Positions 1-64,000 of a stretch of DNA of 64,000 nt are shown piece after piece. Source of the stretch: Vallitaleaceae bacterium 9-2. GTDB lineage: Bacteria > Bacillota > Clostridia > Lachnospirales > Vallitaleaceae. Within the stretch, counting starts at the first letter, position 1. Each line of letters begins with the position of its first letter. The notes beneath the pieces are model-generated. The model saw only the letters and a program-made list of their open reading frames with translations, searched no databases and was not told the DNA's origin. Position numbers and translations under genes: made by a program. Location of the stretch: positions 1,364,001-1,428,000 of the forward strand of contig CP121691.1 in the NCBI GenBank assembly GCA_038396585.1, written 5' to 3'.

Positions 1-2
1 CA

Positions 3-428
3 AGACCAGCAAAATATTTTAATTATGAATCATTTAAAGACCTAATGAATGAAATACTATTGGAGCAATTGAATGGTGAATGCTATATGTGTATAGTGCG
101 TGACAAGTCAGGAAAAATGGTTGGTAGAGTCAACCTAAGTTCCATTAGAGGTCATAACAGTAAAAGAGCTGAACTAGGATATAGGATAAGCGAAAATGAA
201 CAAGGGAAGGGATATGCATCTGAGGCGATAAGGTTAATTCTTGGAGAAGGCGCAGAAAAATTAGGCTTAAAAATTATAGAAGCTGGAACATCAACAACGA
301 ATATAGGATCGCAGAAGGTCTTATTCAAAAATGGATTTGAGCAAGTTGGCAGAGAGAAAAAGGTAATGATGATAAATGGAGATTGGGTAGATGGTCTACT
401 ATTTGAAAGATGTATTGCGAACGGCTGA
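3..428 (+). CDS. GNAT N-acetyltransferase, RimJ/RimL type (5' end outside window)
   Basis: The frame is open from the left edge, so the true start is outside the window; an internal ATG lies at 45. The visible part has the acetyl-CoA binding core of the GNAT fold: a beta-4 strand (ELGYRIS), the pyrophosphate loop QGKGYASEA (R/Q-x-x-G-x-G/A type) and the C-terminal N-x-x-S-x-K-x-x-x-K-x-G-F motif typical of RimJ/RimL-like enzymes. These transfer acetyl groups to the amino groups of proteins, peptides or small molecules; the substrate cannot be read from the sequence. It is the first of several GNAT genes in this accessory block. Confidence 0.85.
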   Translation, partial: RPAKYFNYESFKDLMNEILLEQLNGECYMCIVRDKSGKMVGRVNLSSIRGHNSKRAELGYRISENEQGKGYASEAIRLILGEGAEKLGLKIIEAGTSTTNIGSQKVLFKNGFEQVGREKKVMMINGDWVDGLLFERCIANG

Positions 429-592
429 TAAAGCAATAGAATTTATTTAAGGAATGTGAGGATTATTTTTATTTAGTGGAAGGTAGGGAAGCTGAATAAA
501 GAAATAAAAGATAAAAATCTTTATGGAGTATTTGATGAAATCATTAAGAATCAGTAGATCATCTTTATATTAATGAGAAAGGAGGGAAAATA
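429..592. other. Intergenic stretch, possible ORF remnant
   Basis: No convincing gene. A short open stretch at roughly 490-557 reads KLNKEIKDKNLYGVFDEI and ends in TAG, but it has no start codon with a ribosome binding site. It may be the tail of a decayed gene or chance. Confidence 0.3.
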
Positions 593-754
593 ATGCATTG
601 GTTATTTGGTGGATTTCAGATTATTAATTTAATAATAATGATAGGGTTAATAGGTCTTTGGATTTATGTGTCAATCCTATTAATCAAATTTCTACAGACA
701 GGAACAAGAGCTTTTCAGAAGTACTTAGAAAAAAATGATGATAGACGTGATTGA
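593..754 (+). CDS. Small membrane protein, 53 aa
   Basis: A 53-residue ORF too short for usual gene callers. It begins at ATG 593, seven bases after a strong ribosome binding site (AAAGGAGGG, 578-586). Residues about 8-35 form one long hydrophobic helix (INLIIMIGLIGLWIYVSILL); the tail is basic and acidic (KNDDRRD). It resembles the short single-pass membrane proteins that Bacillota often encode beside accessory genes. The function is unknown; the strong ribosome binding site and tight spacing to the next gene argue that it is real. It could be a toxin-like or membrane-accessory peptide, but nothing in the sequence proves that. Confidence 0.6.
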   Translation: MHWLFGGFQIINLIIMIGLIGLWIYVSILLIKFLQTGTRAFQKYLEKNDDRRD

Positions 755-775
755 TTCCAGAAGGGAGGAAAGTAC

Positions 776-1837
776 ATGAGAAAAACACTTCAGGAGGTAG
801 CGAGCTATTTGAGCGAGATTTTAGTGCCCGAAACGCAGGAAGCATATACGATTAAATCTGAATATACAAAGTTGGCAGATGAAGATAGTATACGTGAGGG
901 GATTCGAGCATTTAGAGCATTTTTGACCCGGCTGTACAACCGTGTATACACAAAAGGGGAAGCTTATGATAAGAGTAAAAAAGTTGCTCATGAATATGAG
1001 AATCGAACGACACTTTCAGTGTATTATCCGTTCCTGCACAATATAGGCACAATGCTCATGAACATAGGTTATCACAGTAAGTTTGACAAGAGCTCCCAAT
1101 CGCTTGCCTGCAAGAATACCGTGTTCAATAAAAAGCTATCCGTCACAAAAAATCTTGAATGTCTTCGGTTTTTGGAAGCGTGCGGTATCCATATTGAAGG
1201 CATAGATATGCATAACAATAGACAAAATCTACTGGATATCAAAACCATATACTTCACTTATCCAGAAAACCCCTCTATGCTGATAGGTCTCAAAGTGATG
1301 GCAATTGCCGAAAAAGATTACGGCACCCTTGTCAACCAGGATGTTTTCTTGCGTTGTGATTACAGAGTATTGAAAAAAGAGGAAACGGATGTGCTGGCCG
1401 TTGTCCAAGACACGATAAAGCCTTTATCTAAAGAGGTGCGGGAATTCATTGTCCACTTGCATCAGCGCTATGTAGCCAAAGGGCTTAACAGTATAGTCGA
1501 AATCAAAGGCTTTCATATCTATGTGAAGTATCGCTATAAGCGCAAGGATGTATGGGGGATGAATGCTTCTCTAAACAATGGATACCATATTAATGTAAAA
1601 TCAACAAAGACCGACGAATATACAGACACCATTAGAACTCTTCCACCAATCTTACAGGAGCTAATTACCAAAGGATATGGGTGTGGCAGAAAAAGAGAAG
1701 TCGGTCATTGTGATGGTGGTTGCCGAGGAATTCCCATATTAGTGGATGATTCCCTCTTAGACATAGGCGATGACATTAAAAGATGGTTTGATCAAGAAGT
1801 ATCATGTTTGCAAAAAAATGATGGACGAAGCATTTGA
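776..1837 (+). CDS. Conserved clostridial protein of unknown function, 353 aa
   Basis: Starts at ATG 776 with AAGGGAGGAAA eight or so bases upstream. I remember similar proteins in other clostridia annotated as hypothetical, but no named domain. The protein is soluble, without a signal peptide or membrane segment. Its most distinctive part is near the C terminus, a Gly/Cys-rich stretch (GYGCGRKREVGHCDGGCRG) with Cys-x-x... spacing that could hold a metal, followed by an acidic tail. The centre (LIGLKVMAIAEKDYGTL, then FLRCDYRVL) looks like a compact alpha/beta domain. No partner gene is apparent: the neighbours are unrelated small genes. Function not assigned. Confidence 0.7.
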   Translation: MRKTLQEVASYLSEILVPETQEAYTIKSEYTKLADEDSIREGIRAFRAFLTRLYNRVYTKGEAYDKSKKVAHEYENRTTLSVYYPFLHNIGTMLMNIGYHSKFDKSSQSLACKNTVFNKKLSVTKNLECLRFLEACGIHIEGIDMHNNRQNLLDIKTIYFTYPENPSMLIGLKVMAIAEKDYGTLVNQDVFLRCDYRVLKKEETDVLAVVQDTIKPLSKEVREFIVHLHQRYVAKGLNSIVEIKGFHIYVKYRYKRKDVWGMNASLNNGYHINVKSTKTDEYTDTIRTLPPILQELITKGYGCGRKREVGHCDGGCRGIPILVDDSLLDIGDDIKRWFDQEVSCLQKNDGRSI

Positions 1838-2029
1838 AATATCAGCATCTTTAATGGATTTTTAGTGGCTTTATACCGACAGGGCAGATGGTTATAGTAT
1901 ATATGTCTTGTATAACTACAAAAAAGAAATGGTTTATAGAGTTTATACTTGGAAAATAGTCAGCTATTGTAGCACTTAATGAGTGATTTTCAACATACAC
2001 ATGAGTAAAGATAATGAAGGGGGACACTT

Positions 2030-2794
2030 ATGCCGTTATTAAGAACAATTAGTGATAATATTGGAGTATTTCTAAATATATTCACCGTTATTTGTATGGT
2101 TATGGCAGTTATCTATTTTTTTTCAAAAAGACTCGGAAAAAAGAAGTTAGAGATGTTAAGTGCTGTGAAGGAAAGGATTAAAACATTAAAAGATAAGAAA
2201 ATTGATGATTTTAATTTCACCTCACTTGAAGTTACTAGACTTATTGATATTAGTCAAGGAGTAGCAAAAAAAAGAGGAGTTTTTTGTAGCAATAATTCAT
2301 GTGTATCTATTGACGCAACATCTTTTAATGGTGTGCTCAAATTAAACTATAAATATCTATTTAATGATCCAAATAACTGGGGAAGCTTTGTGGTAACAGG
2401 TATAGAAGAGTTGGAAGATTATTATGAACAAGGGTATTATTTGATATTTAAATGCAAGTCTAATGATGTCAAAACTTTAATACTTGAAGGTAACCAGTTT
2501 TGGGGAAAAGATAAAGCAGTAGATGTGGTAATTAAAGAAAATTCAGAAATATATTACTTTTGTAAGCTTAAAGAGTTGTTTTCATCTCCAAACGATTTGA
2601 AGGAAATATGTTTTGTAATAAGACCTTATAAAGGGAATAAGTTGAAAGGCAAAGTAGAAATATCTGATTTTAAAGTCGTCAAGAATATTAGGTGTAAAAA
2701 GAAAAAAACGTGTAATAATTATAAAAACATGAAAGGGGGAGCTAAATTGAAAGAGTGTTCATGTGGAAATAAATATATGGATTTAATGGGTTAA
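2030..2794 (+). CDS. Membrane-anchored protein with possible beta-sandwich domain, unknown
   Basis: ATG 2030 follows AAGGGGGAC. Residues about 11-31 form one membrane helix (VFLNIFTVICMVMAVIYFF), followed by a basic stop-transfer stretch, so the rest probably lies in the cytoplasm. Residues about 75-220 alternate short strands and loops (GVLKLNYKY, GYYLIFKCKS, EICFVIRPYKG), suggestive of a jelly-roll or carbohydrate-binding-like fold, but no family is recognised. The last 30 residues are Lys/Cys rich and end with CSCGNKYMDLMG, reminiscent of a small zinc knuckle. The gene is AT rich like its immediate neighbours. Function unknown. Confidence 0.6.
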   Translation: MPLLRTISDNIGVFLNIFTVICMVMAVIYFFSKRLGKKKLEMLSAVKERIKTLKDKKIDDFNFTSLEVTRLIDISQGVAKKRGVFCSNNSCVSIDATSFNGVLKLNYKYLFNDPNNWGSFVVTGIEELEDYYEQGYYLIFKCKSNDVKTLILEGNQFWGKDKAVDVVIKENSEIYYFCKLKELFSSPNDLKEICFVIRPYKGNKLKGKVEISDFKVVKNIRCKKKKTCNNYKNMKGGAKLKECSCGNKYMDLMG

Positions 2795-2862
2795 GCTAAT
2801 TGGGCTAAAGAGCAATTAGATACAAAATTATGTCACTTAACAATATACTACCTTTCGCTACG

Positions 2863-2936
2863 CATATCTCTTCACTGGGTGAGGACTTTTTAAGTCCGGT
2901 GCTGAGCCTTCAAAAAAACGGAGCGGTTAAGATATG
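2863..2936 (+). other. Potential structured RNA/DNA element upstream of a membrane-protein gene
   Basis: Within the gap 2795-2977 there is an outer pairing CATATCT (2863-2869) with AGATATG (2930-2936) that encloses two hairpins: TCAC-TGG-GTGA (2872-2882) and GGACTT-TTT-AAGTCC (2883-2897). The enclosed sequence is richer in G and C than the flanks. It lies 41 bases before the ATG of the next gene. It matches no riboswitch class I know and has no T-run for a terminator. It might be a cis-acting leader or a remnant of a repeat. Confidence 0.3.
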
Positions 2937-2977
2937 ATTTGTAAAGTGTTTAGAGATATTTTATAGGAGAAAAAGAT

Positions 2978-3568
2978 ATGGAGTATATAATAAAAACAAG
3001 GGAAAGAATTATTGCATATTTGGTCATTAGCGTGTATTTTGGTTTAACTTATTTTTACATAATAAATAAACGAACGTACAGTATCAATGAGGATTTGACA
3101 GCCTTACAAAGGCAATTTCTTTTGTTATTATATGGATTGGTGATTTTAATATATTTGATATTTATTATAAGAGGAGTTTTGTTTAAGAAAAGAGTTGATC
3201 TTAAGAATGTAAGCGTGATATATTCTCCAAAGATTAGGACTTATTACATAAAATTAGTGCTACTAATTTTAATGCACTTAATGTATTGGGCGTTGTTATC
3301 GATAGGGGAATATAGAGCATTCTTATTAATATTAATAGGGATGAGTATTTTATTAATACCAACCCCAACATTCAGTTCAGTTTTTGAAAGTGAAGATTAT
3401 ATAATATATATGGGTAATAAGTATTGCTTTAAGGATATATCCAATGTAAGAAAAGACTTTGGATGCAGACTTACGTTGGAGATAAAGCATAAAGAAAAAA
3501 CAATACAGGTTTTTAATATAAAAAAATATACAATATTATGGGAAAAGTTGTGTGAGCATCGTTCTTAG
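2978..3568 (+). CDS. Four-helix membrane protein of unknown function
   Basis: ATG 2978 sits behind TAGGAGAAAAAG. The 196-residue product has four hydrophobic helices, roughly residues 10-28, 46-66, 92-108 and 115-130, then a short soluble C-terminal domain of beta strands (EDYIIYMGNKYCF, RLTLEIKHKEKTIQVF) that resembles the PH-like tail found in several Bacillota membrane proteins. It has no recognised motif. It stands alone between two gaps of about 180 and 250 bases, so it is probably transcribed by itself. Confidence 0.6.
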   Translation: MEYIIKTRERIIAYLVISVYFGLTYFYIINKRTYSINEDLTALQRQFLLLLYGLVILIYLIFIIRGVLFKKRVDLKNVSVIYSPKIRTYYIKLVLLILMHLMYWALLSIGEYRAFLLILIGMSILLIPTPTFSSVFESEDYIIYMGNKYCFKDISNVRKDFGCRLTLEIKHKEKTIQVFNIKKYTILWEKLCEHRS

Positions 3569-3816
3569 ACATGTGCGTAATTTCCATAGATAACGACATA
3601 TATAACGCCAATTGCAATCATGTACAGGAAACATGTAAAAATACATCATTTTAATAATATAAAATAAAATTTAATAACCCTTTAATTGTAAATTGAAGAT
3701 CGTTATGTTAAGCTTTTCACGATACATAAAATTGCTGGAGCCAGAAGCTGACGTCACATAATGTAAGTCCCTAGGATGATTGGGCTAAATATAGAAAAAA
3801 TAGAGGAAGAGAGCTT

Positions 3817-4569
3817 ATGCCTAAGACGAGAGAGTTATTATATTTATCATTTTTAGAAGAAGAAAATAAAGTACTATCATATGGAATTGAATTCAACGAA
3901 TTTATGAATTGTATAGAAGACAGACCGAAAAATATACTTATTTTGGAAGGAGATTATTGGGGAAGTGCGTTTGATTTTACTACAAGATGCCACATTTGTG
4001 TAGAAGATGATATTGAAGAGTTTATTGCAGAAGAAGTTTATAATTATGGCGATTTTTGCTGGATTGATTTTTCGGATGTTAAAGGACTTAGGTCAATGAC
4101 GCGCCTTGAAGCGGCTGAACTAATCTATCTTGGAAAGCTGCAACAACCAGTACAATCCCCGTTTTTTGAAAAATTAAATAACCGTTTTGTATATCTTGCC
4201 CATGATGATGGTTGGAACAATATAATTTATTATCGTGACATACAAGAGTATCGAGATGTATTGAATAGACTTATATGTAATAAAATTAAGAAAGTGCATG
4301 GAAAGGTCGTTAATCTATTAGGGGATGACCTTATAGTAGAGTTGGTTGAACTTAGTAAGTCGGGATTAGCGATTGATTTTGATCGCTTATTAGAAGATGA
4401 GGAGGAGGGGAGTTTTGAAGTTTCAATGTATGGATTAGGAACGATGACTGATATGGATGCCATGTATGAGGATTATGAGAAATATAAAGCCAAGGCATAC
4501 CATAATAAGAGCTTAGAGTATATAGATAATACATGGTTTTTAAGAGATTGGACAAATGATACGCAATAA
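3817..4569 (+). CDS. Conserved Bacillota protein of unknown function, 250 aa
   Basis: ATG 3817 is preceded by AGAGGAAGAGAG. The protein is acidic and soluble. Its pattern (ILILEGDYWGSAFDF, then NYGDFCWIDFSDV, then KLNNRFVYLAHDDGWNNIIYYRD) reads like a family I remember from Paenibacillus and Bacillus that databases often mislabel as an oxalate:formate antiporter; it has no membrane helices, so it cannot be a transporter. The Y-L-A-H-D-D-G-W stretch near residue 126 is the best conserved piece. No function is known. It stands alone, with gaps on both sides. Confidence 0.65.
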   Translation: MPKTRELLYLSFLEEENKVLSYGIEFNEFMNCIEDRPKNILILEGDYWGSAFDFTTRCHICVEDDIEEFIAEEVYNYGDFCWIDFSDVKGLRSMTRLEAAELIYLGKLQQPVQSPFFEKLNNRFVYLAHDDGWNNIIYYRDIQEYRDVLNRLICNKIKKVHGKVVNLLGDDLIVELVELSKSGLAIDFDRLLEDEEEGSFEVSMYGLGTMTDMDAMYEDYEKYKAKAYHNKSLEYIDNTWFLRDWTNDTQ

Positions 4570-4631
4570 GATTCGATTTAATTAATAATCTATAAAGAAT
4601 AATAAAACAATAAAGAGAGAGAGAGGCATTT

Positions 4632-5474
4632 ATGAAAAAATTAATTATCGCATTAACTTTAGGGATCGTATTGACTGGTTGTGAGGCAAAAGAATTGGAG
4701 GTTCAAACAGAGGTGGATAATGGTGGAGAGGCCACTATTCAAACAGAATCTATACAAATCAATGAGCAAGAAAATGAGGTGGATGATATTCAAGTAGCAA
4801 ATGAAGAGATGCAAGAGCTAGAAGAAGTAGAAGAGGAAGTTACACTAGCTTCAAATCTTGTTTTTCAATATATTGATACCAACCAAGATGAGCGGGTTGA
4901 AAAAGTTGTAAATCAGGCGTATAAAAAATTTATCGATGACTTTGAAGTATCCTTTGATGAAGAGATTACTTTTATTGTATATAAAGACCAGCCAGCCTTT
5001 TGGGAAGGGGCGTTTGGTGGTGAGAACAATGGGAATACAACAGGATTTGCAGATCATGAAGAACGTGTAGTACATCTAACATCTCCGTCGGATACAAGTA
5101 TTAAAACAGAAGAAGAGATGCTAAAAATACCTGTTCATGAGCTTGTTCATATTATCTTGCCACATGGGTATATAGATATTAGAGAAGGAATTGCGTGTTA
5201 TCTGGCTGGACAATCAATGGAATTTACTTTGGAAGACATACCATCTAATTTATCATCTATCGTAACCTATCAAGGTGGAGGAGATACTATTCGGATGCAG
5301 TATAATTTGGCCGGATATAAAGCTAAGTTTATGATTGAAGAATGCTTTGATATGGACTTTGTAAAGTATAAGGAATATATGAATAGCCCAGATGATTATT
5401 CAATTGCAGGGTATGCGAGTGAAGAAGAGTTTTTAAATGATTTTCGGATATATCTCCAAGAAAAAGCAATCTAA
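4632..5474 (+). CDS. Lipoprotein with HExxH metallopeptidase-like domain
   Basis: ATG 4632 follows GAGAGAGAGG. Residues 1-17 are a lipoprotein signal with lipobox LTGC, giving an exported, membrane-anchored protein. Residues about 18-72 are a very acidic linker of low complexity. The C-terminal domain (about 75-280) contains HELVH (169-173) and, twelve residues on, REGIACYLAG (184-193), which matches the E-G-x-A-x-Y-L glutamate ligand motif of gluzincin-type (peptidase MA-like) zinc peptidases. Inference: a surface zinc peptidase with ligands His169, His173 and Glu185. The substrate is unknown. The gene is monocistronic in appearance. Confidence 0.75.
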   Translation: MKKLIIALTLGIVLTGCEAKELEVQTEVDNGGEATIQTESIQINEQENEVDDIQVANEEMQELEEVEEEVTLASNLVFQYIDTNQDERVEKVVNQAYKKFIDDFEVSFDEEITFIVYKDQPAFWEGAFGGENNGNTTGFADHEERVVHLTSPSDTSIKTEEEMLKIPVHELVHIILPHGYIDIREGIACYLAGQSMEFTLEDIPSNLSSIVTYQGGGDTIRMQYNLAGYKAKFMIEECFDMDFVKYKEYMNSPDDYSIAGYASEEEFLNDFRIYLQEKAI

Positions 5475-5530
5475 AACGCTAGCGCTATGATAGATATCCT
5501 CGATATCTAAACCTTAAGGAGGAGTTATAT

Positions 5531-6397
5531 TTGGATATTTTAGTTTTAGGCGGAACAAGGTTTTTTGGAATTCATCTGGTTCGCACTTTATTGGACACAG
5601 GTTATCATGTAACAATTGCTACGAGAGGTAGAGCAAAAGATGAATTTAGTGATAGGGTCAGAAGAATTATCGTTGAACGTTCTGACATAGATAGTCTTAA
5701 GAATGTGTTTAAAGATAAATATTATGATGTGGTATTTGATAATTTGGCATACTGTTCAAATGACGTAAAGATCATATTGGATAGTGTGCAGTGTAAACGC
5801 TATATAATGGCTTCATCAGCGGCAGTTTATAATAATCAAACGGGGACAACTGAGTTAGAGTTTAATCCAATGAGAAAAAGTTTAAAATGGTGCTCAAGAG
5901 GAGATTTTCCATATGATGAAACAAAAAGGCAAGCGGAGTGTGCGTTGTTTCAAAAATATGCGTCGCAACATGCTGTGGCAGTTCGATATCCATTTGTTAT
6001 TGGAGAGGATGATTATACAAAACGGCTTTATTTTTATGTTGAACATGTCGTCAAAGGTATTCCGATGTTTGTAGATAATATAGAAGAGCAACTTACCTTT
6101 ATCCAATCCGATGAAGCAGGTAAATTTCTTGCATATCTTGCGGAACACGATTTTCATGGTCCTATTAATGGAAGCAGCTATGGCACAGTATCACTTAATG
6201 AGATTATAACTTATGTAGAAGAGAAAACAGGTAGAAAAGCAATTTATTCACATGTGGGAGAAGCAGGACCATATAATGGTGAAAAAGAGCTGAGTATAAA
6301 TACAGAATTAGCTGCAAGTATAGGGTTTGAATTTTCAATATTAAAGGATTGGATATATGCTTTGTTGGATAAGTATATTAAGATGGTTGACTGTTAA
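5531..6397 (+). CDS. NAD(P)-dependent epimerase/dehydratase (extended SDR)
   Basis: TTG start at 5531, chosen because AAGGAGGAG ends eight bases before and no ATG is near. The N terminus is a Rossmann fold with LVLGGTRFFG (a G-x-x-x-F-x-G nucleotide loop), and the SDR active site reads S-S-A-A-V-Y ... YDETK (about residue 136), giving the usual Ser, Tyr and Lys. The 288-residue length fits extended SDRs of the sugar-nucleotide epimerase/reductase superfamily. The substrate cannot be told, and no sugar pathway genes are nearby, unlike the cluster at the right end of the window. Confidence 0.8.
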   Translation: MDILVLGGTRFFGIHLVRTLLDTGYHVTIATRGRAKDEFSDRVRRIIVERSDIDSLKNVFKDKYYDVVFDNLAYCSNDVKIILDSVQCKRYIMASSAAVYNNQTGTTELEFNPMRKSLKWCSRGDFPYDETKRQAECALFQKYASQHAVAVRYPFVIGEDDYTKRLYFYVEHVVKGIPMFVDNIEEQLTFIQSDEAGKFLAYLAEHDFHGPINGSSYGTVSLNEIITYVEEKTGRKAIYSHVGEAGPYNGEKELSINTELAASIGFEFSILKDWIYALLDKYIKMVDC

Positions 6398-6491
6398 TGT
6401 CGACCAAAACAAAGCCACATTGTATAAGCATGACCATGATAAATATAGCCCTATAATACAAGCGCTGTACAGTGAAGAATGAGGAAAGAAT

Positions 6492-6807
6492 ATGTATCAA
6501 CTATCCGTGGGAAATAAGAAAGTTGTACTTTTGTTACATGAAATTTATGGAATAAATGCTAATATAAAGCAAAAGTGCAACGATTTACATGAGCTAGGAT
6601 TCGATGTTTATCTTTTTTGCGTCAAACGAAAAGTTTAATGTTGAAGCACTTGTGAAGGAAATAGAAGAAAAAAAGAATATCGAAGTTTTGGAAATGTATA
6701 AGGGATATCATGGCTTTGCAGACCCATATTGTCACCAATTCAATTATAGACTATATTTTAAAACTAAAAAAATCATGCTTAGAATGTTAAAAGAAAATAG
6801 TGATTAG
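6492..6807 (+). pseudogene. Dienelactone-hydrolase-family remnant (internal deletion and frameshift)
   Basis: ATG 6492, with GAGGAAAG upstream, opens a frame reading MYQLSVGNKKVVLLLHEIYG and HELGFDVYL, the first strands of a dienelactone-hydrolase alpha/beta hydrolase, then stops at 6636-6638. A second frame, from 6604, continues with a C-terminal hydrolase piece: KFNVEALVKEIEEKKNIEVL followed by YKGYHGFADPYCHQFN, the family's catalytic-histidine region. The two frames meet around the T-rich tract 6609-6618. Together they give about 100 residues, where the family has about 200; the nucleophile elbow and the middle are missing. This is a broken gene, not a working enzyme. Confidence 0.75.
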
Positions 6808-6916
6808 ATGATTACCTCCTACGACGATGTAACTACTACTAGCCAAGGACAATCTAGGATTGATAAAATCATTTGGAAAAGATTGAAATTGTGATGTGAC
6901 ACAAGAAGGAGAAATA

Positions 6917-7591
6917 ATGGATAATAAACAAAAATTTGATGATTTAGCAGTCGAATATGATTTCATAAGTGAGATTTTTAATAATAACGATTATTTTTTG
7001 GCAAATCTGTCTATAGGAAAAAAAAGAGCGTTAGATATTGGTTGCGGAAGTGGAGTATTAATGAATGCTTTGTCTAAACATTTTGATGAAGTGATTGGAA
7101 TAGATATCTCTGAAAATATGCTTGAAATTGGGAGAAGCAAAAGAAATTCAAGCAATATAAAATTTATAAATATGAACGCAACGAATATAACATTGACAGA
7201 AAAGTTTGATTTTATTGTGAGTAGAACAACTTTGCATCACATAAAGGATAAAGACGTAGTTATTGAAAGATTTAAATCGATGCTCGTTGATAATGGGAAA
7301 ATTGTAATGGTAGATAATGTTTCGGAAAAACCTACACCCAAAAGAAGTTTAAATATAGCTGGGGCATATATAGACTTTCTTCCAAACATATTAAAATACG
7401 GATATTCAAAGAGTATTAGAATTTTAAGACATTCTACATCAAAAGAGTGGCTAGATCATTTAGCAAGCGATGTTTATCTATCTGAAAGAGAAACTAGAAA
7501 TTTATATAAAAAAACTCTTCCAGGGAGCTCTGTCAGAAGATTTGGATGTTTTATGGGAGTGGTTTGGGAGAAAAGTACTCAACAGATATAA
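6917..7591 (+). CDS. Class I SAM-dependent methyltransferase
   Basis: Start placed at ATG 6917 because AGAAGGAGAAATA lies right before it; the frame is open further upstream to 6896. Residues 38-46 (ALDIGCGSG) are motif I of class I SAM methyltransferases, followed by an acidic loop (VIGIDISENML) that would hold the ribose, and by motif IV-like FDFIVSRTTLHHI. This is the UbiE/Coq5-like Methyltransf_11 arrangement. The 224-residue length is normal. The C-terminal third has a hydrophobic insert (AGAYIDFLPNILKYGY). The acceptor substrate is unknown. It is followed by an esterase gene 47 bases on. Confidence 0.85.
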   Translation: MDNKQKFDDLAVEYDFISEIFNNNDYFLANLSIGKKRALDIGCGSGVLMNALSKHFDEVIGIDISENMLEIGRSKRNSSNIKFINMNATNITLTEKFDFIVSRTTLHHIKDKDVVIERFKSMLVDNGKIVMVDNVSEKPTPKRSLNIAGAYIDFLPNILKYGYSKSIRILRHSTSKEWLDHLASDVYLSERETRNLYKKTLPGSSVRRFGCFMGVVWEKSTQQI

Positions 7592-7638
7592 TTCGTGTGG
7601 AATAGAAATTGTCAATAATTAATTATAGAGGAGAACTA

Positions 7639-8511
7639 ATGGCTAAGTGGATATGGATAAAAAACACAATAGGTGAGAGTTTTTTTTCGTTATTTGCACT
7701 CATCAAGATGAAAAAAGCGAATAATAAGGAATATGAGCACATACAAGTAAACAAAATAAAATACGGGAAGCATGAGAATCAACATATGCTTGTATTTGAA
7801 CCAATAAAAGACAGCGCAAAGCAAAAATTTATTTTCTTTATCCATGGGGGAGGCTGGACATCAAATAATCCGACTATGTTTAAATTTGTAGGTGGTTTTT
7901 TTGCACAAATGGGATATATGACCGTATCTGTGGGCTATAGATTGGCTCCGGATTATACTTATCCAACACAAATTGAAGATGTGTTTTCAGGATTTAAAAA
8001 AGCTTTTGATATAGTAGACGAAAAATATGTGGATAAAAAACAGGCAATAATAATAGGAAGTTCTTCAGGGGCGCACTTGGGAAGTATACTAGCCTATGAT
8101 CAAAAAAGGCAAGCTGAATATAAAATAGAGTCAGACAGGATAAGTGGATTGGTATCAAATGCAGGGCCTTTGAACTTTAAGGTGTGTCAAAATCCTATAA
8201 TAACAAAATTAATTGGTGATTTTATGGGAGGGTCTAAAGAACTAGAGCATGCAAGTCCGATGGAGATAATTAAAGACTATAAAGCCTTGTCAAAAATACC
8301 TACATTATGTATTCATGGAGAAAAAGACCCAGTAATTGAAATTGAAAACTCACAAACATTTGTTGATTATATCAATAATAAAAATAAGGGACAAATAGCT
8401 GAGGTATTTAAAGCAAAAGGAAGTTATCATTCTGACTTATGTGTGTATTTATTCTCAAAAGAGATAGAGGCTAAAAAAAAGCTTGTACAATGGTTACGAG
8501 ATAGAGAATAA
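7639..8511 (+). CDS. Alpha/beta hydrolase, carboxylesterase (HSL-like)
   Basis: Start placed at ATG 7639 behind AGAGGAGAACTA rather than an upstream TTG in frame. The product (290 aa) has the oxyanion motif HGGGW (69-73), the nucleophile elbow GSSSG (140-144, Ser142), a late Asp in IHGEKDPVIE and a His in GSYHSD, the full triad of hormone-sensitive-lipase-type esterases (alpha/beta hydrolase fold 3). It should hydrolyse small acyl esters in the cytoplasm. The first 25 residues are weakly hydrophobic and could associate with membrane. It probably shares a transcript with the methyltransferase upstream. Confidence 0.85.
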   Translation: MAKWIWIKNTIGESFFSLFALIKMKKANNKEYEHIQVNKIKYGKHENQHMLVFEPIKDSAKQKFIFFIHGGGWTSNNPTMFKFVGGFFAQMGYMTVSVGYRLAPDYTYPTQIEDVFSGFKKAFDIVDEKYVDKKQAIIIGSSSGAHLGSILAYDQKRQAEYKIESDRISGLVSNAGPLNFKVCQNPIITKLIGDFMGGSKELEHASPMEIIKDYKALSKIPTLCIHGEKDPVIEIENSQTFVDYINNKNKGQIAEVFKAKGSYHSDLCVYLFSKEIEAKKKLVQWLRDRE

Positions 8512-8650
8512 AATATGTTTAGAGTGGTTTTAAGATTTAACAATCTCTAATGAGCATTATATAGTTAAAGCTTCGGACACAAGTTACTACTAGCAATTTA
8601 TAGGCAGATATAAATTCGTATCTGTCGTTATTAATGAAAGTGGAAGACAT

Positions 8651-9088
8651 ATGATTAGAAAAATAAAAAAAGACAATAGAGAATTAGAGACGATAATGGA
8701 TATATGGCTACAAGCTACAATTATAGCACATCCATTTATTGAAGAAGAATACTGGAGAAAAAATTATATTCAAGTTAAAGAGAATTATTTACCAAACAGC
8801 GACACGTATCTTTATATTGAAGAGAGTAAAGTTATTGGCTTTATCAGTATCATTAACGAAGAATTTATTGGAGCCTTATTTGTATCACCAAAACAACAAA
8901 GATGTGGTGTAGGGGAAAAATTAATTAATTTTGCCAAGCAAAAATATAGTAAGTTAACCTTAGCCGTCTACTCAGAAAACAAAAATGCAGTATTATTTTA
9001 TAAAAAGATGGGGTTTGAAATTCTTCAAAAGCAATTAAATGAAGATTCGCATGTGGAAGAGTTCGTTATGTATATGAAGAATGCATAA
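8651..9088 (+). CDS. GNAT N-acetyltransferase (YjaB/YiaC-like)
   Basis: ATG 8651 follows AAGTGGAAGA. The 145-residue protein is a single GNAT domain: a substrate region (IWLQATIIAHPFIEEEYW), a beta-4 strand IGALFVSPKQQRCGVG with the acetyl-CoA loop Q-Q-R-C-G-V-G, and the C-terminal YSENKNAVLFYKKMGF. The I-A-H-P-F-I stretch is typical of the YjaB/YiaC group, which acetylates small molecules or protein lysines. The exact substrate is unknown. Confidence 0.85.
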   Translation: MIRKIKKDNRELETIMDIWLQATIIAHPFIEEEYWRKNYIQVKENYLPNSDTYLYIEESKVIGFISIINEEFIGALFVSPKQQRCGVGEKLINFAKQKYSKLTLAVYSENKNAVLFYKKMGFEILQKQLNEDSHVEEFVMYMKNA

Positions 9089-9282
9089 TGCATACAAGGT
9101 ATTCATAAAGATTTGCTAAGTGAGTTTGAAAAGAGGACGGCGTTCTTATCGGTCTAATTTTATAAAATACTTGATATTTAGTTTAGCTATAGAGGATTAT
9201 ATTTGTTGGGGAAAACCTGGTTTTTCCCTCTGTGAAGGAAAGGACATAGAATACGTGCGTTACACAGGGAGGTAGTTTGCAA

Positions 9283-9759
9283 GTGAAGAAAAAACGGAAA
9301 TATTTGCAGACAGGGATGAGGTTATTAGCTTTATTATATATTTGCTTCATAAGTTATTTTGCCTTTATTTCTAAGCTAGCCGGAAGAACAAAGGGACATG
9401 TGAATCAATATAATTTGAAACCCTTTACAACAATACAAGGATATTTGGTTTTAGATAGTTTTAGTCAGATGCTGCAATTTACTATCAATATCCTTGGGAA
9501 TATAATTGTATTCATGCCGGTGGGTATCTTTACATTAGTTTTTTTAAATATACGTAAAAAAAAGAATGGGTTTATAGTAGGTGCAATTGTCGGACTAGTT
9601 TTTTGCATGTGTGTCGAAGTGACACAGTATATATTATCCGTGGGCATATTTGATGTGGATGATTTGATACTCAATACACTAGGTGCGATTGTTGGAGTGT
9701 TTTTTTACTATAAAGTGTTAAAGATTATAGAAAAAAGAGGAGGAAGATATAATGTCTAG
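9283..9759 (+). CDS. VanZ family membrane protein
   Basis: Two start codons compete: TTG 9277 is only four bases after AGGGAGG, and GTG 9283 is ten bases after; I place it at GTG 9283. Four or five hydrophobic helices follow. The segment after the first helix (NQYNLKPFTTI), then NILGNIIVFMPVGIF, then CVEVTQYIL and FDVDDLILNTLGAIVG, is the signature of VanZ-like proteins (acidic residues at helix ends, D-x-D-D-L-x-x-N). VanZ family members are linked to teicoplanin and lipoglycopeptide tolerance in enterococci, but most are chromosomal with unknown roles. There is no vanHAX here. It overlaps the next gene by eight bases. Confidence 0.85.
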   Translation: MKKKRKYLQTGMRLLALLYICFISYFAFISKLAGRTKGHVNQYNLKPFTTIQGYLVLDSFSQMLQFTINILGNIIVFMPVGIFTLVFLNIRKKKNGFIVGAIVGLVFCMCVEVTQYILSVGIFDVDDLILNTLGAIVGVFFYYKVLKIIEKRGGRYNV

Positions 9760-10276
9760 AAAAGTAATGGTTTATATAGCTACCAGCTTAGATGGGTATA
9801 TCGCAACAGATAAGGACTCGCTAGAGTGGCTGTTTAAAGTAGAAGGCGAAGGCGATAATGGATATAGTGAATTCTACGATACGATAGATACGGTGGTTCT
9901 TGGAAGAAGAACATATGATTGGATTAGGAATTTTGAAGAAGAAAACTTTCCCTATGCAAATAAAAAATGTTATGTGTTCACTAGATCACCACATGTAACA
10001 GATGAAAATGTGGAGTTTATTCATGGAGATGTTTCTAAATTCATTAGTTCATTAAAAATGGAAGCGGGGAAAAATATCTGGATTGTTGGTGGAGGAGAGA
10101 TTATATCTCAGTGCGTTAAAGAAAACCTTGTGGATGAGTTCATACTTTTTGTGGCACCAACACTCATTGGCAAAGGTATTTCTTTATTCAATCAACAAAA
10201 TATCGAAGTAGAATTGGAATTAAAAAGTGTTCGACAATTTAAGCAATTTGCGCAATTGCACTATGTAAAAAAATAA
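9752..10276 (+). CDS. Dihydrofolate reductase family protein (RibD C-terminal type)
   Basis: ATG 9752 overlaps the end of the VanZ gene and is preceded by GAGGAGG. The product (174 aa) has the ATSLDGYIA N-terminal motif, VVLGRRTYDW and IWIVGGGEII, hallmarks of the RibD-C/YwjB group of DHFR-fold oxidoreductases that bind NADPH. These are not the housekeeping DHFR; folA is separately present at 33,589. The substrate is unknown and might be a pterin or flavin precursor. The gene is translationally coupled to vanZ. Confidence 0.85.
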   Translation: MSRKVMVYIATSLDGYIATDKDSLEWLFKVEGEGDNGYSEFYDTIDTVVLGRRTYDWIRNFEEENFPYANKKCYVFTRSPHVTDENVEFIHGDVSKFISSLKMEAGKNIWIVGGGEIISQCVKENLVDEFILFVAPTLIGKGISLFNQQNIEVELELKSVRQFKQFAQLHYVKK

Positions 10277-10419
10277 AGTGTAAGGCATGAATTAATAGGC
10301 GCCTTGTAGATGAAGTAATCCCGTTATATTTATCTGTGATTTATCCGCGCCTATAATTTTGTTAAAGACTGGATTTTGAAGAACATAGATAACTGCAGAC
10401 AATAAGAATGGAGAACAAT

Positions 10420-11076
10420 ATGAAATATACATACATTTTATTTGACCTCGATGGAACGTTAACGGATCCTAGAGAAGGCATAACTAAATCAGTCGCATAT
10501 GCCTTAAACAAAATGGGACAAAAGAGTGTCAATTTAGATGAATTAACAAAATTTATCGGACCACCATTAAAAGATTCGTTTATGGATTATTATAATTTTA
10601 CAGAGGATGAAGCAAATAAGGCGATAGAACTTTACAGGGAGTACTTTAAAGACATAGGGATTTTTGAGAACCATGTCTATCAAGGCATCCCAGAGCTTCT
10701 TAAAGCCTTGATTGAGCAAGAAAAAATATTGATTGTTGCCACATCAAAACCTACAGTTTTTGCAGAAAGAATTATTAGACACTTTGATTTGGAAAAGTAT
10801 TTTAAGGTTATTATAGGAAGTAATCTTGATGGAACACGAACAAATAAGGCAGAGGTTATTGAGACAGCATTACTAGAAGCTGGTATTGAACAAAAAGATG
10901 ATGTAGTGATGATTGGTGATAGAAAACATGATGTTATTGGCGCCAATGTAGTAGGAATTGATTCAATAGGCGTTGAATATGGATATGGTTCCTATGAAGA
11001 GCTGACAAAAGCAGGAGCTACGTATATTGTTAAAAGTACATTAGAATTGGGTAGTTTGCTTGAAAATATCGAATAA
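10420..11076 (+). CDS. HAD-superfamily phosphatase, phosphoglycolate phosphatase-like
   Basis: Start placed at ATG 10420 with GGAGAA six bases upstream; the frame has an earlier ATG at 10408 inside that ribosome binding site. The 218-residue protein has HAD motif I FDLDGTLTD near the N terminus, motif II in VATSKP, a lysine in the TRTNKAEVI region, and motif IV MIGDRKHDVIGA. The helical cap lies between motifs I and II, as in Gph/PpaX-type phosphatases. It should hydrolyse a small phosphate ester; which one is not visible. Confidence 0.85.
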   Translation: MKYTYILFDLDGTLTDPREGITKSVAYALNKMGQKSVNLDELTKFIGPPLKDSFMDYYNFTEDEANKAIELYREYFKDIGIFENHVYQGIPELLKALIEQEKILIVATSKPTVFAERIIRHFDLEKYFKVIIGSNLDGTRTNKAEVIETALLEAGIEQKDDVVMIGDRKHDVIGANVVGIDSIGVEYGYGSYEELTKAGATYIVKSTLELGSLLENIE

Positions 11077-11171
11077 AAAAGCTACAATCATGAAAAACCA
11101 GTAAGAAAGTGATAAGGCTATTCATCTTATTTGAAATCCTAAAGAGGATAATAAACTAAAGGGGGATTACA

Positions 11172-11768
11172 ATGCAGATAGGAGATAAGATAGATTTTGG
11201 CAAGTATACATGGAGAGTTCTTGATATTCAAGAAGATAAGATGTTGATTATAACAGAAAAAATAATTGATCAACGTCCGTATCATGAAGTATATGAGGAT
11301 ATTACGTGGGCAGAGTGCTCGCTGAGGCACTACCTTAATCATACGTTTTATGACAGTTTTGAAGAAAAAGATAGAGCAAGAATCCTAACCACAACGAATG
11401 AAAATGCTGATAATGAATGGTATGGGACAAAAGGTGGAGAAAAGACGCAAGATAGAATATTTTTACTAAGTATGGAAGAGGCGGTATGTAAATATTTTGG
11501 TGATAGTAGTTCAAAACTTTATAATCCAGGTAAAAATCAGCGGTATTGGTTCGAAAGAAAAGATATGAATAATAGCAAACGAACGGCATATTATAAAGAA
11601 GGGATATGGTGGTGGTGGCTTCGTTCACCTGGACGTGTAAGCGTAAAGGCAGTCTATATTCATGGAGATGGTAATATAGGTATTCAAGGCAATAATATCT
11701 TTAAAGGTAACATTAGCGAAGGTAAGTGTCGCGGTGGGCTAAGACCTGCTTTATGGCTACAACTATAA
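11172..11768 (+). CDS. DUF6273 domain protein
   Basis: ATG 11172 follows AAAGGGGGAT. The 198-residue protein matches the DUF6273 pattern as I remember it: FGKYTWRVLDIQ at the start, then IIDQRPYHE, SLRHYLNHTFYDSF, IFLLSMEEAVCKYFGD, WWWWLRSPG and a final GGLRPALWLQL. The domain is found in clostridial surface and cytoplasmic proteins and is thought to be a lectin-like or ligand-binding beta fold; its function is not established. This copy lacks a signal peptide, so it is probably cytoplasmic. Confidence 0.85.
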   Translation: MQIGDKIDFGKYTWRVLDIQEDKMLIITEKIIDQRPYHEVYEDITWAECSLRHYLNHTFYDSFEEKDRARILTTTNENADNEWYGTKGGEKTQDRIFLLSMEEAVCKYFGDSSSKLYNPGKNQRYWFERKDMNNSKRTAYYKEGIWWWWLRSPGRVSVKAVYIHGDGNIGIQGNNIFKGNISEGKCRGGLRPALWLQL

Positions 11769-11808
11769 GACAGAAAAAAATATCATAGATAAAACAAAGG
11801 GGAACAAC

Positions 11809-13500
11809 ATGAAAACGACATTTAAAAAAGCACAAATTATAACAGTTGTATTAATGAGCCTTATACTTAGTGCTTGCTCAGTTTTAGAAACACCACAGAT
11901 GTATATTGAAAGACTCTATTCTGAAAATCAATATCAGGAGATACTTGAACATTATAATCAAAATGAGCTGAGTATAGAAAAAGATTTTGAAACATTTTAT
12001 CAAGTTGCCAATGCATATCACTTGACAGGCGAACATGAAGAGGCGTTAGAAGTTGTGGATACGCTACTTGACTATAGTGATATGATGAAGTATAGAATTT
12101 TAAAATATAACATTTTGGAGTCTTTAGGTGCATTTGATGTACAAGAAGAACTTGTTAAGGAGACTTTAGAGCAATATAAAGAAGAATATACTTTATTAAA
12201 TGATGAAGAAAAATCCAACTATTGTTATTGGCTTATTCTAAATTATGAGAATGAGGAAGCTATAGAAAAATATGAACAGCTGCTGATAGATGTGTCTAAT
12301 GATTCTATGAAAGATGCAATATATAATAATCTTTCATGGGCGTGTTTAAATATTTTTGATTATGAGAAGGCGAAAGAATATAGCTTAGAGTCATTAAAGC
12401 TGAACCCTCAAGATTCAATTACATTAACCAATCTAGGAAATAGTCATTATGGACTAGGTGAATATGAAAATGCAAGAGAAGTCTTTGAAGAAGCGATGCG
12501 TTCAAATCCAAACAATTCATATGCTATCTATGGTTTAGCGACGACGCTTGATGCACTAGAGGATGAAGAGGCCATTGCGTATTGGGAAAAATATATCGAA
12601 CTTCAGCCATACGATATTGATGGATGGTATTCGATATATACGTATTATTTAGACTTAGAGGTTATGGATGAAGCAAAAAAAGCATTAGAAGAGATGGTTT
12701 CCATTGATCCAACAAAAAGCTATTACGTAAAAGAACTGCTTACATTATATAGTCAATCACAGGAGAGTGAAAAAATTGAAAACGTACTCGAACAATTTCG
12801 TCTCAATAATGAACCATTACAATATGATCTTTTATTAGCTGAATATACTTACACCTATGTAGATGAAGAGGAAGGATATGCGCTATATACGGATATGCTA
12901 AGCAATTATTCCTTAGAATATTATGATTTGTATTTAATACTAGAAAATATTTACCTCATGGGTACTGAACAAACAAGGGAGGATTTTTTAGAAAAAATAG
13001 AATTAACATATGGACGAACCTATCGACTAGACCTAGAGACAGAGTTTTACTATGATTATGATGAATACGAAAAACTTATTATTTCAGCTAAAGAGCTTAT
13101 TGATATTGATAGTAGCAATACATATGCATATGAGTTGATGGCAGATGGATTATATTTTTTAGGGGACTATGAGAATGCATATAATGGGTACCGACAAGCA
13201 CTTACTTTGGGGGAACCATCGTTCTATTTGAAGAGTTCACTTGCTGATTGCGCAATATATTTAGAAAAATTAGATGAAGCACAAGAGTTATTATATGAGT
13301 TATGGAGTGAAGATGAAGAAGCAGGAATTATTTATGTCTATAAAGCACGAATAGATATGCTTAGAGGCGATCAAGCGTCAGCAAAAGAGATGATGGACAA
13401 AGCATTAAGCATTTCACCATATTTAGAGTATGCTTTTGATGAATATGAAGAGCTACAGATTTTAAAAAAGGATTATGATTTAATAGCCTTGATACACTAG
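11809..13500 (+). CDS. TPR-repeat lipoprotein, 563 aa
   Basis: ATG 11809 behind AAAGGGGAACAAC. The signal peptide ends in lipobox LSAC (Cys23). The mature protein is acidic and almost entirely tetratricopeptide repeats; clear examples are near residues 165-270 (AIYNNLSWACLNIFDYEKA, LTNLGNSHYGLGEYENA, AIYGLATTLDALEDEEA), with more degenerate repeats to the end (YAYELMADGLYFLGDYENA). TPR arrays scaffold protein contacts; here on the outer face of the membrane. A second TPR lipoprotein lies at 27,381. The next gene begins 11 bases after the stop, so the two may be cotranscribed, though no functional link is obvious. Confidence 0.85.
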   Translation: MKTTFKKAQIITVVLMSLILSACSVLETPQMYIERLYSENQYQEILEHYNQNELSIEKDFETFYQVANAYHLTGEHEEALEVVDTLLDYSDMMKYRILKYNILESLGAFDVQEELVKETLEQYKEEYTLLNDEEKSNYCYWLILNYENEEAIEKYEQLLIDVSNDSMKDAIYNNLSWACLNIFDYEKAKEYSLESLKLNPQDSITLTNLGNSHYGLGEYENAREVFEEAMRSNPNNSYAIYGLATTLDALEDEEAIAYWEKYIELQPYDIDGWYSIYTYYLDLEVMDEAKKALEEMVSIDPTKSYYVKELLTLYSQSQESEKIENVLEQFRLNNEPLQYDLLLAEYTYTYVDEEEGYALYTDMLSNYSLEYYDLYLILENIYLMGTEQTREDFLEKIELTYGRTYRLDLETEFYYDYDEYEKLIISAKELIDIDSSNTYAYELMADGLYFLGDYENAYNGYRQALTLGEPSFYLKSSLADCAIYLEKLDEAQELLYELWSEDEEAGIIYVYKARIDMLRGDQASAKEMMDKALSISPYLEYAFDEYEELQILKKDYDLIALIH

Positions 13501-13511
13501 GAGGGTGAGAT

Positions 13512-14426
13512 ATGCATGAAGTTGTATCGAATGTAATTCAAAGATACTATGAGGTAGAGCCAATTGATATTCATCCGTTAGGAGGAGGCTTTTATGGAAA
13601 AGTCTTCTTGGCAACACTTGATAAAGCACCGTTTAAAGTTGTGGTGAAAATATATTTAAAGCTTGGATTGGCTCAAAATGAAGGGCTACAGATAGTAACG
13701 TTAAATAAGTATGGTCATATACCTATGCCAAAAGTATATCAGGTGCATCAAGCAGATCAAGCGCTTGGCTATGATGTACTCATGATGGAATATCTAGAAG
13801 GAGTCAATGCCGGAATACAACCTTCGGTTAATGAAGAGGCTTTGGATAATATTGCAGAAAAAATTATTGATAATCTGATAGCGTATCATTCAGTCTCCAA
13901 TACCCAAGGATTTGGAGAATTAAACGCAACAGAATTTGTAAAGGATTGGCGTCAATATTACAAACCGATTGTTGATCGAATATTTAGTGCGGTACAAAGC
14001 TTTTATTCAAAAAAAATCTTATCCAAAGAAAATTTTCAAATTATAGAGCAAGCATACAATAACTTTGAGCATATTTTTTATTTACCGGTGACGACATCAA
14101 GTTTGATTCACGGGGATTATAATACATGGAATATTATGCTCAACGAAGAGTTGACAGATGTAAGAGCTGTAATTGACCCATTTGGATGCTGCTGGGGAGA
14201 TGCAGAATATGATTTGTATCAACTCAATAATGCAAATGGAAGATACTTCTCTTTGTTGGAACGATATAAGAAGAAATGTTCTGTTAGCGAGAATTTTGAA
14301 ATTAAGTTATGTTTTTATGAACTATTTACTGAACTTATGCATTATCATGATGCAGGAGTAAAATTGAGAGACGCTGATATTGCTGTCACGGCGTTAAAAT
14401 TAAAAGAGCAAATGAACAATATATAA
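13512..14426 (+). CDS. Aminoglycoside-phosphotransferase-family (APH) kinase
   Basis: ATG 13512, ribosome binding site GGAGGGTGAG. The 304-residue protein has a Gly-rich loop (LGGGFYGKVF, 23-32), a lysine in VVVKIY (about 46), the Brenner motif HGDYNTWN (200-207) with catalytic Asp202, and the metal-binding IDPFGCCWGD (221-230). This is the APH/choline-kinase fold. Family members phosphorylate aminoglycosides, fructosamines, homoserine or choline. The sequence does not decide between antibiotic resistance and metabolism; it differs from the well-known APH(3') enzymes. Confidence 0.85.
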   Translation: MHEVVSNVIQRYYEVEPIDIHPLGGGFYGKVFLATLDKAPFKVVVKIYLKLGLAQNEGLQIVTLNKYGHIPMPKVYQVHQADQALGYDVLMMEYLEGVNAGIQPSVNEEALDNIAEKIIDNLIAYHSVSNTQGFGELNATEFVKDWRQYYKPIVDRIFSAVQSFYSKKILSKENFQIIEQAYNNFEHIFYLPVTTSSLIHGDYNTWNIMLNEELTDVRAVIDPFGCCWGDAEYDLYQLNNANGRYFSLLERYKKKCSVSENFEIKLCFYELFTELMHYHDAGVKLRDADIAVTALKLKEQMNNI

Positions 14427-14454
14427 TTTTTACGGGTAGAAGTGGAGGGTTAAC

Positions 14455-14802
14455 ATGAAAAAATGGTATAATGAAGAATATGAATGGAATATCGAGGTAA
14501 CAGGTTTTTTACGTGGAGAAAAAACGGAAAGATATTGCCGAAATGGAGAAGAAATCGGGGATAAGTACAGTTGTACCTACGGCTGTCCGGTTAATGAACA
14601 AGGACAGGGGATTTGTTCAAAGACAATGATGATGATGTTTCCAATTATGGAAGCGGTTCGAAGTGGTGGTAATCTAGAAAATATTGGTGGTTCAGGCAAA
14701 TATACAAAAGAACTTGTATGTCCTGATGGATGTGTTATCTTTAAAATGACAGCAACGAAACTAGGCAATGAAAATTTTCACAAAGGAAACTTCTATGAGT
14801 AA
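14455..14802 (+). CDS. TIGR04076-like protein
   Basis: ATG 14455 follows GTGGAGGGTTAAC. The 115-residue protein has paired cysteines (CTYGCPVNEQGQGIC near residues 40-54, and CPDGC near 89), a buried helix FPIMEAVRSGG and a closing strand VIFKMTAT. This arrangement (Cys-rich loop, helix with R-x-G-G, C-P-D segment, short strand) matches the TIGR04076 family, small proteins of unknown function common in anaerobes. The cysteines could bind a metal. It precedes the VOC gene by 11 bases. Confidence 0.6.
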   Translation: MKKWYNEEYEWNIEVTGFLRGEKTERYCRNGEEIGDKYSCTYGCPVNEQGQGICSKTMMMMFPIMEAVRSGGNLENIGGSGKYTKELVCPDGCVIFKMTATKLGNENFHKGNFYE

Positions 14803-14813
14803 AGGAGAAATAT

Positions 14814-15230
14814 ATGAAACAAGCCATCGTTCATATAGCACTAGTAGTTGAAGATTATGATGATGCATTAGATTTTTACACAAAGACATTGGATTTTGAA
14901 CTCATTGAAGATACCTATCAAGCAGAACAAGATAAGCGTTGGGTTGTTGTTGCACCGCCAGGATCAAGAGAGACAACAATTTTACTAGCAAAACCATCTA
15001 AACCAGGACAAGAGGCTTTTATTGGCAATCAAACAGGCGGCAGAGTGTTTTTATTTCTGAACACCGATAATTTTTGGAGAGACTATAACAAAATGATTGA
15101 AAAAGGTGTGGAGTTTGTGCGAGAGCCTAAATCAGCTGAATATGGTATGGTAGCGGTATTTAAAGATTTATATGGTAATTTATGGGACTTGGTTGAATTA
15201 AACCCCAATCATCCAATTATGAATCGATAA
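14814..15230 (+). CDS. VOC superfamily (glyoxalase/bleomycin-resistance fold) protein
   Basis: ATG 14814, ribosome binding site AAAGGAGAAA. The 138-residue protein has two beta-alpha-beta-beta-beta modules: HIALVVEDYDDALDFYTKTL at the N terminus and the closing FKDLYGNLWDLVEL. The His near residue 7 and the Glu in LVEL are the usual metal ligands. VOC proteins include glyoxalases, dioxygenases, fosfomycin-modifying thiol transferases and antibiotic-binding proteins; the function is not resolved. A second VOC gene lies at 16,312. Confidence 0.85.
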   Translation: MKQAIVHIALVVEDYDDALDFYTKTLDFELIEDTYQAEQDKRWVVVAPPGSRETTILLAKPSKPGQEAFIGNQTGGRVFLFLNTDNFWRDYNKMIEKGVEFVREPKSAEYGMVAVFKDLYGNLWDLVELNPNHPIMNR

Positions 15231-15260
15231 TTGGCAATATAAATTAAAGGAGAAAAGACG

Positions 15261-15830
15261 ATGATATCGATTAGACATGCTCGCGTTGATGAAAAACATA
15301 AAACGTATACCTGGCTATGTTTATCTGACACGGCGTCAATGCATATGGGCGCACCGGATTATCCAGAAGCACCAATTCCCACTTGGGATGAGTTTAATGA
15401 AGATTTTGATGAATTTTATTATCAAGAAGAAGCAAGAGATAAAGGGTCTGTTATGATTATTGAGCAAGATGGAGAGGAGATAGGGTGCGTTTGTTATGCA
15501 TGCTTTCATCTAAAGCCACAAAAGGCGGAACTGGATATATGGCTTAAAGAACAAAAATATTGTGGATATGGTAATGGGACACAGGCACTAGAACAAATGT
15601 GTGAATATCTGCAACTACAGTATAATATAAATGCATATATTATTCGTCCGTCTATTAAGAACTTAAGGGCTGTTCGAGCTTATGAAAAAGTTGGTTTTAA
15701 GAAAGTGGAAGCTCAAAATAAAGCTAAAATAGTCAAAGAGTTTATACGTTCAGAGTACTTGGAAGAATTTGGAACCGGAGATTATGGATTTGATGGGACC
15801 CAAGTACTTATAAAAAAAATTAAGGAATAA
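15261..15830 (+). CDS. GNAT N-acetyltransferase
   Basis: ATG 15261 behind AAAGGAGAAAAGACG. The 189-residue protein is GNAT-like: ISIRHARVDEKHKTYTWLCLS at the start, a central strand region AELDIWLKEQKYCGYGNGTQ with the acetyl-CoA loop K-Y-C-G-Y-G-N-G, and a C-terminal NLRAVRAYEKVGFKKVE. The W-L-K-E-Q-K-Y-x-G-Y-G arrangement resembles the AAC(6')/RimL-like group. The substrate is unknown. Confidence 0.8.
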   Translation: MISIRHARVDEKHKTYTWLCLSDTASMHMGAPDYPEAPIPTWDEFNEDFDEFYYQEEARDKGSVMIIEQDGEEIGCVCYACFHLKPQKAELDIWLKEQKYCGYGNGTQALEQMCEYLQLQYNINAYIIRPSIKNLRAVRAYEKVGFKKVEAQNKAKIVKEFIRSEYLEEFGTGDYGFDGTQVLIKKIKE

Positions 15831-15847
15831 TAGGAAGGATCGCAAGG

Positions 15848-16291
15848 ATGTCAGAGTTTATATATAAATTTATCCCGATGGAGGTTAATCATAGATTTAA
15901 TGTTCATAAGAAAGAGGTGATAGATTTTTTAGATAAGCACATAGAGCGCTATGATAAAGTAGAATTACATCAATATGAACAGATTGAATTTATTGATTGC
16001 GGACAGAGGTTTGAATCAGTGGTATGTAACCATTGTCACCACAGTTTATTAAAAACATGGGGACAATTGATGAACGTAAGTGCACAAGGAAATTTCAAAG
16101 AACGATCCTTTATTACACCATGCTGTGGAAAAAAGACACAGCTTGATGCGTTAATTTATTATGGAGATTCAGGGTTTGCAAGGAGTTCTTTGGAAGTACT
16201 TAATCCATCAATAGATATTGAAGATATTGAAATTCATGTATTTGAAAAAGTCTTTGGGTGTCAATATAAGTGTGTTATTAGTCAGATATAG
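15848..16291 (+). CDS. Conserved hypothetical protein with possible zinc site
   Basis: ATG 15848 is preceded by AGGAAGGATCGCAAGG. The 147-residue protein carries CNHCHHS near residue 59 and CCGKK near residue 96; CxxC plus CC/CxxG could form a zinc ribbon. No named family is recognised. It is part of the tight string 14,455-17,126 and may be cotranscribed with the GNAT gene upstream (17-base gap) and the VOC gene downstream (20-base gap). Confidence 0.6.
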   Translation: MSEFIYKFIPMEVNHRFNVHKKEVIDFLDKHIERYDKVELHQYEQIEFIDCGQRFESVVCNHCHHSLLKTWGQLMNVSAQGNFKERSFITPCCGKKTQLDALIYYGDSGFARSSLEVLNPSIDIEDIEIHVFEKVFGCQYKCVISQI

Positions 16292-16311
16292 TTAAAAAAG
16301 GAGATGAGAAA

Positions 16312-16701
16312 ATGCGAATTGATCATATTGCATTATGGACAAAACAGTTAGAAGCATTAAGAGAGTTTTATGTAACCTATTTTGAGGCAACGGCAAATAC
16401 AAAATATGTAAATGAAAAAACCAGATTTCAATCTTATTTCGTATCTTTTTCTGAAGGAGGTCGAATAGAAATCATGCAAAGACCAACGGTTTCAGTAAGA
16501 GAACAACAAGAAGCAGAGTATCCAACGGGAATAGCACACTTTGCGATGTCTGTTGGAAGTCAACAAAGAGTCATTGATCTTACACGCCGGTTAAAAGAAG
16601 ATGGATATGTTATTTTAAGTGAGCCTAGAACAACAGGGGATGGATACTTTGAGAGTGTTGTCCAAGATCCTGATGGCAATAGTATTGAAGTTACAATTTA
16701 A
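16312..16701 (+). CDS. VOC superfamily protein (glyoxalase-like)
   Basis: ATG 16312, ribosome binding site AAAAAGGAGATGAGAAA. The 129-residue protein starts with RIDHIALWTKQLEALREFY and ends with VQDPDGNSIEVT, the two halves of a typical VOC domain with metal-ligand candidates His5, His69 (in GIAHFAMSVG) and Glu127. The R-I-E-I-M-Q-R-P segment resembles the lactoylglutathione-lyase-like group often named VOC family protein in Bacillota. Substrate unknown. Confidence 0.85.
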   Translation: MRIDHIALWTKQLEALREFYVTYFEATANTKYVNEKTRFQSYFVSFSEGGRIEIMQRPTVSVREQQEAEYPTGIAHFAMSVGSQQRVIDLTRRLKEDGYVILSEPRTTGDGYFESVVQDPDGNSIEVTI

Positions 16702-16733
16702 TAATCGCTTTAAACGTCTTGAGGGGGATGCGT

Positions 16734-17126
16734 GTGAAAAGAAATTTAAAAATAGTAACATTTTTGGTTAATTTTCTATTTGGAATTTTGGGAATAATCA
16801 TTGGGATAATGATGTTAAGAGAGTATGGGGTTTTTGCAGAATTTCCGGTAGAATGGGTAAGGGTACTGCGTGTTGAACGTTGGACACTGATTGGCATTTA
16901 TATTATGAGTGTATTTGGCCTAGGCAATATTGTAGCTTCTGTTGCTTTTTTGAAGGGGAAAACCGTATATGTCCTGATGATGAGCATCGTATTATTTTTT
17001 AGTGCCTCACTTCAAATGATTATTCTAAATGAGGTGCTTTTGATTAGCGTCCAAGCAATTTTTATTAGTATTATTCAATTATTTTTATATTTATCTACTC
17101 ACTTTGTGGAAAAAAAAGGTGGATGA
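16734..17126 (+). CDS. Small integral membrane protein
   Basis: Start placed at GTG 16734, six bases after GAGGGGG; an upstream TTG in the same frame would lie on that ribosome binding site. The 130-residue product has four predicted helices (about residues 5-25, 45-65, 75-90 and 93-115) and a basic tail. No conserved motif is recognised; the function is unknown. It lies 17 bases downstream of the VOC gene frame and probably shares its transcript. Confidence 0.6.
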   Translation: MKRNLKIVTFLVNFLFGILGIIIGIMMLREYGVFAEFPVEWVRVLRVERWTLIGIYIMSVFGLGNIVASVAFLKGKTVYVLMMSIVLFFSASLQMIILNEVLLISVQAIFISIIQLFLYLSTHFVEKKGG

Positions 17127-17222
17127 ATCAGTTGTTTGAGCAAAAGTTATATATAACAAAGCATGCGTTATGAACCATAGGCTAACAAGATATAATGAAA
17201 ATGATATGAATGGAGGAGACAT

Positions 17223-17954
17223 ATGAGAGTATTGGTTCTTGGAGCAAGTGGAGCAACAGGTCAAAAAGTAGTTATGCAACTCGTTGATAAGGGCATACCG
17301 ACACGCATTTTTATACGACATCATGCGACGCTTCAAAAAGAAATCAGTACTAGCTCACTGGTCGAAATAAAAACAGGCAATATACATGATTTTTCAAATG
17401 CTCAATTACAGTCGTTAATCGAAGGATGTGATGTGGTCATCTCATGCCTTGGACATAATCTTACAATGAGAGGAATCTTTGGACAACCGCGCTATCTAGT
17501 AAGTGATAGCATACGTCATATTTGTGAAGTGGCTGCATTGAATAATGACAAAAAGTTAAAGATTATCCTCATGAATACAACCGCATATACAAATAAGTTA
17601 CTTGAGGAAAAACGCTCATTTTTGGAACGGGGTATTGATACACTGCTACGATTATGCTTGCCGCCACACCGTGATAACATGAAGGCAGCGGACTATTTAT
17701 TACTGGAGCTTGGAAGACAAAAAGCATCTATCGAATGGGTTTCTGTACGGCCAGATACTTTAGTCGACCATAATATTGTAACACCATATAGAGTTGAGGC
17801 ATCACCAACTCAAAGCCCTATATTTCAGCCTGGAAAAACCAGTCGCATTAACGTAGCCCATTTTATGGTAACGCTTGTTACAGATGCACCAACGTGGGAA
17901 AAGTGGAAATACCAAACACCAGTATTATATAATCAAGAACAAGAAAAAGAGTAA
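17223..17954 (+). CDS. NAD(P)-binding protein, NmrA/atypical SDR type
   Basis: ATG 17223, ribosome binding site ATGGAGGAGACAT. The N terminus VLVLGASGATGQKVV is the G-x-x-G-x-x-G loop of atypical short-chain dehydrogenase-like proteins, followed by the strand VVISCLGHN and SVRPDTLVD. There is no YxxxK active site at the expected position (MNTTAYTNK is close but irregular), as in the NmrA and NAD(P)H-binding sensor families. It is 243 residues. The role may be quinone reduction or redox sensing; undecided. Confidence 0.75.
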   Translation: MRVLVLGASGATGQKVVMQLVDKGIPTRIFIRHHATLQKEISTSSLVEIKTGNIHDFSNAQLQSLIEGCDVVISCLGHNLTMRGIFGQPRYLVSDSIRHICEVAALNNDKKLKIILMNTTAYTNKLLEEKRSFLERGIDTLLRLCLPPHRDNMKAADYLLLELGRQKASIEWVSVRPDTLVDHNIVTPYRVEASPTQSPIFQPGKTSRINVAHFMVTLVTDAPTWEKWKYQTPVLYNQEQEKE

Positions 17955-17973
17955 ATTATTTAAAGGTGAAATT

Positions 17974-18750
17974 ATGATGAAATTGGAAAAAAAAGACATG
18001 CAAGGGATTGCCCCCTTATTTAAACACTTAACAGATACGGTAATCTTATCATGTCTACAAGGATATATGGGACAAGCGTGGGCAGATCAGCGGGACCAAC
18101 CCACTTGTGCACAGATAATTGTAGGTGACTTTTGCTTTTTTGCAGGGGATAGCTCATGTTCACAGGCGCGGGTTTTAGTTGAGAATATACCAAAAGAATG
18201 TGGAGATTCACTCTATATGATTTCGGGAGATGAAGGATGGGAAAACCTTGTTGAACAGACCTATGGTAATCGTTGTAGACGTTTTGAACGCTACGGGTTT
18301 TACAAAGGTAATGAAAAATTTGATGTGCAGCAACTTCAAGGATATATAGATCGATTATCTCCAATGTACGAGATAGTACCTATAGATTCAAAGATTTATG
18401 CGTTAGTAAAAGAAAATGTGTGGTCAAAAGATTTTTGTGCCCAGTTTTCATCCTATGAAGAGTTTAAACAGCTGGGACTGGGATTTTGCGTGCTACATAA
18501 TAATGTTGTGGTTTGCGGTGCATCGTCATATTCAGTGTATGATGAGGGTATTGAAATCGAGATAGCCACAAAGGAAGGGTATCGACAGCAGGGACTAGCA
18601 ACTGCATGTGCAGCACAGCTGATTTTGACATGCTTAAGTCAAGGCAAATACCCAAGCTGGGATGCAGCAAATAAAACATCTGTAGCTTTGGCTACAAAAT
18701 TAGGGTATCGTTTTGATAAAGCCTATACCACGTATGAAGTATATAGATAA
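17974..18750 (+). CDS. GNAT-type acetyltransferase (PF12746-like)
   Basis: Start placed at ATG 17974 (ATGATG), with AAAGGTGAA just upstream; the open frame extends further into the previous gene. The 258-residue protein has an N-terminal partner domain with CFFAGD and MISGDEGWENL, then a GNAT core: FCVLHNNVVVCGASSYSVYD, IEIEIATKEGYRQQGLATAC (acetyl-CoA loop R-Q-Q-G-L-A) and WDAANKTSVALATKLGYRF. This layout matches the GNAT_acetyltran family (PF12746), which includes the zwittermicin self-resistance protein ZmaR. Acetylation of a small molecule is plausible, not shown. Confidence 0.8.
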   Translation: MMKLEKKDMQGIAPLFKHLTDTVILSCLQGYMGQAWADQRDQPTCAQIIVGDFCFFAGDSSCSQARVLVENIPKECGDSLYMISGDEGWENLVEQTYGNRCRRFERYGFYKGNEKFDVQQLQGYIDRLSPMYEIVPIDSKIYALVKENVWSKDFCAQFSSYEEFKQLGLGFCVLHNNVVVCGASSYSVYDEGIEIEIATKEGYRQQGLATACAAQLILTCLSQGKYPSWDAANKTSVALATKLGYRFDKAYTTYEVYR

Positions 18751-18775
18751 TCTTGTGAAGGATAGAGGAAAAATT

Positions 18776-19423
18776 ATGGAAGTCAATGAAAAAATCACGA
18801 AAATATATATGAGTGCCATTTTTTTATATCTTATTATATTAGTTACTGCAATGACAACACTTTGGTTGGGAACATCAAAAATTTTACCTGTAGTGGTAGT
18901 TCTTTGGGTGATTTTAGTCATTCCTTTATATTATGCACTTAAAACGATACAAGCAACAGGGATATATTTGTTGATTAATGGAATTATCAGCGGGATAACC
19001 GTAGCGATTTTTCATGTGCACTTTGATATTGAAGGAATGATTCATCCATTAGTTGCGGTTGGTTTTATCGGGCTCATTCTTGTTAATAGTCTGAGCATTC
19101 GCCACGGTGATACTAAACGAAAAATAGCGGCAATATATATTGGACTGGGCGTAGTAGGTCTGATTATAGGAGGCTATCTAACATTTATGGAAAGAGCGCA
19201 GGGAAGTTGGGTTTTGTTTTCAGCAGTTATTGTTCTGTGTATTAACATATCCATGTACTATTGGCTAAAGCAAGGACGTGTTCAACAGCTAGAGCGAATA
19301 ATACGTCATTATAATATGTTAATATTTGGCGGTATTCTTTTTGTTATCCTCACATCGGTGACAGAAGGCGAAAACCTTGATTTTTTTGGAAGCTATTCGC
19401 AAGATACTCAAAAAAAGAATTAA
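18776..19423 (+). CDS. Multi-pass membrane protein of unknown function
   Basis: Start placed at ATG 18776 behind AGAGGAAAAATT; an upstream ATG in frame lies inside the GNAT gene. The 215-residue product has about seven hydrophobic helices, including IFLYLIILVTAMTTLWLG, VVVVLWVILVIPLYYAL and IAAIYIGLGVVGLIIGGYL. It resembles no family I recognise. No transporter motif is seen. The start lies 25 bases after the GNAT stop, suggesting cotranscription. Confidence 0.6.
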   Translation: MEVNEKITKIYMSAIFLYLIILVTAMTTLWLGTSKILPVVVVLWVILVIPLYYALKTIQATGIYLLINGIISGITVAIFHVHFDIEGMIHPLVAVGFIGLILVNSLSIRHGDTKRKIAAIYIGLGVVGLIIGGYLTFMERAQGSWVLFSAVIVLCINISMYYWLKQGRVQQLERIIRHYNMLIFGGILFVILTSVTEGENLDFFGSYSQDTQKKN

Positions 19424-19458
19424 ATGCAATATAGATAAGTAATGAAAGTAGAGAAATT

Positions 19459-20277
19459 ATGGATGAAAAAACATTGATTCAAAAGACGCAACAACCAATA
19501 ACAATAAAACATATAGTTTCAGGTTTAAAAAACATGGGTATTACACCACGAGACAGACTGATTGTACATACATCTTTGTCAAGTCTGGGCTGGGTATGTG
19601 GAGGCGCTCAGGCGGTAATTATGGCGTTGATGGAAGTGCTTAATGAGGAAGGGACATTAGTTATGCCAGCCCATAGTGGCGACTGGAGCAATCCGGAAGA
19701 ATGGGAACATCCTCCGGTACCCAAAGAATGGATATCGATTATTCATGAAAATATGCCGGCATTTGACCCTGCTATTACTCCAACTCGCGGTATGGGACGT
19801 GTAGCAGAGCTGTTTCGAACGCTTCCAGGAACACTGCGTTCCAATCATCCACAGGTTTCATTTGCCGCTAATGGGAAAGATGCACACGAGATTACTAAAG
19901 AACATCCACTAACACCACAGCTTGGTATAAAGTCGCCTCTTGGAAAACTCTATGAACTGGATGCAAAAGTGTTATTACTGGGTGTAGGATATGACTCATG
20001 CACAAGTTTTCATCTTGGAGAAGCATTAATCCAGGAGATGCCAGTAGAGCAATTAGGTACTTCGGTTTTTGAAGAAGGAAAACGGGTTTGGAAATGGTTC
20101 GAAGATGTTGTCTATGATTCAGAGGACTTCATAAAAATAGGAGAAGCTTTTGAAAAAGAACATGTGGTCCAAAGTGGCTATATCGGTATGGCGCCGTGTA
20201 AATATTTTTCGATGCGTGAGGGCGTGGATTTTTCTGTTCAATGGCTAAAAAAGAACAGGGAACTAAGGAGAGTATGA
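19459..20277 (+). CDS. AAC(3)-family aminoglycoside N-acetyltransferase-like protein
   Basis: ATG 19459; the ribosome binding site is weak (AGTAGAGAAATT). The 272-residue protein follows the Antibiotic_NAT family from end to end: VHTSLSSLGWVCGGAQAVI, GTLVMPAHSGDWSNPEEW, FDPAITPTRGMGRVAELFR, SNHPQVSFAANG and LLLGVGYDSCTSFHLGE. The family uses acetyl-CoA with a His-Glu-Thr/Cys type site to acetylate the 3-amino group of aminoglycosides; chromosomal members such as YokD in Bacillus bind acetyl-CoA but confer little resistance. Whether this one confers resistance cannot be told. It is followed 13 bases on by the VanW gene. Confidence 0.85.
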   Translation: MDEKTLIQKTQQPITIKHIVSGLKNMGITPRDRLIVHTSLSSLGWVCGGAQAVIMALMEVLNEEGTLVMPAHSGDWSNPEEWEHPPVPKEWISIIHENMPAFDPAITPTRGMGRVAELFRTLPGTLRSNHPQVSFAANGKDAHEITKEHPLTPQLGIKSPLGKLYELDAKVLLLGVGYDSCTSFHLGEALIQEMPVEQLGTSVFEEGKRVWKWFEDVVYDSEDFIKIGEAFEKEHVVQSGYIGMAPCKYFSMREGVDFSVQWLKKNRELRRV

Positions 20278-20290
20278 GAAAGGAGCTGTT

Positions 20291-21142
20291 ATGGCAAGAA
20301 AGCTGTTTTGTGAACTCCATCCGCTAGCGTATAAGCTTGCTGTAATAAAAGGGATTCTGTGTCGAAAAATTACATGGATTAAAAATAGTAGTCAATATGC
20401 AAAAACTTTTTCGGAAGATAAATTACCACAAAAAATATACACACATTCCTCGTTGATACGAAGAAAATTAGGGGATGTAGATATGCGCCTTCAAAACAAC
20501 AAAGCTATTAATTTGAGCCTAGCAGCGCCTAAAATTAATGGAGTGTTGATTCAGCCAGGTGAAACCTTTTCGTTTTGGCGACTTGTGGGAAATTGTAGTG
20601 AAAAAAAGGGCTATAAAGAAGGACTAGTTATAAAATCAGGAAAAATTAGTCAAGGAATCGGAGGTGGGATGTGTCAGCTAAGCAATTTAGTCCATTGGAT
20701 GATTTTACATAGTCCATTGACCATTGTAGAGCATCACCATCATAATCAAATTGATATGTTTCCGGATTTTGGACGCCAAGTTCCTTTTGGGAGCGGAACG
20801 TCTATAATGTATAACTATTTAGACTATCAGGTGAAAAATGAGACGGATCAGACGTTTCAATTAATTGTATATACGACAGATACCCATCTTTGCGGGGAGC
20901 TAAGAAGTGAACGTGAACTTAGCCATTCATATCATGTATATGAAGAGAACAGCTGGTTTGTTAAGGAGCCAGATGGATATTATCGTACTAATGAGATTTA
21001 TGTCAAAATAGTCAATAAGACGACAGGTGATGTAATAGCTAGACATAGGATTATTAAAAATTATTCTAAGGTAGTGTATGATGCAGAATTTATTCCCCTC
21101 GATAGAATAAAAGAGAAAAATTATAATGTAAGTGAAGCATAA
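20291..21142 (+). CDS. VanW family protein
   Basis: ATG 20291, with AAAGGAGCTGTT upstream. The 283-residue protein has the VanW core (INGVLIQPGETFSFWRLVG, then ISQGIGGGMCQLSNLVHWMI, then HHHHNQIDMFPDFGRQVPFG), with G-G-G-M-C-Q. The extended VanW-like group is cytoplasmic or surface-associated; this copy lacks a clear signal peptide. VanW was named from glycopeptide-resistance clusters but its activity is unproven, and here it is not accompanied by vanRS or vanHAX. The downstream terminator at 21,159 ends this plus-strand block. Confidence 0.85.
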   Translation: MARKLFCELHPLAYKLAVIKGILCRKITWIKNSSQYAKTFSEDKLPQKIYTHSSLIRRKLGDVDMRLQNNKAINLSLAAPKINGVLIQPGETFSFWRLVGNCSEKKGYKEGLVIKSGKISQGIGGGMCQLSNLVHWMILHSPLTIVEHHHHNQIDMFPDFGRQVPFGSGTSIMYNYLDYQVKNETDQTFQLIVYTTDTHLCGELRSERELSHSYHVYEENSWFVKEPDGYYRTNEIYVKIVNKTTGDVIARHRIIKNYSKVVYDAEFIPLDRIKEKNYNVSEA

Positions 21143-21158
21143 AGGGAAGTATTCTATA

Positions 21159-21204
21159 AAAAAACCACATGATAAAGGCAAAGCATTTTATCATGTGGTT
21201 TTTT
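21159..21204. terminator. Bidirectional intrinsic terminator
   Basis: A long stem, AAAAAACCACATGATAAA (21159-21176) with TTTATCATGTGGTTTTTT (21187-21204), has an A-run on one side and a T-run on the other. It sits between convergent genes, the VanW gene (plus) and the ADP-ribosylglycohydrolase gene (minus), and should stop both. Confidence 0.9.
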
Positions 21205-21211
21205 GTGAGAC

Positions 21212-22084
21212 TTATATGAGTACTTGATTTAAAGATTCTTCAAGCGTTTTAAAAGAGTTAAGTCCGTGGACCCAATCCTTGGGTAGTTCATGATAGCCGT
21301 CCCTAGCTCCATATAACATGCCAAGGACCATACCTCTAGCTGCACTATCACCGCCGGCATAGGTGTTTTGAATAAGCGCTGATTCAAGAGTCTCTTCATT
21401 TAGCGCAATCGTTAAAACAGCAGGTAATGCAAAAGGCGAATGGCAATTTTGACCGATGGCTTTAATGCGCTCAACTATATTATCTGGACGAACACGTGCC
21501 TCATTATAGGATTGTGCAATAAATGGATCAATATCTTTATGGGATAGTAAACTTGTCTCAATAGAAGTTCCATGAAGAACATCTTTTAATACGCGGATAA
21601 GATAGCGAGCAATTGTTAATAATTGTGGGTCCGTATGTGTTAGGCGTATTTGATCAAGTATGTCTTCTTCTTGAATATCTTCAAGAGCAAACAGTGGTGC
21701 ACTTCGAGCAAATCCACCTAATTCATCGCTATCTGAGCCGCGATTGCTATCTTGCAGGCGCTTTAACGATTCTTTGGAGGCCGCGTCAACATATATATCG
21801 CTGTTTGTCATTAAGGTTATCCACTCTTTTTTAAACGCATCGATATGGAAATCTTTATGTTTTGCGATGGATTTAAGCAAAAGTAAAGCCTGGTCTCCAT
21901 AATGGGTAAAATCTCCTGCGGATTTATTCGGATGAAAATTAGTATGTCGAGGATCGGTATAACTGGAAATTGGTGCAAAATGTTGCTGTATTTTTGAAGT
22001 GTCATATATCCAGTGAGGGCCTAGCGCTATGGCATCGCCGATAAAGGCGCCGTAGATTAAGCCTTTAATAGTATTTTTATTCAT
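21212..22084 (-). CDS. ADP-ribosylglycohydrolase-family protein (divergent metal site)
   Basis: ATG at 22084 (minus), ribosome binding site AAAAGGAGGT. The 290-residue protein starts with IKGLIYGAFIGDAIALGPHW, the ADP_ribosyl_GH signature. Canonical DraG/ARH enzymes use a D-D-T pair after the first helix and a G-D-T-D-T near the C terminus to hold two magnesium ions; here these read THYGDQALLL and AGGDSAARGM. Some metal ligands are therefore absent, as in the non-canonical subgroup that also includes crystallin J1-like proteins. The fold is assigned with confidence; de-ADP-ribosylating activity is not. Confidence 0.85.
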   Translation of the reverse strand: MNKNTIKGLIYGAFIGDAIALGPHWIYDTSKIQQHFAPISSYTDPRHTNFHPNKSAGDFTHYGDQALLLLKSIAKHKDFHIDAFKKEWITLMTNSDIYVDAASKESLKRLQDSNRGSDSDELGGFARSAPLFALEDIQEEDILDQIRLTHTDPQLLTIARYLIRVLKDVLHGTSIETSLLSHKDIDPFIAQSYNEARVRPDNIVERIKAIGQNCHSPFALPAVLTIALNEETLESALIQNTYAGGDSAARGMVLGMLYGARDGYHELPKDWVHGLNSFKTLEESLNQVLI

Positions 22085-22104
22085 GAAAATACCTCCTTTT
22101 AATC

Positions 22105-22126
22105 AATAATGGTTATCATTAGTATA
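22105..22126 (-). promoter_or_regulatory. Promoter -10 and Fur-like box of the ADP-ribosylglycohydrolase gene
   Basis: On the minus strand TATACT (22121-22126) is a good -10, followed immediately by AATGATAACCATTATT (22105-22120), which matches 14 of 16 positions of the Fur-type core AATGATAATCATTATC. The position, covering the transcription start, would suit repression. The -35 is poor. Whether Fur, Zur or PerR would bind cannot be told. Confidence 0.35.
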
Positions 22127-22137
22127 ACATAAAAAGA

Positions 22138-22166
22138 TTGAGAGTTTCTATGGAATATGATAAACT
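22138..22166 (+). promoter_or_regulatory. Predicted sigma-A promoter for the gene at 22,235
   Basis: TTGAGA (22138-22143), a 17-base spacer and TAAACT (22161-22166). It lies about 70 bases upstream of the start codon in the divergent gap with the ADP-ribosylglycohydrolase gene. Confidence 0.4.
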
Positions 22167-22234
22167 TTCCTATATTGCAAAATACATTAAAGATATAAGA
22201 TATAGAATTAAGATAAAGAAAGTAGTGAAATTGA

Positions 22235-23176
22235 ATGAAATACATAAAATGGCTATTGCTAATCGTTGCTTTAATTTCGATACTCTACATAGGCAAAGAA
22301 TTTTTTGCAAGAAATATGATGGTGAAAATTGATGACAATTTATCGATAGAATATATTCGACCAAAAAATGGTATGACTTTAACCTTTGGATCCGGTGGGA
22401 TAAATCAAATTACAAGTATTGAATCCTTTGAGAATTATGAAAATATATTCCTGCAAGTTCTTAAACGTCCAAATAGACGATTTATTACAACAACGGATTG
22501 GATAGGACCCATTATTTTTAGTACACTCGATAATGTCGGTAAGCAAAGACAAGAAGCCTTTACCGGAGGATGGCATGGATTAAAAGAAGGAGAGGACCAA
22601 GTTCCTACGGCGACAGAAACGGGGAGGCGTATTTTTGTTGATGAACAATTGATAACAAAAAAAGGGAATTTTGTAGGACAAAAAGTAACACTCGAGGTGA
22701 CAAATCAGATTAATGCATATAATAGCCAGAATCGCTTTTCACTAGAGGAAACGGTAACATATACTATACACCCGAATAAAGAAATACAGGTTCGTGTCAG
22801 TTTAAAGGCTTTAGAAGCAATAAGAGTTAGCCGATATTATGGTATGCAAGTCATTTTACCACCAGGTTATGAGCATATTTCATATATTCGAAAAGGCAAT
22901 GTTATCGGAGAGTTCAATCAATTAGAAGAGACATATAATGCAGCATATACACCTGTAGATTCAATTGTAATTAGTGATAAGATAGAGGGAAACAATATAT
23001 ATGCCTCAATAAATTTAGAAAGTGACATCAATAATTTTCTATATAAGAAAGATGAAGAACCTTATGCATTTACGACAAATGACCGAAAGTCCTACTTTAA
23101 TATCATTAACGGGATACCTTTATACTTAAATCAAGGGGAAGTGTTTGAGTGGGAGGGTATGTATCGTTTTGATTAA
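22235..23176 (+). CDS. Exported or membrane-anchored beta-rich protein, unknown
   Basis: ATG 22235; the ribosome binding site is weak (AAAGTAGTGAAATTGA). Residues 4-22 form a hydrophobic anchor (IKWLLLIVALISILYIGKEF), so the 313-residue protein is probably held on the outer side of the membrane. The rest is predicted beta rich, with strands such as FSLEETVTYTIHPNKEIQVRV joined by turns, reminiscent of a galactose-mutarotase-like sandwich, but no catalytic motif is recognised. It ends one base into the following ORF region and probably shares its transcript with the small gene at 23,197. Confidence 0.6.
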   Translation: MKYIKWLLLIVALISILYIGKEFFARNMMVKIDDNLSIEYIRPKNGMTLTFGSGGINQITSIESFENYENIFLQVLKRPNRRFITTTDWIGPIIFSTLDNVGKQRQEAFTGGWHGLKEGEDQVPTATETGRRIFVDEQLITKKGNFVGQKVTLEVTNQINAYNSQNRFSLEETVTYTIHPNKEIQVRVSLKALEAIRVSRYYGMQVILPPGYEHISYIRKGNVIGEFNQLEETYNAAYTPVDSIVISDKIEGNNIYASINLESDINNFLYKKDEEPYAFTTNDRKSYFNIINGIPLYLNQGEVFEWEGMYRFD

Positions 23177-23196
23177 TGGACAAGGAAGGAGACACA

Positions 23197-23577
23197 ATGA
23201 TACGCGCATTTTCCGGGAAGTATATTCTATTTGAAGATGAGAAGAATAAAAGAAAAGACCACTTTATTGTAATAGAAATCCTTAATAGAAAAATGGATAC
23301 GATACAAGTAATTGTTTGTAATGAGACGGATTTAGTTTTGGCAATGGTTGTCGACAACATAACAGAAATCCGAGGATATCATCATTATCAACCAAAGGCA
23401 GATACGGTAGCTGCTTTTGGCATTGGAGGATTGAGTAAGTTAAGAACAGACCATAAGGAAGGGATGCTAGAAGGCCTAGCGGCGCAAAGACATATAGAGT
23501 ATAATCAGTTTGCTGTTAACTTTGGAAAAGGGTTACTACAAGCGGATGAAATGTATGTTCAGTTTGTAGATAAATAA
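23197..23577 (+). CDS. Hypothetical protein, 126 aa
   Basis: Start placed at ATG 23197 because AAGGAAGGAGACACA precedes it; an earlier ATG at 23176 overlaps the stop of the upstream gene. The small soluble protein (ending in EMYVQFVDK) has beta strands KYILFEDEK, HFIVIEILNRK and IQVIVCNE then a Gly-rich FGIGGLSKLRTDH. No family is recognised. The 20-base gap from the upstream gene suggests translational coupling. Confidence 0.55.
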   Translation: MIRAFSGKYILFEDEKNKRKDHFIVIEILNRKMDTIQVIVCNETDLVLAMVVDNITEIRGYHHYQPKADTVAAFGIGGLSKLRTDHKEGMLEGLAAQRHIEYNQFAVNFGKGLLQADEMYVQFVDK

Positions 23578-23578
23578 A

Positions 23579-23607
23579 CCCACCATGACGTTTGAAGCCA
23601 CGGTGGG
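23579..23607 (-). terminator. Hairpin between convergent genes, possible lysA terminator
   Basis: CCCACCATGAC and GCCACGGTGGG can pair with one mismatch (23579-23607). On the minus strand it is followed by a TTTATTTAT stretch, so it could end the lysA transcript. It is weaker than the 21,159 terminator. Confidence 0.5.
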
Positions 23608-23619
23608 AAATAAAAAGCA

Positions 23620-24876
23620 TTAGAGATTAAAATTGCGTACAAGATCTTCGTAAGTATCACGACGTCGAATAAGATGATCGTTGCCATCACAGTCAATCAA
23701 AACTTCGGCAGGACGTAAACGATTGTTATAGTTGGAAGCCATGCAATATCCATATGCACCAGCATCTAAGACACCGAGAATATCTTTTTCCATTATTTGT
23801 GGTAGAAGACGGTCTTGTGCTAAGATGTCTCCACTTTCACAGATGTTTCCTACGAGTGTAACAGGATGGGAATTTTTTGAAGGAATATTTTCTTTTCGAT
23901 ATACTTCAATGTCATGATGGCTGTCATACATTACCGGACGTTTTAGAACATTAAAACCAATATCAGTGCCTACATAGGTAATGCCGAAGTTTTCTTTGAT
24001 TGCATGGACTTCGCCGAGTAATACGCCGGCTTCAGCAACGACATAGCGACCGGGTTCGATTTTAAAAGTGACATCTTTTCCATAGTCCTTTGCAAAATCA
24101 TGTAAAACTTTGTCAAGGCGTTCACCAAGATGCTTAAGGTTAAGACGAGGTTCAGATGATAATTTTTTGTAAGGAATACCAAAGCCACCGCCCATATCAA
24201 TAAAATCAAGAGCCTCAAAGTTTTTAGCGATATCAAGGATGGACTGGGCACCCTCGATATATTTATCTCCATCCATAAACAATGAACCAATATGCTGATT
24301 AATACCGACGAGCTTAAGCGTGTAAGTTTCAAGAATTTTTTTAACAACAGGAATATCGTCGATTGCCACGCCAAACTTTGTTTTTTTACCGCCGGTAACG
24401 ACTTTTTCATGATGTCCTGCACCAACCCCTGGGTTGAATCGTATGCAAATTTTACCGCCGGGATTTAACTTTCCATACATTTCAAGTTGAGATAATGAAT
24501 CCACACTGATAGTGATGTCTCGTTCAATGGCAAACTGCATTTCATCGGCAGATACATTATTACTAATATATAGGATATCCTCGGGCTTAAAGCCAGCCAG
24601 TTCTTCAACATAGATTTCACCTGGACTCATAGCATCAGCATTTAAGCCTTCTTCTTTGGCGATTTTGAGCAAACTGAGATTTCCATTAGCTTTTACAGAA
24701 AAATTAACGGAAAAATTTTTATAGGTAACAAGATTTTTGAGTTCGCGACAGCGCTCACGAAAAATTGATTCATTGTAGACATAGAGCGGGGAACCATATT
24801 TTTCAACTAGTTCGATGGGAGAAGTGTTTCCATAAAAGTTATTGGCTTGTGTAACAGCATTATTTAATCCTAACAT
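23620..24876 (-). CDS. lysA: Diaminopimelate decarboxylase
   Basis: ATG at 24876 (minus), with AAAGGAGACACTAGC upstream inside the preceding gene. The 418-residue protein is a fold-III PLP decarboxylase: Lys62 in FSVKANGN is the PLP lysine, GVGAGHHEKV, then MGGGFGIPY (phosphate-binding Gly-rich loop), IEPGRYVV, and the dimer-interface Cys in GNICESGDILA. It removes CO2 from meso-diaminopimelate to make L-lysine, the last step of the pathway. One base separates it from the TrmB-type regulator gene, so the two form an operon. Confidence 0.95.
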   Translation of the reverse strand: MLGLNNAVTQANNFYGNTSPIELVEKYGSPLYVYNESIFRERCRELKNLVTYKNFSVNFSVKANGNLSLLKIAKEEGLNADAMSPGEIYVEELAGFKPEDILYISNNVSADEMQFAIERDITISVDSLSQLEMYGKLNPGGKICIRFNPGVGAGHHEKVVTGGKKTKFGVAIDDIPVVKKILETYTLKLVGINQHIGSLFMDGDKYIEGAQSILDIAKNFEALDFIDMGGGFGIPYKKLSSEPRLNLKHLGERLDKVLHDFAKDYGKDVTFKIEPGRYVVAEAGVLLGEVHAIKENFGITYVGTDIGFNVLKRPVMYDSHHDIEVYRKENIPSKNSHPVTLVGNICESGDILAQDRLLPQIMEKDILGVLDAGAYGYCMASNYNNRLRPAEVLIDCDGNDHLIRRRDTYEDLVRNFNL

Positions 24877-24877
24877 G

Positions 24878-25552
24878 CTAGTGTCTCCTTTCGGTGATAA
24901 GGGTTATTTCATCAATAATTGATTCGCGAATAATATGTACTAATGTTTCATTTTTTGAATATAAACATTGATGCAAAGTACCTGCAAGAATTTCTTCGGT
25001 ATCCGCGATGACTTTAATTGAAGCAAGTCGATCGGAATGATAGTAGGTGTGTTCGCCACAAGAAATATCTCTTGAAGATAAAATGACAACTTTGAGTTTT
25101 TTCTCACAAGCAATAATCAGCTCTTCTTCAATTTGATCTAGAATGTGATGATCAATAGACAAATATATTCGTGACTTTGCTTGAAGAACCATATTTTTGA
25201 GACGATCCAATATCGCATTCTCGCCAGAAACCGTTAAATAGGGTTCACTTGTTAATGGCTGTGTTGATAGACGCTCTTCAATTGAGGTGAGCACCTTGGA
25301 AAAGTCGCGTTTGGCATTAGCGATAAGATCTTCTTTGGAAATAGCAACATAGTGAACCGGATTACCATCAATAGTATATGCAAAGCCTTTGTCCACCAGA
25401 TTAGACAGCGACGCGTATGCATTTGAACGCGAGATGCCACTGATCTTTGCCGCTTCATATCCTGTCATGCTTTGTGATTGACAGAGATTAATATACAAAA
25501 TAGCCTCTTGTTGTGTTAAGCCTAATTTTTTCAAGGCTTCTTGTAGGTTCAT
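24878..25552 (-). CDS. TrmB-family transcriptional regulator
   Basis: ATG at 25552 (minus). The 224-residue protein has an N-terminal winged helix of the TrmB type (LGLTQQEAILYINLCQ, then TGYEAAKISGISRSNAYASL) and a C-terminal phospholipase-D-like effector domain (AKSRIYLSIDHHIL, LKVVILSS). TrmB-type proteins bind sugars or other small ligands and repress or activate genes. Here it lies one base upstream of lysA, so its ligand may be linked to lysine or cell-wall precursors; that is inference. A good palindrome covers its own promoter (see 25,575), pointing to autoregulation. Confidence 0.85.
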   Translation of the reverse strand: MNLQEALKKLGLTQQEAILYINLCQSQSMTGYEAAKISGISRSNAYASLSNLVDKGFAYTIDGNPVHYVAISKEDLIANAKRDFSKVLTSIEERLSTQPLTSEPYLTVSGENAILDRLKNMVLQAKSRIYLSIDHHILDQIEEELIIACEKKLKVVILSSRDISCGEHTYYHSDRLASIKVIADTEEILAGTLHQCLYSKNETLVHIIRESIIDEITLITERRH

Positions 25553-25574
25553 ATTGAAACCTCACTTTCGAGAT

Positions 25575-25600
25575 ATAGTGTTACTTCTTGGTACCACTAT
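25575..25600 (-). promoter_or_regulatory. Palindromic operator at the TrmB/lysA promoter
   Basis: ATAGTGTTAC (25575-25584), six bases, then GTACCACTAT (25591-25600): the arms match in nine of ten positions. The palindrome overlaps the -10 of the minus-strand promoter and the likely transcription start. The adjacent winged-helix regulator is the obvious candidate to bind it. No regulator binding has been tested here. Confidence 0.55.
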
Positions 25601-25624
25601 ACAGATAAAGAAAGGTTTTGTCAA
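25596..25624 (-). promoter_or_regulatory. Promoter of the TrmB-type regulator/lysA operon
   Basis: On the minus strand TTGACA (25619-25624), a 17-base spacer and TATAGT (25596-25601). It is a near-consensus sigma-A promoter; its -35 shares bases with the divergent rarA promoter. Confidence 0.7.
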
Positions 25625-25644
25625 TACCAAAATTATGCTATAAT
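25618..25644 (+). promoter_or_regulatory. rarA: Promoter of rarA
   Basis: TTGTCA (25618-25623) and a perfect TATAAT (25639-25644) with a 15-base spacer (16 if the -35 is read one base earlier). Its -35 overlaps that of the divergent TrmB/lysA promoter, so the two probably compete for polymerase. Confidence 0.6.
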
Positions 25645-25663
25645 ACAGGACAAAGCGACAATG

Positions 25664-25718
25664 TAGTCTTCTGTGCTTAGCGTACTCGCAATCCCTAAGT
25701 TCTTAGGAGCAAGGACTA
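25664..25718 (+). other. Predicted structured 5' leader of rarA
   Basis: The rarA mRNA leader can fold into a closed four-element structure: TAGTCTT (25664-25670) with AGGACTA (25712-25718), TGCT (25674-25677) with AGCA (25708-25711), a small hairpin GCG-TACT-CGC (25680-25689) and a hairpin CCTAA-GTTC-TTAGG (25694-25707). The ribosome binding site (GAAGGAG) and ATG lie just after it. It resembles no riboswitch class I know. Confidence 0.35.
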
Positions 25719-25742
25719 TAGAATGACAATGAAGGAGTAATC

Positions 25743-27077
25743 ATGGATATTTTTGATATGATACAAAACAAGACATTAGAAAAAGATGCGCCCTTGGCAG
25801 CGCGTATTCGTCCTAAGACATTGGATGAAGTTGTTGGTCAAGAGCATATATTAGGAAAAGATAAATTATTGTATCGTGCAATAAAAGCAGATAAATTAGG
25901 TTCGTTGATACTTTATGGTCCGCCAGGAACGGGAAAGACGACGTTGGCAAAAGTCATTGCCAATACTACAAAGTCACACTTTATTCAGCTTAATGCAACG
26001 ATTGCAGGCAAAAAAGATATTCAGCAGGTTGTTGAAGAAGCCAAAGATAATCTTTCATTAACAATGAAAAAAACGATTTTATTTATTGATGAGATTCATC
26101 GCTTCAATAAGGCGCAACAAGATGCATTGTTGCCCCATGTCGAAGATGGGACCGTAACCCTTATCGGTGCAACGACAGAAAACCCTTACTTTGAAGTGAA
26201 CAGTGCATTGGTTTCACGATCGAGAATTTTTGAATTAAAGCCATTGACTTCTGAAAATATCAAGGCATTGATATATCGAAGTATCCAAGAAGATATCCGA
26301 TTAAAAGAACAAAAAATCGACATAGAAGAGGCGGCAGTTACATTTCTTGCAGATATCTCAGGAGGAGATGCAAGAGCAGCGCTTAATGCAATTGAGCTGG
26401 CTAGTTTGACGACAGATCCTGATGAAGCAGGCGTAATACATTTGACTTTGCCTGTGGTGGAAGAGTGCATCCAAAAACGAGCGATTGGCTATGATAAAAA
26501 AGGTGATAATCATTATGATACGATTTCAGCGTTTATTAAAAGTATGCGAGGTTCGGATCCGGATGCTGCAATCTATTATCTTGCGCGTATGCTGTATGCA
26601 GGAGAGGACCCAAAGTTCATTGCAAGGCGCATTGTGATTTGTGCAGCTGAAGATGTGGGAAATGCAGATCCTCAAGCCTTAGTTCTTGCCAACGCAGCAG
26701 CTTCAGCAATTAATTTTATAGGAATGCCAGAGGGCCAAATCATCCTTTGTCAAGCTGCAGCCTATGTCGCAACAGCGCCAAAGTCTAATGCGGCAGTTAA
26801 TGCAATTTTTGCCGCATTAGCGGATGTCAAAGAGCAGTCCATAAAAACTATTCCACCACATCTACAAGATGCGCATTATCGCGGAGCAGGTGATTTGGGG
26901 CATGGAATAGGATATAAATATGCTCATGATTATAAAAACCACTATGTTGAGCAGCAGTTTTTACCAGATGAACTTGTAGGTACAACATATTATGCACCTG
27001 CTAATCATGGATATGAAAAAAAGATTCAAGAGTGGATGGCGTTTATTCAAGATGAAGCTAAAGATAAAAAAAATTAG
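25743..27077 (+). CDS. rarA: Replication-associated recombination protein A (AAA+ ATPase)
   Basis: ATG 25743, ribosome binding site GAAGGAGTAATC. The 444-residue protein has Walker A GPPGTGKTT (59-67), Walker B ILFIDEIHR (112-120), sensor 1 LIGATTENP and sensor 2 GGDARAALNA; the C-terminal part (RAIGYDKKGDNHYDTISAFI, then PDAAIYYLARML) is the MgsA/RarA tetramerisation region. RarA (MgsA) is a clamp-loader-like ATPase that acts at stalled replication forks. The N-terminal PLAARIRPKTLDEVVGQEHI is typical of the family. Confidence 0.95.
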   Translation: MDIFDMIQNKTLEKDAPLAARIRPKTLDEVVGQEHILGKDKLLYRAIKADKLGSLILYGPPGTGKTTLAKVIANTTKSHFIQLNATIAGKKDIQQVVEEAKDNLSLTMKKTILFIDEIHRFNKAQQDALLPHVEDGTVTLIGATTENPYFEVNSALVSRSRIFELKPLTSENIKALIYRSIQEDIRLKEQKIDIEEAAVTFLADISGGDARAALNAIELASLTTDPDEAGVIHLTLPVVEECIQKRAIGYDKKGDNHYDTISAFIKSMRGSDPDAAIYYLARMLYAGEDPKFIARRIVICAAEDVGNADPQALVLANAAASAINFIGMPEGQIILCQAAAYVATAPKSNAAVNAIFAALADVKEQSIKTIPPHLQDAHYRGAGDLGHGIGYKYAHDYKNHYVEQQFLPDELVGTTYYAPANHGYEKKIQEWMAFIQDEAKDKKN

Positions 27078-27289
27078 TCTTTATCTTGTTCATCGTCCCA
27101 AAAGCCCATTCGACGTTGTAAGATAATGAGGAAATATGTTATAATGCTGAAAAACGTTGTATATGCAAATAGATGCAAAGCACGTTCAAACTGACCAAAA
27201 ATAAATGCGCCAAAGGTTATTACGTAGAGAATGACTAGAAAAGCTAATAGCAGATAAATAAATCCTTTGCGTAGTTTTTGTTTGTTCAT
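27074..27289 (-). CDS. Small two-helix membrane protein
   Basis: ATG at 27289 (minus), preceded on that strand by CGGAGGTTTTT. The 71-residue protein has a basic N terminus, two hydrophobic helices (about 11-32 and 37-57) and an acidic tail (WDDEQDKD). Its 3' end overlaps the last four bases of rarA, convergent. No family is recognised. Confidence 0.65.
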   Translation of the reverse strand: MNKQKLRKGFIYLLLAFLVILYVITFGAFIFGQFERALHLFAYTTFFSIITYFLIILQRRMGFWDDEQDKD

Positions 27290-27380
27290 AAAAACCTCCG
27301 TTAATAATAAGTATTCTATGATATTAACGTATTTTTAATGAATATACAAGCCAAAATCAACAGAACCATTGGAGGAAATT

Positions 27381-28559
27381 ATGAAAAAAATATTGAGCTT
27401 AGTGGGAATACTTTGGCTAAGTAGCATGCTGATGATTGGATGCTCTCAAAAAGTTTCCAAAGAATATTATGCAATACTTGAAGAAAGTCAAATGCTGATT
27501 GACCAAAGTTCGAATTATACAGAGGCAGAAGAATTGATTGATAAAGCCATACAAATGTATCCTGAGGCACCTGAAGCTTATGTTCAGGCAGGATATATAC
27601 ATTTGGTTCGTGGAGAATACAATCAAGCCAATGATATGTTTGATAAAAGTATTAAATATGAAGAAAATTTTCAAGATAAGGAAAGTAAATATTTTGCATA
27701 CTTAAATATCGGCAATTTAAAATATCAACAACATCAATCAAAACGTGGTTTGGAATATTTACAAAAAGCCTTAGCTATTAATGATGATGATCCGGCAGTA
27801 TATAATGCATTAGGATTGGTATATGTGGACTTACAAGAATGGGATAAGGCTATCGAACATTATGATAAAGCCTTAGAGATTGATACAGGATATTTTTATA
27901 CATATGCAAATATTGCTTCACTCTATCAAAAGCGTGGTGATTATGAACGGGCAATGAATGAAATCAATACGGCAATAGCTATTAATGATCAGATTCCACA
28001 TTTTTTCATCATCAAAGGTGACATTGAGATGGCGATGAATGAGCTAGAGACAAGTATTGAAACTTTTAGTGAAGCGATTATGCGCTGGAGCAGCTATCCT
28101 GATGCATATTATAAGCGAGGTGAAGCCTATTTACTTCAATCGGAATATCTAAAAGCCATCAATGACTTTGCATTTGCACGAGATTCAGGAATTAAAGAAG
28201 CTATACTTGGCATGGGATATTCGTATCAAGGACTAGAGCAATATAGTGATGCCATTGATTCGTTTAAGCTATATATAGAATCAATCGACACGATTGACCT
28301 ACGAGCAATCTATGAAATGGGTGTTAGTTATTATCAGCTGGAGCAGTATGAACAAGCGATCACGGCCTTTGATCAATTATTGGAGTATGCACCAGAAGAT
28401 ACAGAGGCCATGCTAATTAAAGCATATGCTTATGAGAAAAACAACGACTATGAAACAGCATATATAATTTTGGAAGAAATCCTTGCACTTGATCCAGAGC
28501 ATCAAGCAGCTTTAGAAGAGATTGCTTTTATTGAAAAAAATAATTTATTGAAAGAATAG
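27381..28559 (+). CDS. TPR-repeat lipoprotein, 392 aa
   Basis: Start placed at ATG 27381 (MKKILSLVG) behind TTGGAGGAAATT; an in-frame TTG lies over that ribosome binding site. The signal ends with lipobox LMIGC (Cys21). The mature protein is a regular TPR array: AYVQAGYIHLVRGEYNQAND, YLNIGNLKYQQHQSKRGLE, VYNALGLVYVDLQEWDKAIE, YANIASLYQKRGDYERAMNE and three more repeats before the C terminus. It probably acts as a surface scaffold. The next gene, hflX, begins nine bases after the stop, so they may share a transcript. Confidence 0.85.
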   Translation: MKKILSLVGILWLSSMLMIGCSQKVSKEYYAILEESQMLIDQSSNYTEAEELIDKAIQMYPEAPEAYVQAGYIHLVRGEYNQANDMFDKSIKYEENFQDKESKYFAYLNIGNLKYQQHQSKRGLEYLQKALAINDDDPAVYNALGLVYVDLQEWDKAIEHYDKALEIDTGYFYTYANIASLYQKRGDYERAMNEINTAIAINDQIPHFFIIKGDIEMAMNELETSIETFSEAIMRWSSYPDAYYKRGEAYLLQSEYLKAINDFAFARDSGIKEAILGMGYSYQGLEQYSDAIDSFKLYIESIDTIDLRAIYEMGVSYYQLEQYEQAITAFDQLLEYAPEDTEAMLIKAYAYEKNNDYETAYIILEEILALDPEHQAALEEIAFIEKNNLLKE

Positions 28560-28568
28560 GTGAGAAAA

Positions 28569-29828
28569 ATGACAGATCAAGCCTTAACGACAGAGCAAGA
28601 AATAGAAAAAGTCATCCTTGTTGCGGTATGCGACAAAGGAAGTGTTGAACGTGCAGAAGAATCATTAGAAGAGTTGGCGGAACTTGCAAAAACTGCAGGG
28701 GCGCTTACGGTAGATAAGGTGATTCAAAGTCGCGACAAAGTTCATCCGGCAACATATGTAGGAAAGGGAAAGATTGAAGAAATTGCAGATCTTCTTTTCA
28801 TGCATAAAGCGACAGGGATTATCACGGATGATGAATTATCACCGGCTCAGATAAAAAATCTTGAAAAAGAACTAGATACAAAAGTGATGGATCGTTCGTT
28901 GCTTATCTTAGATATTTTTGCGCGACATGCCCATACAAGAGAAGGAATCCTTCAGGTGGAATTGGCTCAGTTAAATTATCGTGTATCCAGATTAATTGGG
29001 TTGGGGCAAAGCCTATCAAGATTAGGGGGAGGTATTGGAACCAGAGGACCAGGAGAAAAGAAGTTAGAAACGGATCGACGCCATATTCGACGTCGCGTAG
29101 CCCAATTGCGCTCGGAATTAGATGAAGTAAAAAAACATCAGCAACTGCTTCGGGATAATAGAAAAAAACAAAACAAACCCATTGTTGCTATCGCAGGCTA
29201 TACCAATGCTGGTAAATCCACATTGATGAATAAATTGACGGATGCACAGGTTTTGGAAGAAGATCAGCTTTTTGCAACACTGGATCCGACAACTCGCCAA
29301 CTAGAACTGCCGGAAGGAAAAGAAATTCTCCTAACAGATACCGTTGGGTTTATTCATAAGTTACCGCATCATTTAATAGAAGCTTTTCATTCAACGTTGG
29401 AGGAAGTTGCATTTGCAGATGTCATTGTTCACGTAGTTGACGGAGCAAACCCATCGTTTGAAAAGCATATGCAAGTGGTTTATGATACATTAAAGCGTTT
29501 GGATGCATTAACAATTCCTGTTATTACAGTATTTAACAAAATGGATAAAACCATATGGAATAAAGAACAGCTCCAAGACAAACGGGCAGATAGCGTATTT
29601 TATATTTCGGCAAAAACTGGCCAAGGTGTTGATGAAGTCATCCATTATTTAGAAGAAAAATTACGTGATGGATTACAGCATATTAAAGTCAAGATTCCTT
29701 ACGACCAAGCACAACTGGTACAGAATATCCGTACATACGGACAATTGATTGAAGAAAGATTTGATGCAGATGGAATATATATTGAAGCCTATTTAGAAGA
29801 AGCTTTAGTGAACAAATATGAATTATAA
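28569..29828 (+). CDS. hflX: Ribosome-binding GTPase HflX
   Basis: Start placed at ATG 28569, with AGGTGAGAAAA before it; a GTG start at 28560 is possible. The 419-residue protein has the HflX N-terminal domain (VHPATYVGKGKIEEI, ARHAHTREGILQVELAQLNY), the glycine-rich linker LGGGIGTRGPGE, and a GTPase domain with G1 GYTNAGKST (210-218), G3 DTVGF (256-260) and G4 NKMD. HflX splits or rescues stalled 70S ribosomes under stress. The last 11 bases overlap the next gene. Confidence 0.95.
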   Translation: MTDQALTTEQEIEKVILVAVCDKGSVERAEESLEELAELAKTAGALTVDKVIQSRDKVHPATYVGKGKIEEIADLLFMHKATGIITDDELSPAQIKNLEKELDTKVMDRSLLILDIFARHAHTREGILQVELAQLNYRVSRLIGLGQSLSRLGGGIGTRGPGEKKLETDRRHIRRRVAQLRSELDEVKKHQQLLRDNRKKQNKPIVAIAGYTNAGKSTLMNKLTDAQVLEEDQLFATLDPTTRQLELPEGKEILLTDTVGFIHKLPHHLIEAFHSTLEEVAFADVIVHVVDGANPSFEKHMQVVYDTLKRLDALTIPVITVFNKMDKTIWNKEQLQDKRADSVFYISAKTGQGVDEVIHYLEEKLRDGLQHIKVKIPYDQAQLVQNIRTYGQLIEERFDADGIYIEAYLEEALVNKYEL

Positions 29829-30270
29829 GTTTAGGAAAAACTTTTTACAGCGCATTAAGAACTTATTTATTCCTATAGTACTTGTAGGAGGTGTGCTACT
29901 TATCTTTAGTGCATGGACCAAATATCAGGGATATCCTACAATCTGTCCAATAAAATTGACAACCGGATTGCCTTGTCCAGGATGTGGTATGACACGAGCG
30001 CATATTGCACTCTTAAACTTAGATTTATCACAGGCACTTTATTATCATCCATTATTTTTCGTTCCTGCAGGGGTATTTGCCATCTTTTTGTTTCAAGATA
30101 TTCGATGGGTTTATCGATTGCATCATTCAAAATGGTTTTATCCGTTACTAGTGATGGTGGTTATAGGTGTATATATTTATCGTATGTTGCTGCGCTTTCC
30201 TTTTGAAGAGCCTCTAGAATATTCAGAAAAGAATTTTTTAAAACAAATATGGGATAATATACCTAGATAA
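29818..30270 (+). CDS. DUF2752 membrane protein
   Basis: ATG 29818 lies inside the hflX 3' end (translational coupling). The 150-residue protein has three hydrophobic helices and the conserved CPIKLTTGLPCPGCGMTRA, the hallmark C-P-G-C-G-x-T-R motif of DUF2752, followed by DLSQALYYHPLFF. The family is common in Bacillota and Bacteroidota; its function is unknown. A metal or redox role for the cysteine pair is possible. Confidence 0.9.
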   Translation: MNYKFRKNFLQRIKNLFIPIVLVGGVLLIFSAWTKYQGYPTICPIKLTTGLPCPGCGMTRAHIALLNLDLSQALYYHPLFFVPAGVFAIFLFQDIRWVYRLHHSKWFYPLLVMVVIGVYIYRMLLRFPFEEPLEYSEKNFLKQIWDNIPR

Positions 30271-30273
30271 TCA

Positions 30274-30321
30274 ACACTATATGTAGTGGTTAGTTCAAAA
30301 ATTAAACACTGCATGTAGTGT
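30274..30321 (+). promoter_or_regulatory. Tandem NrdR boxes
   Basis: ACACTATATGTAGTGG (30274-30289) and ACACTGCATGTAGTGT (30306-30321) both fit the NrdR box ACAnWATATnTWGTGT closely. Their spacing is 32 bp, three turns of the helix, the usual distance for NrdR pairs. They lie just upstream of the nrdD promoter, so NrdR with bound ATP/dATP would repress the operon. Confidence 0.9.
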
Positions 30322-30328
30322 TTTTGTG

Positions 30329-30357
30329 TTGACGTATAATATGTGGAATGGTATGAT
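30329..30357 (+). promoter_or_regulatory. nrdD-thyA-folA promoter
   Basis: TTGACG (30329-30334), a 17-base spacer and TATGAT (30352-30357), placed directly downstream of the second NrdR box. Confidence 0.7.
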
Positions 30358-30388
30358 TATCTGTATAGAAAGTGAAAGGAGATTGAAT

Positions 30389-32722
30389 ATGTTTGAGGTG
30401 TTAAAGCGAGATCAAAGTCTTGTGCCTTTTGAGATGGAAAAAATTAAAGAGGCGATTAAAAAGGCATTTGAAGCAACAGAAAAATTATATACAGAGGATA
30501 TACTTGATATACTCGTTTTGAGAGTTACGGCAGATTTTCAAAAAAAGATAAAGACTAATAAAATTGCTATTGAAGATGTCCAGGATAGTGTTGAGAGTGT
30601 TTTAGAGCAAACTGGATATACAGATGTTGCCAAAGCATATATTCTTTATCGAAAGCAAAGAGAAAAAATGCGTAACATGAAATCAACCATCTTAGATTAC
30701 AAAGAAATTGTTAACAGCTATGTAAATGAAGAAGATTGGCGAGTAAAAGAAAACTCGACAGTCACATATTCAGTTGGGGGATTGATTCTTCATAACTCAG
30801 GAGCAGTTACAGCAAATTATTGGTTAAGCGAAGTCTATGATGAAGAAATAGCAAAAGCACATAAAAACTGTGATTTACATATTCATGACTTATCGATGCT
30901 GACAGGTTATTGTGCCGGTTGGTCCTTAAAACAATTAATTGAAGAAGGACTTGGAGGCATTCCCGGAAAGATAACATCTGCCCCAGCATCACATCTATCT
31001 ACATTATGTAATCAAATGGTTAACTTTTTAGGGATTATGCAAAATGAATGGGCAGGAGCGCAAGCCTTTAGTTCATTTGATACGTACTTGGCACCTTTTG
31101 TAAAGAGTGATGATTTATCCTATAAAGAAGTTAAGCAATGCATTCAAAGCTTTGTATTTGGTGTTAATACCCCGAGCAGATGGGGGACTCAGTCGCCTTT
31201 TTCAAATATTACTTTGGATTGGAAAGTTCCGAGCGATTTGGCAAATTTACCTGCATTAGTTGGAGGGAAAGAACAAGATTTTTATTATCGTGACTGTCAA
31301 AAAGAAATGGATATGATTAATAAAGCATTTATAGAGATTATGATTGAAGGCGATGCAAATGGACGCGGATTCCAATATCCAATTCCTACATATTCCATTA
31401 CCAGCGAATTTGACTGGGAAGAGACAGAGAATAATCAGCTTCTTTTTGAAATGACGGCCAAATATGGAACCCCCTATTTTTCTAATTATGTCAATAGTGA
31501 TATGGAGCCTAGCGATATTCGAAGTATGTGTTGCCGCTTGCGACTGGATCTTCGCGAACTTCGTAAAAAACAAGGTGGATTCTTTGGTTCAGGTGAAAGC
31601 ACGGGATCGGTGGGGGTTGTGACAATCAATCTTCCATCAATTGCGTATCAAGCACAAAATGAAGCAGACTTTTTTAGCCGTTTAGGTCGAATGATGGATA
31701 TCGCTGCCCGTTCTTTGCATATAAAACGTACGGTTATATCAAAATTATTGGACGAAGGATTGTATCCATATACAAAACGTTATTTAGGAAAGTTTGATAA
31801 TCATTTTTCAACAATTGGGCTATTAGGTATGAATGAGGCGGGATTGAACGCTTCGTGGTTGAAAAAAGATCTTACACATCAAGACGTTCAAGCATTTGCA
31901 GTAGATGTCCTTGATTTTATGCGACATCGCCTGTCGGATTATCAAGAAAAGTATGGAGATTTATTTAATTTAGAAGCGACGCCGGCTGAATCGACAAGTT
32001 ATCGACTCGCAAAGCATGATAGAAAACGCTTTGAGGGTATTATTGCCTCTGGTGATAATGCGACACCTTACTATACCAATAGTACGAATTTGCCAGTAGG
32101 GTATACGACAGACATTTTTGATGCATTAGAGATTCAAGATGAATTACAGACGAAGTATACATCGGGAACAGTATTTCATACATTTTTAGGTGAAAAACTT
32201 CCGGATTGGAAAGCAGCGGCAAAGTTGGTAAAAACAATTGCCACGAATTATCGTTTGCCATATTATACGATTTCTCCAACATATTCCATCTGTAAAGAAC
32301 ATGGATATCTACATGGAGAGCAATATATGTGCCCACAATGTGGAAAAACAACAGAAGTATATTCAAGAATTACAGGATACTATCGTCCGGTACAACATTG
32401 GAATGAAGGAAAAAGTCAAGAATTTAAAGAACGCACGCCCTACGAGCCAATCAAAGACAAATCAAGAACAGAGATGGCAACAGCAACAGCGCATCCAAAA
32501 GTTCTTTTGTTTACAACAAAAACCTGCCCAAATTGTCATGTAGCTAAAGAGTATCTAAAAGAGCATGCATATGCAGTTATTGATGCAGAAGAAGAAAGTC
32601 ACTTAGCCACACAATACAATATTCGTTCAGCCCCAACATTGGTTGTTCACGGTGAAGCGGATATGGATCAAGTTAAATATTACACAGGCCTATCGGAGAT
32701 ACGCAACTATATATGTGAGTAA
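30389..32722 (+). CDS. nrdD: Anaerobic ribonucleoside-triphosphate reductase with C-terminal thioredoxin-like domain
   Basis: Start placed at ATG 30389 behind GAAAGGAGATTGAAT. The 777-residue protein has an N-terminal ATP-cone (about 1-95), the catalytic barrel, a zinc site CKEH with CPQC (residues about 640-656) and the glycyl-radical loop RITGYY (Gly663) followed by HWNEGK. Residues 702-777 form an extra glutaredoxin/thioredoxin-like domain (LLFTTKTCPNCHVAKEYL with CPNC 713-716, then APTLVVHG). It reduces NTPs to dNTPs without oxygen. NrdR boxes lie upstream. The activating enzyme NrdG is not next to it. Confidence 0.95.
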   Translation: MFEVLKRDQSLVPFEMEKIKEAIKKAFEATEKLYTEDILDILVLRVTADFQKKIKTNKIAIEDVQDSVESVLEQTGYTDVAKAYILYRKQREKMRNMKSTILDYKEIVNSYVNEEDWRVKENSTVTYSVGGLILHNSGAVTANYWLSEVYDEEIAKAHKNCDLHIHDLSMLTGYCAGWSLKQLIEEGLGGIPGKITSAPASHLSTLCNQMVNFLGIMQNEWAGAQAFSSFDTYLAPFVKSDDLSYKEVKQCIQSFVFGVNTPSRWGTQSPFSNITLDWKVPSDLANLPALVGGKEQDFYYRDCQKEMDMINKAFIEIMIEGDANGRGFQYPIPTYSITSEFDWEETENNQLLFEMTAKYGTPYFSNYVNSDMEPSDIRSMCCRLRLDLRELRKKQGGFFGSGESTGSVGVVTINLPSIAYQAQNEADFFSRLGRMMDIAARSLHIKRTVISKLLDEGLYPYTKRYLGKFDNHFSTIGLLGMNEAGLNASWLKKDLTHQDVQAFAVDVLDFMRHRLSDYQEKYGDLFNLEATPAESTSYRLAKHDRKRFEGIIASGDNATPYYTNSTNLPVGYTTDIFDALEIQDELQTKYTSGTVFHTFLGEKLPDWKAAAKLVKTIATNYRLPYYTISPTYSICKEHGYLHGEQYMCPQCGKTTEVYSRITGYYRPVQHWNEGKSQEFKERTPYEPIKDKSRTEMATATAHPKVLLFTTKTCPNCHVAKEYLKEHAYAVIDAEEESHLATQYNIRSAPTLVVHGEADMDQVKYYTGLSEIRNYICE

Positions 32723-32747
32723 TGTAGGCTTGATTAAGGAGATTATA

Positions 32748-33578
32748 ATGAGTTATGCAGATAATATTTTTATAAAGATGTGTCAAGAAATTATTGAGGA
32801 TGGATTTTCCTCAGAAGGATCTGTTGTTCGCCCGGTGTGGGATGATGGTGCTATGGCACATACGATTAAACGTTTTGGTGTAGTCAATCGCTACGACTTG
32901 AGTCAGGAGTTTCCAATTATGACGCTTCGACCGACAGCGTTTAAGAGTTGTATTGATGAAATTCTATGGATTTGGCAAAAAAAATCCAATAGTATTCATG
33001 AGTTAAATAGTAAAATCTGGAATGCTTGGGCAGATGATACAGGAAGTATCGGAAAAGCCTATGGATATCAATTAGGTGTGAAGCATCAATATGCAGAGGG
33101 AATGTTTGATCAGGTAGACCGGGTCTTATATGACCTAAAGAATAACCCATACAGTCGACGTATTATGACCAACATATATGTTCATCAAGACTTGCATGCG
33201 ATGAATTTATATCCTTGTGCTTATAGCATGACGTTTAATGTAACAGGCAATAAGTTGAACGCAATCTTAAACCAACGCTCTAACGATATATTGGTTGCAA
33301 ACAATTGGAATGTTGTTCAATATGCAGTCTTGGTACATATGATGGCTATGGTAAGTAATCTAGAAGTCGGTGAATTGGTTCACGTTATTGCAGATGCACA
33401 CATATATGATCGACATATTCCAATTGTCCAAGAAATGATTCAACGTCCGACGTATCCTGCACCGCAGTTTAGAATCAAGAGACAAGTGGATGATTTTTAC
33501 GACTTTAAAGTAGAGGATTTTGAATTAATCAATTATCAAAAAAATCCTCAAATAAAAAATATACCTGTTGCAACATAA
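32748..33578 (+). CDS. thyA: Thymidylate synthase
   Basis: Start placed at ATG 32748, with AAGGAGATTATA before it. The 276-residue protein is a ThyA-type enzyme: phosphate-binding Arg137/Arg138 in SRRIM, the nucleophile Cys157 in LYPCAYS, then LNQRSNDILVANNWNV and HIYDRHI. It methylates dUMP to dTMP with methylenetetrahydrofolate, yielding dihydrofolate. nrdD (25-base gap) and folA (10-base gap) make it the middle gene of a dNTP/folate operon. Confidence 0.95.
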   Translation: MSYADNIFIKMCQEIIEDGFSSEGSVVRPVWDDGAMAHTIKRFGVVNRYDLSQEFPIMTLRPTAFKSCIDEILWIWQKKSNSIHELNSKIWNAWADDTGSIGKAYGYQLGVKHQYAEGMFDQVDRVLYDLKNNPYSRRIMTNIYVHQDLHAMNLYPCAYSMTFNVTGNKLNAILNQRSNDILVANNWNVVQYAVLVHMMAMVSNLEVGELVHVIADAHIYDRHIPIVQEMIQRPTYPAPQFRIKRQVDDFYDFKVEDFELINYQKNPQIKNIPVAT

Positions 33579-33588
33579 GGAGAAACAG

Positions 33589-34098
33589 ATGAAGTTAATT
33601 GTAGCATGTGACAAAGAATATAGCATTGGCAAAGATGGGGAGCTGCTTACATATTTGCCTAAGGACCTAAAGCGCTTTAAAAGTATTACTATGGGAAATA
33701 TTATGATCATGGGGAGAAAAACCATTGATTCCCTTCCGGGAGGGCGGCTGTTGCCTCAGCGTGAAACATGGATATTAACCCGAGATACAAGCTATGTCAA
33801 AGAAGGGGCTCGAATCTTTCATTCAATAGAGAGCATACGAAGTTATACAAAGGAAAATCAGATAGATACATCTTCGATTTTTATTTGTGGCGGTAGTGAA
33901 ATTTACCAATTGTTTTTGCCGTATTGTACGGAAGCTTATATTACCCAGATAGAACATGTCTTTGACGCAGATGTTAAGATTCCAAATATTGGAAGTCTGC
34001 CAGGATGGTACTTGACATTTCGCTCAGATGCGCAGTGGCATCATGAGTTGGAATACTATTATCTAAATTATGAAAATAAAAGTTATACACAATTTTAA
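33589..34098 (+). CDS. folA: Dihydrofolate reductase
   Basis: Start placed at ATG 33589 because AAGGAGAAACAG precedes it; an in-frame TTG occurs in the thyA tail. The 169-residue protein has LIVACDKEYSIGKDGELL, LPKDLKRFKSIT with the substrate-binding acidic residue nearby, MIMGRKTIDSLPGGRLLP and IFICGGSEIY. It reduces the dihydrofolate that ThyA makes, so the operon couples dNTP synthesis, dTMP synthesis and cofactor recycling. Confidence 0.95.
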   Translation: MKLIVACDKEYSIGKDGELLTYLPKDLKRFKSITMGNIMIMGRKTIDSLPGGRLLPQRETWILTRDTSYVKEGARIFHSIESIRSYTKENQIDTSSIFICGGSEIYQLFLPYCTEAYITQIEHVFDADVKIPNIGSLPGWYLTFRSDAQWHHELEYYYLNYENKSYTQF

Positions 34099-34134
34099 AA
34101 ATGGATGCACATAAATAATTAGGTCTTTTCTTTT

Positions 34135-34189
34135 TTACAAACTCCTCTATAATAGTTGATAACGCAAGCATGAAGGGAGGAGTTTGTAA
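34135..34189 (+). promoter_or_regulatory. Promoter framed by a 13-bp inverted repeat covering the ribosome binding site
   Basis: TTACAAACTCCTC (34135-34147) and GAGGAGTTTGTAA (34177-34189) are perfect complements. The left arm is immediately followed by TATAAT (34148-34153), so the gene's own mRNA would start near 34160 and lack that arm. The right arm contains the ribosome binding site and reaches the first base of the putative ATT start. Read-through mRNA from folA would contain both arms and could hide the ribosome binding site. The -35 for this promoter is weak. Confidence 0.6.
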
Positions 34190-37100
34190 TTAAAGGAAGT
34201 GTTACGGTTTTTTTTAGTATAACGATTCTATGCATTATTACCTGTCTGGCAACAATGCTGGAATTAACCAAGGCGCGTATTATTGAGGTCGAGCTAAGCT
34301 CAAGCACCAATAATGCGGCACACAGTGTATTAAGTCAATTTGATCCGGTGCTATTTCACGAGTATGGTCTTCTAGCAGGGGAGGAAGGCAATCATATTGA
34401 TGAAATCATTCAATCAAGTCTTGATATAAGTTTCTTTCCATCACAATATCCCAAAAATGAATATGTAGTAGACTATCTTCTCTTTAATAAAAATCGAGAG
34501 AAGGCATCAACGTTTATGGAACCAAAGGCATTTTCTTATGATATAGAATATGCACCTTTCTTGGAGGCAGATTATGCTTATGCCAAGGAACAGATTCTTG
34601 AATATATGGGACCGCGTCAATTCTATCTCCTTGCAGAACCTTTTTTAGAAAAACTAAATCTATTAAGTGAAACATCTAAATCATCTGAGATTATTGAAGA
34701 AAAATCTGACCTGGTTTCTGAACTTGAGATGTTTAATTCGTATACAGAAAGATTGATGTTATATTTTGATGGAGTTGCGATTGGATCAGGAGGAAAATCA
34801 TATATAAAGTATGACGAACCTTATATACGCAAGCTAAGTGTGGATACGATATCCTATGATTTTTTCCCAAAAAGCTATCACGAAAAATATCGTCAAAATA
34901 CTATATTTGTTGAAGATGTTCTTGAAAATGCAATCACAGGCATTGAAAAGTCAGATACTCTTTTGAAAAAAATCGTTAAGAAAGACATTAAAGCTGAAGA
35001 TATTAAGCGAGGCTATATGGGGGAGATAATAAAGGATAAAAAGTTATTGGATTTAGTCGATCGTTTGGCAGAAATCGAAGAACAATATTTAGAGCCCTCA
35101 CATGAAGCATTAGAAGAAATACAAGCGATTAAGCAAACCCACGAAAAATCTTTGGCCATTATTCGTATGTACAGTTCAATGAGTCAAGCAACGCTGGGCA
35201 AAATTGAACGGTTTCAAAATCGTATCGACAGTGAAGAACAAGTTATTTCAGGGCTTGTTAAAAGCATTAACCAAGAGTTAGATGATCTAAAGACAGAAGT
35301 GGATGTACATAGTGTGAATTTAGAAGAAGTCAATAATTTAAAGCTCTTTGAAGAGAGGCTAACTAAAAATCTAGAAATACTCTCATCATGCGAACAAGAC
35401 ATTGAGCGTCTGATTGACTATACAGATGACTATGCTGCACGTAAGTACAATCAATTAAAAAAAGAAAAGCAATTATCCTCGACAACTGAAGATTACCTTG
35501 ATATGCATATGTATACTGAATTTTACAAGAATCGCTCAACGCTAGCTACTATGCAAATTGATGGAGTTGCGCGTAATGTATTAGAAAATATACAAGGCTA
35601 TACAACAGACTTATTTTTTGATTATCAAAATATGGATATACAAGCAGACCGTGAACAAGAGAAAAAATATAAAGACAAAGTAGAGGCCCTATCGGCCATA
35701 GATTTATTTGAAACAGTCAGCATACAAGGTGTAGAAGCGATTAATCCATACCTTACGATTGATCAGACACTACTTCCATCCAATGCTATTGAATCAGAGA
35801 CAGATCAAAATGGAACATTTGATGCGAAAGAAATATTTAAGACATTGAGTGATCCATTGCTATTAGCAAAAAATACGCATGAAAAAATTTTGCTCAACGA
35901 ATATATTGTTGGAATGTTTTCTTCCGTAGTTAGTCAAGTGGATCCAAATGCAAAAAGTCTAAGTGGATTTGCGCTAGATGATCATTTGCTTGAATATGAA
36001 GTTGAATATATTCTGGGTGGTCATTTTAATGAACGAAAAAATCTTGAATTTGTTTTGGCGATACTGTTTGGCGTTCGTGTGTTATGCAATACAGTTCACC
36101 TTGCAATTGATAGTGCTAAACGTGAGACGATTTTAAGTATTGCAAATGCCATTGCAGGATGGTGGACTGGAGGCGTTGGAGGTGCAATACTAGCAGTTGT
36201 CATTGGATTGTGCTGGGCAATGGTTGAGGCTATTGTTGATGTGTTTATGTTGACCTCAGGAGAAAAAGTGCCTTTTATCAAAACCGCTTCAACGTGGTAT
36301 AGTTCTCTCGATGGAAATTGGGAAGAGCTTTTTGATGCATCGGTTCGTTATGTTCAAAATAAAGCGTTGATGTATATTAAAGATACGGGAGAGTTGACCA
36401 AAGGGGCTGTTAGTGCGGTGAAAAATATACTTGATGATGCAGTAGAGCAAAATGTAGGAGGAAATGGATTTGATCGACGTCGTGTTGAAGAAACCATGGA
36501 AAGTGTGTTTACCTCAGTAGCAGAAGAGATGAATATTCAAATAGACGTGGCAAATCGGGCTATTGATAATGAAATTGAAGAGCAGTTGGATAGTTATTTG
36601 ATTCAAGCAACTCAAGAGACTGAGGGGAATGAAGATAATCAAAACCAAGAAGAGCTGGATCCAGATGTACTCAGCCTTATTGGTGCAATGAAGTCAACGG
36701 TTGATTCACATGAGTTAGATAGTTCATCAAGTTTGTCAGAAAAAGTGGCGGTTCGAGAGACCATTTTAAATACATATGCAGGACAAATACAACAATTAAA
36801 AGAGGCTACAGCTCAAAAGCAAAAAGAAATATATGAAAATGCCTCAAACTATGCCGCGGAAGAATTAAAAGACTACATTGATGATAATATAAAGGAAGGC
36901 TGCGACATCACGACCGACCTATTGACCAAAAAAGCGGATGAAATAAAAAAAGATATGAAGAAAAACATTACAGAAGAAAGCAAAAAGAAATTTGGTGTAG
37001 AAAACCTTATTCCGTCACTAGACTATACCGACTATTTACGTTTGTTTTTATTTTGTAGTCTACAAGAAGAGGAAGTAAAAATGGCACGAGTGATGGATCT

Positions 37101-37278
37101 TATACAAATGAACATACAAAAAAAATATAATGATTATGATAGATCCTTTGAAAATTATTTTAATGGAATTAACATTACAACAACACTCAAAGTGCCGGTA
37201 ACTCAGCAGATGCCTGTTCATGAGCGAATAAAAAATAAATTATGGGAGTATCAGATTGAAGAGAGTGCAAGATATTGA
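34189..37278 (+). CDS. DUF5702-type Tad pseudopilin-associated protein, AUU start
   Basis: I place the start at ATT 34189: it follows GGGAGGAG by six bases, no ATG/GTG/TTG is in frame, and starting at ATG 34255 would cut the N-terminal helix. With this start the N terminus is (M)KGSVTVFFSITILCIITCLA, the type III-signal-like anchor of Tad pseudopilin-associated DUF5702 proteins, followed by ELTKARIIEVELSSST and FDPVLFHEYGLLA. The 1,029-residue protein is rich in coiled coil (residues about 270-420) and has a second hydrophobic stretch (about 640-690, GGVGGAILAVVIGLCWAMVE). It probably lies outside the membrane. No Tad motor genes are in the window. Confidence 0.75.
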   Translation: MKGSVTVFFSITILCIITCLATMLELTKARIIEVELSSSTNNAAHSVLSQFDPVLFHEYGLLAGEEGNHIDEIIQSSLDISFFPSQYPKNEYVVDYLLFNKNREKASTFMEPKAFSYDIEYAPFLEADYAYAKEQILEYMGPRQFYLLAEPFLEKLNLLSETSKSSEIIEEKSDLVSELEMFNSYTERLMLYFDGVAIGSGGKSYIKYDEPYIRKLSVDTISYDFFPKSYHEKYRQNTIFVEDVLENAITGIEKSDTLLKKIVKKDIKAEDIKRGYMGEIIKDKKLLDLVDRLAEIEEQYLEPSHEALEEIQAIKQTHEKSLAIIRMYSSMSQATLGKIERFQNRIDSEEQVISGLVKSINQELDDLKTEVDVHSVNLEEVNNLKLFEERLTKNLEILSSCEQDIERLIDYTDDYAARKYNQLKKEKQLSSTTEDYLDMHMYTEFYKNRSTLATMQIDGVARNVLENIQGYTTDLFFDYQNMDIQADREQEKKYKDKVEALSAIDLFETVSIQGVEAINPYLTIDQTLLPSNAIESETDQNGTFDAKEIFKTLSDPLLLAKNTHEKILLNEYIVGMFSSVVSQVDPNAKSLSGFALDDHLLEYEVEYILGGHFNERKNLEFVLAILFGVRVLCNTVHLAIDSAKRETILSIANAIAGWWTGGVGGAILAVVIGLCWAMVEAIVDVFMLTSGEKVPFIKTASTWYSSLDGNWEELFDASVRYVQNKALMYIKDTGELTKGAVSAVKNILDDAVEQNVGGNGFDRRRVEETMESVFTSVAEEMNIQIDVANRAIDNEIEEQLDSYLIQATQETEGNEDNQNQEELDPDVLSLIGAMKSTVDSHELDSSSSLSEKVAVRETILNTYAGQIQQLKEATAQKQKEIYENASNYAAEELKDYIDDNIKEGCDITTDLLTKKADEIKKDMKKNITEESKKKFGVENLIPSLDYTDYLRLFLFCSLQEEEVKMARVMDLIQMNIQKKYNDYDRSFENYFNGINITTTLKVPVTQQMPVHERIKNKLWEYQIEESARY

Positions 37279-38341
37279 AGGAAGTGTGAGTGTTGAATCG
37301 GCATTAATTATTCCTGTTATCATGGCCGTGTTTATATTTTTTATGAGTATGATGCAAATTATGTATACACATGGGAAAGTGCAAATTGCTCTAAATGAAG
37401 TCTGCAAAGATTTGACATATGATAGCTATTTTTTTCAGGAGTTAGGAATTATTGAAGTTAACCAGGCGCTATATTCTAAAGGGCTTGAGCAATCAATAAC
37501 AGTAGAAGACTTGCGAGTACTTAAACAAGAGCTAACAGAAGTTATCCCAGAAGTAGCAAGCGATTTAAACAATTTGAAGTTTTCCAATATATCGGAAGAA
37601 ATTTCTGTGGAAAATATTGATACCATTTTACAGGAAAAATCAGATGTCACGTCAGTTCTTGTTAAATTATATGAAAGTATGAGTAAACTATCTCAGAGCG
37701 CTGGAACTGAAGGGGGATACTTCATCAACACAATGCTATTACGTGTGTATATAAAGGAAAAACTAAAATTGTACACCCAAGAGATTGATGCGGATTATAC
37801 ACTTGTGCATGCATCAGGATTTCTAGAAGACAATAGTGGGCAAATCATACTCAGCACAGAGTATCAAGTACCGATTTTATTTAAGCGTCACACAATTCGA
37901 CTAAAAAACGGCGGTTATTTCCATGCGTTTATCGGTGCGGGGAAATTTAGCGCATCCTACAATCAAGTCATTAAAAAAAGTCAATATGGAAAAACGGTAG
38001 AAGGAGATGATGATACAGAGGATGAAGATCAAGACGGATTTGCAAAGACGGTATATGTAACTGAATATGGAGCAAAGTATCATAAGAATCAAAAGTGTTT
38101 TCATATCAAGGTCAATGTAAATCGGATGCGATTAAAACAAGTAACAGGGAAAAGTCCATGCGAACATTGTGGTGACGGTGGCCTAGATTTAGAAGATAGC
38201 GCTATTGTGTATACAACGAAAAACAGTCGAGTTTTTCATCTCGATAAAAAGTGCCACTCAATATATCATCATATATCAAAATACTCTGAGAAGGAAGCGA
38301 TTAATAGTGGGTATGGTCCTTGTAAATCATGTTCAAAATAA
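37256..38341 (+). CDS. TadE-like pseudopilin with two C-terminal CxxC modules
   Basis: TTG 37256 follows GGGAG by eight bases and overlaps the previous stop. The N terminus is EGSVSVESALIIPVIM, the TadE/TadG signature (G-S, then V-E-x-A-L, P), and a hydrophobic helix. Residues about 40-260 form the ectodomain. Two repeated C-terminal modules, each V-Y-x-T ... H-x4-C ... C-x-x-C (His276, Cys281, Cys302, Cys305; His328, Cys333, Cys356, Cys359), look like the small metal-binding ribbons found in clostridial surface proteins. This is a fusion of a pseudopilin-like anchor and metal-ribbon-like modules. Confidence 0.75.
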   Translation: MKRVQDIEGSVSVESALIIPVIMAVFIFFMSMMQIMYTHGKVQIALNEVCKDLTYDSYFFQELGIIEVNQALYSKGLEQSITVEDLRVLKQELTEVIPEVASDLNNLKFSNISEEISVENIDTILQEKSDVTSVLVKLYESMSKLSQSAGTEGGYFINTMLLRVYIKEKLKLYTQEIDADYTLVHASGFLEDNSGQIILSTEYQVPILFKRHTIRLKNGGYFHAFIGAGKFSASYNQVIKKSQYGKTVEGDDDTEDEDQDGFAKTVYVTEYGAKYHKNQKCFHIKVNVNRMRLKQVTGKSPCEHCGDGGLDLEDSAIVYTTKNSRVFHLDKKCHSIYHHISKYSEKEAINSGYGPCKSCSK

Positions 38342-38355
38342 ATAAGGAGATGGAT

Positions 38356-38709
38356 ATGCTCAAGAATACAGAGGGAAGTGTACTAATCGAAGCGGCAATT
38401 ATTATGCCACTATGCATTATATGTATCTTAACGCTTATAGGAATGACGATAAGATACCACTATACAATAACTTATGACTTGTATTCAGATATCAACGAAT
38501 ATTATGGCGGGGCAGACTTGTCTGCAACAAAAGAAGTTGAAAATTTTTACAAGCAAGAGATTACAAGCCATTCAAAGGAGAAAAATCGTATAAAAATTAT
38601 CAAACAAATAAAATTTATTGATGATGTTTCAGATCAAATTCAAATATCAAGTACAATAAAAGAAAAGTATGATAAGAACATAAAAAAAATACAACTTATA
38701 TTAGAATAG
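38356..38709 (+). CDS. Short TadE-like pseudopilin
   Basis: Start placed at ATG 38356, with AAGGAG six bases before; two earlier ATGs in frame lie on or before that ribosome binding site. The 117-residue product begins LKNTEGSVLIEAAIIMPLC, the TadE-type E-G-S-x-x-x-E-A-x-x-x-x-P motif and a hydrophobic helix, then a short, basic ectodomain. It is the third pseudopilin-like gene in a row and overlaps none of the motor genes known from Tad loci. Confidence 0.75.
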   Translation: MLKNTEGSVLIEAAIIMPLCIICILTLIGMTIRYHYTITYDLYSDINEYYGGADLSATKEVENFYKQEITSHSKEKNRIKIIKQIKFIDDVSDQIQISSTIKEKYDKNIKKIQLILE

Positions 38710-38739
38710 TATTAGAAAGAGATAAAACTTTGATATTAT

Positions 38740-38798
38740 CCTTTACGCTCGAATTGAGACATCGTATAATTAGGGTATACAAGACAAAAGCGTAAAGG
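38740..38798 (+). promoter_or_regulatory. Promoter framed by a 10-bp inverted repeat reaching the ribosome binding site
   Basis: CCTTTACGCT (38740-38749) and AGCGTAAAGG (38789-38798) are perfect complements. The left arm contains the -35 TTTACG (38742-38747), followed by a 17-base spacer and TATAAT (38765-38770). The right arm covers the ribosome binding site AAAGGAG of the gene at 38,809. As at 34,135, only read-through mRNA would carry both arms. Confidence 0.6.
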
Positions 38799-38808
38799 AG
38801 CGTATCAT

Positions 38809-39144
38809 ATGGGTAAAATAAAAATAGAAGGACAATCAATTTTTGGATTTATCGTTTTGTTGGTTGGAATTGTCATGTTGCTTAATGGATTAGATATAAT
38901 TCCAGCGGATATAAGTGTGGCTAAATACTGGCCGATAATTTTAATTGTATTAGGGATTGTTAAAATAATTAACTACGATGAATCATCATTTTGGGGTGGC
39001 ATTATATTAATCATAGGAATATATTTTTTGCTTTCAAATTTTGATGTGGCTTTTGTAAAACACATTCGTTTCGGATCTATTTTCTGGCCCTTTGTTGTTA
39101 TACTTATTGGACTATCACTAGTCTTTCCTAAAAAACATAACTAA
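38809..39144 (+). CDS. LiaI-LiaF-like transmembrane protein
   Basis: ATG 38809 behind AAAGGAGCGTATCAT. The 111-residue protein has four membrane helices in two repeats (SIFGFIVLLVGIVMLLNGL, YWPIILIVLGIVKII; WGGIILIIGIYFLL, FWPFVVILIGLSLVF), which match the LiaF/LiaI-like transmembrane region (PF18917-like). Full LiaF proteins sense envelope stress and carry an extra domain that is missing here. The promoter at 38,740 serves it. Confidence 0.75.
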   Translation: MGKIKIEGQSIFGFIVLLVGIVMLLNGLDIIPADISVAKYWPIILIVLGIVKIINYDESSFWGGIILIIGIYFLLSNFDVAFVKHIRFGSIFWPFVVILIGLSLVFPKKHN

Positions 39145-39176
39145 AGTGTTGATGCCAAAATAAAAGGGGTGAGACG

Positions 39177-39815
39177 ATGAAAGAACTAATCATACGTATA
39201 TTGGAGCCAGAATTTTATGAACCCATTGTAGAGTTTTTAGGACCATTTGGTTTTTTGGCTGGGATTTTCTTAGCGATGATGGAGTCTTTTATCCCGCCTT
39301 TACCTTTGGCAGCCTTTGTCACAATCAATGTAATCATTTTCGGCTATTTATTAGGATATGTACTTTCTTATGTAGGTACGGTCACAGGATCCTATCTCGT
39401 TTTTATATTGCTTCAAAGATATGGTGGCAAATACATGCATAAATACATTGAGAAACATCCAAAAGCTCAGTCGCTATTTACATGGATTCATGAAAAAGGC
39501 GTTTTTCCATTATTTTTACTCCTTACTTTTCCTTTTACCCCTTCAATTATTGTAGGTGGATTAGCGGCTTTTGCAGATATTCGACCAAAAGATTATTTGC
39601 TGGCATTGGTTCCGGGGAAATTTTTCATGGTGATGTCATTGACCATTATTGGGGTTAATATACAATCTTTTTTTGAAAAGCCAGTTCGATCGATAGCTTT
39701 TATTGTACTTGTATTATCCGTATCTCTAATTGCCAAACAACTCTTGGCTTTTTATGAACGAAAAGTGTTAAGATATCGAATAAAACACCACTATATGAAT
39801 AAAAATAAAGATTAA
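39177..39815 (+). CDS. VTT-domain (DedA/TVP38-like) membrane protein
   Basis: ATG 39177, ribosome binding site AAAGGGGTGAGACG. The 212-residue protein has several hydrophobic segments, with the VTT core FLAMMESFIPPLPLAAFVTI, a re-entrant loop, GTVTGSYLVFILLQRYGGKY and FPFTPSIIVGGLAAFADI. The family has roles in phospholipid or undecaprenyl-phosphate flipping; this subgroup is uncharacterised. It lies 32 bases after the LiaI-like gene and is probably cotranscribed. Confidence 0.85.
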   Translation: MKELIIRILEPEFYEPIVEFLGPFGFLAGIFLAMMESFIPPLPLAAFVTINVIIFGYLLGYVLSYVGTVTGSYLVFILLQRYGGKYMHKYIEKHPKAQSLFTWIHEKGVFPLFLLLTFPFTPSIIVGGLAAFADIRPKDYLLALVPGKFFMVMSLTIIGVNIQSFFEKPVRSIAFIVLVLSVSLIAKQLLAFYERKVLRYRIKHHYMNKNKD

Positions 39816-39837
39816 GAAAACTTTTTGTAAAAAACTA

Positions 39838-39867
39838 TTGACTTTTATAAAGAAGAGGTGCTATAAT
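39838..39867 (+). promoter_or_regulatory. rRNA promoter P1
   Basis: TTGACT (39838-39843), an 18-base spacer and TATAAT (39862-39867). A-rich upstream DNA (TTTGTAAAAAACTATTGAC, 39824-39842) looks like an UP element; the same 19 bases occur at the tRNA promoter at 45,185. Confidence 0.85.
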
Positions 39868-39955
39868 ACATTTCGTTGCTTAAGCGAGACGCACAGACAA
39901 AAGGCGTCAGATACGGCGACAAAGGAACATTTAAAAAAGAAATTAAAAAAAGTTA

Positions 39956-39984
39956 TTGACACAGACGAAGAGATATGATATTAT
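39956..39984 (+). promoter_or_regulatory. rRNA promoter P2
   Basis: TTGACA (39956-39961) with TATTAT (39979-39984) after 17 bases; a perfect TATAAT sits three bases further. An A-rich tract (AAATTAAAAAAAG) precedes the -35. P1 and P2 lie 118 bp apart, the usual tandem rRNA arrangement. The rest of the 39,816-40,140 gap holds leader sequence only. Confidence 0.8.
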
Positions 39985-40044
39985 AATCTTCGCTGACAAA
40001 AACAGCGAAAAAGTAAAAAATACCAAATGAACATTTGATAATTG

Positions 40045-40058
40045 AATAGTGAAGTAAA
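40045..40058 (+). other. 16S rRNA processing-stem arm
   Basis: AATAGTGAAGTAAA (40045-40058) is perfectly complementary to TTTACTTCACTATT (41786-41799) after the 16S gene. A second pairing, GTGTTTAAGCGAG (40115-40127) with CTCGCAAACAC (41763-41773), lies inside it. These flank the 16S gene as an RNase III-type processing stem. A boxA-like TGAACATTTGATAATTGAA lies just before it. Confidence 0.7.
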
Positions 40059-40140
40059 CCAAGTTATACCAAACAATTCTTGAGAGATCAAGTAACAGTA
40101 ATAGCGAACAGCTAGTGTTTAAGCGAGGATAAAAAACTTT

Positions 40141-44857
<4,717 letters not shown>

Positions 44858-44924
44858 AAAGCGAGCTTAAGAGTTTTAATAGAGTTGTGTATGAAGTGAA
44901 GTTTGACTTTAGAATGTAGAATGA

Positions 44925-44997
44925 AGGGGTATAGTTCAGTTGGTAGAACGTCGGTCTCCAAAACCGGATGTCGTGGGTTCAAGTCCTACTGCCCCTG
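44925..44997 (+). tRNA. tRNA-Trp (CCA)
   Basis: Acceptor AGGGGTA with TGCCCCT, anticodon loop CTCCAAA (CCA), T-loop GGTTCAAGTCC. 73 bases; the 3' CCA is not encoded. It lies 67 bases after 23S where a 5S gene would be expected. Confidence 0.95.
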
Positions 44998-45002
44998 TTA
45001 GT

Positions 45003-45076
<74 letters not shown>

Positions 45077-45094
45077 TCATTACGTAATTATTAG

Positions 45095-45168
45095 CTGGGT
45101 GTGGCTCAGTTTGGTAGAGCGCTAGACTGGGGGTCTAGAGGTCGCAGGTTCAAGTCCTGTCATCCAGA
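45095..45168 (+). tRNA. tRNA-Pro (GGG)
   Basis: Acceptor CTGGGTG with CATCCAG (the C1-G72 pair typical of bacterial tRNA-Pro), anticodon stem CTAGA/TCTAG with loop CTGGGGG (GGG), T-loop GGTTCAAGTCC. 74 bases; CCA not encoded. Confidence 0.95.
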
Positions 45169-45198
45169 TGATCATACTCAAAAGTTTGTAAAAAACTA

Positions 45199-45227
45199 TT
45201 GACAAATGTAGAAAAATGTAATAAAAT
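45199..45227 (+). promoter_or_regulatory. Promoter of the tRNA-Val/tRNA-Met pair
   Basis: TTGACA (45199-45204), a 17-base spacer and TAAAAT (45222-45227). It is preceded by TTTGTAAAAAACTATTGAC (45185-45203), identical over 19 bases to the rRNA P1 upstream region (39824-39842). Confidence 0.75.
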
Positions 45228-45239
45228 AGTCAAGTCCCA

Positions 45240-45312
45240 GGGCGCATAGCTCAGCTGGGAGAGCACCTGCCTTACAAGCAGGGGGTCACAGGTTCGAGCC
45301 CTGTTGCGCCCA
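45240..45312 (+). tRNA. tRNA-Val (TAC)
   Basis: Acceptor GGGCGCA with TGCGCCC, anticodon loop CTTACAA (TAC), T-loop GGTTCGAGCCC. 73 bases; CCA not encoded. Confidence 0.95.
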
Positions 45313-45343
45313 CTCGAGAGAATATCTCGAAAAAATTTAATAT

Positions 45344-45417
45344 GGCGAAGTAGCTCAGATGGCTAGAGCATACGGTTCATACCCGTAGTGTCGGCGGTTC
45401 GATTCCGTCCTTCGCTA
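45344..45417 (+). tRNA. tRNA-Met (CAT), probably elongator
   Basis: Acceptor GGCGAAG with CTTCGCT, anticodon stem TACGG/CCGTA with loop TTCATAC (CAT). A G1-U72 wobble pair at the top of the acceptor argues against an initiator tRNA, which has an unpaired C1-A72. A tRNA-Ile with lysidine-modified CAT cannot be ruled out. 74 bases. Confidence 0.85.
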
Positions 45418-45420
45418 TTA

Positions 45421-45446
45421 AAAACACCAAATAAGGTGTTTTTTTT
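45421..45446 (+). terminator. Intrinsic terminator of the rRNA/tRNA operon
   Basis: AAAACACC (45421-45428), six-base loop, GGTGTTTT (45435-45442), then a T-run. It ends the tRNA cluster three bases after tRNA-Met. Confidence 0.85.
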
Positions 45447-45482
45447 ATTATACATTTATAGGAGGACAGTTTGCAGTCTCAG

Positions 45483-45510
45483 TTGCAATAATTAAAAACT
45501 TTGATATAAT
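45483..45510 (+). promoter_or_regulatory. Predicted promoter of the gene at 45,548
   Basis: TTGCAA (45483-45488), a 16-base spacer and TATAAT (45505-45510), 37 bases upstream of the start codon. Confidence 0.55.
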
Positions 45511-45547
45511 AGTATAGTGGATTAATAAAATAGAGAAAGAGGTTTAT

Positions 45548-46480
45548 ATGCAAACAGATAGTGCACTTGATATAGATACATGTAGAGATTTTGAAGAATT
45601 ATCATTGGAGAATATAGAAAAATATAATCAGTATTTAACGATACGAAGGATTGAAAGTTGTGAATTTGGACTTACAACCTTATTTTTATGGAAAAATCGC
45701 AACCACCAACATGTCTATGTTGATACAAATTTTATGTTGGTTTTCGGACATTTTAATGAACACTGTTTTTCACAGATGCCATTATGTAAAGAAGAGTATT
45801 TTAAAGAAGCCTTTGAAAAAACAATCGCGTATTTTAAACAGTTTGATGAAAGTTTTGTTATGTACTCTGTAGATAAAAAATTTGCGGACTTTGTAAGCGA
45901 AGAGTATGCAGATACATATGAAGTCGTCTACGACCGAAATTATTCGGATTATATATATGATGCTAATAGGATGCGAGAGCTTCCAGGGAAAAAGTTAAGA
46001 AAAAAACGTAATCACATCAATGCATTTTTAAGAGATTATGAAAACAAATATTCATATCGTTTATTATCCCATGAGGATCGAGATGAGATCAATGAATTTT
46101 TAGAAAAATGGACAGACAATCATGATCATATGACAAAACAAGTTGATCATGAGATTGAAGGTATTGATTACATTATTGACCATTTGGATATACTAGGAGC
46201 AAAGGCACTAGGTATATATATTGAAGGGCAATTAGAAGCGATGTCAATTGCTTCGACCATTAATGATGGAGAAGAAGTTATTGTTCATGTCGAAAAGGCA
46301 AATACAGAGATTCGAGGTTTGTACCCATTTTTATCTCAAGTATTTCTTCAGGAATTTTATCCTGAGGCAAAGCTTGTCAATCGTGAAGAAGATTTAGGGA
46401 TTGAAGGATTGAGAAAGTCAAAATTGTCGTATGAACCTATTCGATTGGAAGATAAATATACAATACGTCAAAAAAAGTGA
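45548..46480 (+). CDS. DUF2156 protein (LPG-synthase C-terminal-like)
   Basis: ATG 45548, ribosome binding site GAGAAAGAGGTT. The 310-residue protein has the DUF2156 signature: CEFGLTTLFLW near residue 36, PGKKLRKKRNHINAF near residue 145 (the K-K-R-N-H-I-N motif), and GIYIEGQLEAMSIA. The fold is two GNAT-like domains related to the catalytic part of lysyl-phosphatidylglycerol synthase; this member lacks the MprF membrane part. The role is unknown; aminoacyl or acyl transfer onto lipid or sugar is inferred from relatives. The next gene, a GNAT, begins 10 bases on. Confidence 0.85.
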   Translation: MQTDSALDIDTCRDFEELSLENIEKYNQYLTIRRIESCEFGLTTLFLWKNRNHQHVYVDTNFMLVFGHFNEHCFSQMPLCKEEYFKEAFEKTIAYFKQFDESFVMYSVDKKFADFVSEEYADTYEVVYDRNYSDYIYDANRMRELPGKKLRKKRNHINAFLRDYENKYSYRLLSHEDRDEINEFLEKWTDNHDHMTKQVDHEIEGIDYIIDHLDILGAKALGIYIEGQLEAMSIASTINDGEEVIVHVEKANTEIRGLYPFLSQVFLQEFYPEAKLVNREEDLGIEGLRKSKLSYEPIRLEDKYTIRQKK

Positions 46481-46490
46481 GAGATAGCAG

Positions 46491-47423
46491 ATGAACGTTC
46501 GAATGAGTCAAAACAATGATCAATTAAAAATCCGTAAATTGTGGGAAGAAGTGTTTCCAGAAGATTCAAAAGAATATTTAGATTTTTATTTTGATATTGT
46601 GATGCAAGAAAATAGTGTCATTGTTGTAGAATCAGAATTAACAGACGATACGGAAGTTGTAGCTATGCTTCATCTAAATCCGTATACAGTTTTACATGGA
46701 ACTCAACAGGTTAAGATATATTATGTTGTGGCGGTTGCGACAAAAAAAGCATATCGTAGACAGGGGCTCATGCGAAAAATGCTTGAATATGCCCAAGAGC
46801 TATCCAAAAAGGACAATATTGACTTTCTTATTTTGCTGCCGGAAGATGAACGTTATTATCGACCATTTGAGTATGAGTTTGTCTCCAAGCAGTATAATAC
46901 AACGATTCAATCGAGTAAGTATGCCTATGCGCAGATAGAGACTTTAGAAAGCAAAAAAAACCTTAGCCCTTTAACATTTCATGAATTCATGGAAAAGTTT
47001 ACTACTCAGTCATATGAAAATGAAAATAATTTTGTACCTTTACGAACATCGAAAACAGCGTATCGCATATATCAGGAGATATCTTCTGAAAATGGACAAA
47101 TATTTTCTGTGGATGGTAATTTGATATTTGTTTACCAATATGAAGAGGGCGGCATAGCAAAAATTGAAGTACGTAAAGTATATTACAAAAAGGTGGAAAC
47201 CAAAAAAGAGGCATTTGATAATTATGATGTGGTCAAGAATTTTTTAGTCATGCTTGCAAAGGGACGTTTACTGATTGTTCATGAAGTCCAGGAAAGAAAA
47301 GTATCCAAATGCTTTTCGTATAATCGACAAAATATCTATGATTGCAGACCATACATGATGATAAAAAAAATATCACAAACTAAAGTGGTATTAGAAAATA
47401 TATATTTTGATGAAACCGTATAG
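46491..47423 (+). CDS. Two-domain GNAT acetyltransferase (Eis-like)
   Basis: ATG 46491, GAGAGATAGCAG upstream. The 310-residue protein starts with a GNAT domain ([20 protein letters not shown] with the R-R-Q-G loop, then [36 protein letters not shown]) and continues with a C-terminal region of strands that in Eis-like enzymes shapes the substrate site. Eis-type enzymes acetylate amines, including aminoglycosides, but this is not evidence of resistance here. It is paired with the DUF2156 gene and galU, so a shared transcript is likely. Confidence 0.75.
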
Positions 47424-47434
47424 GAGGAGAGCAC

Positions 47435-48325
47435 ATGAAAATAAGAAAAGCAATAATACCTGCGGCTGGCTTAGGGACACGATTTTTGCCTGCAACTAAA
47501 GCGCAGCCTAAGGAGATGCTACCCATTGTGGATAAGCCCACGATACAGTACATTGTAGAAGAAGCTGTAAATTCAGGAATTGAAGACATTATTATTGTTA
47601 CAGGACGTTCAAAAAGATCCATTGAAGATCATTTTGATAAATCCTATGAATTAGAAAAGACATTGGAAGAAAAAGAAAACTATGATTTGCTTAAAATTGC
47701 TCAAGATGTATCGGATATAGCTAATATTCATTATATTCGTCAAAAGGAACCAAAAGGATTAGGACATGCGGTATTAGTTGCTAAAAGCTTTATTGGTAAT
47801 GAACCTTTTGCTGTAATGTTGGGAGATGATGTAGTCGCATCCCAGACACCTTGCTTAAAGCAATTGATGGACTGTTATGAAGAATATCATGCATCTGTGT
47901 TGGGCGTTCAAAAAGTTGATTGGAATGATGTAAGTAAATATGGTATTGTCGATGGACAAAAAGTTGGTGAGCGTATATATCAAGTTAAAGATATGGTGGA
48001 AAAGCCAAAGCAAGATGTTGCCCCGTCAAACATTGCTATACTAGGTCGATATATAATTACGCCACGTATTTTCCATTATCTTGAGAATCAAACACCCGGT
48101 GCAGGCGGAGAGATTCAATTGACAGATGCTTTGGAAAGATTAGCTAAAGAAGAAGCAATGTATGCTTATGACTTTAAAGGAAAACGCTATGATGTTGGAA
48201 ATAAAATGGGATTCTTATCTGCAACGGTTGAATTTGCACTGCGCAGAGATGACTTGAAAGATGATATGAATGCTTATTTAGAGCATTTAATGCAAAATAT
48301 GAAAGATGTTCTTCACTATGACTAG
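47435..48325 (+). CDS. galU: UTP-glucose-1-phosphate uridylyltransferase
   Basis: ATG 47435, ribosome binding site TAGGAGGAGAGCAC. The 296-residue protein has the nucleotidyltransferase signature [32 protein letters not shown], the ribose/phosphate site [10 protein letters not shown] and [13 protein letters not shown]. It makes UDP-glucose for polysaccharide, teichoic acid or glycolipid synthesis. The stop codon lies inside the terminator stem at 48,305. It sits near the exopolysaccharide genes. Confidence 0.95.
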
Positions 48326-48344
48326 TGAAGAGCATCTTTTTATT
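48305..48344 (+). terminator. Intrinsic terminator after galU
   Basis: GATGTTCTTCACT (48305-48317) pairs with AGTGAAGAGCATC (48324-48336), one wobble, followed by a T-rich run (TTTTTATTTT). The galU stop codon is in the loop region. Confidence 0.85.
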
Positions 48345-48367
48345 TTCACATCTTATATGTGTGTATC

Positions 48368-49033
48368 TTATATACGTGCTAATTGAACACCGGAGGACTT
48401 CATATGGTATAATGCCAGCAGATGCTCAGTTTGACGATCATGGACATTTTCTATATCAAAGGTATCGACGAGGTTTTCAATGACTGTGACGTTGGCACAA
48501 TGATTAATTTCTTGAAGATATTTTGCCATAGTTGTGGAAAAATCGCGGATACAAATATCTGTTACACAGCCCATAACAAGAATGTGCTTTAATTGTTTGG
48601 CATTAATTAAGGAAAGTTCAAGTGGGTTTTGTGCCAAAAACCCGTTAGTAGAATTTTTGGTAATATCAATTAATTCGGGACGTTGCAATTCGTCTACAAG
48701 GCTCGATTCTTCAGAGTCTTCAACACAGTGTATTGGAAAATAGTCAAATTCACCAGCATCATCTGGATGTGAATCTCGATAGGAAACTACCGGAATATTT
48801 TTTTTGATTACAGTGTCAAGAAATTGGCTCATCTTAGGAAGCATTTGATTGACATAATCGCTATGCAACGGACCTAGCTTACAAAAACCATTTATCATAT
48901 CTATCATTACAACCATAGTGTTTTCAGAAGTATATTGGTTCATATCCAGCTTGTTTAGACCATTAACGGTGTCAATAAATTCGGAAAAGGTGGATTGTAG
49001 TGTGTTAAGAACATGTTCTTTATTATAATTCAT
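48368..49033 (-). CDS. Isochorismatase-family cysteine hydrolase, nicotinamidase-like
   Basis: ATG at 49033 (minus), ribosome binding site AGGAGGAACCT. The 221-residue protein has the triad candidates Asp45 (VVMIDMINGF), Lys126 (DITKNSTNGF) and Cys161 (GCVTDICI), and metal-binding residues Asp87 and His89 in YRDSHPDD and His102 in FPIHCVED, the arrangement of nicotinamidases. It could convert nicotinamide to nicotinate in NAD salvage; the distinction from other isochorismatase-like enzymes is not certain. Confidence 0.8.
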   Translation of the reverse strand: MNYNKEHVLNTLQSTFSEFIDTVNGLNKLDMNQYTSENTMVVMIDMINGFCKLGPLHSDYVNQMLPKMSQFLDTVIKKNIPVVSYRDSHPDDAGEFDYFPIHCVEDSEESSLVDELQRPELIDITKNSTNGFLAQNPLELSLINAKQLKHILVMGCVTDICIRDFSTTMAKYLQEINHCANVTVIENLVDTFDIENVHDRQTEHLLALYHMKSSGVQLARI

Positions 49034-49112
49034 AGGTTCCTCCTATCTAGATTGTAAAGTTATCTTGTTCATATTTTAGCATAGAAGTGCAGGGATTTAA
49101 ATGCCAATTTTA

Positions 49113-49141
49113 TTGACAGTCCAATTATTGAATGCTACTAT
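49113..49141 (+). promoter_or_regulatory. Predicted promoter of manC
   Basis: TTGACA (49113-49118), a 17-base spacer and TACTAT (49136-49141), about 55 bases upstream of the start codon. Confidence 0.6.
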
Positions 49142-49194
49142 TTATTTAACAATCAATATAAATAGGTATGAGGAAAGGTAAAGGAGGAGTATAT

Positions 49195-50238
49195 ATGTTA
49201 TGTGCTCTAATAATGGCGGGCGGAACAGGAAAACGCTTTTGGCCGTTAAGTACAGATCAACACCCAAAACAGTTGTTAAAATTATTTTCGGATAAGTCGA
49301 TGCTTCGAGAAACTGTTGAGCGTGTAATGCCACTTATCCCCATTGAAAATATTTTTATTGCGACAAACATTGTTCAAGCCGATGCGATTGAACAAGAATT
49401 ACCCATGCTACCCAAAGAAAACCTAATTATTGAACCTGCATTTAAAGATACAGCTGCAGCGATTGGTTTTGGAAGCTTGTATATTCAAAGACGCCGAAGC
49501 GAAGCGACTTTAGTGGTATTGGCAAGTGATCATCTTGTCTTACAGCCGGATGAATTTATCGAAACGTTAAAGATAGGGGCAGCTGAGGCACAATTAAACC
49601 AAGACATAATCACACTAGGTATTCAACCGACACGTCCAGAGATTGGATATGGATATATAAAAGTTGCGCATGCAATTGAACTAAAAAAAATTTTTGCAGT
49701 AGAAAAATTTTTGGAGAAACCAAAATTAGAACAAGCCAAAGAATATGTTGAAGCAAAAACATATCTTTGGAACAGTGGAATGTTTATTTTTAGCATTAAA
49801 ACAATTATGCGTGAAATAGAAAAGCATATGCCAAAACATTTTCGCGTATTAAAAAATATACAGTTTTATATTGATCAAAACTTGTCTGGGGTGGCTTTAG
49901 CTGAAAAGACGCGCCCTTTGTTTGATGACTTTGAACGCATTTCGATTGATTATGGAGTTATGGAAAAATCACAACATGTTAAAGTTATCCCATCAGAATT
50001 TGGATGGAATGATGTAGGGTCTTTTACAGCCTATGAGGATGTTTATGATAAAGACGAAGAAGATAATATTGTGATGCACTCGGATTTTAAAGGAGTGGAC
50101 TCTCATGGGAATATTATACTGTCAGATAATTTAGAGATAAAAGCTGTCGGATTAAAAGACATGATTGTCGTTCAATCCGCAGACAAGCTTTTAATTTGTA
50201 ACAAATATGAAATTGATAAGATGAAAAAAATTCTATAA
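49195..50238 (+). CDS. manC: Mannose-1-phosphate guanylyltransferase
   Basis: Start placed at ATG 49195, with GTAAAGGAGGAGTATAT before it. The 347-residue protein begins LCALIMAGGTGKRFWPLS, the GDP-mannose pyrophosphorylase nucleotide-binding loop (G-G-x-G-x-R/K-x-W-P-L-S), with KFLEKPKLEQAKEY and the sugar site NSGMFIF. It lacks the C-terminal phosphomannose isomerase domain of bifunctional ManC enzymes. It makes GDP-mannose, a plausible precursor for the exopolysaccharide made by the genes to the right. Confidence 0.9.
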   Translation: MLCALIMAGGTGKRFWPLSTDQHPKQLLKLFSDKSMLRETVERVMPLIPIENIFIATNIVQADAIEQELPMLPKENLIIEPAFKDTAAAIGFGSLYIQRRRSEATLVVLASDHLVLQPDEFIETLKIGAAEAQLNQDIITLGIQPTRPEIGYGYIKVAHAIELKKIFAVEKFLEKPKLEQAKEYVEAKTYLWNSGMFIFSIKTIMREIEKHMPKHFRVLKNIQFYIDQNLSGVALAEKTRPLFDDFERISIDYGVMEKSQHVKVIPSEFGWNDVGSFTAYEDVYDKDEEDNIVMHSDFKGVDSHGNIILSDNLEIKAVGLKDMIVVQSADKLLICNKYEIDKMKKIL

Positions 50239-50245
50239 ACACGTT

Positions 50246-53095
50246 TTATTCATGAACAAAACGAATCATATCTGTATAACTTAAGGTTCCATTTAAATCT
50301 TTTATAATAAAGGACAAACCATATTCCTTATTAAATTCAAAGGGTTTATTGGTTAAAATCAACTCAGAAGCACGATCATAGGTTATTGAAGTAGCAATTT
50401 CTTCAATCCATTGATCTGTGCTTTTGTTATAATAGGAATAAAGAATATCAATTTGATCACCGTCTTTAAATTCAATGGTATTGCGATCGGCTAGCCCATC
50501 TGTATCAATAAGCGGACGACCACCAAAGACAACGTAGCGTTCTTCATCATATAGCCATGCGCTAATTAACATAATAGGTTCGTTGTTAAGCAATACCGGA
50601 GTCTCATACTCAATATAGTCATTACCGTTATAGACAACAGAAATTGGTAAATACGTATTATTAATTGCTGGCCAGTAGCCAAAGGATTCTTCATAAAGTC
50701 CAGATTCAAAACCTTCATAAATCCAAGCATCATAACCTAGATTTAATCGATATTCTTCATTATTGCGAGTCTCAAAGGCTGAGACTCCTAAATATATATC
50801 GCTGACTAGATGATCAAATCCTTCTGTGACCTGGAGACGATAAGGACGGCTTTCTTTATAGAGGGTGTATGGAATCATTGTACTTGATACGGAGCTGCTT
50901 AATCGATAGGTAACAAATTGGTCGACAAAGGAAAAGTATGATTCAGAAAAAGCAACAGGAGAATACAAATCGGTTAAATCTTGATTTTGTTCCAAATCAT
51001 AAAAAGGAAGATAAAAGGAAAGTCCGCCTGCATCGGTAGTAAGATAACCATTAGCTTTATAAATAACCGCATCATCAATAGCAGCAAGAAGTCGATTAGA
51101 TTCGGAAGGCAAAAACTCAAGGCTACGTTTGGCGAAATTCTCAATATCATAGTGATCTGTATATCCAGTCAATTCTGTGTTTCCTCCAAAAGCTTTAACC
51201 TGAGGAATCGTCTTAGATAACAGATTAAACTGATTGGTTTCAACGACGGCCTCAAAAAGCTTATTCATACGCTGAATAACTGTAGGAATGAATTTTAGAT
51301 CAATAACAGAAAGCGTTAATAAACCGTCACGATTTTCTTCGACAGAAGCGTCAAAAAATCCGGAAACAACAAGTTCCCCAAATTTTTGACCATTATATGC
51401 TTCGCCGTCATCTAGTTGGCTTAAGATACGTTCATAATCCCAGCCAGAATCAGGTTCTGTCTCTTCCGAGGCGATAAGATAGTTAGCATAAGGCTCTAAA
51501 ATGGCAGCAGTCTCTAAAGTCGCCATTAGACAAGCATCAAACCCGACAACTTCAAAAAGCATATTTTGTTCATGAGTAACCCGCTCAAGGACATTATCAA
51601 GTTCATCTAAGGTCAGGCTGTCATCAGGAAAATATTCATCCAAACCAAAACCATAGAGTGAGCCACCACCATGATTCCATAAGATTAGAGCGTAGTTATC
51701 GGAAGGATATGTATCTACAGCCCAACTTGTAAAATCGTATAAAGTTTCTTGATCGGACATATTTTTTCGGCCGAGAGTTTCAATAAGCTCCATTTGTTCA
51801 TTGTTTATATTCCAACGTTGATTAACTCCGGGTTCGATGTCATCCAGTTTCCAACTTTTTGTTCCGCCAGTTTCAACAACAACATGAATGTTTTCATTAG
51901 TATGACCTTGCATCATTTCTTCAAGGTCAGTACTTGCACTGCCTAATAAACTGTTATTATAAAAATCATAGCTACTTTCTAAGTCAGAGCCGATCATATA
52001 GACCATAATCGTCCATGAGGTTTGGTCAAAATACAAATGAACATGCGTAAGGTTTAAAGAACTCCTTACGATGTGATATTGCTTAAGCATTTGTGTATCG
52101 TAGGTGTCAATAATGGTTTGAATGGATTCTAGGAACAGTTTGTCCGTAATCAAAACTTCGTTTTCAGAAACGGTTTTAATATGATCAAGTTTCAATTCAA
52201 GCATACCATCGTCCACAACATCTAAAATAAAAACTAAGTTTAAATCAAAAATAATTTGGTTCTCATCCGATGTGATGCGTAAGATAAGGTCTTCACTAGT
52301 GTTTGTCAATAATTTGGCTTCTAATCCTTGAGATTTAAGCTGAGATAATAAAGGTGAAGATATTAGATTATCTCTTATAAGCTGAACTTGAGATAATTGA
52401 ATATATTCTTCGTCACCAATTTGATGAACTGGGTACTCGGATGTATACAGTTCACTTGAGATTGGGTAGAGCTGGTAATCATAGATTGGTCTTTCGGGGA
52501 AAATGTAGCTAAATCCGGTTTTTGTTTTAGTAAGAGGTAGATTCTGACCAGATATCAGTGTGTTCAAATAGTCATCTAATATACTCTTTGATGTAGACTG
52601 AAATGGAATGTGTATGGATGCAAACCCATATTGTGTTCTAAAAACAGCTTCGCTAATAAAGTGGGTACCTGTGCCTAATTGAATTTTTTCGATATCAAAA
52701 ATTAAGCGGCTATTATCTATAGATAGTTGGAATGAAGCCGAAAAATTGACCTTCAGCTTATTTGGCTGAGTGATTGTGCCAATAAGTTGCTGTGATTGGG
52801 GATCAATATAAAGGTCATTAATGGAAAGCTTTGTATTTGATGTTTCAATGCTTAAGTCAGGCGTTTGAAAAAAAGTGTTTAATTGTTCATAGGGCAAATT
52901 TAACGCTAGTTCTTGTTGTTCCTTTTTATAGTGGATATGTTCATAAATATTCAAAGAAGTACTTGAAGATATGATATCATCAGGTATTTTAATTGAACGA
53001 TGAATGAAAACAAATTGAAGCATTACATAAAGTAAGATTATAATTAAAAAGCTTAAGAGAATAATATTTTTTTTGTTTTTCAATAGATTCTTCAT
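50246..53095 (-). CDS. Membrane-anchored clostripain-type (C11) cysteine peptidase
   Basis: Start placed at ATG 53095 (minus), just after GGTGGTGCC; an ATG 48 bases further upstream is in frame. Residues about 9-29 form a membrane anchor. The first 350 residues are a beta-rich N-terminal domain of unknown type. From about residue 360 (WTIMVYMIGSDLESS) the clostripain peptidase domain follows, with catalytic His475 in LWNHGGGSL and Cys522 in GFDACLMATL. It probably cleaves proteins after basic residues at the cell surface. The gene runs against the exopolysaccharide genes, so its link to them is unclear. Confidence 0.9.
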   Translation of the reverse strand: MKNLLKNKKNIILLSFLIIILLYVMLQFVFIHRSIKIPDDIISSSTSLNIYEHIHYKKEQQELALNLPYEQLNTFFQTPDLSIETSNTKLSINDLYIDPQSQQLIGTITQPNKLKVNFSASFQLSIDNSRLIFDIEKIQLGTGTHFISEAVFRTQYGFASIHIPFQSTSKSILDDYLNTLISGQNLPLTKTKTGFSYIFPERPIYDYQLYPISSELYTSEYPVHQIGDEEYIQLSQVQLIRDNLISSPLLSQLKSQGLEAKLLTNTSEDLILRITSDENQIIFDLNLVFILDVVDDGMLELKLDHIKTVSENEVLITDKLFLESIQTIIDTYDTQMLKQYHIVRSSLNLTHVHLYFDQTSWTIMVYMIGSDLESSYDFYNNSLLGSASTDLEEMMQGHTNENIHVVVETGGTKSWKLDDIEPGVNQRWNINNEQMELIETLGRKNMSDQETLYDFTSWAVDTYPSDNYALILWNHGGGSLYGFGLDEYFPDDSLTLDELDNVLERVTHEQNMLFEVVGFDACLMATLETAAILEPYANYLIASEETEPDSGWDYERILSQLDDGEAYNGQKFGELVVSGFFDASVEENRDGLLTLSVIDLKFIPTVIQRMNKLFEAVVETNQFNLLSKTIPQVKAFGGNTELTGYTDHYDIENFAKRSLEFLPSESNRLLAAIDDAVIYKANGYLTTDAGGLSFYLPFYDLEQNQDLTDLYSPVAFSESYFSFVDQFVTYRLSSSVSSTMIPYTLYKESRPYRLQVTEGFDHLVSDIYLGVSAFETRNNEEYRLNLGYDAWIYEGFESGLYEESFGYWPAINNTYLPISVVYNGNDYIEYETPVLLNNEPIMLISAWLYDEERYVVFGGRPLIDTDGLADRNTIEFKDGDQIDILYSYYNKSTDQWIEEIATSITYDRASELILTNKPFEFNKEYGLSFIIKDLNGTLSYTDMIRFVHE

Positions 53096-53168
53096 ATAGC
53101 TGGCACCACCTAGTCTCGTAATATTATCACTTAATAGTAGCATAAATCAGTATAGGAAGAAAGGTCTC

Positions 53169-53197
53169 TTGAGGTATTTTTTTGTGTGTGATAAACT
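53169..53197 (+). promoter_or_regulatory. Predicted promoter of rfbC
   Basis: TTGAGG (53169-53174), a 17-base spacer and TAAACT (53192-53197), 45 bases upstream of the rfbC start. Confidence 0.5.
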
Positions 53198-53242
53198 AAA
53201 ATATATGCATACTTTTTTGAATACAGGGATGGAGGCGGACAC

Positions 53243-53782
53243 ATGGGGAATTTTACATTTATACAAACACCAATTGAAGATTTATATGTAATAGAACCGC
53301 AGGTATATGGAGATCATCGAGGTTTTTTTATGGAAACGTATACAAAAAAAGCTTTTGATGGTGAGGGGATAGAAGCTTCATTTGTTCAGGACAATCATTC
53401 AAAGTCAGATAAGAATGTTTTGCGAGGATTGCATTTTCAGATTAACCGACCTCAAGCCAAACTTTTACGGGTTATCCGTGGAAAAATTTATGATGTGGCA
53501 GTTGATTTGCGACCAAATAGTTCTAGCTATGGAAAATGGTATGGCATTGAACTCTCAGCTGATAATAAACGTCAGTTTTATGTTCCAAAAGGATTTGCCC
53601 ATGGTTTTTTGACTTTGGAAGACCAAACGGAAGTATTATATAAAACAACAGATTATTATTATCCAGAAGATGAAGGTGGAATTATATATAATGATCCAAC
53701 ATTGGCGATTCCATGGCCAGTTGAAGAGGCAAAAATCATATTATCTGAAAAAGACAGAAAACTATCGCGATTTGACAGATGA
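53243..53782 (+). CDS. rfbC: dTDP-4-dehydrorhamnose 3,5-epimerase
   Basis: ATG 53243, ribosome binding site GGAGGCGGACAC. The 179-residue protein has the RmlC cupin core: HRGFFMETY, QDNHSKSDKNVLRGLHFQ with catalytic His, KLLRVIRGKIYDVAVD and PKGFAHGFLTL. It epimerises C3 and C5 of dTDP-4-keto-6-deoxyglucose. It is separated from rfbB and rfbA by a phosphatase and an oxidoreductase gene, instead of the usual adjacent order. Confidence 0.95.
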   Translation: MGNFTFIQTPIEDLYVIEPQVYGDHRGFFMETYTKKAFDGEGIEASFVQDNHSKSDKNVLRGLHFQINRPQAKLLRVIRGKIYDVAVDLRPNSSSYGKWYGIELSADNKRQFYVPKGFAHGFLTLEDQTEVLYKTTDYYYPEDEGGIIYNDPTLAIPWPVEEAKIILSEKDRKLSRFDR

Positions 53783-53843
53783 CATATATACATGTAAGAT
53801 TATAATTGTTAAATGAGAATGATTGTCGGGGGAATAATATTGT

Positions 53844-53873
53844 TTGACAACAAGAGAGAATAGTACGTATAAT
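53844..53873 (+). promoter_or_regulatory. Predicted promoter of the cps operon
   Basis: TTGACA (53844-53849), an 18-base spacer and a perfect TATAAT (53868-53873), 20 bases upstream of the CpsB-like gene. It is the strongest promoter-like sequence in the exopolysaccharide region and probably drives genes 53,894 onward. Confidence 0.75.
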
Positions 53874-53893
53874 AAGAATAAAGGGATGATACA

Positions 53894-54652
53894 ATGATGA
53901 TTGACACACATATACACCTAGTTCCTAATGTTGATGATGGTGCAAAAGACTTAGAGGCGGCACTTGAAATGGCAAGAATGGCGGTTGAAGATGGGATAGA
54001 TACTATTGTTACTACACCGCACTATAACATTCCTGATTATGACAATTCACGAGTACTTGATAATTTCCAAAAACTATTACATAAAATTAAAACTGAAAAT
54101 TTAAACTTGAAGGTATACTTAGGCAATGAAATTCACCTCAATGAAGAAGGGGTGGAAGCAATTTTTTCACACGAAGCATATAGTTTGGCAAATTCAAAAT
54201 ATTATTTGATCGAATTGCCCTTTCATCAATATTACCCTGCACATGAGGAACTGATTTTTCAGATTGTTGCAAAGGGATATTTTGTCATACTTGCACATAT
54301 TGAACGCTACATTGCTTTTCAAAAAACACCTGAGAAACTTCAAGAGTTAATGCGTCGAGGCTGTTTTGGGCAATTAACATCAAGTTATATTGTTAATCCA
54401 AGGACTTCAAAACGTGCATTAGAGCTTATTGAATCGGGAGTGGTGCATATAGTGGCGTCGGATGCACATAATATACATAAAAGAAAACCACAGTTGTCAG
54501 CAGGATATCAATGTGTTTGTGATCGATTTGGAGAGGCGGTTGCAAACCGGCTATTTATTGAAAATCCTAAAAAGATTATAGATAATCTTTTACTTGATGA
54601 TGTGTTTATACATTTAGATAATAAAAAGAAAAAATGGTATAACTTTTTTTAA
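53894..54652 (+). CDS. cpsB: Tyrosine-protein phosphatase, PHP type (CpsB/YwqE-like)
   Basis: ATG 53894, ribosome binding site AAAGGGATGATACA. The 252-residue protein starts DTHIHLVPNVDDGAKD, the PHP metal-binding motif, then TIVTTPHYNIP, LGNEIHL, ILAHIERY and VASDAHNIH; the conserved His and Asp residues hold a trinuclear metal centre. It removes phosphate from the tyrosines of the BY-kinase encoded at 58,623 and thereby resets polysaccharide export. Confidence 0.92.
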   Translation: MMIDTHIHLVPNVDDGAKDLEAALEMARMAVEDGIDTIVTTPHYNIPDYDNSRVLDNFQKLLHKIKTENLNLKVYLGNEIHLNEEGVEAIFSHEAYSLANSKYYLIELPFHQYYPAHEELIFQIVAKGYFVILAHIERYIAFQKTPEKLQELMRRGCFGQLTSSYIVNPRTSKRALELIESGVVHIVASDAHNIHKRKPQLSAGYQCVCDRFGEAVANRLFIENPKKIIDNLLLDDVFIHLDNKKKKWYNFF

Positions 54653-54685
54653 TGGTTTTGGAGGAATGCTAGGAGGAGGATGAGT

Positions 54686-55969
54686 ATGTATAGTCAAATA
54701 TACAAAAAGTTAAATACGCTAGAACAAGAAGGACAACCAATAAAAGTTGCAGCAGTTGGTACTGGATTTATCGGAAGAGGTATGATTATCCAGGCATCAT
54801 TTATGAAAGGTGTACGTATTTCGTTAATTTATGCCAGGGACTTAGATAAAGTGTATCATATTCTTCGCCAATGCCATGGCGAAATTGCATATATGGAATG
54901 CCAAACGACAGGGGAGTTAAAAGTAGCGGAAAAGATGAATAAAGTTGCTTTGGTTTGTGACCCTAAACTTATCTATGAATGTAATGCAGATATTGTTATT
55001 GATACGACCGGAGCGCCTGAATTTGGTGCTAGAATTGCATATAATAGCATCTTGGCAGGTAAGCATATCGTTACAAATCCTGAGATGGATATTTGCATAG
55101 GCCCTCAGTTGAAGGAATTAGCCGCCCAACATCAAGTTGTTTATTCTGGACAAGATGGGGACGAACCAGGGGTCGTCAAACAGCTCTTTGACTATGTGTC
55201 AATACTAGGATTTGACATTACAGCGGTCGGAAAATTCAAAAACTTTACAGATATTCACGCAACACCCACGTCTGTAAAGCCTTGGTCAGATGCTTACAAG
55301 CAAAATCCATACAAAATATCTTCATTTGCTGATGGAACCAAGATGAACATAGAGATGGGGATTGTAAGTAATGCAACGGGATATTTGCCGGATGTTCGAG
55401 GGATGCATGGGCAAAAAATGACATTAGAAGAGATTGTTAATTATATCAAACCGATAGAAGAAGGGGGAATTCTTCATAAGAATAAAGTCATTGAAATTAT
55501 TCCGGGCGCAGAACCTTCAGGTGGAGTATTTGTTATAGGATATTCAAAACATCCGCAAGTCATGAATGATATGCAGTATTATAAAATGGGGGCCGGACCC
55601 TATTATTTGTTTTATCGACCCTATCATCTTTGCTCTGTCGAGATTCTTGTTGGTGCTGTAAACATGGTCATTAATCGAGAGTCGACGATTGAGCCTATGA
55701 AAAATGAGGCGTTTGTTGATGTGGCGGCGTTTGCAAAACGGGATTTGAAAAAAGGAGAGCGATTAGACTGCATCGGAGGGTATGATTATTATGGATTAGT
55801 TGATAAATATACAACATATCGACAAGAAAATGCGTTGTCGGTCTCGCTGGCGGAAAATGCAATAGTAACGCGTGATATCGCTCAAGATGAGATATTGACG
55901 CTTAAGGACATAGAAATAGAAAAAGATAACTTTCTATGGGAGCTTGCAAAAAAACGATACGATTTATAG
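54686..55969 (+). CDS. Homoserine-dehydrogenase-like oxidoreductase with SAF domain
   Basis: Start placed at ATG 54686, 7 bases after AGGAGGAGG; ATG 54680 is too close. The 427-residue protein has a Rossmann fold with VAAVGTGFIGRGM, followed by NADIVIDTTGAPEFGA, a middle domain with the SGQDGDEPGVV and GFDITAVGKFKNF stretches typical of the COG4091 predicted homoserine-dehydrogenase-like group, and a C-terminal SAF domain (FAKRDLKKGERLDCIGGYD, then NAIVTRDIAQDEILTLKDIE). The substrate is unknown. Its placement inside a sugar-nucleotide operon suggests that it reduces or oxidises a polyol or sugar precursor. It could also be a shikimate- or homoserine-like dehydrogenase. Confidence 0.8.
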   Translation: MYSQIYKKLNTLEQEGQPIKVAAVGTGFIGRGMIIQASFMKGVRISLIYARDLDKVYHILRQCHGEIAYMECQTTGELKVAEKMNKVALVCDPKLIYECNADIVIDTTGAPEFGARIAYNSILAGKHIVTNPEMDICIGPQLKELAAQHQVVYSGQDGDEPGVVKQLFDYVSILGFDITAVGKFKNFTDIHATPTSVKPWSDAYKQNPYKISSFADGTKMNIEMGIVSNATGYLPDVRGMHGQKMTLEEIVNYIKPIEEGGILHKNKVIEIIPGAEPSGGVFVIGYSKHPQVMNDMQYYKMGAGPYYLFYRPYHLCSVEILVGAVNMVINRESTIEPMKNEAFVDVAAFAKRDLKKGERLDCIGGYDYYGLVDKYTTYRQENALSVSLAENAIVTRDIAQDEILTLKDIEIEKDNFLWELAKKRYDL

Positions 55970-56008
55970 TAGGCAATAGGCGATAGACGTGTCCATAAGG
56001 AGGTAACT

Positions 56009-57028
56009 ATGAAGACTTATTTGATTACTGGTGGAGCCGGCTTTATCGGTTCAAACTATATACATTATCTTTTTGAAAAATATCCTCATGATACGATACA
56101 AATTATAAATTATGATTTGTTGACTTATGCTGGAAATCTTGACAATCTTAAAGCTTTTCAACATCACCCTTCGTATGTTTTTATTCAAGGCGATGTGTGT
56201 GACCGTAAAAAAATAAATACTATATTTGAAACCTACGACATAGACTATGTCGTTAATTTTGCTGCAGAAAGTCATGTGGACCGAAGTATCGATAATCCAT
56301 CGATATTTATTCAAACGAATGTATTAGGAACACAAACCCTCTTAGATGTGGCAAAAAAACATTGGGAAGGGGAAGATACATTTATTCGAGGGAAAAAGTT
56401 TTTGCAAATTTCTACAGATGAAGTCTATGGCTCGTTAGGTGCCCATGGATATTTTACAGAAAAAACCCCGATTAATCCACATAGCCCATATTCAGCATCA
56501 AAGGCATCAGCAGATTTGATTGTTATGGCATATTATGATACGTTCGGATTTCCAATAAACATTACACGATGTTCTAACAATTATGGTCCGTATCAGTATC
56601 CGGAAAAGTTGATTCCTTTAATGATTTTAAATGCACTTAATAATAGAGCTCTTCCGATTTATGGTGACGGTAAGAATGTTAGAGATTGGCTTTATGTAAA
56701 AGATCACTGTCGTGGTATTGAAACAGTACTGCAAAAAGCCCAGGTAGGAGAAATCTATAATATTGGCGGGCATAATGAAATGGAAAACAAGGATATCGTG
56801 GATCAGATTATTCGATATCTACAAGAAAGGTTAAAAGGTCAAGAAGCATTTGATCATATTACACCGGATTTAATTACCTATATAGAAGATCGAAAAGGAC
56901 ATGACCGACGTTATGCAATCGATGCATCAAAAATTGAAAAGGACTTAGGTTGGCGTCCCCAGACAACATTTGAGTTAGGTTTAAAATCAACGATAGAATG
57001 GTATGTGACACATTACACCCAGCCATAA
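56009..57028 (+). CDS. rfbB: dTDP-glucose 4,6-dehydratase
   Basis: ATG 56009, ribosome binding site AAGGAGGTAACT. The 339-residue protein is an extended [31 protein letters not shown], catalytic [10 protein letters not shown] with Asp and Glu, and [12 protein letters not shown] with YxxxK. It converts dTDP-glucose to dTDP-4-keto-6-deoxyglucose. It feeds RfbC (53,243) and, in a normal pathway, RfbD, which is not found in this window. Confidence 0.95.
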
Positions 57029-57044
57029 AAAAGGAGGGTTTACA

Positions 57045-57914
57045 ATGAAAGGAATTATACTTGCAGGAGGGTCAGGAACACGATTGTATCCTGTCACAAA
57101 AGCTGTATCAAAACAATTGCTTCCCATTTATGATAAACCAATGATTTATTATCCTTTGTCCGTATTGATGCTTGCAGATATTCGAGATATTTTGGTTATA
57201 ACAACACCCGAAGATCAGCATGCTTTTCAAATGCTATTAGGCACAGGAAGTGACTTAGGCTTAAAAATTTCATATGCCATACAAGAGGAACCCAAAGGTT
57301 TAGCCGATGCATTTATTATTGCAGAAAAGTTTATTGGGAAAGAGGATGTATGCTTAGTATTAGGCGACAATATTTTTTATGGATCCCGATTTGTCGGTGA
57401 GTTACAGGAAGCGCGATATGAAAATGAGGGGGCAACTATTTTTGGATATTATGTAAAAAATCCTGAACGCTACGGTGTTATTGATTTTGATGAACATGGA
57501 AAAGCGAAGCGCATTATTGAAAAGCCAAAGGAACTTGTTTCCTACTATGCGGTTCCGGGACTTTACTTTTTTGATCATCGTGTCGTGGATATTGCAAAAC
57601 AAATTCAACCCTCTGAACGCGGTGAATTAGAGATAACAGAGCTACATAATAAATATATTGAAATGAATGCGTTAAAAGTGAAGCTGTTTGGACGTGGTAT
57701 GGCATGGTTTGACACAGGAACGCACTCATCACTAATACGGGCATCCAACTTTGTGGAGACTATTCAATCAAGGCAGGGCTTTTATATAGCTTGTCTAGAA
57801 GAAATTGCATATATCAAAGGCTATATTGATAAGGAACAACTGCTTGCGTTGGCCGAACCTTTGAAAAAGACGGATTATGGACGATATTTGGTGGAACTCG
57901 TTGATGTATTATAG
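57045..57914 (+). CDS. rfbA: Glucose-1-phosphate thymidylyltransferase
   Basis: ATG 57045, ribosome binding site AAAAAGGAGGGTTTACA. The 289-residue protein has [46 protein letters not shown] and [15 protein letters not shown], the standard RmlA signature. It makes dTDP-glucose, the first step of the dTDP-sugar route. It is 16 bases after rfbB. Confidence 0.95.
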
Positions 57915-57933
57915 ATAATCTAGAGGTGAGCAT

Positions 57934-58617
57934 ATGAACAGTGAATTACAGGAAATCAGCTTTAAAAAACTTATACAAAGCATCTTGCAGATGTGGTGGC
58001 TAATTCTTATTTTTGTCATTGTAGGATGTTCAACAACATTTATACTCACAAATTTATATATTCCGGATACATATCTAGCAAGCACAACGCTTTTTATTGG
58101 AAAGGATACGGACATTGCATCTTCCATTAGCATGTCTGACTTGCAGTTGGATTCTAAGCTGGTCTTGGATTATCGGGAATTACTGCGAACAAAATTAGTG
58201 ACAAGAGAAGTTATTGGTGAATTAGGGTTGAATATGGACTATCGTACAATGGTCGATCGTTTGGACGTTGAAACCCTTTCAGAGTCACGTTTTGTTAAGA
58301 TAACATATATTGATGTTGACCCAGAGCGGGCGGCACAGATTGTAAATAAGTTGTCTGAAACACTGGTTATTCGTGCACAAGACATTGTTGGAGTAGATAA
58401 TATTCAGATTGTAGACTATGCAGAGGTTCCACGATACAAAGAAGGACCGAATATGTTTGTTAACTTAGCCTTAGCAGGTATTGTTGCTGTACTTACAGCA
58501 CTGATTGTTATTTTTATAATTCACAAACTCGATAATCGTATACGAACGAAAGAAGACATCGAAAAACTCATAGGGCTATCCGTTTTATCGGAAATACCTA
58601 AATTTAAAGGGAGGTAA
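57934..58617 (+). CDS. cpsC: Polysaccharide export modulator (Wzz/CpsC-like)
   Basis: ATG 57934, ribosome binding site GAGGTGAGCAT. The 227-residue protein has a cytoplasmic start (KKLIQSIL), a first membrane helix (about 20-42), an extracellular region of about 130 residues ending in NIQIVDYAEVPRYKEGPN (the proline-rich P-x-x-P-x-x-P motif of this family), and a second helix (about 173-196). It regulates chain length and activates the kinase encoded five bases downstream of its stop, as in other Bacillota capsule operons. Confidence 0.9.
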   Translation: MNSELQEISFKKLIQSILQMWWLILIFVIVGCSTTFILTNLYIPDTYLASTTLFIGKDTDIASSISMSDLQLDSKLVLDYRELLRTKLVTREVIGELGLNMDYRTMVDRLDVETLSESRFVKITYIDVDPERAAQIVNKLSETLVIRAQDIVGVDNIQIVDYAEVPRYKEGPNMFVNLALAGIVAVLTALIVIFIIHKLDNRIRTKEDIEKLIGLSVLSEIPKFKGR

Positions 58618-58622
58618 CGTTT

Positions 58623-59288
58623 ATGAATGTAAATTTAGTTACATTTCACCAGCCAACGGAGCACGAAGCTGAGGCATTTCGCGTATTAAGAACAAATCTA
58701 CGATTCACAAACGTTGATTCACCAAAAAAAGTCATTTTGTTGACAAGTGCTAAACAGGGAGCGGGAAAGTCGACGACAATTTCTAATTTGGCGATTACCA
58801 TGGCAAAGTATTCTTTAAAGACATTGCTCATTGATGGAGATCTTAGAAGACCAACGATTCATAAGATGTTTGACCTTAGAAAAAACAACGGGTTAACAAA
58901 TTATTTGGTTGGGACGCAACCTTTTTCTGAATTTATTAAATCAGTACCAGATTATCCGACGTTAGATATTTTGACTTCAGGTATTGAACCACCGGAACCA
59001 TCTGAATTACTGTTTTCCCAAAAGTTAAAAGAGCTGATTGGAAAAGCAAGGCAAGAATATGACATCGTTCTAATCGATGCACCGCCAGTTCTTGGTATGT
59101 CGGATTCATCAATTTGGGCAACGCTTGCAGATGGAATCGTGCTTGTTATTGCGTCGAATCAGTCAAAGATTGAAGATGTCAAAGAAGCAAAAAATCAACT
59201 CGAACGTACAAATGTCAAAATTCTTGGAACAGTACTGACAAAGGTAAAAGACAATAACTATGTTGATTACTATACAAAAGACAGATAA
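58623..59288 (+). CDS. cpsD: Tyrosine-protein kinase (BY-kinase, CpsD/YwqD-like)
   Basis: ATG 58623, ribosome binding site GGGAGGTAACGTTT. The 221-residue protein has the BY-kinase Walker A SAKQGAGKST (42-51), Walker A' LLIDGDLRRP (68-77) and Walker B VLIDAPP (about 149-155), with the N-terminal PTEHEAEAFRVLRTNL typical of the family. The C-terminal tyrosine cluster is short: Y213, Y216 and Y217. It autophosphorylates with help from the CpsC-like protein and is dephosphorylated by the CpsB-like phosphatase at 53,894. Confidence 0.92.
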   Translation: MNVNLVTFHQPTEHEAEAFRVLRTNLRFTNVDSPKKVILLTSAKQGAGKSTTISNLAITMAKYSLKTLLIDGDLRRPTIHKMFDLRKNNGLTNYLVGTQPFSEFIKSVPDYPTLDILTSGIEPPEPSELLFSQKLKELIGKARQEYDIVLIDAPPVLGMSDSSIWATLADGIVLVIASNQSKIEDVKEAKNQLERTNVKILGTVLTKVKDNNYVDYYTKDR

Positions 59289-59299
59289 GAGGTAGTTCA

Positions 59300-60568
59300 T
59301 TGAAAGTAATAACGCAAATGCGAAAGAATCCTTATATTCATACAATCGGAACAAAAGTAATTTTGGTTCTTTTAGGACTAGCCAATTCAATACTTATTAA
59401 CAGATATTTAGGAGCAACGTTAAAGGGGCATTATAGTTATGTCATGAATATAGTTATTATGACAGCTATTTTCATGAATTTAGGAGTATACCAAGGATAT
59501 TCAAGTTTTAAGAAGGAAAAAATACCACATGTTCGAGAAAAATTTATTCAATTTTTCAAATGGCAGATGGTATTTAATTATATAGTGACTCTTGGAGTGT
59601 TTTTTACATTTTCGATAGACTATAAATATTTTTTACTTTTAATACCACTTCATGTGACGGCAAGACAAATGGACTTTTTGTGTTTAATTGAAAACATTCA
59701 TATTCGTAATGTATCAAAAATCATTACGACGATTGTACATACCGTGGCGCTCTTTATTATTTATTTCTTTTTACCTGAAGCCAATTTATTATTTATATTT
59801 TTTATGTTGTTATTACAGCAATTGGTCGATATCGGTGTCAAATTAAATATGCTGGAGATTCATGTGTTTAACCTAGGGATTAAGTTTGATGTAGCGCTAT
59901 TTAAAAAAGCTGTACAAGTGGGAATATTGCCGTTACTGTCCCTTTTATTGATTACTTCAAATTACAATATTGACATCTTCATTCTAAAAGAGCTGGCAAA
60001 GTTCGAAGATGTGGGGATTTATTCTTTGGCTGTAAATTTAGGGGGGCAGTTGTGGCTGATTCCAGATGCGTTTAAAGATGTACTCTTTGGAAAAAATGCC
60101 AAAAAAAATGACATTAAATCCATTGTTGAGGCAATTAAGTTTAATTTTGTCTTTTCCCTTTTCATGGTGTTGTTTTTCGTCATTTTTGGACGAATGCTTA
60201 TTGGATTTTTATATGATGATGAGTTCATCCGAGCATATGTACCGCTTGTTATTATTATTAGTGGAAATGTGTTTATGATTTTCTACAAATTCATATATAC
60301 GTTGTTCATAGCAGATGGAAAACGGAAACTTTCTGTAGTGATCTTTAGCGTGTCAGTACTAATCAATGTGGGGTTAAATTTTTTGCTTATTCCAAGGATG
60401 AACATTAATGGAGCAGCGTTAGCTTCGTTAGCATCCTATTCCTTTTGTGGAGTGGCTTTTTTAGCGGTCTTCATGAAAAAGTATAAAGTTGAACTTTCAT
60501 CATTAATTTTGAAAAAAACAGATATACAATTTTATTACAATGCATTTAAGAGGGCGGTGAAGCGATGA
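59300..60568 (+). CDS. Polysaccharide biosynthesis protein, Wzx-type flippase
   Basis: TTG 59300, six bases after AGAGGT; the next ATG (59318) has no ribosome binding site. The 422-residue product has about 12 membrane helices and the MOP/Wzx-like pattern (VILVLLGLANSILINRYLGA, then FEDVGIYSLAVNLGGQLWLI, PRMNINGAALASLASYSFCG). It should flip the lipid-linked repeat unit across the membrane. Its stop overlaps the next start by four bases. Confidence 0.85.
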   Translation: MKVITQMRKNPYIHTIGTKVILVLLGLANSILINRYLGATLKGHYSYVMNIVIMTAIFMNLGVYQGYSSFKKEKIPHVREKFIQFFKWQMVFNYIVTLGVFFTFSIDYKYFLLLIPLHVTARQMDFLCLIENIHIRNVSKIITTIVHTVALFIIYFFLPEANLLFIFFMLLLQQLVDIGVKLNMLEIHVFNLGIKFDVALFKKAVQVGILPLLSLLLITSNYNIDIFILKELAKFEDVGIYSLAVNLGGQLWLIPDAFKDVLFGKNAKKNDIKSIVEAIKFNFVFSLFMVLFFVIFGRMLIGFLYDDEFIRAYVPLVIIISGNVFMIFYKFIYTLFIADGKRKLSVVIFSVSVLINVGLNFLLIPRMNINGAALASLASYSFCGVAFLAVFMKKYKVELSSLILKKTDIQFYYNAFKRAVKR

Positions 60569-61677
60569 AAAAAATAGGGGTACTTACGTTCCATCGGGCA
60601 AATAACTATGGCGCAATTCTTCAAGCCTATAGTTTGTATAAAAAGATAGCACTGATGGACTCAAATTATGAGGTTGAAATAATTAATATTAATTATAAAG
60701 AACGTGAAATTCATGATTTTAAAAAATATAATTTAGGGCGTTTTCATATTCGCTTTAAAAGTTTACTAAACTATTATCGAATGAAAAGATTTTTGAAAAA
60801 GAACATACACCTTTCGCCGTTTAAGCTTATTAACAGCTTAGAAGAAGGGATAGAATATATTAATCATCAAAATTATGATCTGGTTATAACGGGAAGTGAT
60901 GAAGTTTGGAAAACAAATCAACAATTGCCGCTTCCAAATATTTATTGGCTTCCAAGTGGCTTAAACTGCAAAAAGCTTAGTTATGCTGCTTCAGCCAATC
61001 GAACGCCCTATGCGCTTTATCCAGATGAAGTGAAAAAGACATTAAGCGAATATTTGATGCAGTATACGGGAATTAGCGTTCGAGATGAGCATACCAAAAC
61101 ACTGGTATCAACTATGACCGAACAAGAGATACACATTGTCAGTGACCCTACCTTTTTAATTGAATTTCCGGCGATAGATTTGCGTGAAAAAATCCAAAGG
61201 GCAGGTATTGATCTTGATAAACCCGTTATTGCATTTATGGGGACCAATAAGGAACTTGTAGAAACCTATAGAACCAATTTTGGACCACATTATGAGTATG
61301 TATCTTTTTATCAACACCTTAACGGAACGAAATTTATAGGAAATCTCAATCCATTTGAGTTTGTACAAGTATTTAGATATTGTTCTTTGATTGTTACTTC
61401 TTTTTTTCATGGGACAGTGTTTTCTATATTAAACAAAAAGCCCTTTATTTCTTTTGAGATGAAACAGTATAAAAATATGGAGAGTAAAATTCATTATCTT
61501 CTCAAAGATGCCAAGATTACAGACAGATATTTTGTAAATGATGTTGTGCTTGATGTTGATGCATTGTTAAATAAATCAGCACAGCTGCTTGAAAAGGATG
61601 GGTTTAACTATGATGAATTTATTCAAAAACAAAGACACTATTTTGAACCGATTGAGCAGATACTAAGGAGCTTATAA
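60565..61677 (+). CDS. Polysaccharide pyruvyl transferase family protein
   Basis: ATG 60565 overlaps the flippase stop (ATGA). The 370-residue protein has TFHRANNYGAILQAYSLYK near the start (the N-Y-G-A motif of PF04230), VITGSDEVWKTN, LSYAASANRTPYAL, ISVRDEHTKTL and SFFHGTVFSILNKKPF. Family members add a pyruvyl ketal to a sugar hydroxyl pair on exopolysaccharides or secondary cell wall polymers (CsaB-like). It predicts that the polymer is pyruvylated, which would make it negatively charged and able to anchor S-layer proteins. Confidence 0.9.
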   Translation: MKKIGVLTFHRANNYGAILQAYSLYKKIALMDSNYEVEIININYKEREIHDFKKYNLGRFHIRFKSLLNYYRMKRFLKKNIHLSPFKLINSLEEGIEYINHQNYDLVITGSDEVWKTNQQLPLPNIYWLPSGLNCKKLSYAASANRTPYALYPDEVKKTLSEYLMQYTGISVRDEHTKTLVSTMTEQEIHIVSDPTFLIEFPAIDLREKIQRAGIDLDKPVIAFMGTNKELVETYRTNFGPHYEYVSFYQHLNGTKFIGNLNPFEFVQVFRYCSLIVTSFFHGTVFSILNKKPFISFEMKQYKNMESKIHYLLKDAKITDRYFVNDVVLDVDALLNKSAQLLEKDGFNYDEFIQKQRHYFEPIEQILRSL

Positions 61678-63122
61678 TGAACCTAAAAAAACTATGGGAT
61701 AGTTATTACAAAGGAATAATCATCGTCATGGGGTTCTTATTTGTTCTCTTCTCGGCGATGAGCTTGGAGTTGGCATTAGTGGTTTGTCTAGGCATTATTG
61801 CAGCAATTATTTTATATCACAATATAAAATATTCGGTTGCAATTATGCTTATGGTGACTCCCTATGTCAATACAAAGATTTTACAGACACAAATTATTCC
61901 GGGAATACCAGTAAAGTTATATGTTATTTTGTTTTTTGCCTTGTTGGGTTTGATGCTGATTCGATATAGGATTCATCTTAAAACCGTTTTTGATATGAAA
62001 TATATTGGAATTTTGAGCCTATATATTCTTGTGTTTATTATCGCCGTCATAAAATCTGTAGATTATATTGAATATATTAGTATTGCATGGTCGGATAATC
62101 TTTCCGTGTTACGTTTAATGAGTAATTTTTTAATTACTCCCTTAGTCAATATATTTCCAGTCCTTATGATCTTGCTGTTTTATAACTATGAAGACAAGCA
62201 TTTAATTATTGATGGATTTATTATGGCTTTGTTGGTTTTGTCACTAGCGATTATTTTTGTATATATTTTTATGGTTCCTTCAAAAATGAATTTTAGTATG
62301 ATTCGAGGTCAAATTGGCGTGGTACTTGGATTACATGGAAATGATTTGGCTAATTTTTATATTATGGGATTCCCATTGATTTTGGCCATGTATATAAATT
62401 CTAAAAACCGATTTGTTCAATTGACATTTTATCTTTCTTTGTTTGCCATTGCGATTTTATTTTCCAGGACAGCCTATGTGTGCGTGATTCTTACCTTTTT
62501 GTCCTATGGAGTGTTGCGTGGGAAGATTGATATAAAGTATTTTTTGACAATTATCGCAGTTGGTATTATGCTGCTTTTTCTACCAGAACAGGTATACGCA
62601 CGTTTTTTAACCTTGGTTGCCGGGACCGATATTCAGACATTATCTGCCGGACGATCCGGAGATATTTGGCTACCGCTATGGTGGGAATGGATTCGACATC
62701 CTTTAAGTATTAAATTATTTGGGATTGGAAGATATTCTATTGTGGAGTCTTTTGCCTACCGCAATGGATTGATTCTAAATGTAGAGCATCCACATAATAT
62801 GTATTTTGAAGTGTTGATGGACAGTGGAATTATTGGACTCATTACGTATGCTTTTGTGTTTGCATATATAAACTTAAACATTTTCTTTTCATTTATCAAG
62901 AATCGACTTCCTTTTGACCGAGATATATTACTAGCAGTTCTCATTTCTTTTGTGATGTATTTATTAGCAGGAATGAGTGGACGGACTTTTTTTCCATCAA
63001 CAATTACGATACATGAGTGGACTTTACTTGGACTTGGAATTTTAATTATTCGCTATCAACGTTTTACTGATAATTATGCACATCTAAAAATCGAGGTGTC
63101 AAAAAATGAAAAAACAAATTAA
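61677..63122 (+). CDS. O-antigen ligase/polymerase-like (Wzy-type) protein
   Basis: ATG 61677 shares one base with the upstream stop (TAATG). The 481-residue product has about 11 or 12 membrane helices and a large periplasmic-side loop between helices (residues about 305-375) with WWEWIRHPLSIKLFGIGRYS and EHPHNMYFEVLMDSGIIGL, the typical H-P-H-N-x-y-l/F-e pattern of Wzy_C/O-antigen ligase domains. It probably polymerises the repeat unit. It overlaps the next gene by 17 bases. Confidence 0.85.
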   Translation: MNLKKLWDSYYKGIIIVMGFLFVLFSAMSLELALVVCLGIIAAIILYHNIKYSVAIMLMVTPYVNTKILQTQIIPGIPVKLYVILFFALLGLMLIRYRIHLKTVFDMKYIGILSLYILVFIIAVIKSVDYIEYISIAWSDNLSVLRLMSNFLITPLVNIFPVLMILLFYNYEDKHLIIDGFIMALLVLSLAIIFVYIFMVPSKMNFSMIRGQIGVVLGLHGNDLANFYIMGFPLILAMYINSKNRFVQLTFYLSLFAIAILFSRTAYVCVILTFLSYGVLRGKIDIKYFLTIIAVGIMLLFLPEQVYARFLTLVAGTDIQTLSAGRSGDIWLPLWWEWIRHPLSIKLFGIGRYSIVESFAYRNGLILNVEHPHNMYFEVLMDSGIIGLITYAFVFAYINLNIFFSFIKNRLPFDRDILLAVLISFVMYLLAGMSGRTFFPSTITIHEWTLLGLGILIIRYQRFTDNYAHLKIEVSKNEKTN

Positions 63123-64000
63123 GGTAGGGATATATCTGCCTTCGGCAACTATATTATTTTATCCTAATGAAGGAGCAGAAGTTGCAGGAGGTGCTGAAAT
63201 TAATTGTTATAACTTAGCGCTGGAAATGGCAAAGAGTCCAAATTACAACGTATCCTTTTATGTTATGGATGAAGGTCAAAAAGATAAAGTCTTCGCAGGT
63301 GTTGCAATTAAAAAAATAAGGTTTCTAAATAAACGACAGGGGAAATTAAATAAACTTATTCGCCAATTGGCTTTGATTTTTCAGATATTACTTTTTAAAG
63401 AAGATGTTGTTATTACCACAACGGCAAGTGATCATCTTGGCCTCTTAGTACTGATTCATCAAAAGCTTAAGCGAAAAAAAATAATTTTTCGATTGGCCCA
63501 TGACTACAATTATGATGTTGAACATTATCGCTTTAAAGGATCGCGGTTTTATTGGTTGTATAAGTATGGGTTATTTCATGCAACCGCCTTAGTTGCTCAA
63601 ACCAATGATCAAAAAGAAGCGCTAAATCAACTCGGACGACCAAGCACAATTATAAAAAATGGATTTGAAGTACCTAAAAACATAAAGACTGAAAAAAGTC
63701 TTGACCAAGGATATATTTTATGGGTTGCAAGAGCCCAACCAATGAAGCGGCCAGAGCTTTTTGTGGAGCTGGCAAAAAAAAATCCACAATGGTCATTTTT
63801 AATGATTATGCCAACCAATAACCAACAGGAAAGTATTCGTCTAAAAGATCATATAGTAGAGCAAATATCCGAGCTTTCGAACATAGAATATATTCCCTAT
63901 GTTGAAGCATCAAAAATTCAATCTTTTTTTAATCAGGCACTACTTTTTGTTAATACGTCATCAGCAGAAGGATTTCCAAATACATTTATACAGTCTGGAT
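63106..64000 (+). CDS. Glycosyltransferase, GT4 type (3' end outside window)
   Basis: ATG 63106 follows GAGGTGTC and overlaps the polymerase stop; the frame is open to the right edge. The start reads KKQIKVGIYLPSATILFYP, then EVAGGAEINCYNLALEMAKS, the GT4 N-terminal Gly-rich loop, and ILWVARAQPMKRPELFVEL and VNTSSAEGFPNTFIQSG, the GT4 C-terminal donor site with E-x7-E pattern beginning. About 298 residues are visible. It transfers a sugar in assembly of the repeat unit; the donor cannot be told. Confidence 0.85.
   Translation, partial: MKKQIKVGIYLPSATILFYPNEGAEVAGGAEINCYNLALEMAKSPNYNVSFYVMDEGQKDKVFAGVAIKKIRFLNKRQGKLNKLIRQLALIFQILLFKEDVVITTTASDHLGLLVLIHQKLKRKKIIFRLAHDYNYDVEHYRFKGSRFYWLYKYGLFHATALVAQTNDQKEALNQLGRPSTIIKNGFEVPKNIKTEKSLDQGYILWVARAQPMKRPELFVELAKKNPQWSFLMIMPTNNQQESIRLKDHIVEQISELSNIEYIPYVEASKIQSFFNQALLFVNTSSAEGFPNTFIQSG

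Follow-up and report, generated by a model that had tools for sequence, protein, structure and literature searches.

We report that the gene for a DUF5702 membrane or secreted protein in Vallitaleaceae bacterium 9-2 is preceded by a perfect 13-bp inverted repeat, the left arm of which lies in the spacer of the gene's predicted promoter while the right arm covers the gene's own Shine-Dalgarno (SD) sequence. The repeat is located in the window, i.e. the whole stretch of 64,000 nucleotides that was analysed, and sequence comparison together with RNA folding suggests that the promoter spacer probably acts as a translational insulator against read-through, which is the best explanation of the arrangement. 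In this model DUF5702 would be transcribed from a sigma-A-type promoter of its own (-35 at 34126, -10 at 34148), whose 16-bp spacer would not be part of the resulting RNA and could thus hold a sequence complementary to the ribosome-binding site. The gene's own RNA (start at ≈34160) would leave GGAGG free and be translated from AUU at 34189, whereas read-through RNA from nrdD-thyA-folA would carry the spacer, form a 13-bp stem over the SD and start codon, lengthened by an imperfect outer part, and stay untranslated. Read-through presumably occurs, and its translation would thereby be silenced.

The repeat and the promoter consist of the following features (positions refer to the window):

34126-34131, + strand: predicted -35 box TTTTCT (TTTTCA in the sister species), best promoter fit
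34135-34147, + strand: left (anti-Shine-Dalgarno) arm TTACAAACTCCTC, inside the promoter spacer, 12/13 identical in the sister species
34148-34153, + strand: -10 box TATAAT, conserved as TATAATAGTT; conservation drops directly behind it
34177-34189, + strand: right arm GAGGAGTTTGTAA, covering the SD and the first base of the start codon, 13/13 identical in the sister species

The two arms, TTACAAACTCCTC and GAGGAGTTTGTAA, are 100% complementary and separated by 29 nt, and the RNA stem continues outward, imperfectly, to about 34126/34199. This agrees with the sequence-only reading of the locus, which had described a perfect 13-bp repeat with TATAAT placed directly after the left arm: the 3' end of the arm abuts TATAAT, which constitutes the first loop bases. 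The right arm includes the GAGGAG of a strong SD stretch, GGGAGGAG (34175-34182), and its last base is 34189. That the arm holds GAGGAG and reaches the start codon thus stands, with the correction that the start codon is a non-canonical ATT at 34189.

An energy comparison proposed along with that reading gave -37.5 kcal/mol for RNA 34100-34260 (z -2.6; 3 of 200 shuffles were equally good) vs -15.4 kcal/mol for RNA 34160-34260 (z +0.9). The predicted cost of opening the SD and start codon is 22.2 kcal/mol for a transcript from 34100 vs 6.5 kcal/mol, an ordinary value, for transcripts from 34159-34161, which bears out the claim that the SD would be hidden in the long RNA and free in the gene's own RNA. 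With the left arm barred from pairing the opening cost was 7.8, and with its letters permuted 9.5 ± 1.7 kcal/mol; the stem is predicted only where the RNA starts upstream of 34135. In the sister species (G001, UBA2432) the corresponding values are 18.8 (long RNA) and 5.9 kcal/mol (own start). There is no T-run behind the stem, so the hairpin is neither a terminator nor an antisense terminator. Scanning with the Rfam 15 covariance models resulted in no match at the gathering threshold, only chance-level ones with E up to 10, and assigned the hairpin to no known riboswitch, thermometer or leader family.

The promoter hexamers resemble the sigma-A type, with a perfect -10 box; the -35 box matches at 3/6 positions here (TTTTCT) and 4/6 in the sister species (TTTTCA), i.e. 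a promoter fit of 9/12 and 10/12, respectively, and the spacer is 16 bp in both. The gene's own transcript is predicted to start at about 34159-34161, and since the left arm lies wholly inside the -35/-10 spacer in both species this RNA should lack the left arm. In several further genera of this family, DUF5702 is preceded at a comparable position by TAGACA or TGGACA-17-TATAAT; such a promoter was found at most 90 nt from the DUF5702 start in 5 of 17 relatives and farther upstream in one more. Its presence in other genera supports the view that DUF5702 is normally served by a promoter of its own. Before the left arm, a block at 34105-34131 (GATGCACATAAATA-TTAGG-CTTTTC) is strongly conserved in the sister species beyond the -35 box and is perhaps an activator site. 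Moreover, a promoter-like TTGCCA-16-TAGAAT on the minus strand (34252-34225), the -10 of which is weaker (CAAAAT) in the sister species, would produce antisense RNA spanning the hairpin, comparable to that of IS10.

The genes from which read-through RNA would originate lie directly upstream:

30274-30320, + strand: two NrdR-box-like repeats, ACACTATATGTAGTG (30274-30288) and ACACTGCATGTAGTG (30306-30320), conserved in the sister species
30389-32722, + strand: nrdD, anaerobic ribonucleotide reductase, first gene of the operon (Pfam NRDD, E 1e-190; ATP-cone)
32748-33578, + strand: thyA, thymidylate synthase (PF00303, E 3.5e-87)
33589-34098, + strand: folA, dihydrofolate reductase (PF00186), its stop 90 nt before the ATT start

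The three tightly spaced genes nrdD-thyA-folA look like a single dNTP operon. The repeats ahead of nrdD, 32 bp apart, resemble the consensus of the NrdR box, and they are followed by a promoter, TTGACG (30329-30334)-17-TATGAT (30352-30357), with a good fit; judged by these motifs the segment 30274-30357, which is conserved in the sister species, likely marks where the operon reading into the inverted repeat begins. A terminator scan between folA and the DUF5702 gene found none, here or in the sister species, and read-through into the DUF5702 gene would therefore be expected. The folA stop and the outer stem are 26 nt apart, a distance at which ribosomes completing folA should have little effect on the stem. 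folA is located upstream of DUF5702 in several other genera as well, and some of the gaps there hold terminator-like hairpins instead.

The DUF5702 gene and the open reading frames around its start and end are:

34170-34193, + strand: 7-codon frame ATG..TAA (MKGGVCN), starting in the loop, its stop overlapping the ATT start, without an SD of its own
34189-37278, + strand: DUF5702 membrane/secreted protein gene, 1029 codons, ATT start (PF18960, E 9e-42)
37256-38709, + strand: two TadE-like genes (37256-38341 and 38329-38709) with a weak TadE match (E 7e-4, below the cut-off)

The match to the DUF5702 profile (PF18960) scores 143 bits vs a cut-off of 26, and relatives of the protein have a conserved N-terminal segment, KGS[VI]TVF. 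The reading frame has a stop at 34171 and no ATG, GTG or TTG before 34255, and the first canonical in-frame start, ATG at 34255, would remove the conserved segment. ATT at 34189 was taken as the start because no ATG, GTG or TTG keeps the KGS[VI]TVF N-terminus; it sits 8 nt after GGAGG, and the sister species has the same ATT start while the proteins are 62-63% identical. We infer that translation initiates at the AUU of 34189. In Staphylococcus, conserved AUU/AUA starts with a strong SD give ≈1/10 of the expression from AUG, and the S. aureus cvfC1 and ccpN genes are like the DUF5702 gene in having an AUU start with a strong SD that is kept between species (PMC13009471). They are unrelated genes for which no hairpin logic is described, unlike the present case, where AUU initiation is only predicted. 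The MKGGVCN frame is kept in the sister species and may be due to chance. Its stop at the start codon raised the idea of a programmed +1 frameshift from ATG at 34170, which was set aside in favour of AUU initiation because this ATG lacks an SD and re-pairing of tRNA-Asn on AUU should be poor. Judged by the overlapping reading frames, the TadE-like genes apparently share the transcription unit of DUF5702. DUF5702 was not mentioned by name in the literature searched.

Comparison of the window with the sister species provides insight into how the element has been kept. Third codon positions are 45% (folA), 54% (thyA) and 48% (DUF5702) identical, and the 90-nt gap between folA and DUF5702 is 82% identical with 25/26 arm bases retained. 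As had been anticipated, the promoter and both arms are kept, the left arm at 12 of its 13 positions and the right arm at all of them; the ATT start is kept as well. The compensatory changes in both arms that were also anticipated did not materialise: there is none between the two species, and the single arm change, A34137 to T in the sister species, breaks one outer pair and leaves an uninterrupted run of 10 pairs. Other promoter regions of the two species, spacers included, are conserved equally well, and 39% of noncoding 13-mers are identical at 12/13 or more positions; conservation of the left arm alone is therefore no evidence for pairing. Since promoter conservation alone would keep the left arm, the insulator function is something we infer.

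The element is present in the same species (G000, G096 and UBA4039) and in the sister species, and in no other of 22 family genomes, i.e. in one genus and two species only. No SD-covering arm longer than 8 was found in the 17 other DUF5702 upstream regions. The expectation that the same repeat precedes the DUF5702 genes of relatives consequently holds within the genus (two species) and fails for the 17 other relatives; for a third member of the genus the contig ends 41 nt upstream of its DUF5702 gene.

Five Markov replicates of 464 kb together contained a single case of perfect arms of at least 13 within 70 bp. In 464 kb of the real genome there are 4 such repeats with a loop of at least 15 (≈1 per 115 kb), and repeats of this kind are hence not very rare in themselves. 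Among 399,984 genomic 16-mers there is not one that matches the ribosome site of DUF5702 by at least 13 bases, and the frequencies of 16-mers matching this start region are 1.25e-5 (at least 12 bases) and 9e-5 (at least 10 bases). The earlier statement that the repeat is unlikely by chance thus has to be divided: repeats of this size are in themselves not very rare, and it does hold for the match to the ribosome site, which is not due to chance.

Start-site scans covered 1.66 Mb of the genome, in stretches. The arm scan used canonical starts only (1257), the DUF5702 gene with its ATT start being outside this table; one of the 1257 other start sites has an arm of at least 13, which is A+T-rich and lies over the start codon rather than the SD. 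SD-covering arms of at least 9 were found at 10 of these starts vs 5-16 in three controls, i.e. without genome-wide excess, and arms of 9-10 near the starts are no commoner than in the controls. The cost of opening the start region with 90 nt of upstream sequence is the highest for DUF5702 among 1258 starts (median 5.3, 99.9th percentile 19.3 kcal/mol). Among the next in this ranking are two copies of an integrase-core transposase from the same genome (17-18 kcal/mol), assigned to the IS21 istA type by inspection, as expected of elements guarding against read-through. In a GTPase-like gene of 723 aa (L153, minus strand, gene start 3212 in reverse-complement coordinates; opening cost 20 kcal/mol) the SD is covered by a very strong hairpin, ACCTCCTTGTTGGATA..TATCCAATAAGGAGGT. 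Searching the whole genome for a CTCC..TATAAT..GGAG pattern gave 9 places vs 5 in controls and no second clear case, and further copies of the arm did not exceed chance. Given its restriction to one genus and the lack of genome-wide excess, the element is a local invention and not a general device of the genome.

Four other explanations were weighed against the insulator. The main start might lie upstream of the left arm, in which case the hairpin would always be present, TATAAT would be mere loop sequence, and opening of the leader would depend on temperature, on a protein or sRNA, or on a ribosome that enters at the loop ATG. Such a switch would account for a stem that covers the SD and start exactly, for the conserved block 34105-34131 upstream of the arm and for the kept 7-codon frame, which begins within the loop and terminates at the start codon. 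The loop in the sister species can in addition form a further 8-bp stem, one C-G pair of which is G-C in the window, but three pairs of this possible stem are broken there. No promoter-like site with a good -35 is present between 34060 and 34126, there is no Rfam match, and conservation is high up to the -10 box and then drops, as at the other promoters of the region; we therefore regard a switchable leader as unlikely. Slightly less likely still is that the complementarity arose by chance in an ordinary promoter spacer and is kept by promoter conservation, without effect. The general conservation of spacers in this species pair and the genome-wide frequency of arms of 9-10, no higher than in controls, are what it would predict. 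Against it, a 13-base match has a frequency of <2.5e-6 per 16-mer (≈1e-5 for at least 12), so that roughly 0.1 such matches or fewer would be expected even if a few thousand genes and several positions are allowed for. In addition, no other start among the 1258 is as costly to open.

Two explanations act at the level of DNA. The arms could be half-sites of a regulator around the -10 box, since they flank this box and the transcript start with their centres 42 bp apart, i.e. near a whole number (four) of helical turns. We consider an operator of this kind very unlikely: SD and start codon together account for the right arm in full, the spacing is 43 bp in the sister species owing to a 1-nt insertion, one arm base is changed on one side only, and the genome has no second copy of the arm. 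Inverted repeats that flank a promoter element also bring to mind a promoter flipped by a recombinase, which is scarcely credible here given that the 29 bp between the arms is too short for known invertases, the -35 box lies outside the repeats, no recombinase is adjacent, and the orientation is the same in G000, G096, UBA4039 and the sister species.

The insulator proposed here resembles systems known from mobile elements and phages. The transposase mRNAs of IS10 (Tn10) and IS50 (Tn5) are reportedly protected from external promoters, and the DUF5702 gene is like these in that the outer arm lies upstream of the own transcript start (the left arm runs up to the -10 box, with the start predicted at ≈34160), that the inner arm lies over the ribosome site, and that read-through RNA alone is predicted to fold shut over the SD and start (22.2 vs 6.5 kcal/mol; 18.8 vs 5.9 in the sister species). 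It differs from IS10 and IS50 in being a chromosomal gene with an AUU start and the arm in the promoter spacer. Neither a transposase gene nor mobile-element ends were found: the locus is flanked by nrdD-thyA-folA and the TadE-like genes, in an order identical in the sister species. The suggestion that an IS10-type logic operates at a chromosomal gene agrees with these predictions. In phage T4 the early read-through RNA of the lysozyme gene e is said to hide the ribosome site while the late RNA is translated. Here, too, the own RNA would start inside the hairpin, as the late RNA of gene e does, and therefore lack the full stem; the late promoter is phage-specific, whereas that of DUF5702 is sigma-A-like with a spacer that constitutes the arm. 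The occluding stem of IS200 is also present in the element's own mRNA, unlike that of DUF5702, which is predicted to lie outside the own RNA and is not accompanied by a separate terminator stem. In the IS200 leader, one stem-loop is reported to terminate impinging transcripts and another to occlude the ribosome binding site, lowering translation (PMC3196728), and the stem at DUF5702 is predicted to do the latter. The literature searched for bacterial chromosomal examples yielded no direct match. New here would be that the logic serves a chromosomal gene, that a promoter spacer supplies the blocking arm and that both are combined with a conserved AUU start.

Overall, the reading as protection from read-through is partly supported: the fold, the conservation and the lack of a terminator agree with it, and the expected compensatory change is lacking. 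Also against the insulator are the poor -35 box, the lack of genome-wide enrichment and the restriction to one genus. As a broader and more tentative idea, which we hold to be possible, promoter spacers may act as untranscribed anti-Shine-Dalgarno arms that insulate a chromosomal gene, in this case a Tad-like surface gene kept low by AUU and set apart from a dNTP-synthesis operon, with a weaker copy (38739-38799) at the other end of the cluster. If true, insulation from upstream transcription would not require a terminator and could be a property of chromosomal genes as well as of transposons and phages. RNA coverage alone could then not define operon membership, since a co-transcribed gene may go untranslated from that RNA. 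Genomes can be screened at little cost for spacers complementary to the SD, and the pattern leads to a clear prediction for bench work. With respect to annotation, gene finders would misplace the conserved ATT start by 22 codons and lose the N-terminal membrane segment.

Finally, a second inverted repeat, 38739-38749/38789-38799, has arms of 11 bp and a loop of 39 nt that contains TATAAT. Its right arm, AGCGTAAAGGA, is the SD of a LiaF-like gene at 38809, which represents the end of the DUF5702 gene cluster. By arm length alone it is within chance, and it is the weaker case of the design. The opening cost is about 12-13 vs 6 kcal/mol (in the run on the window, the region was offset by one base), and in the sister species 10 of the 11 RNA pairs persist, two of them as G-U.
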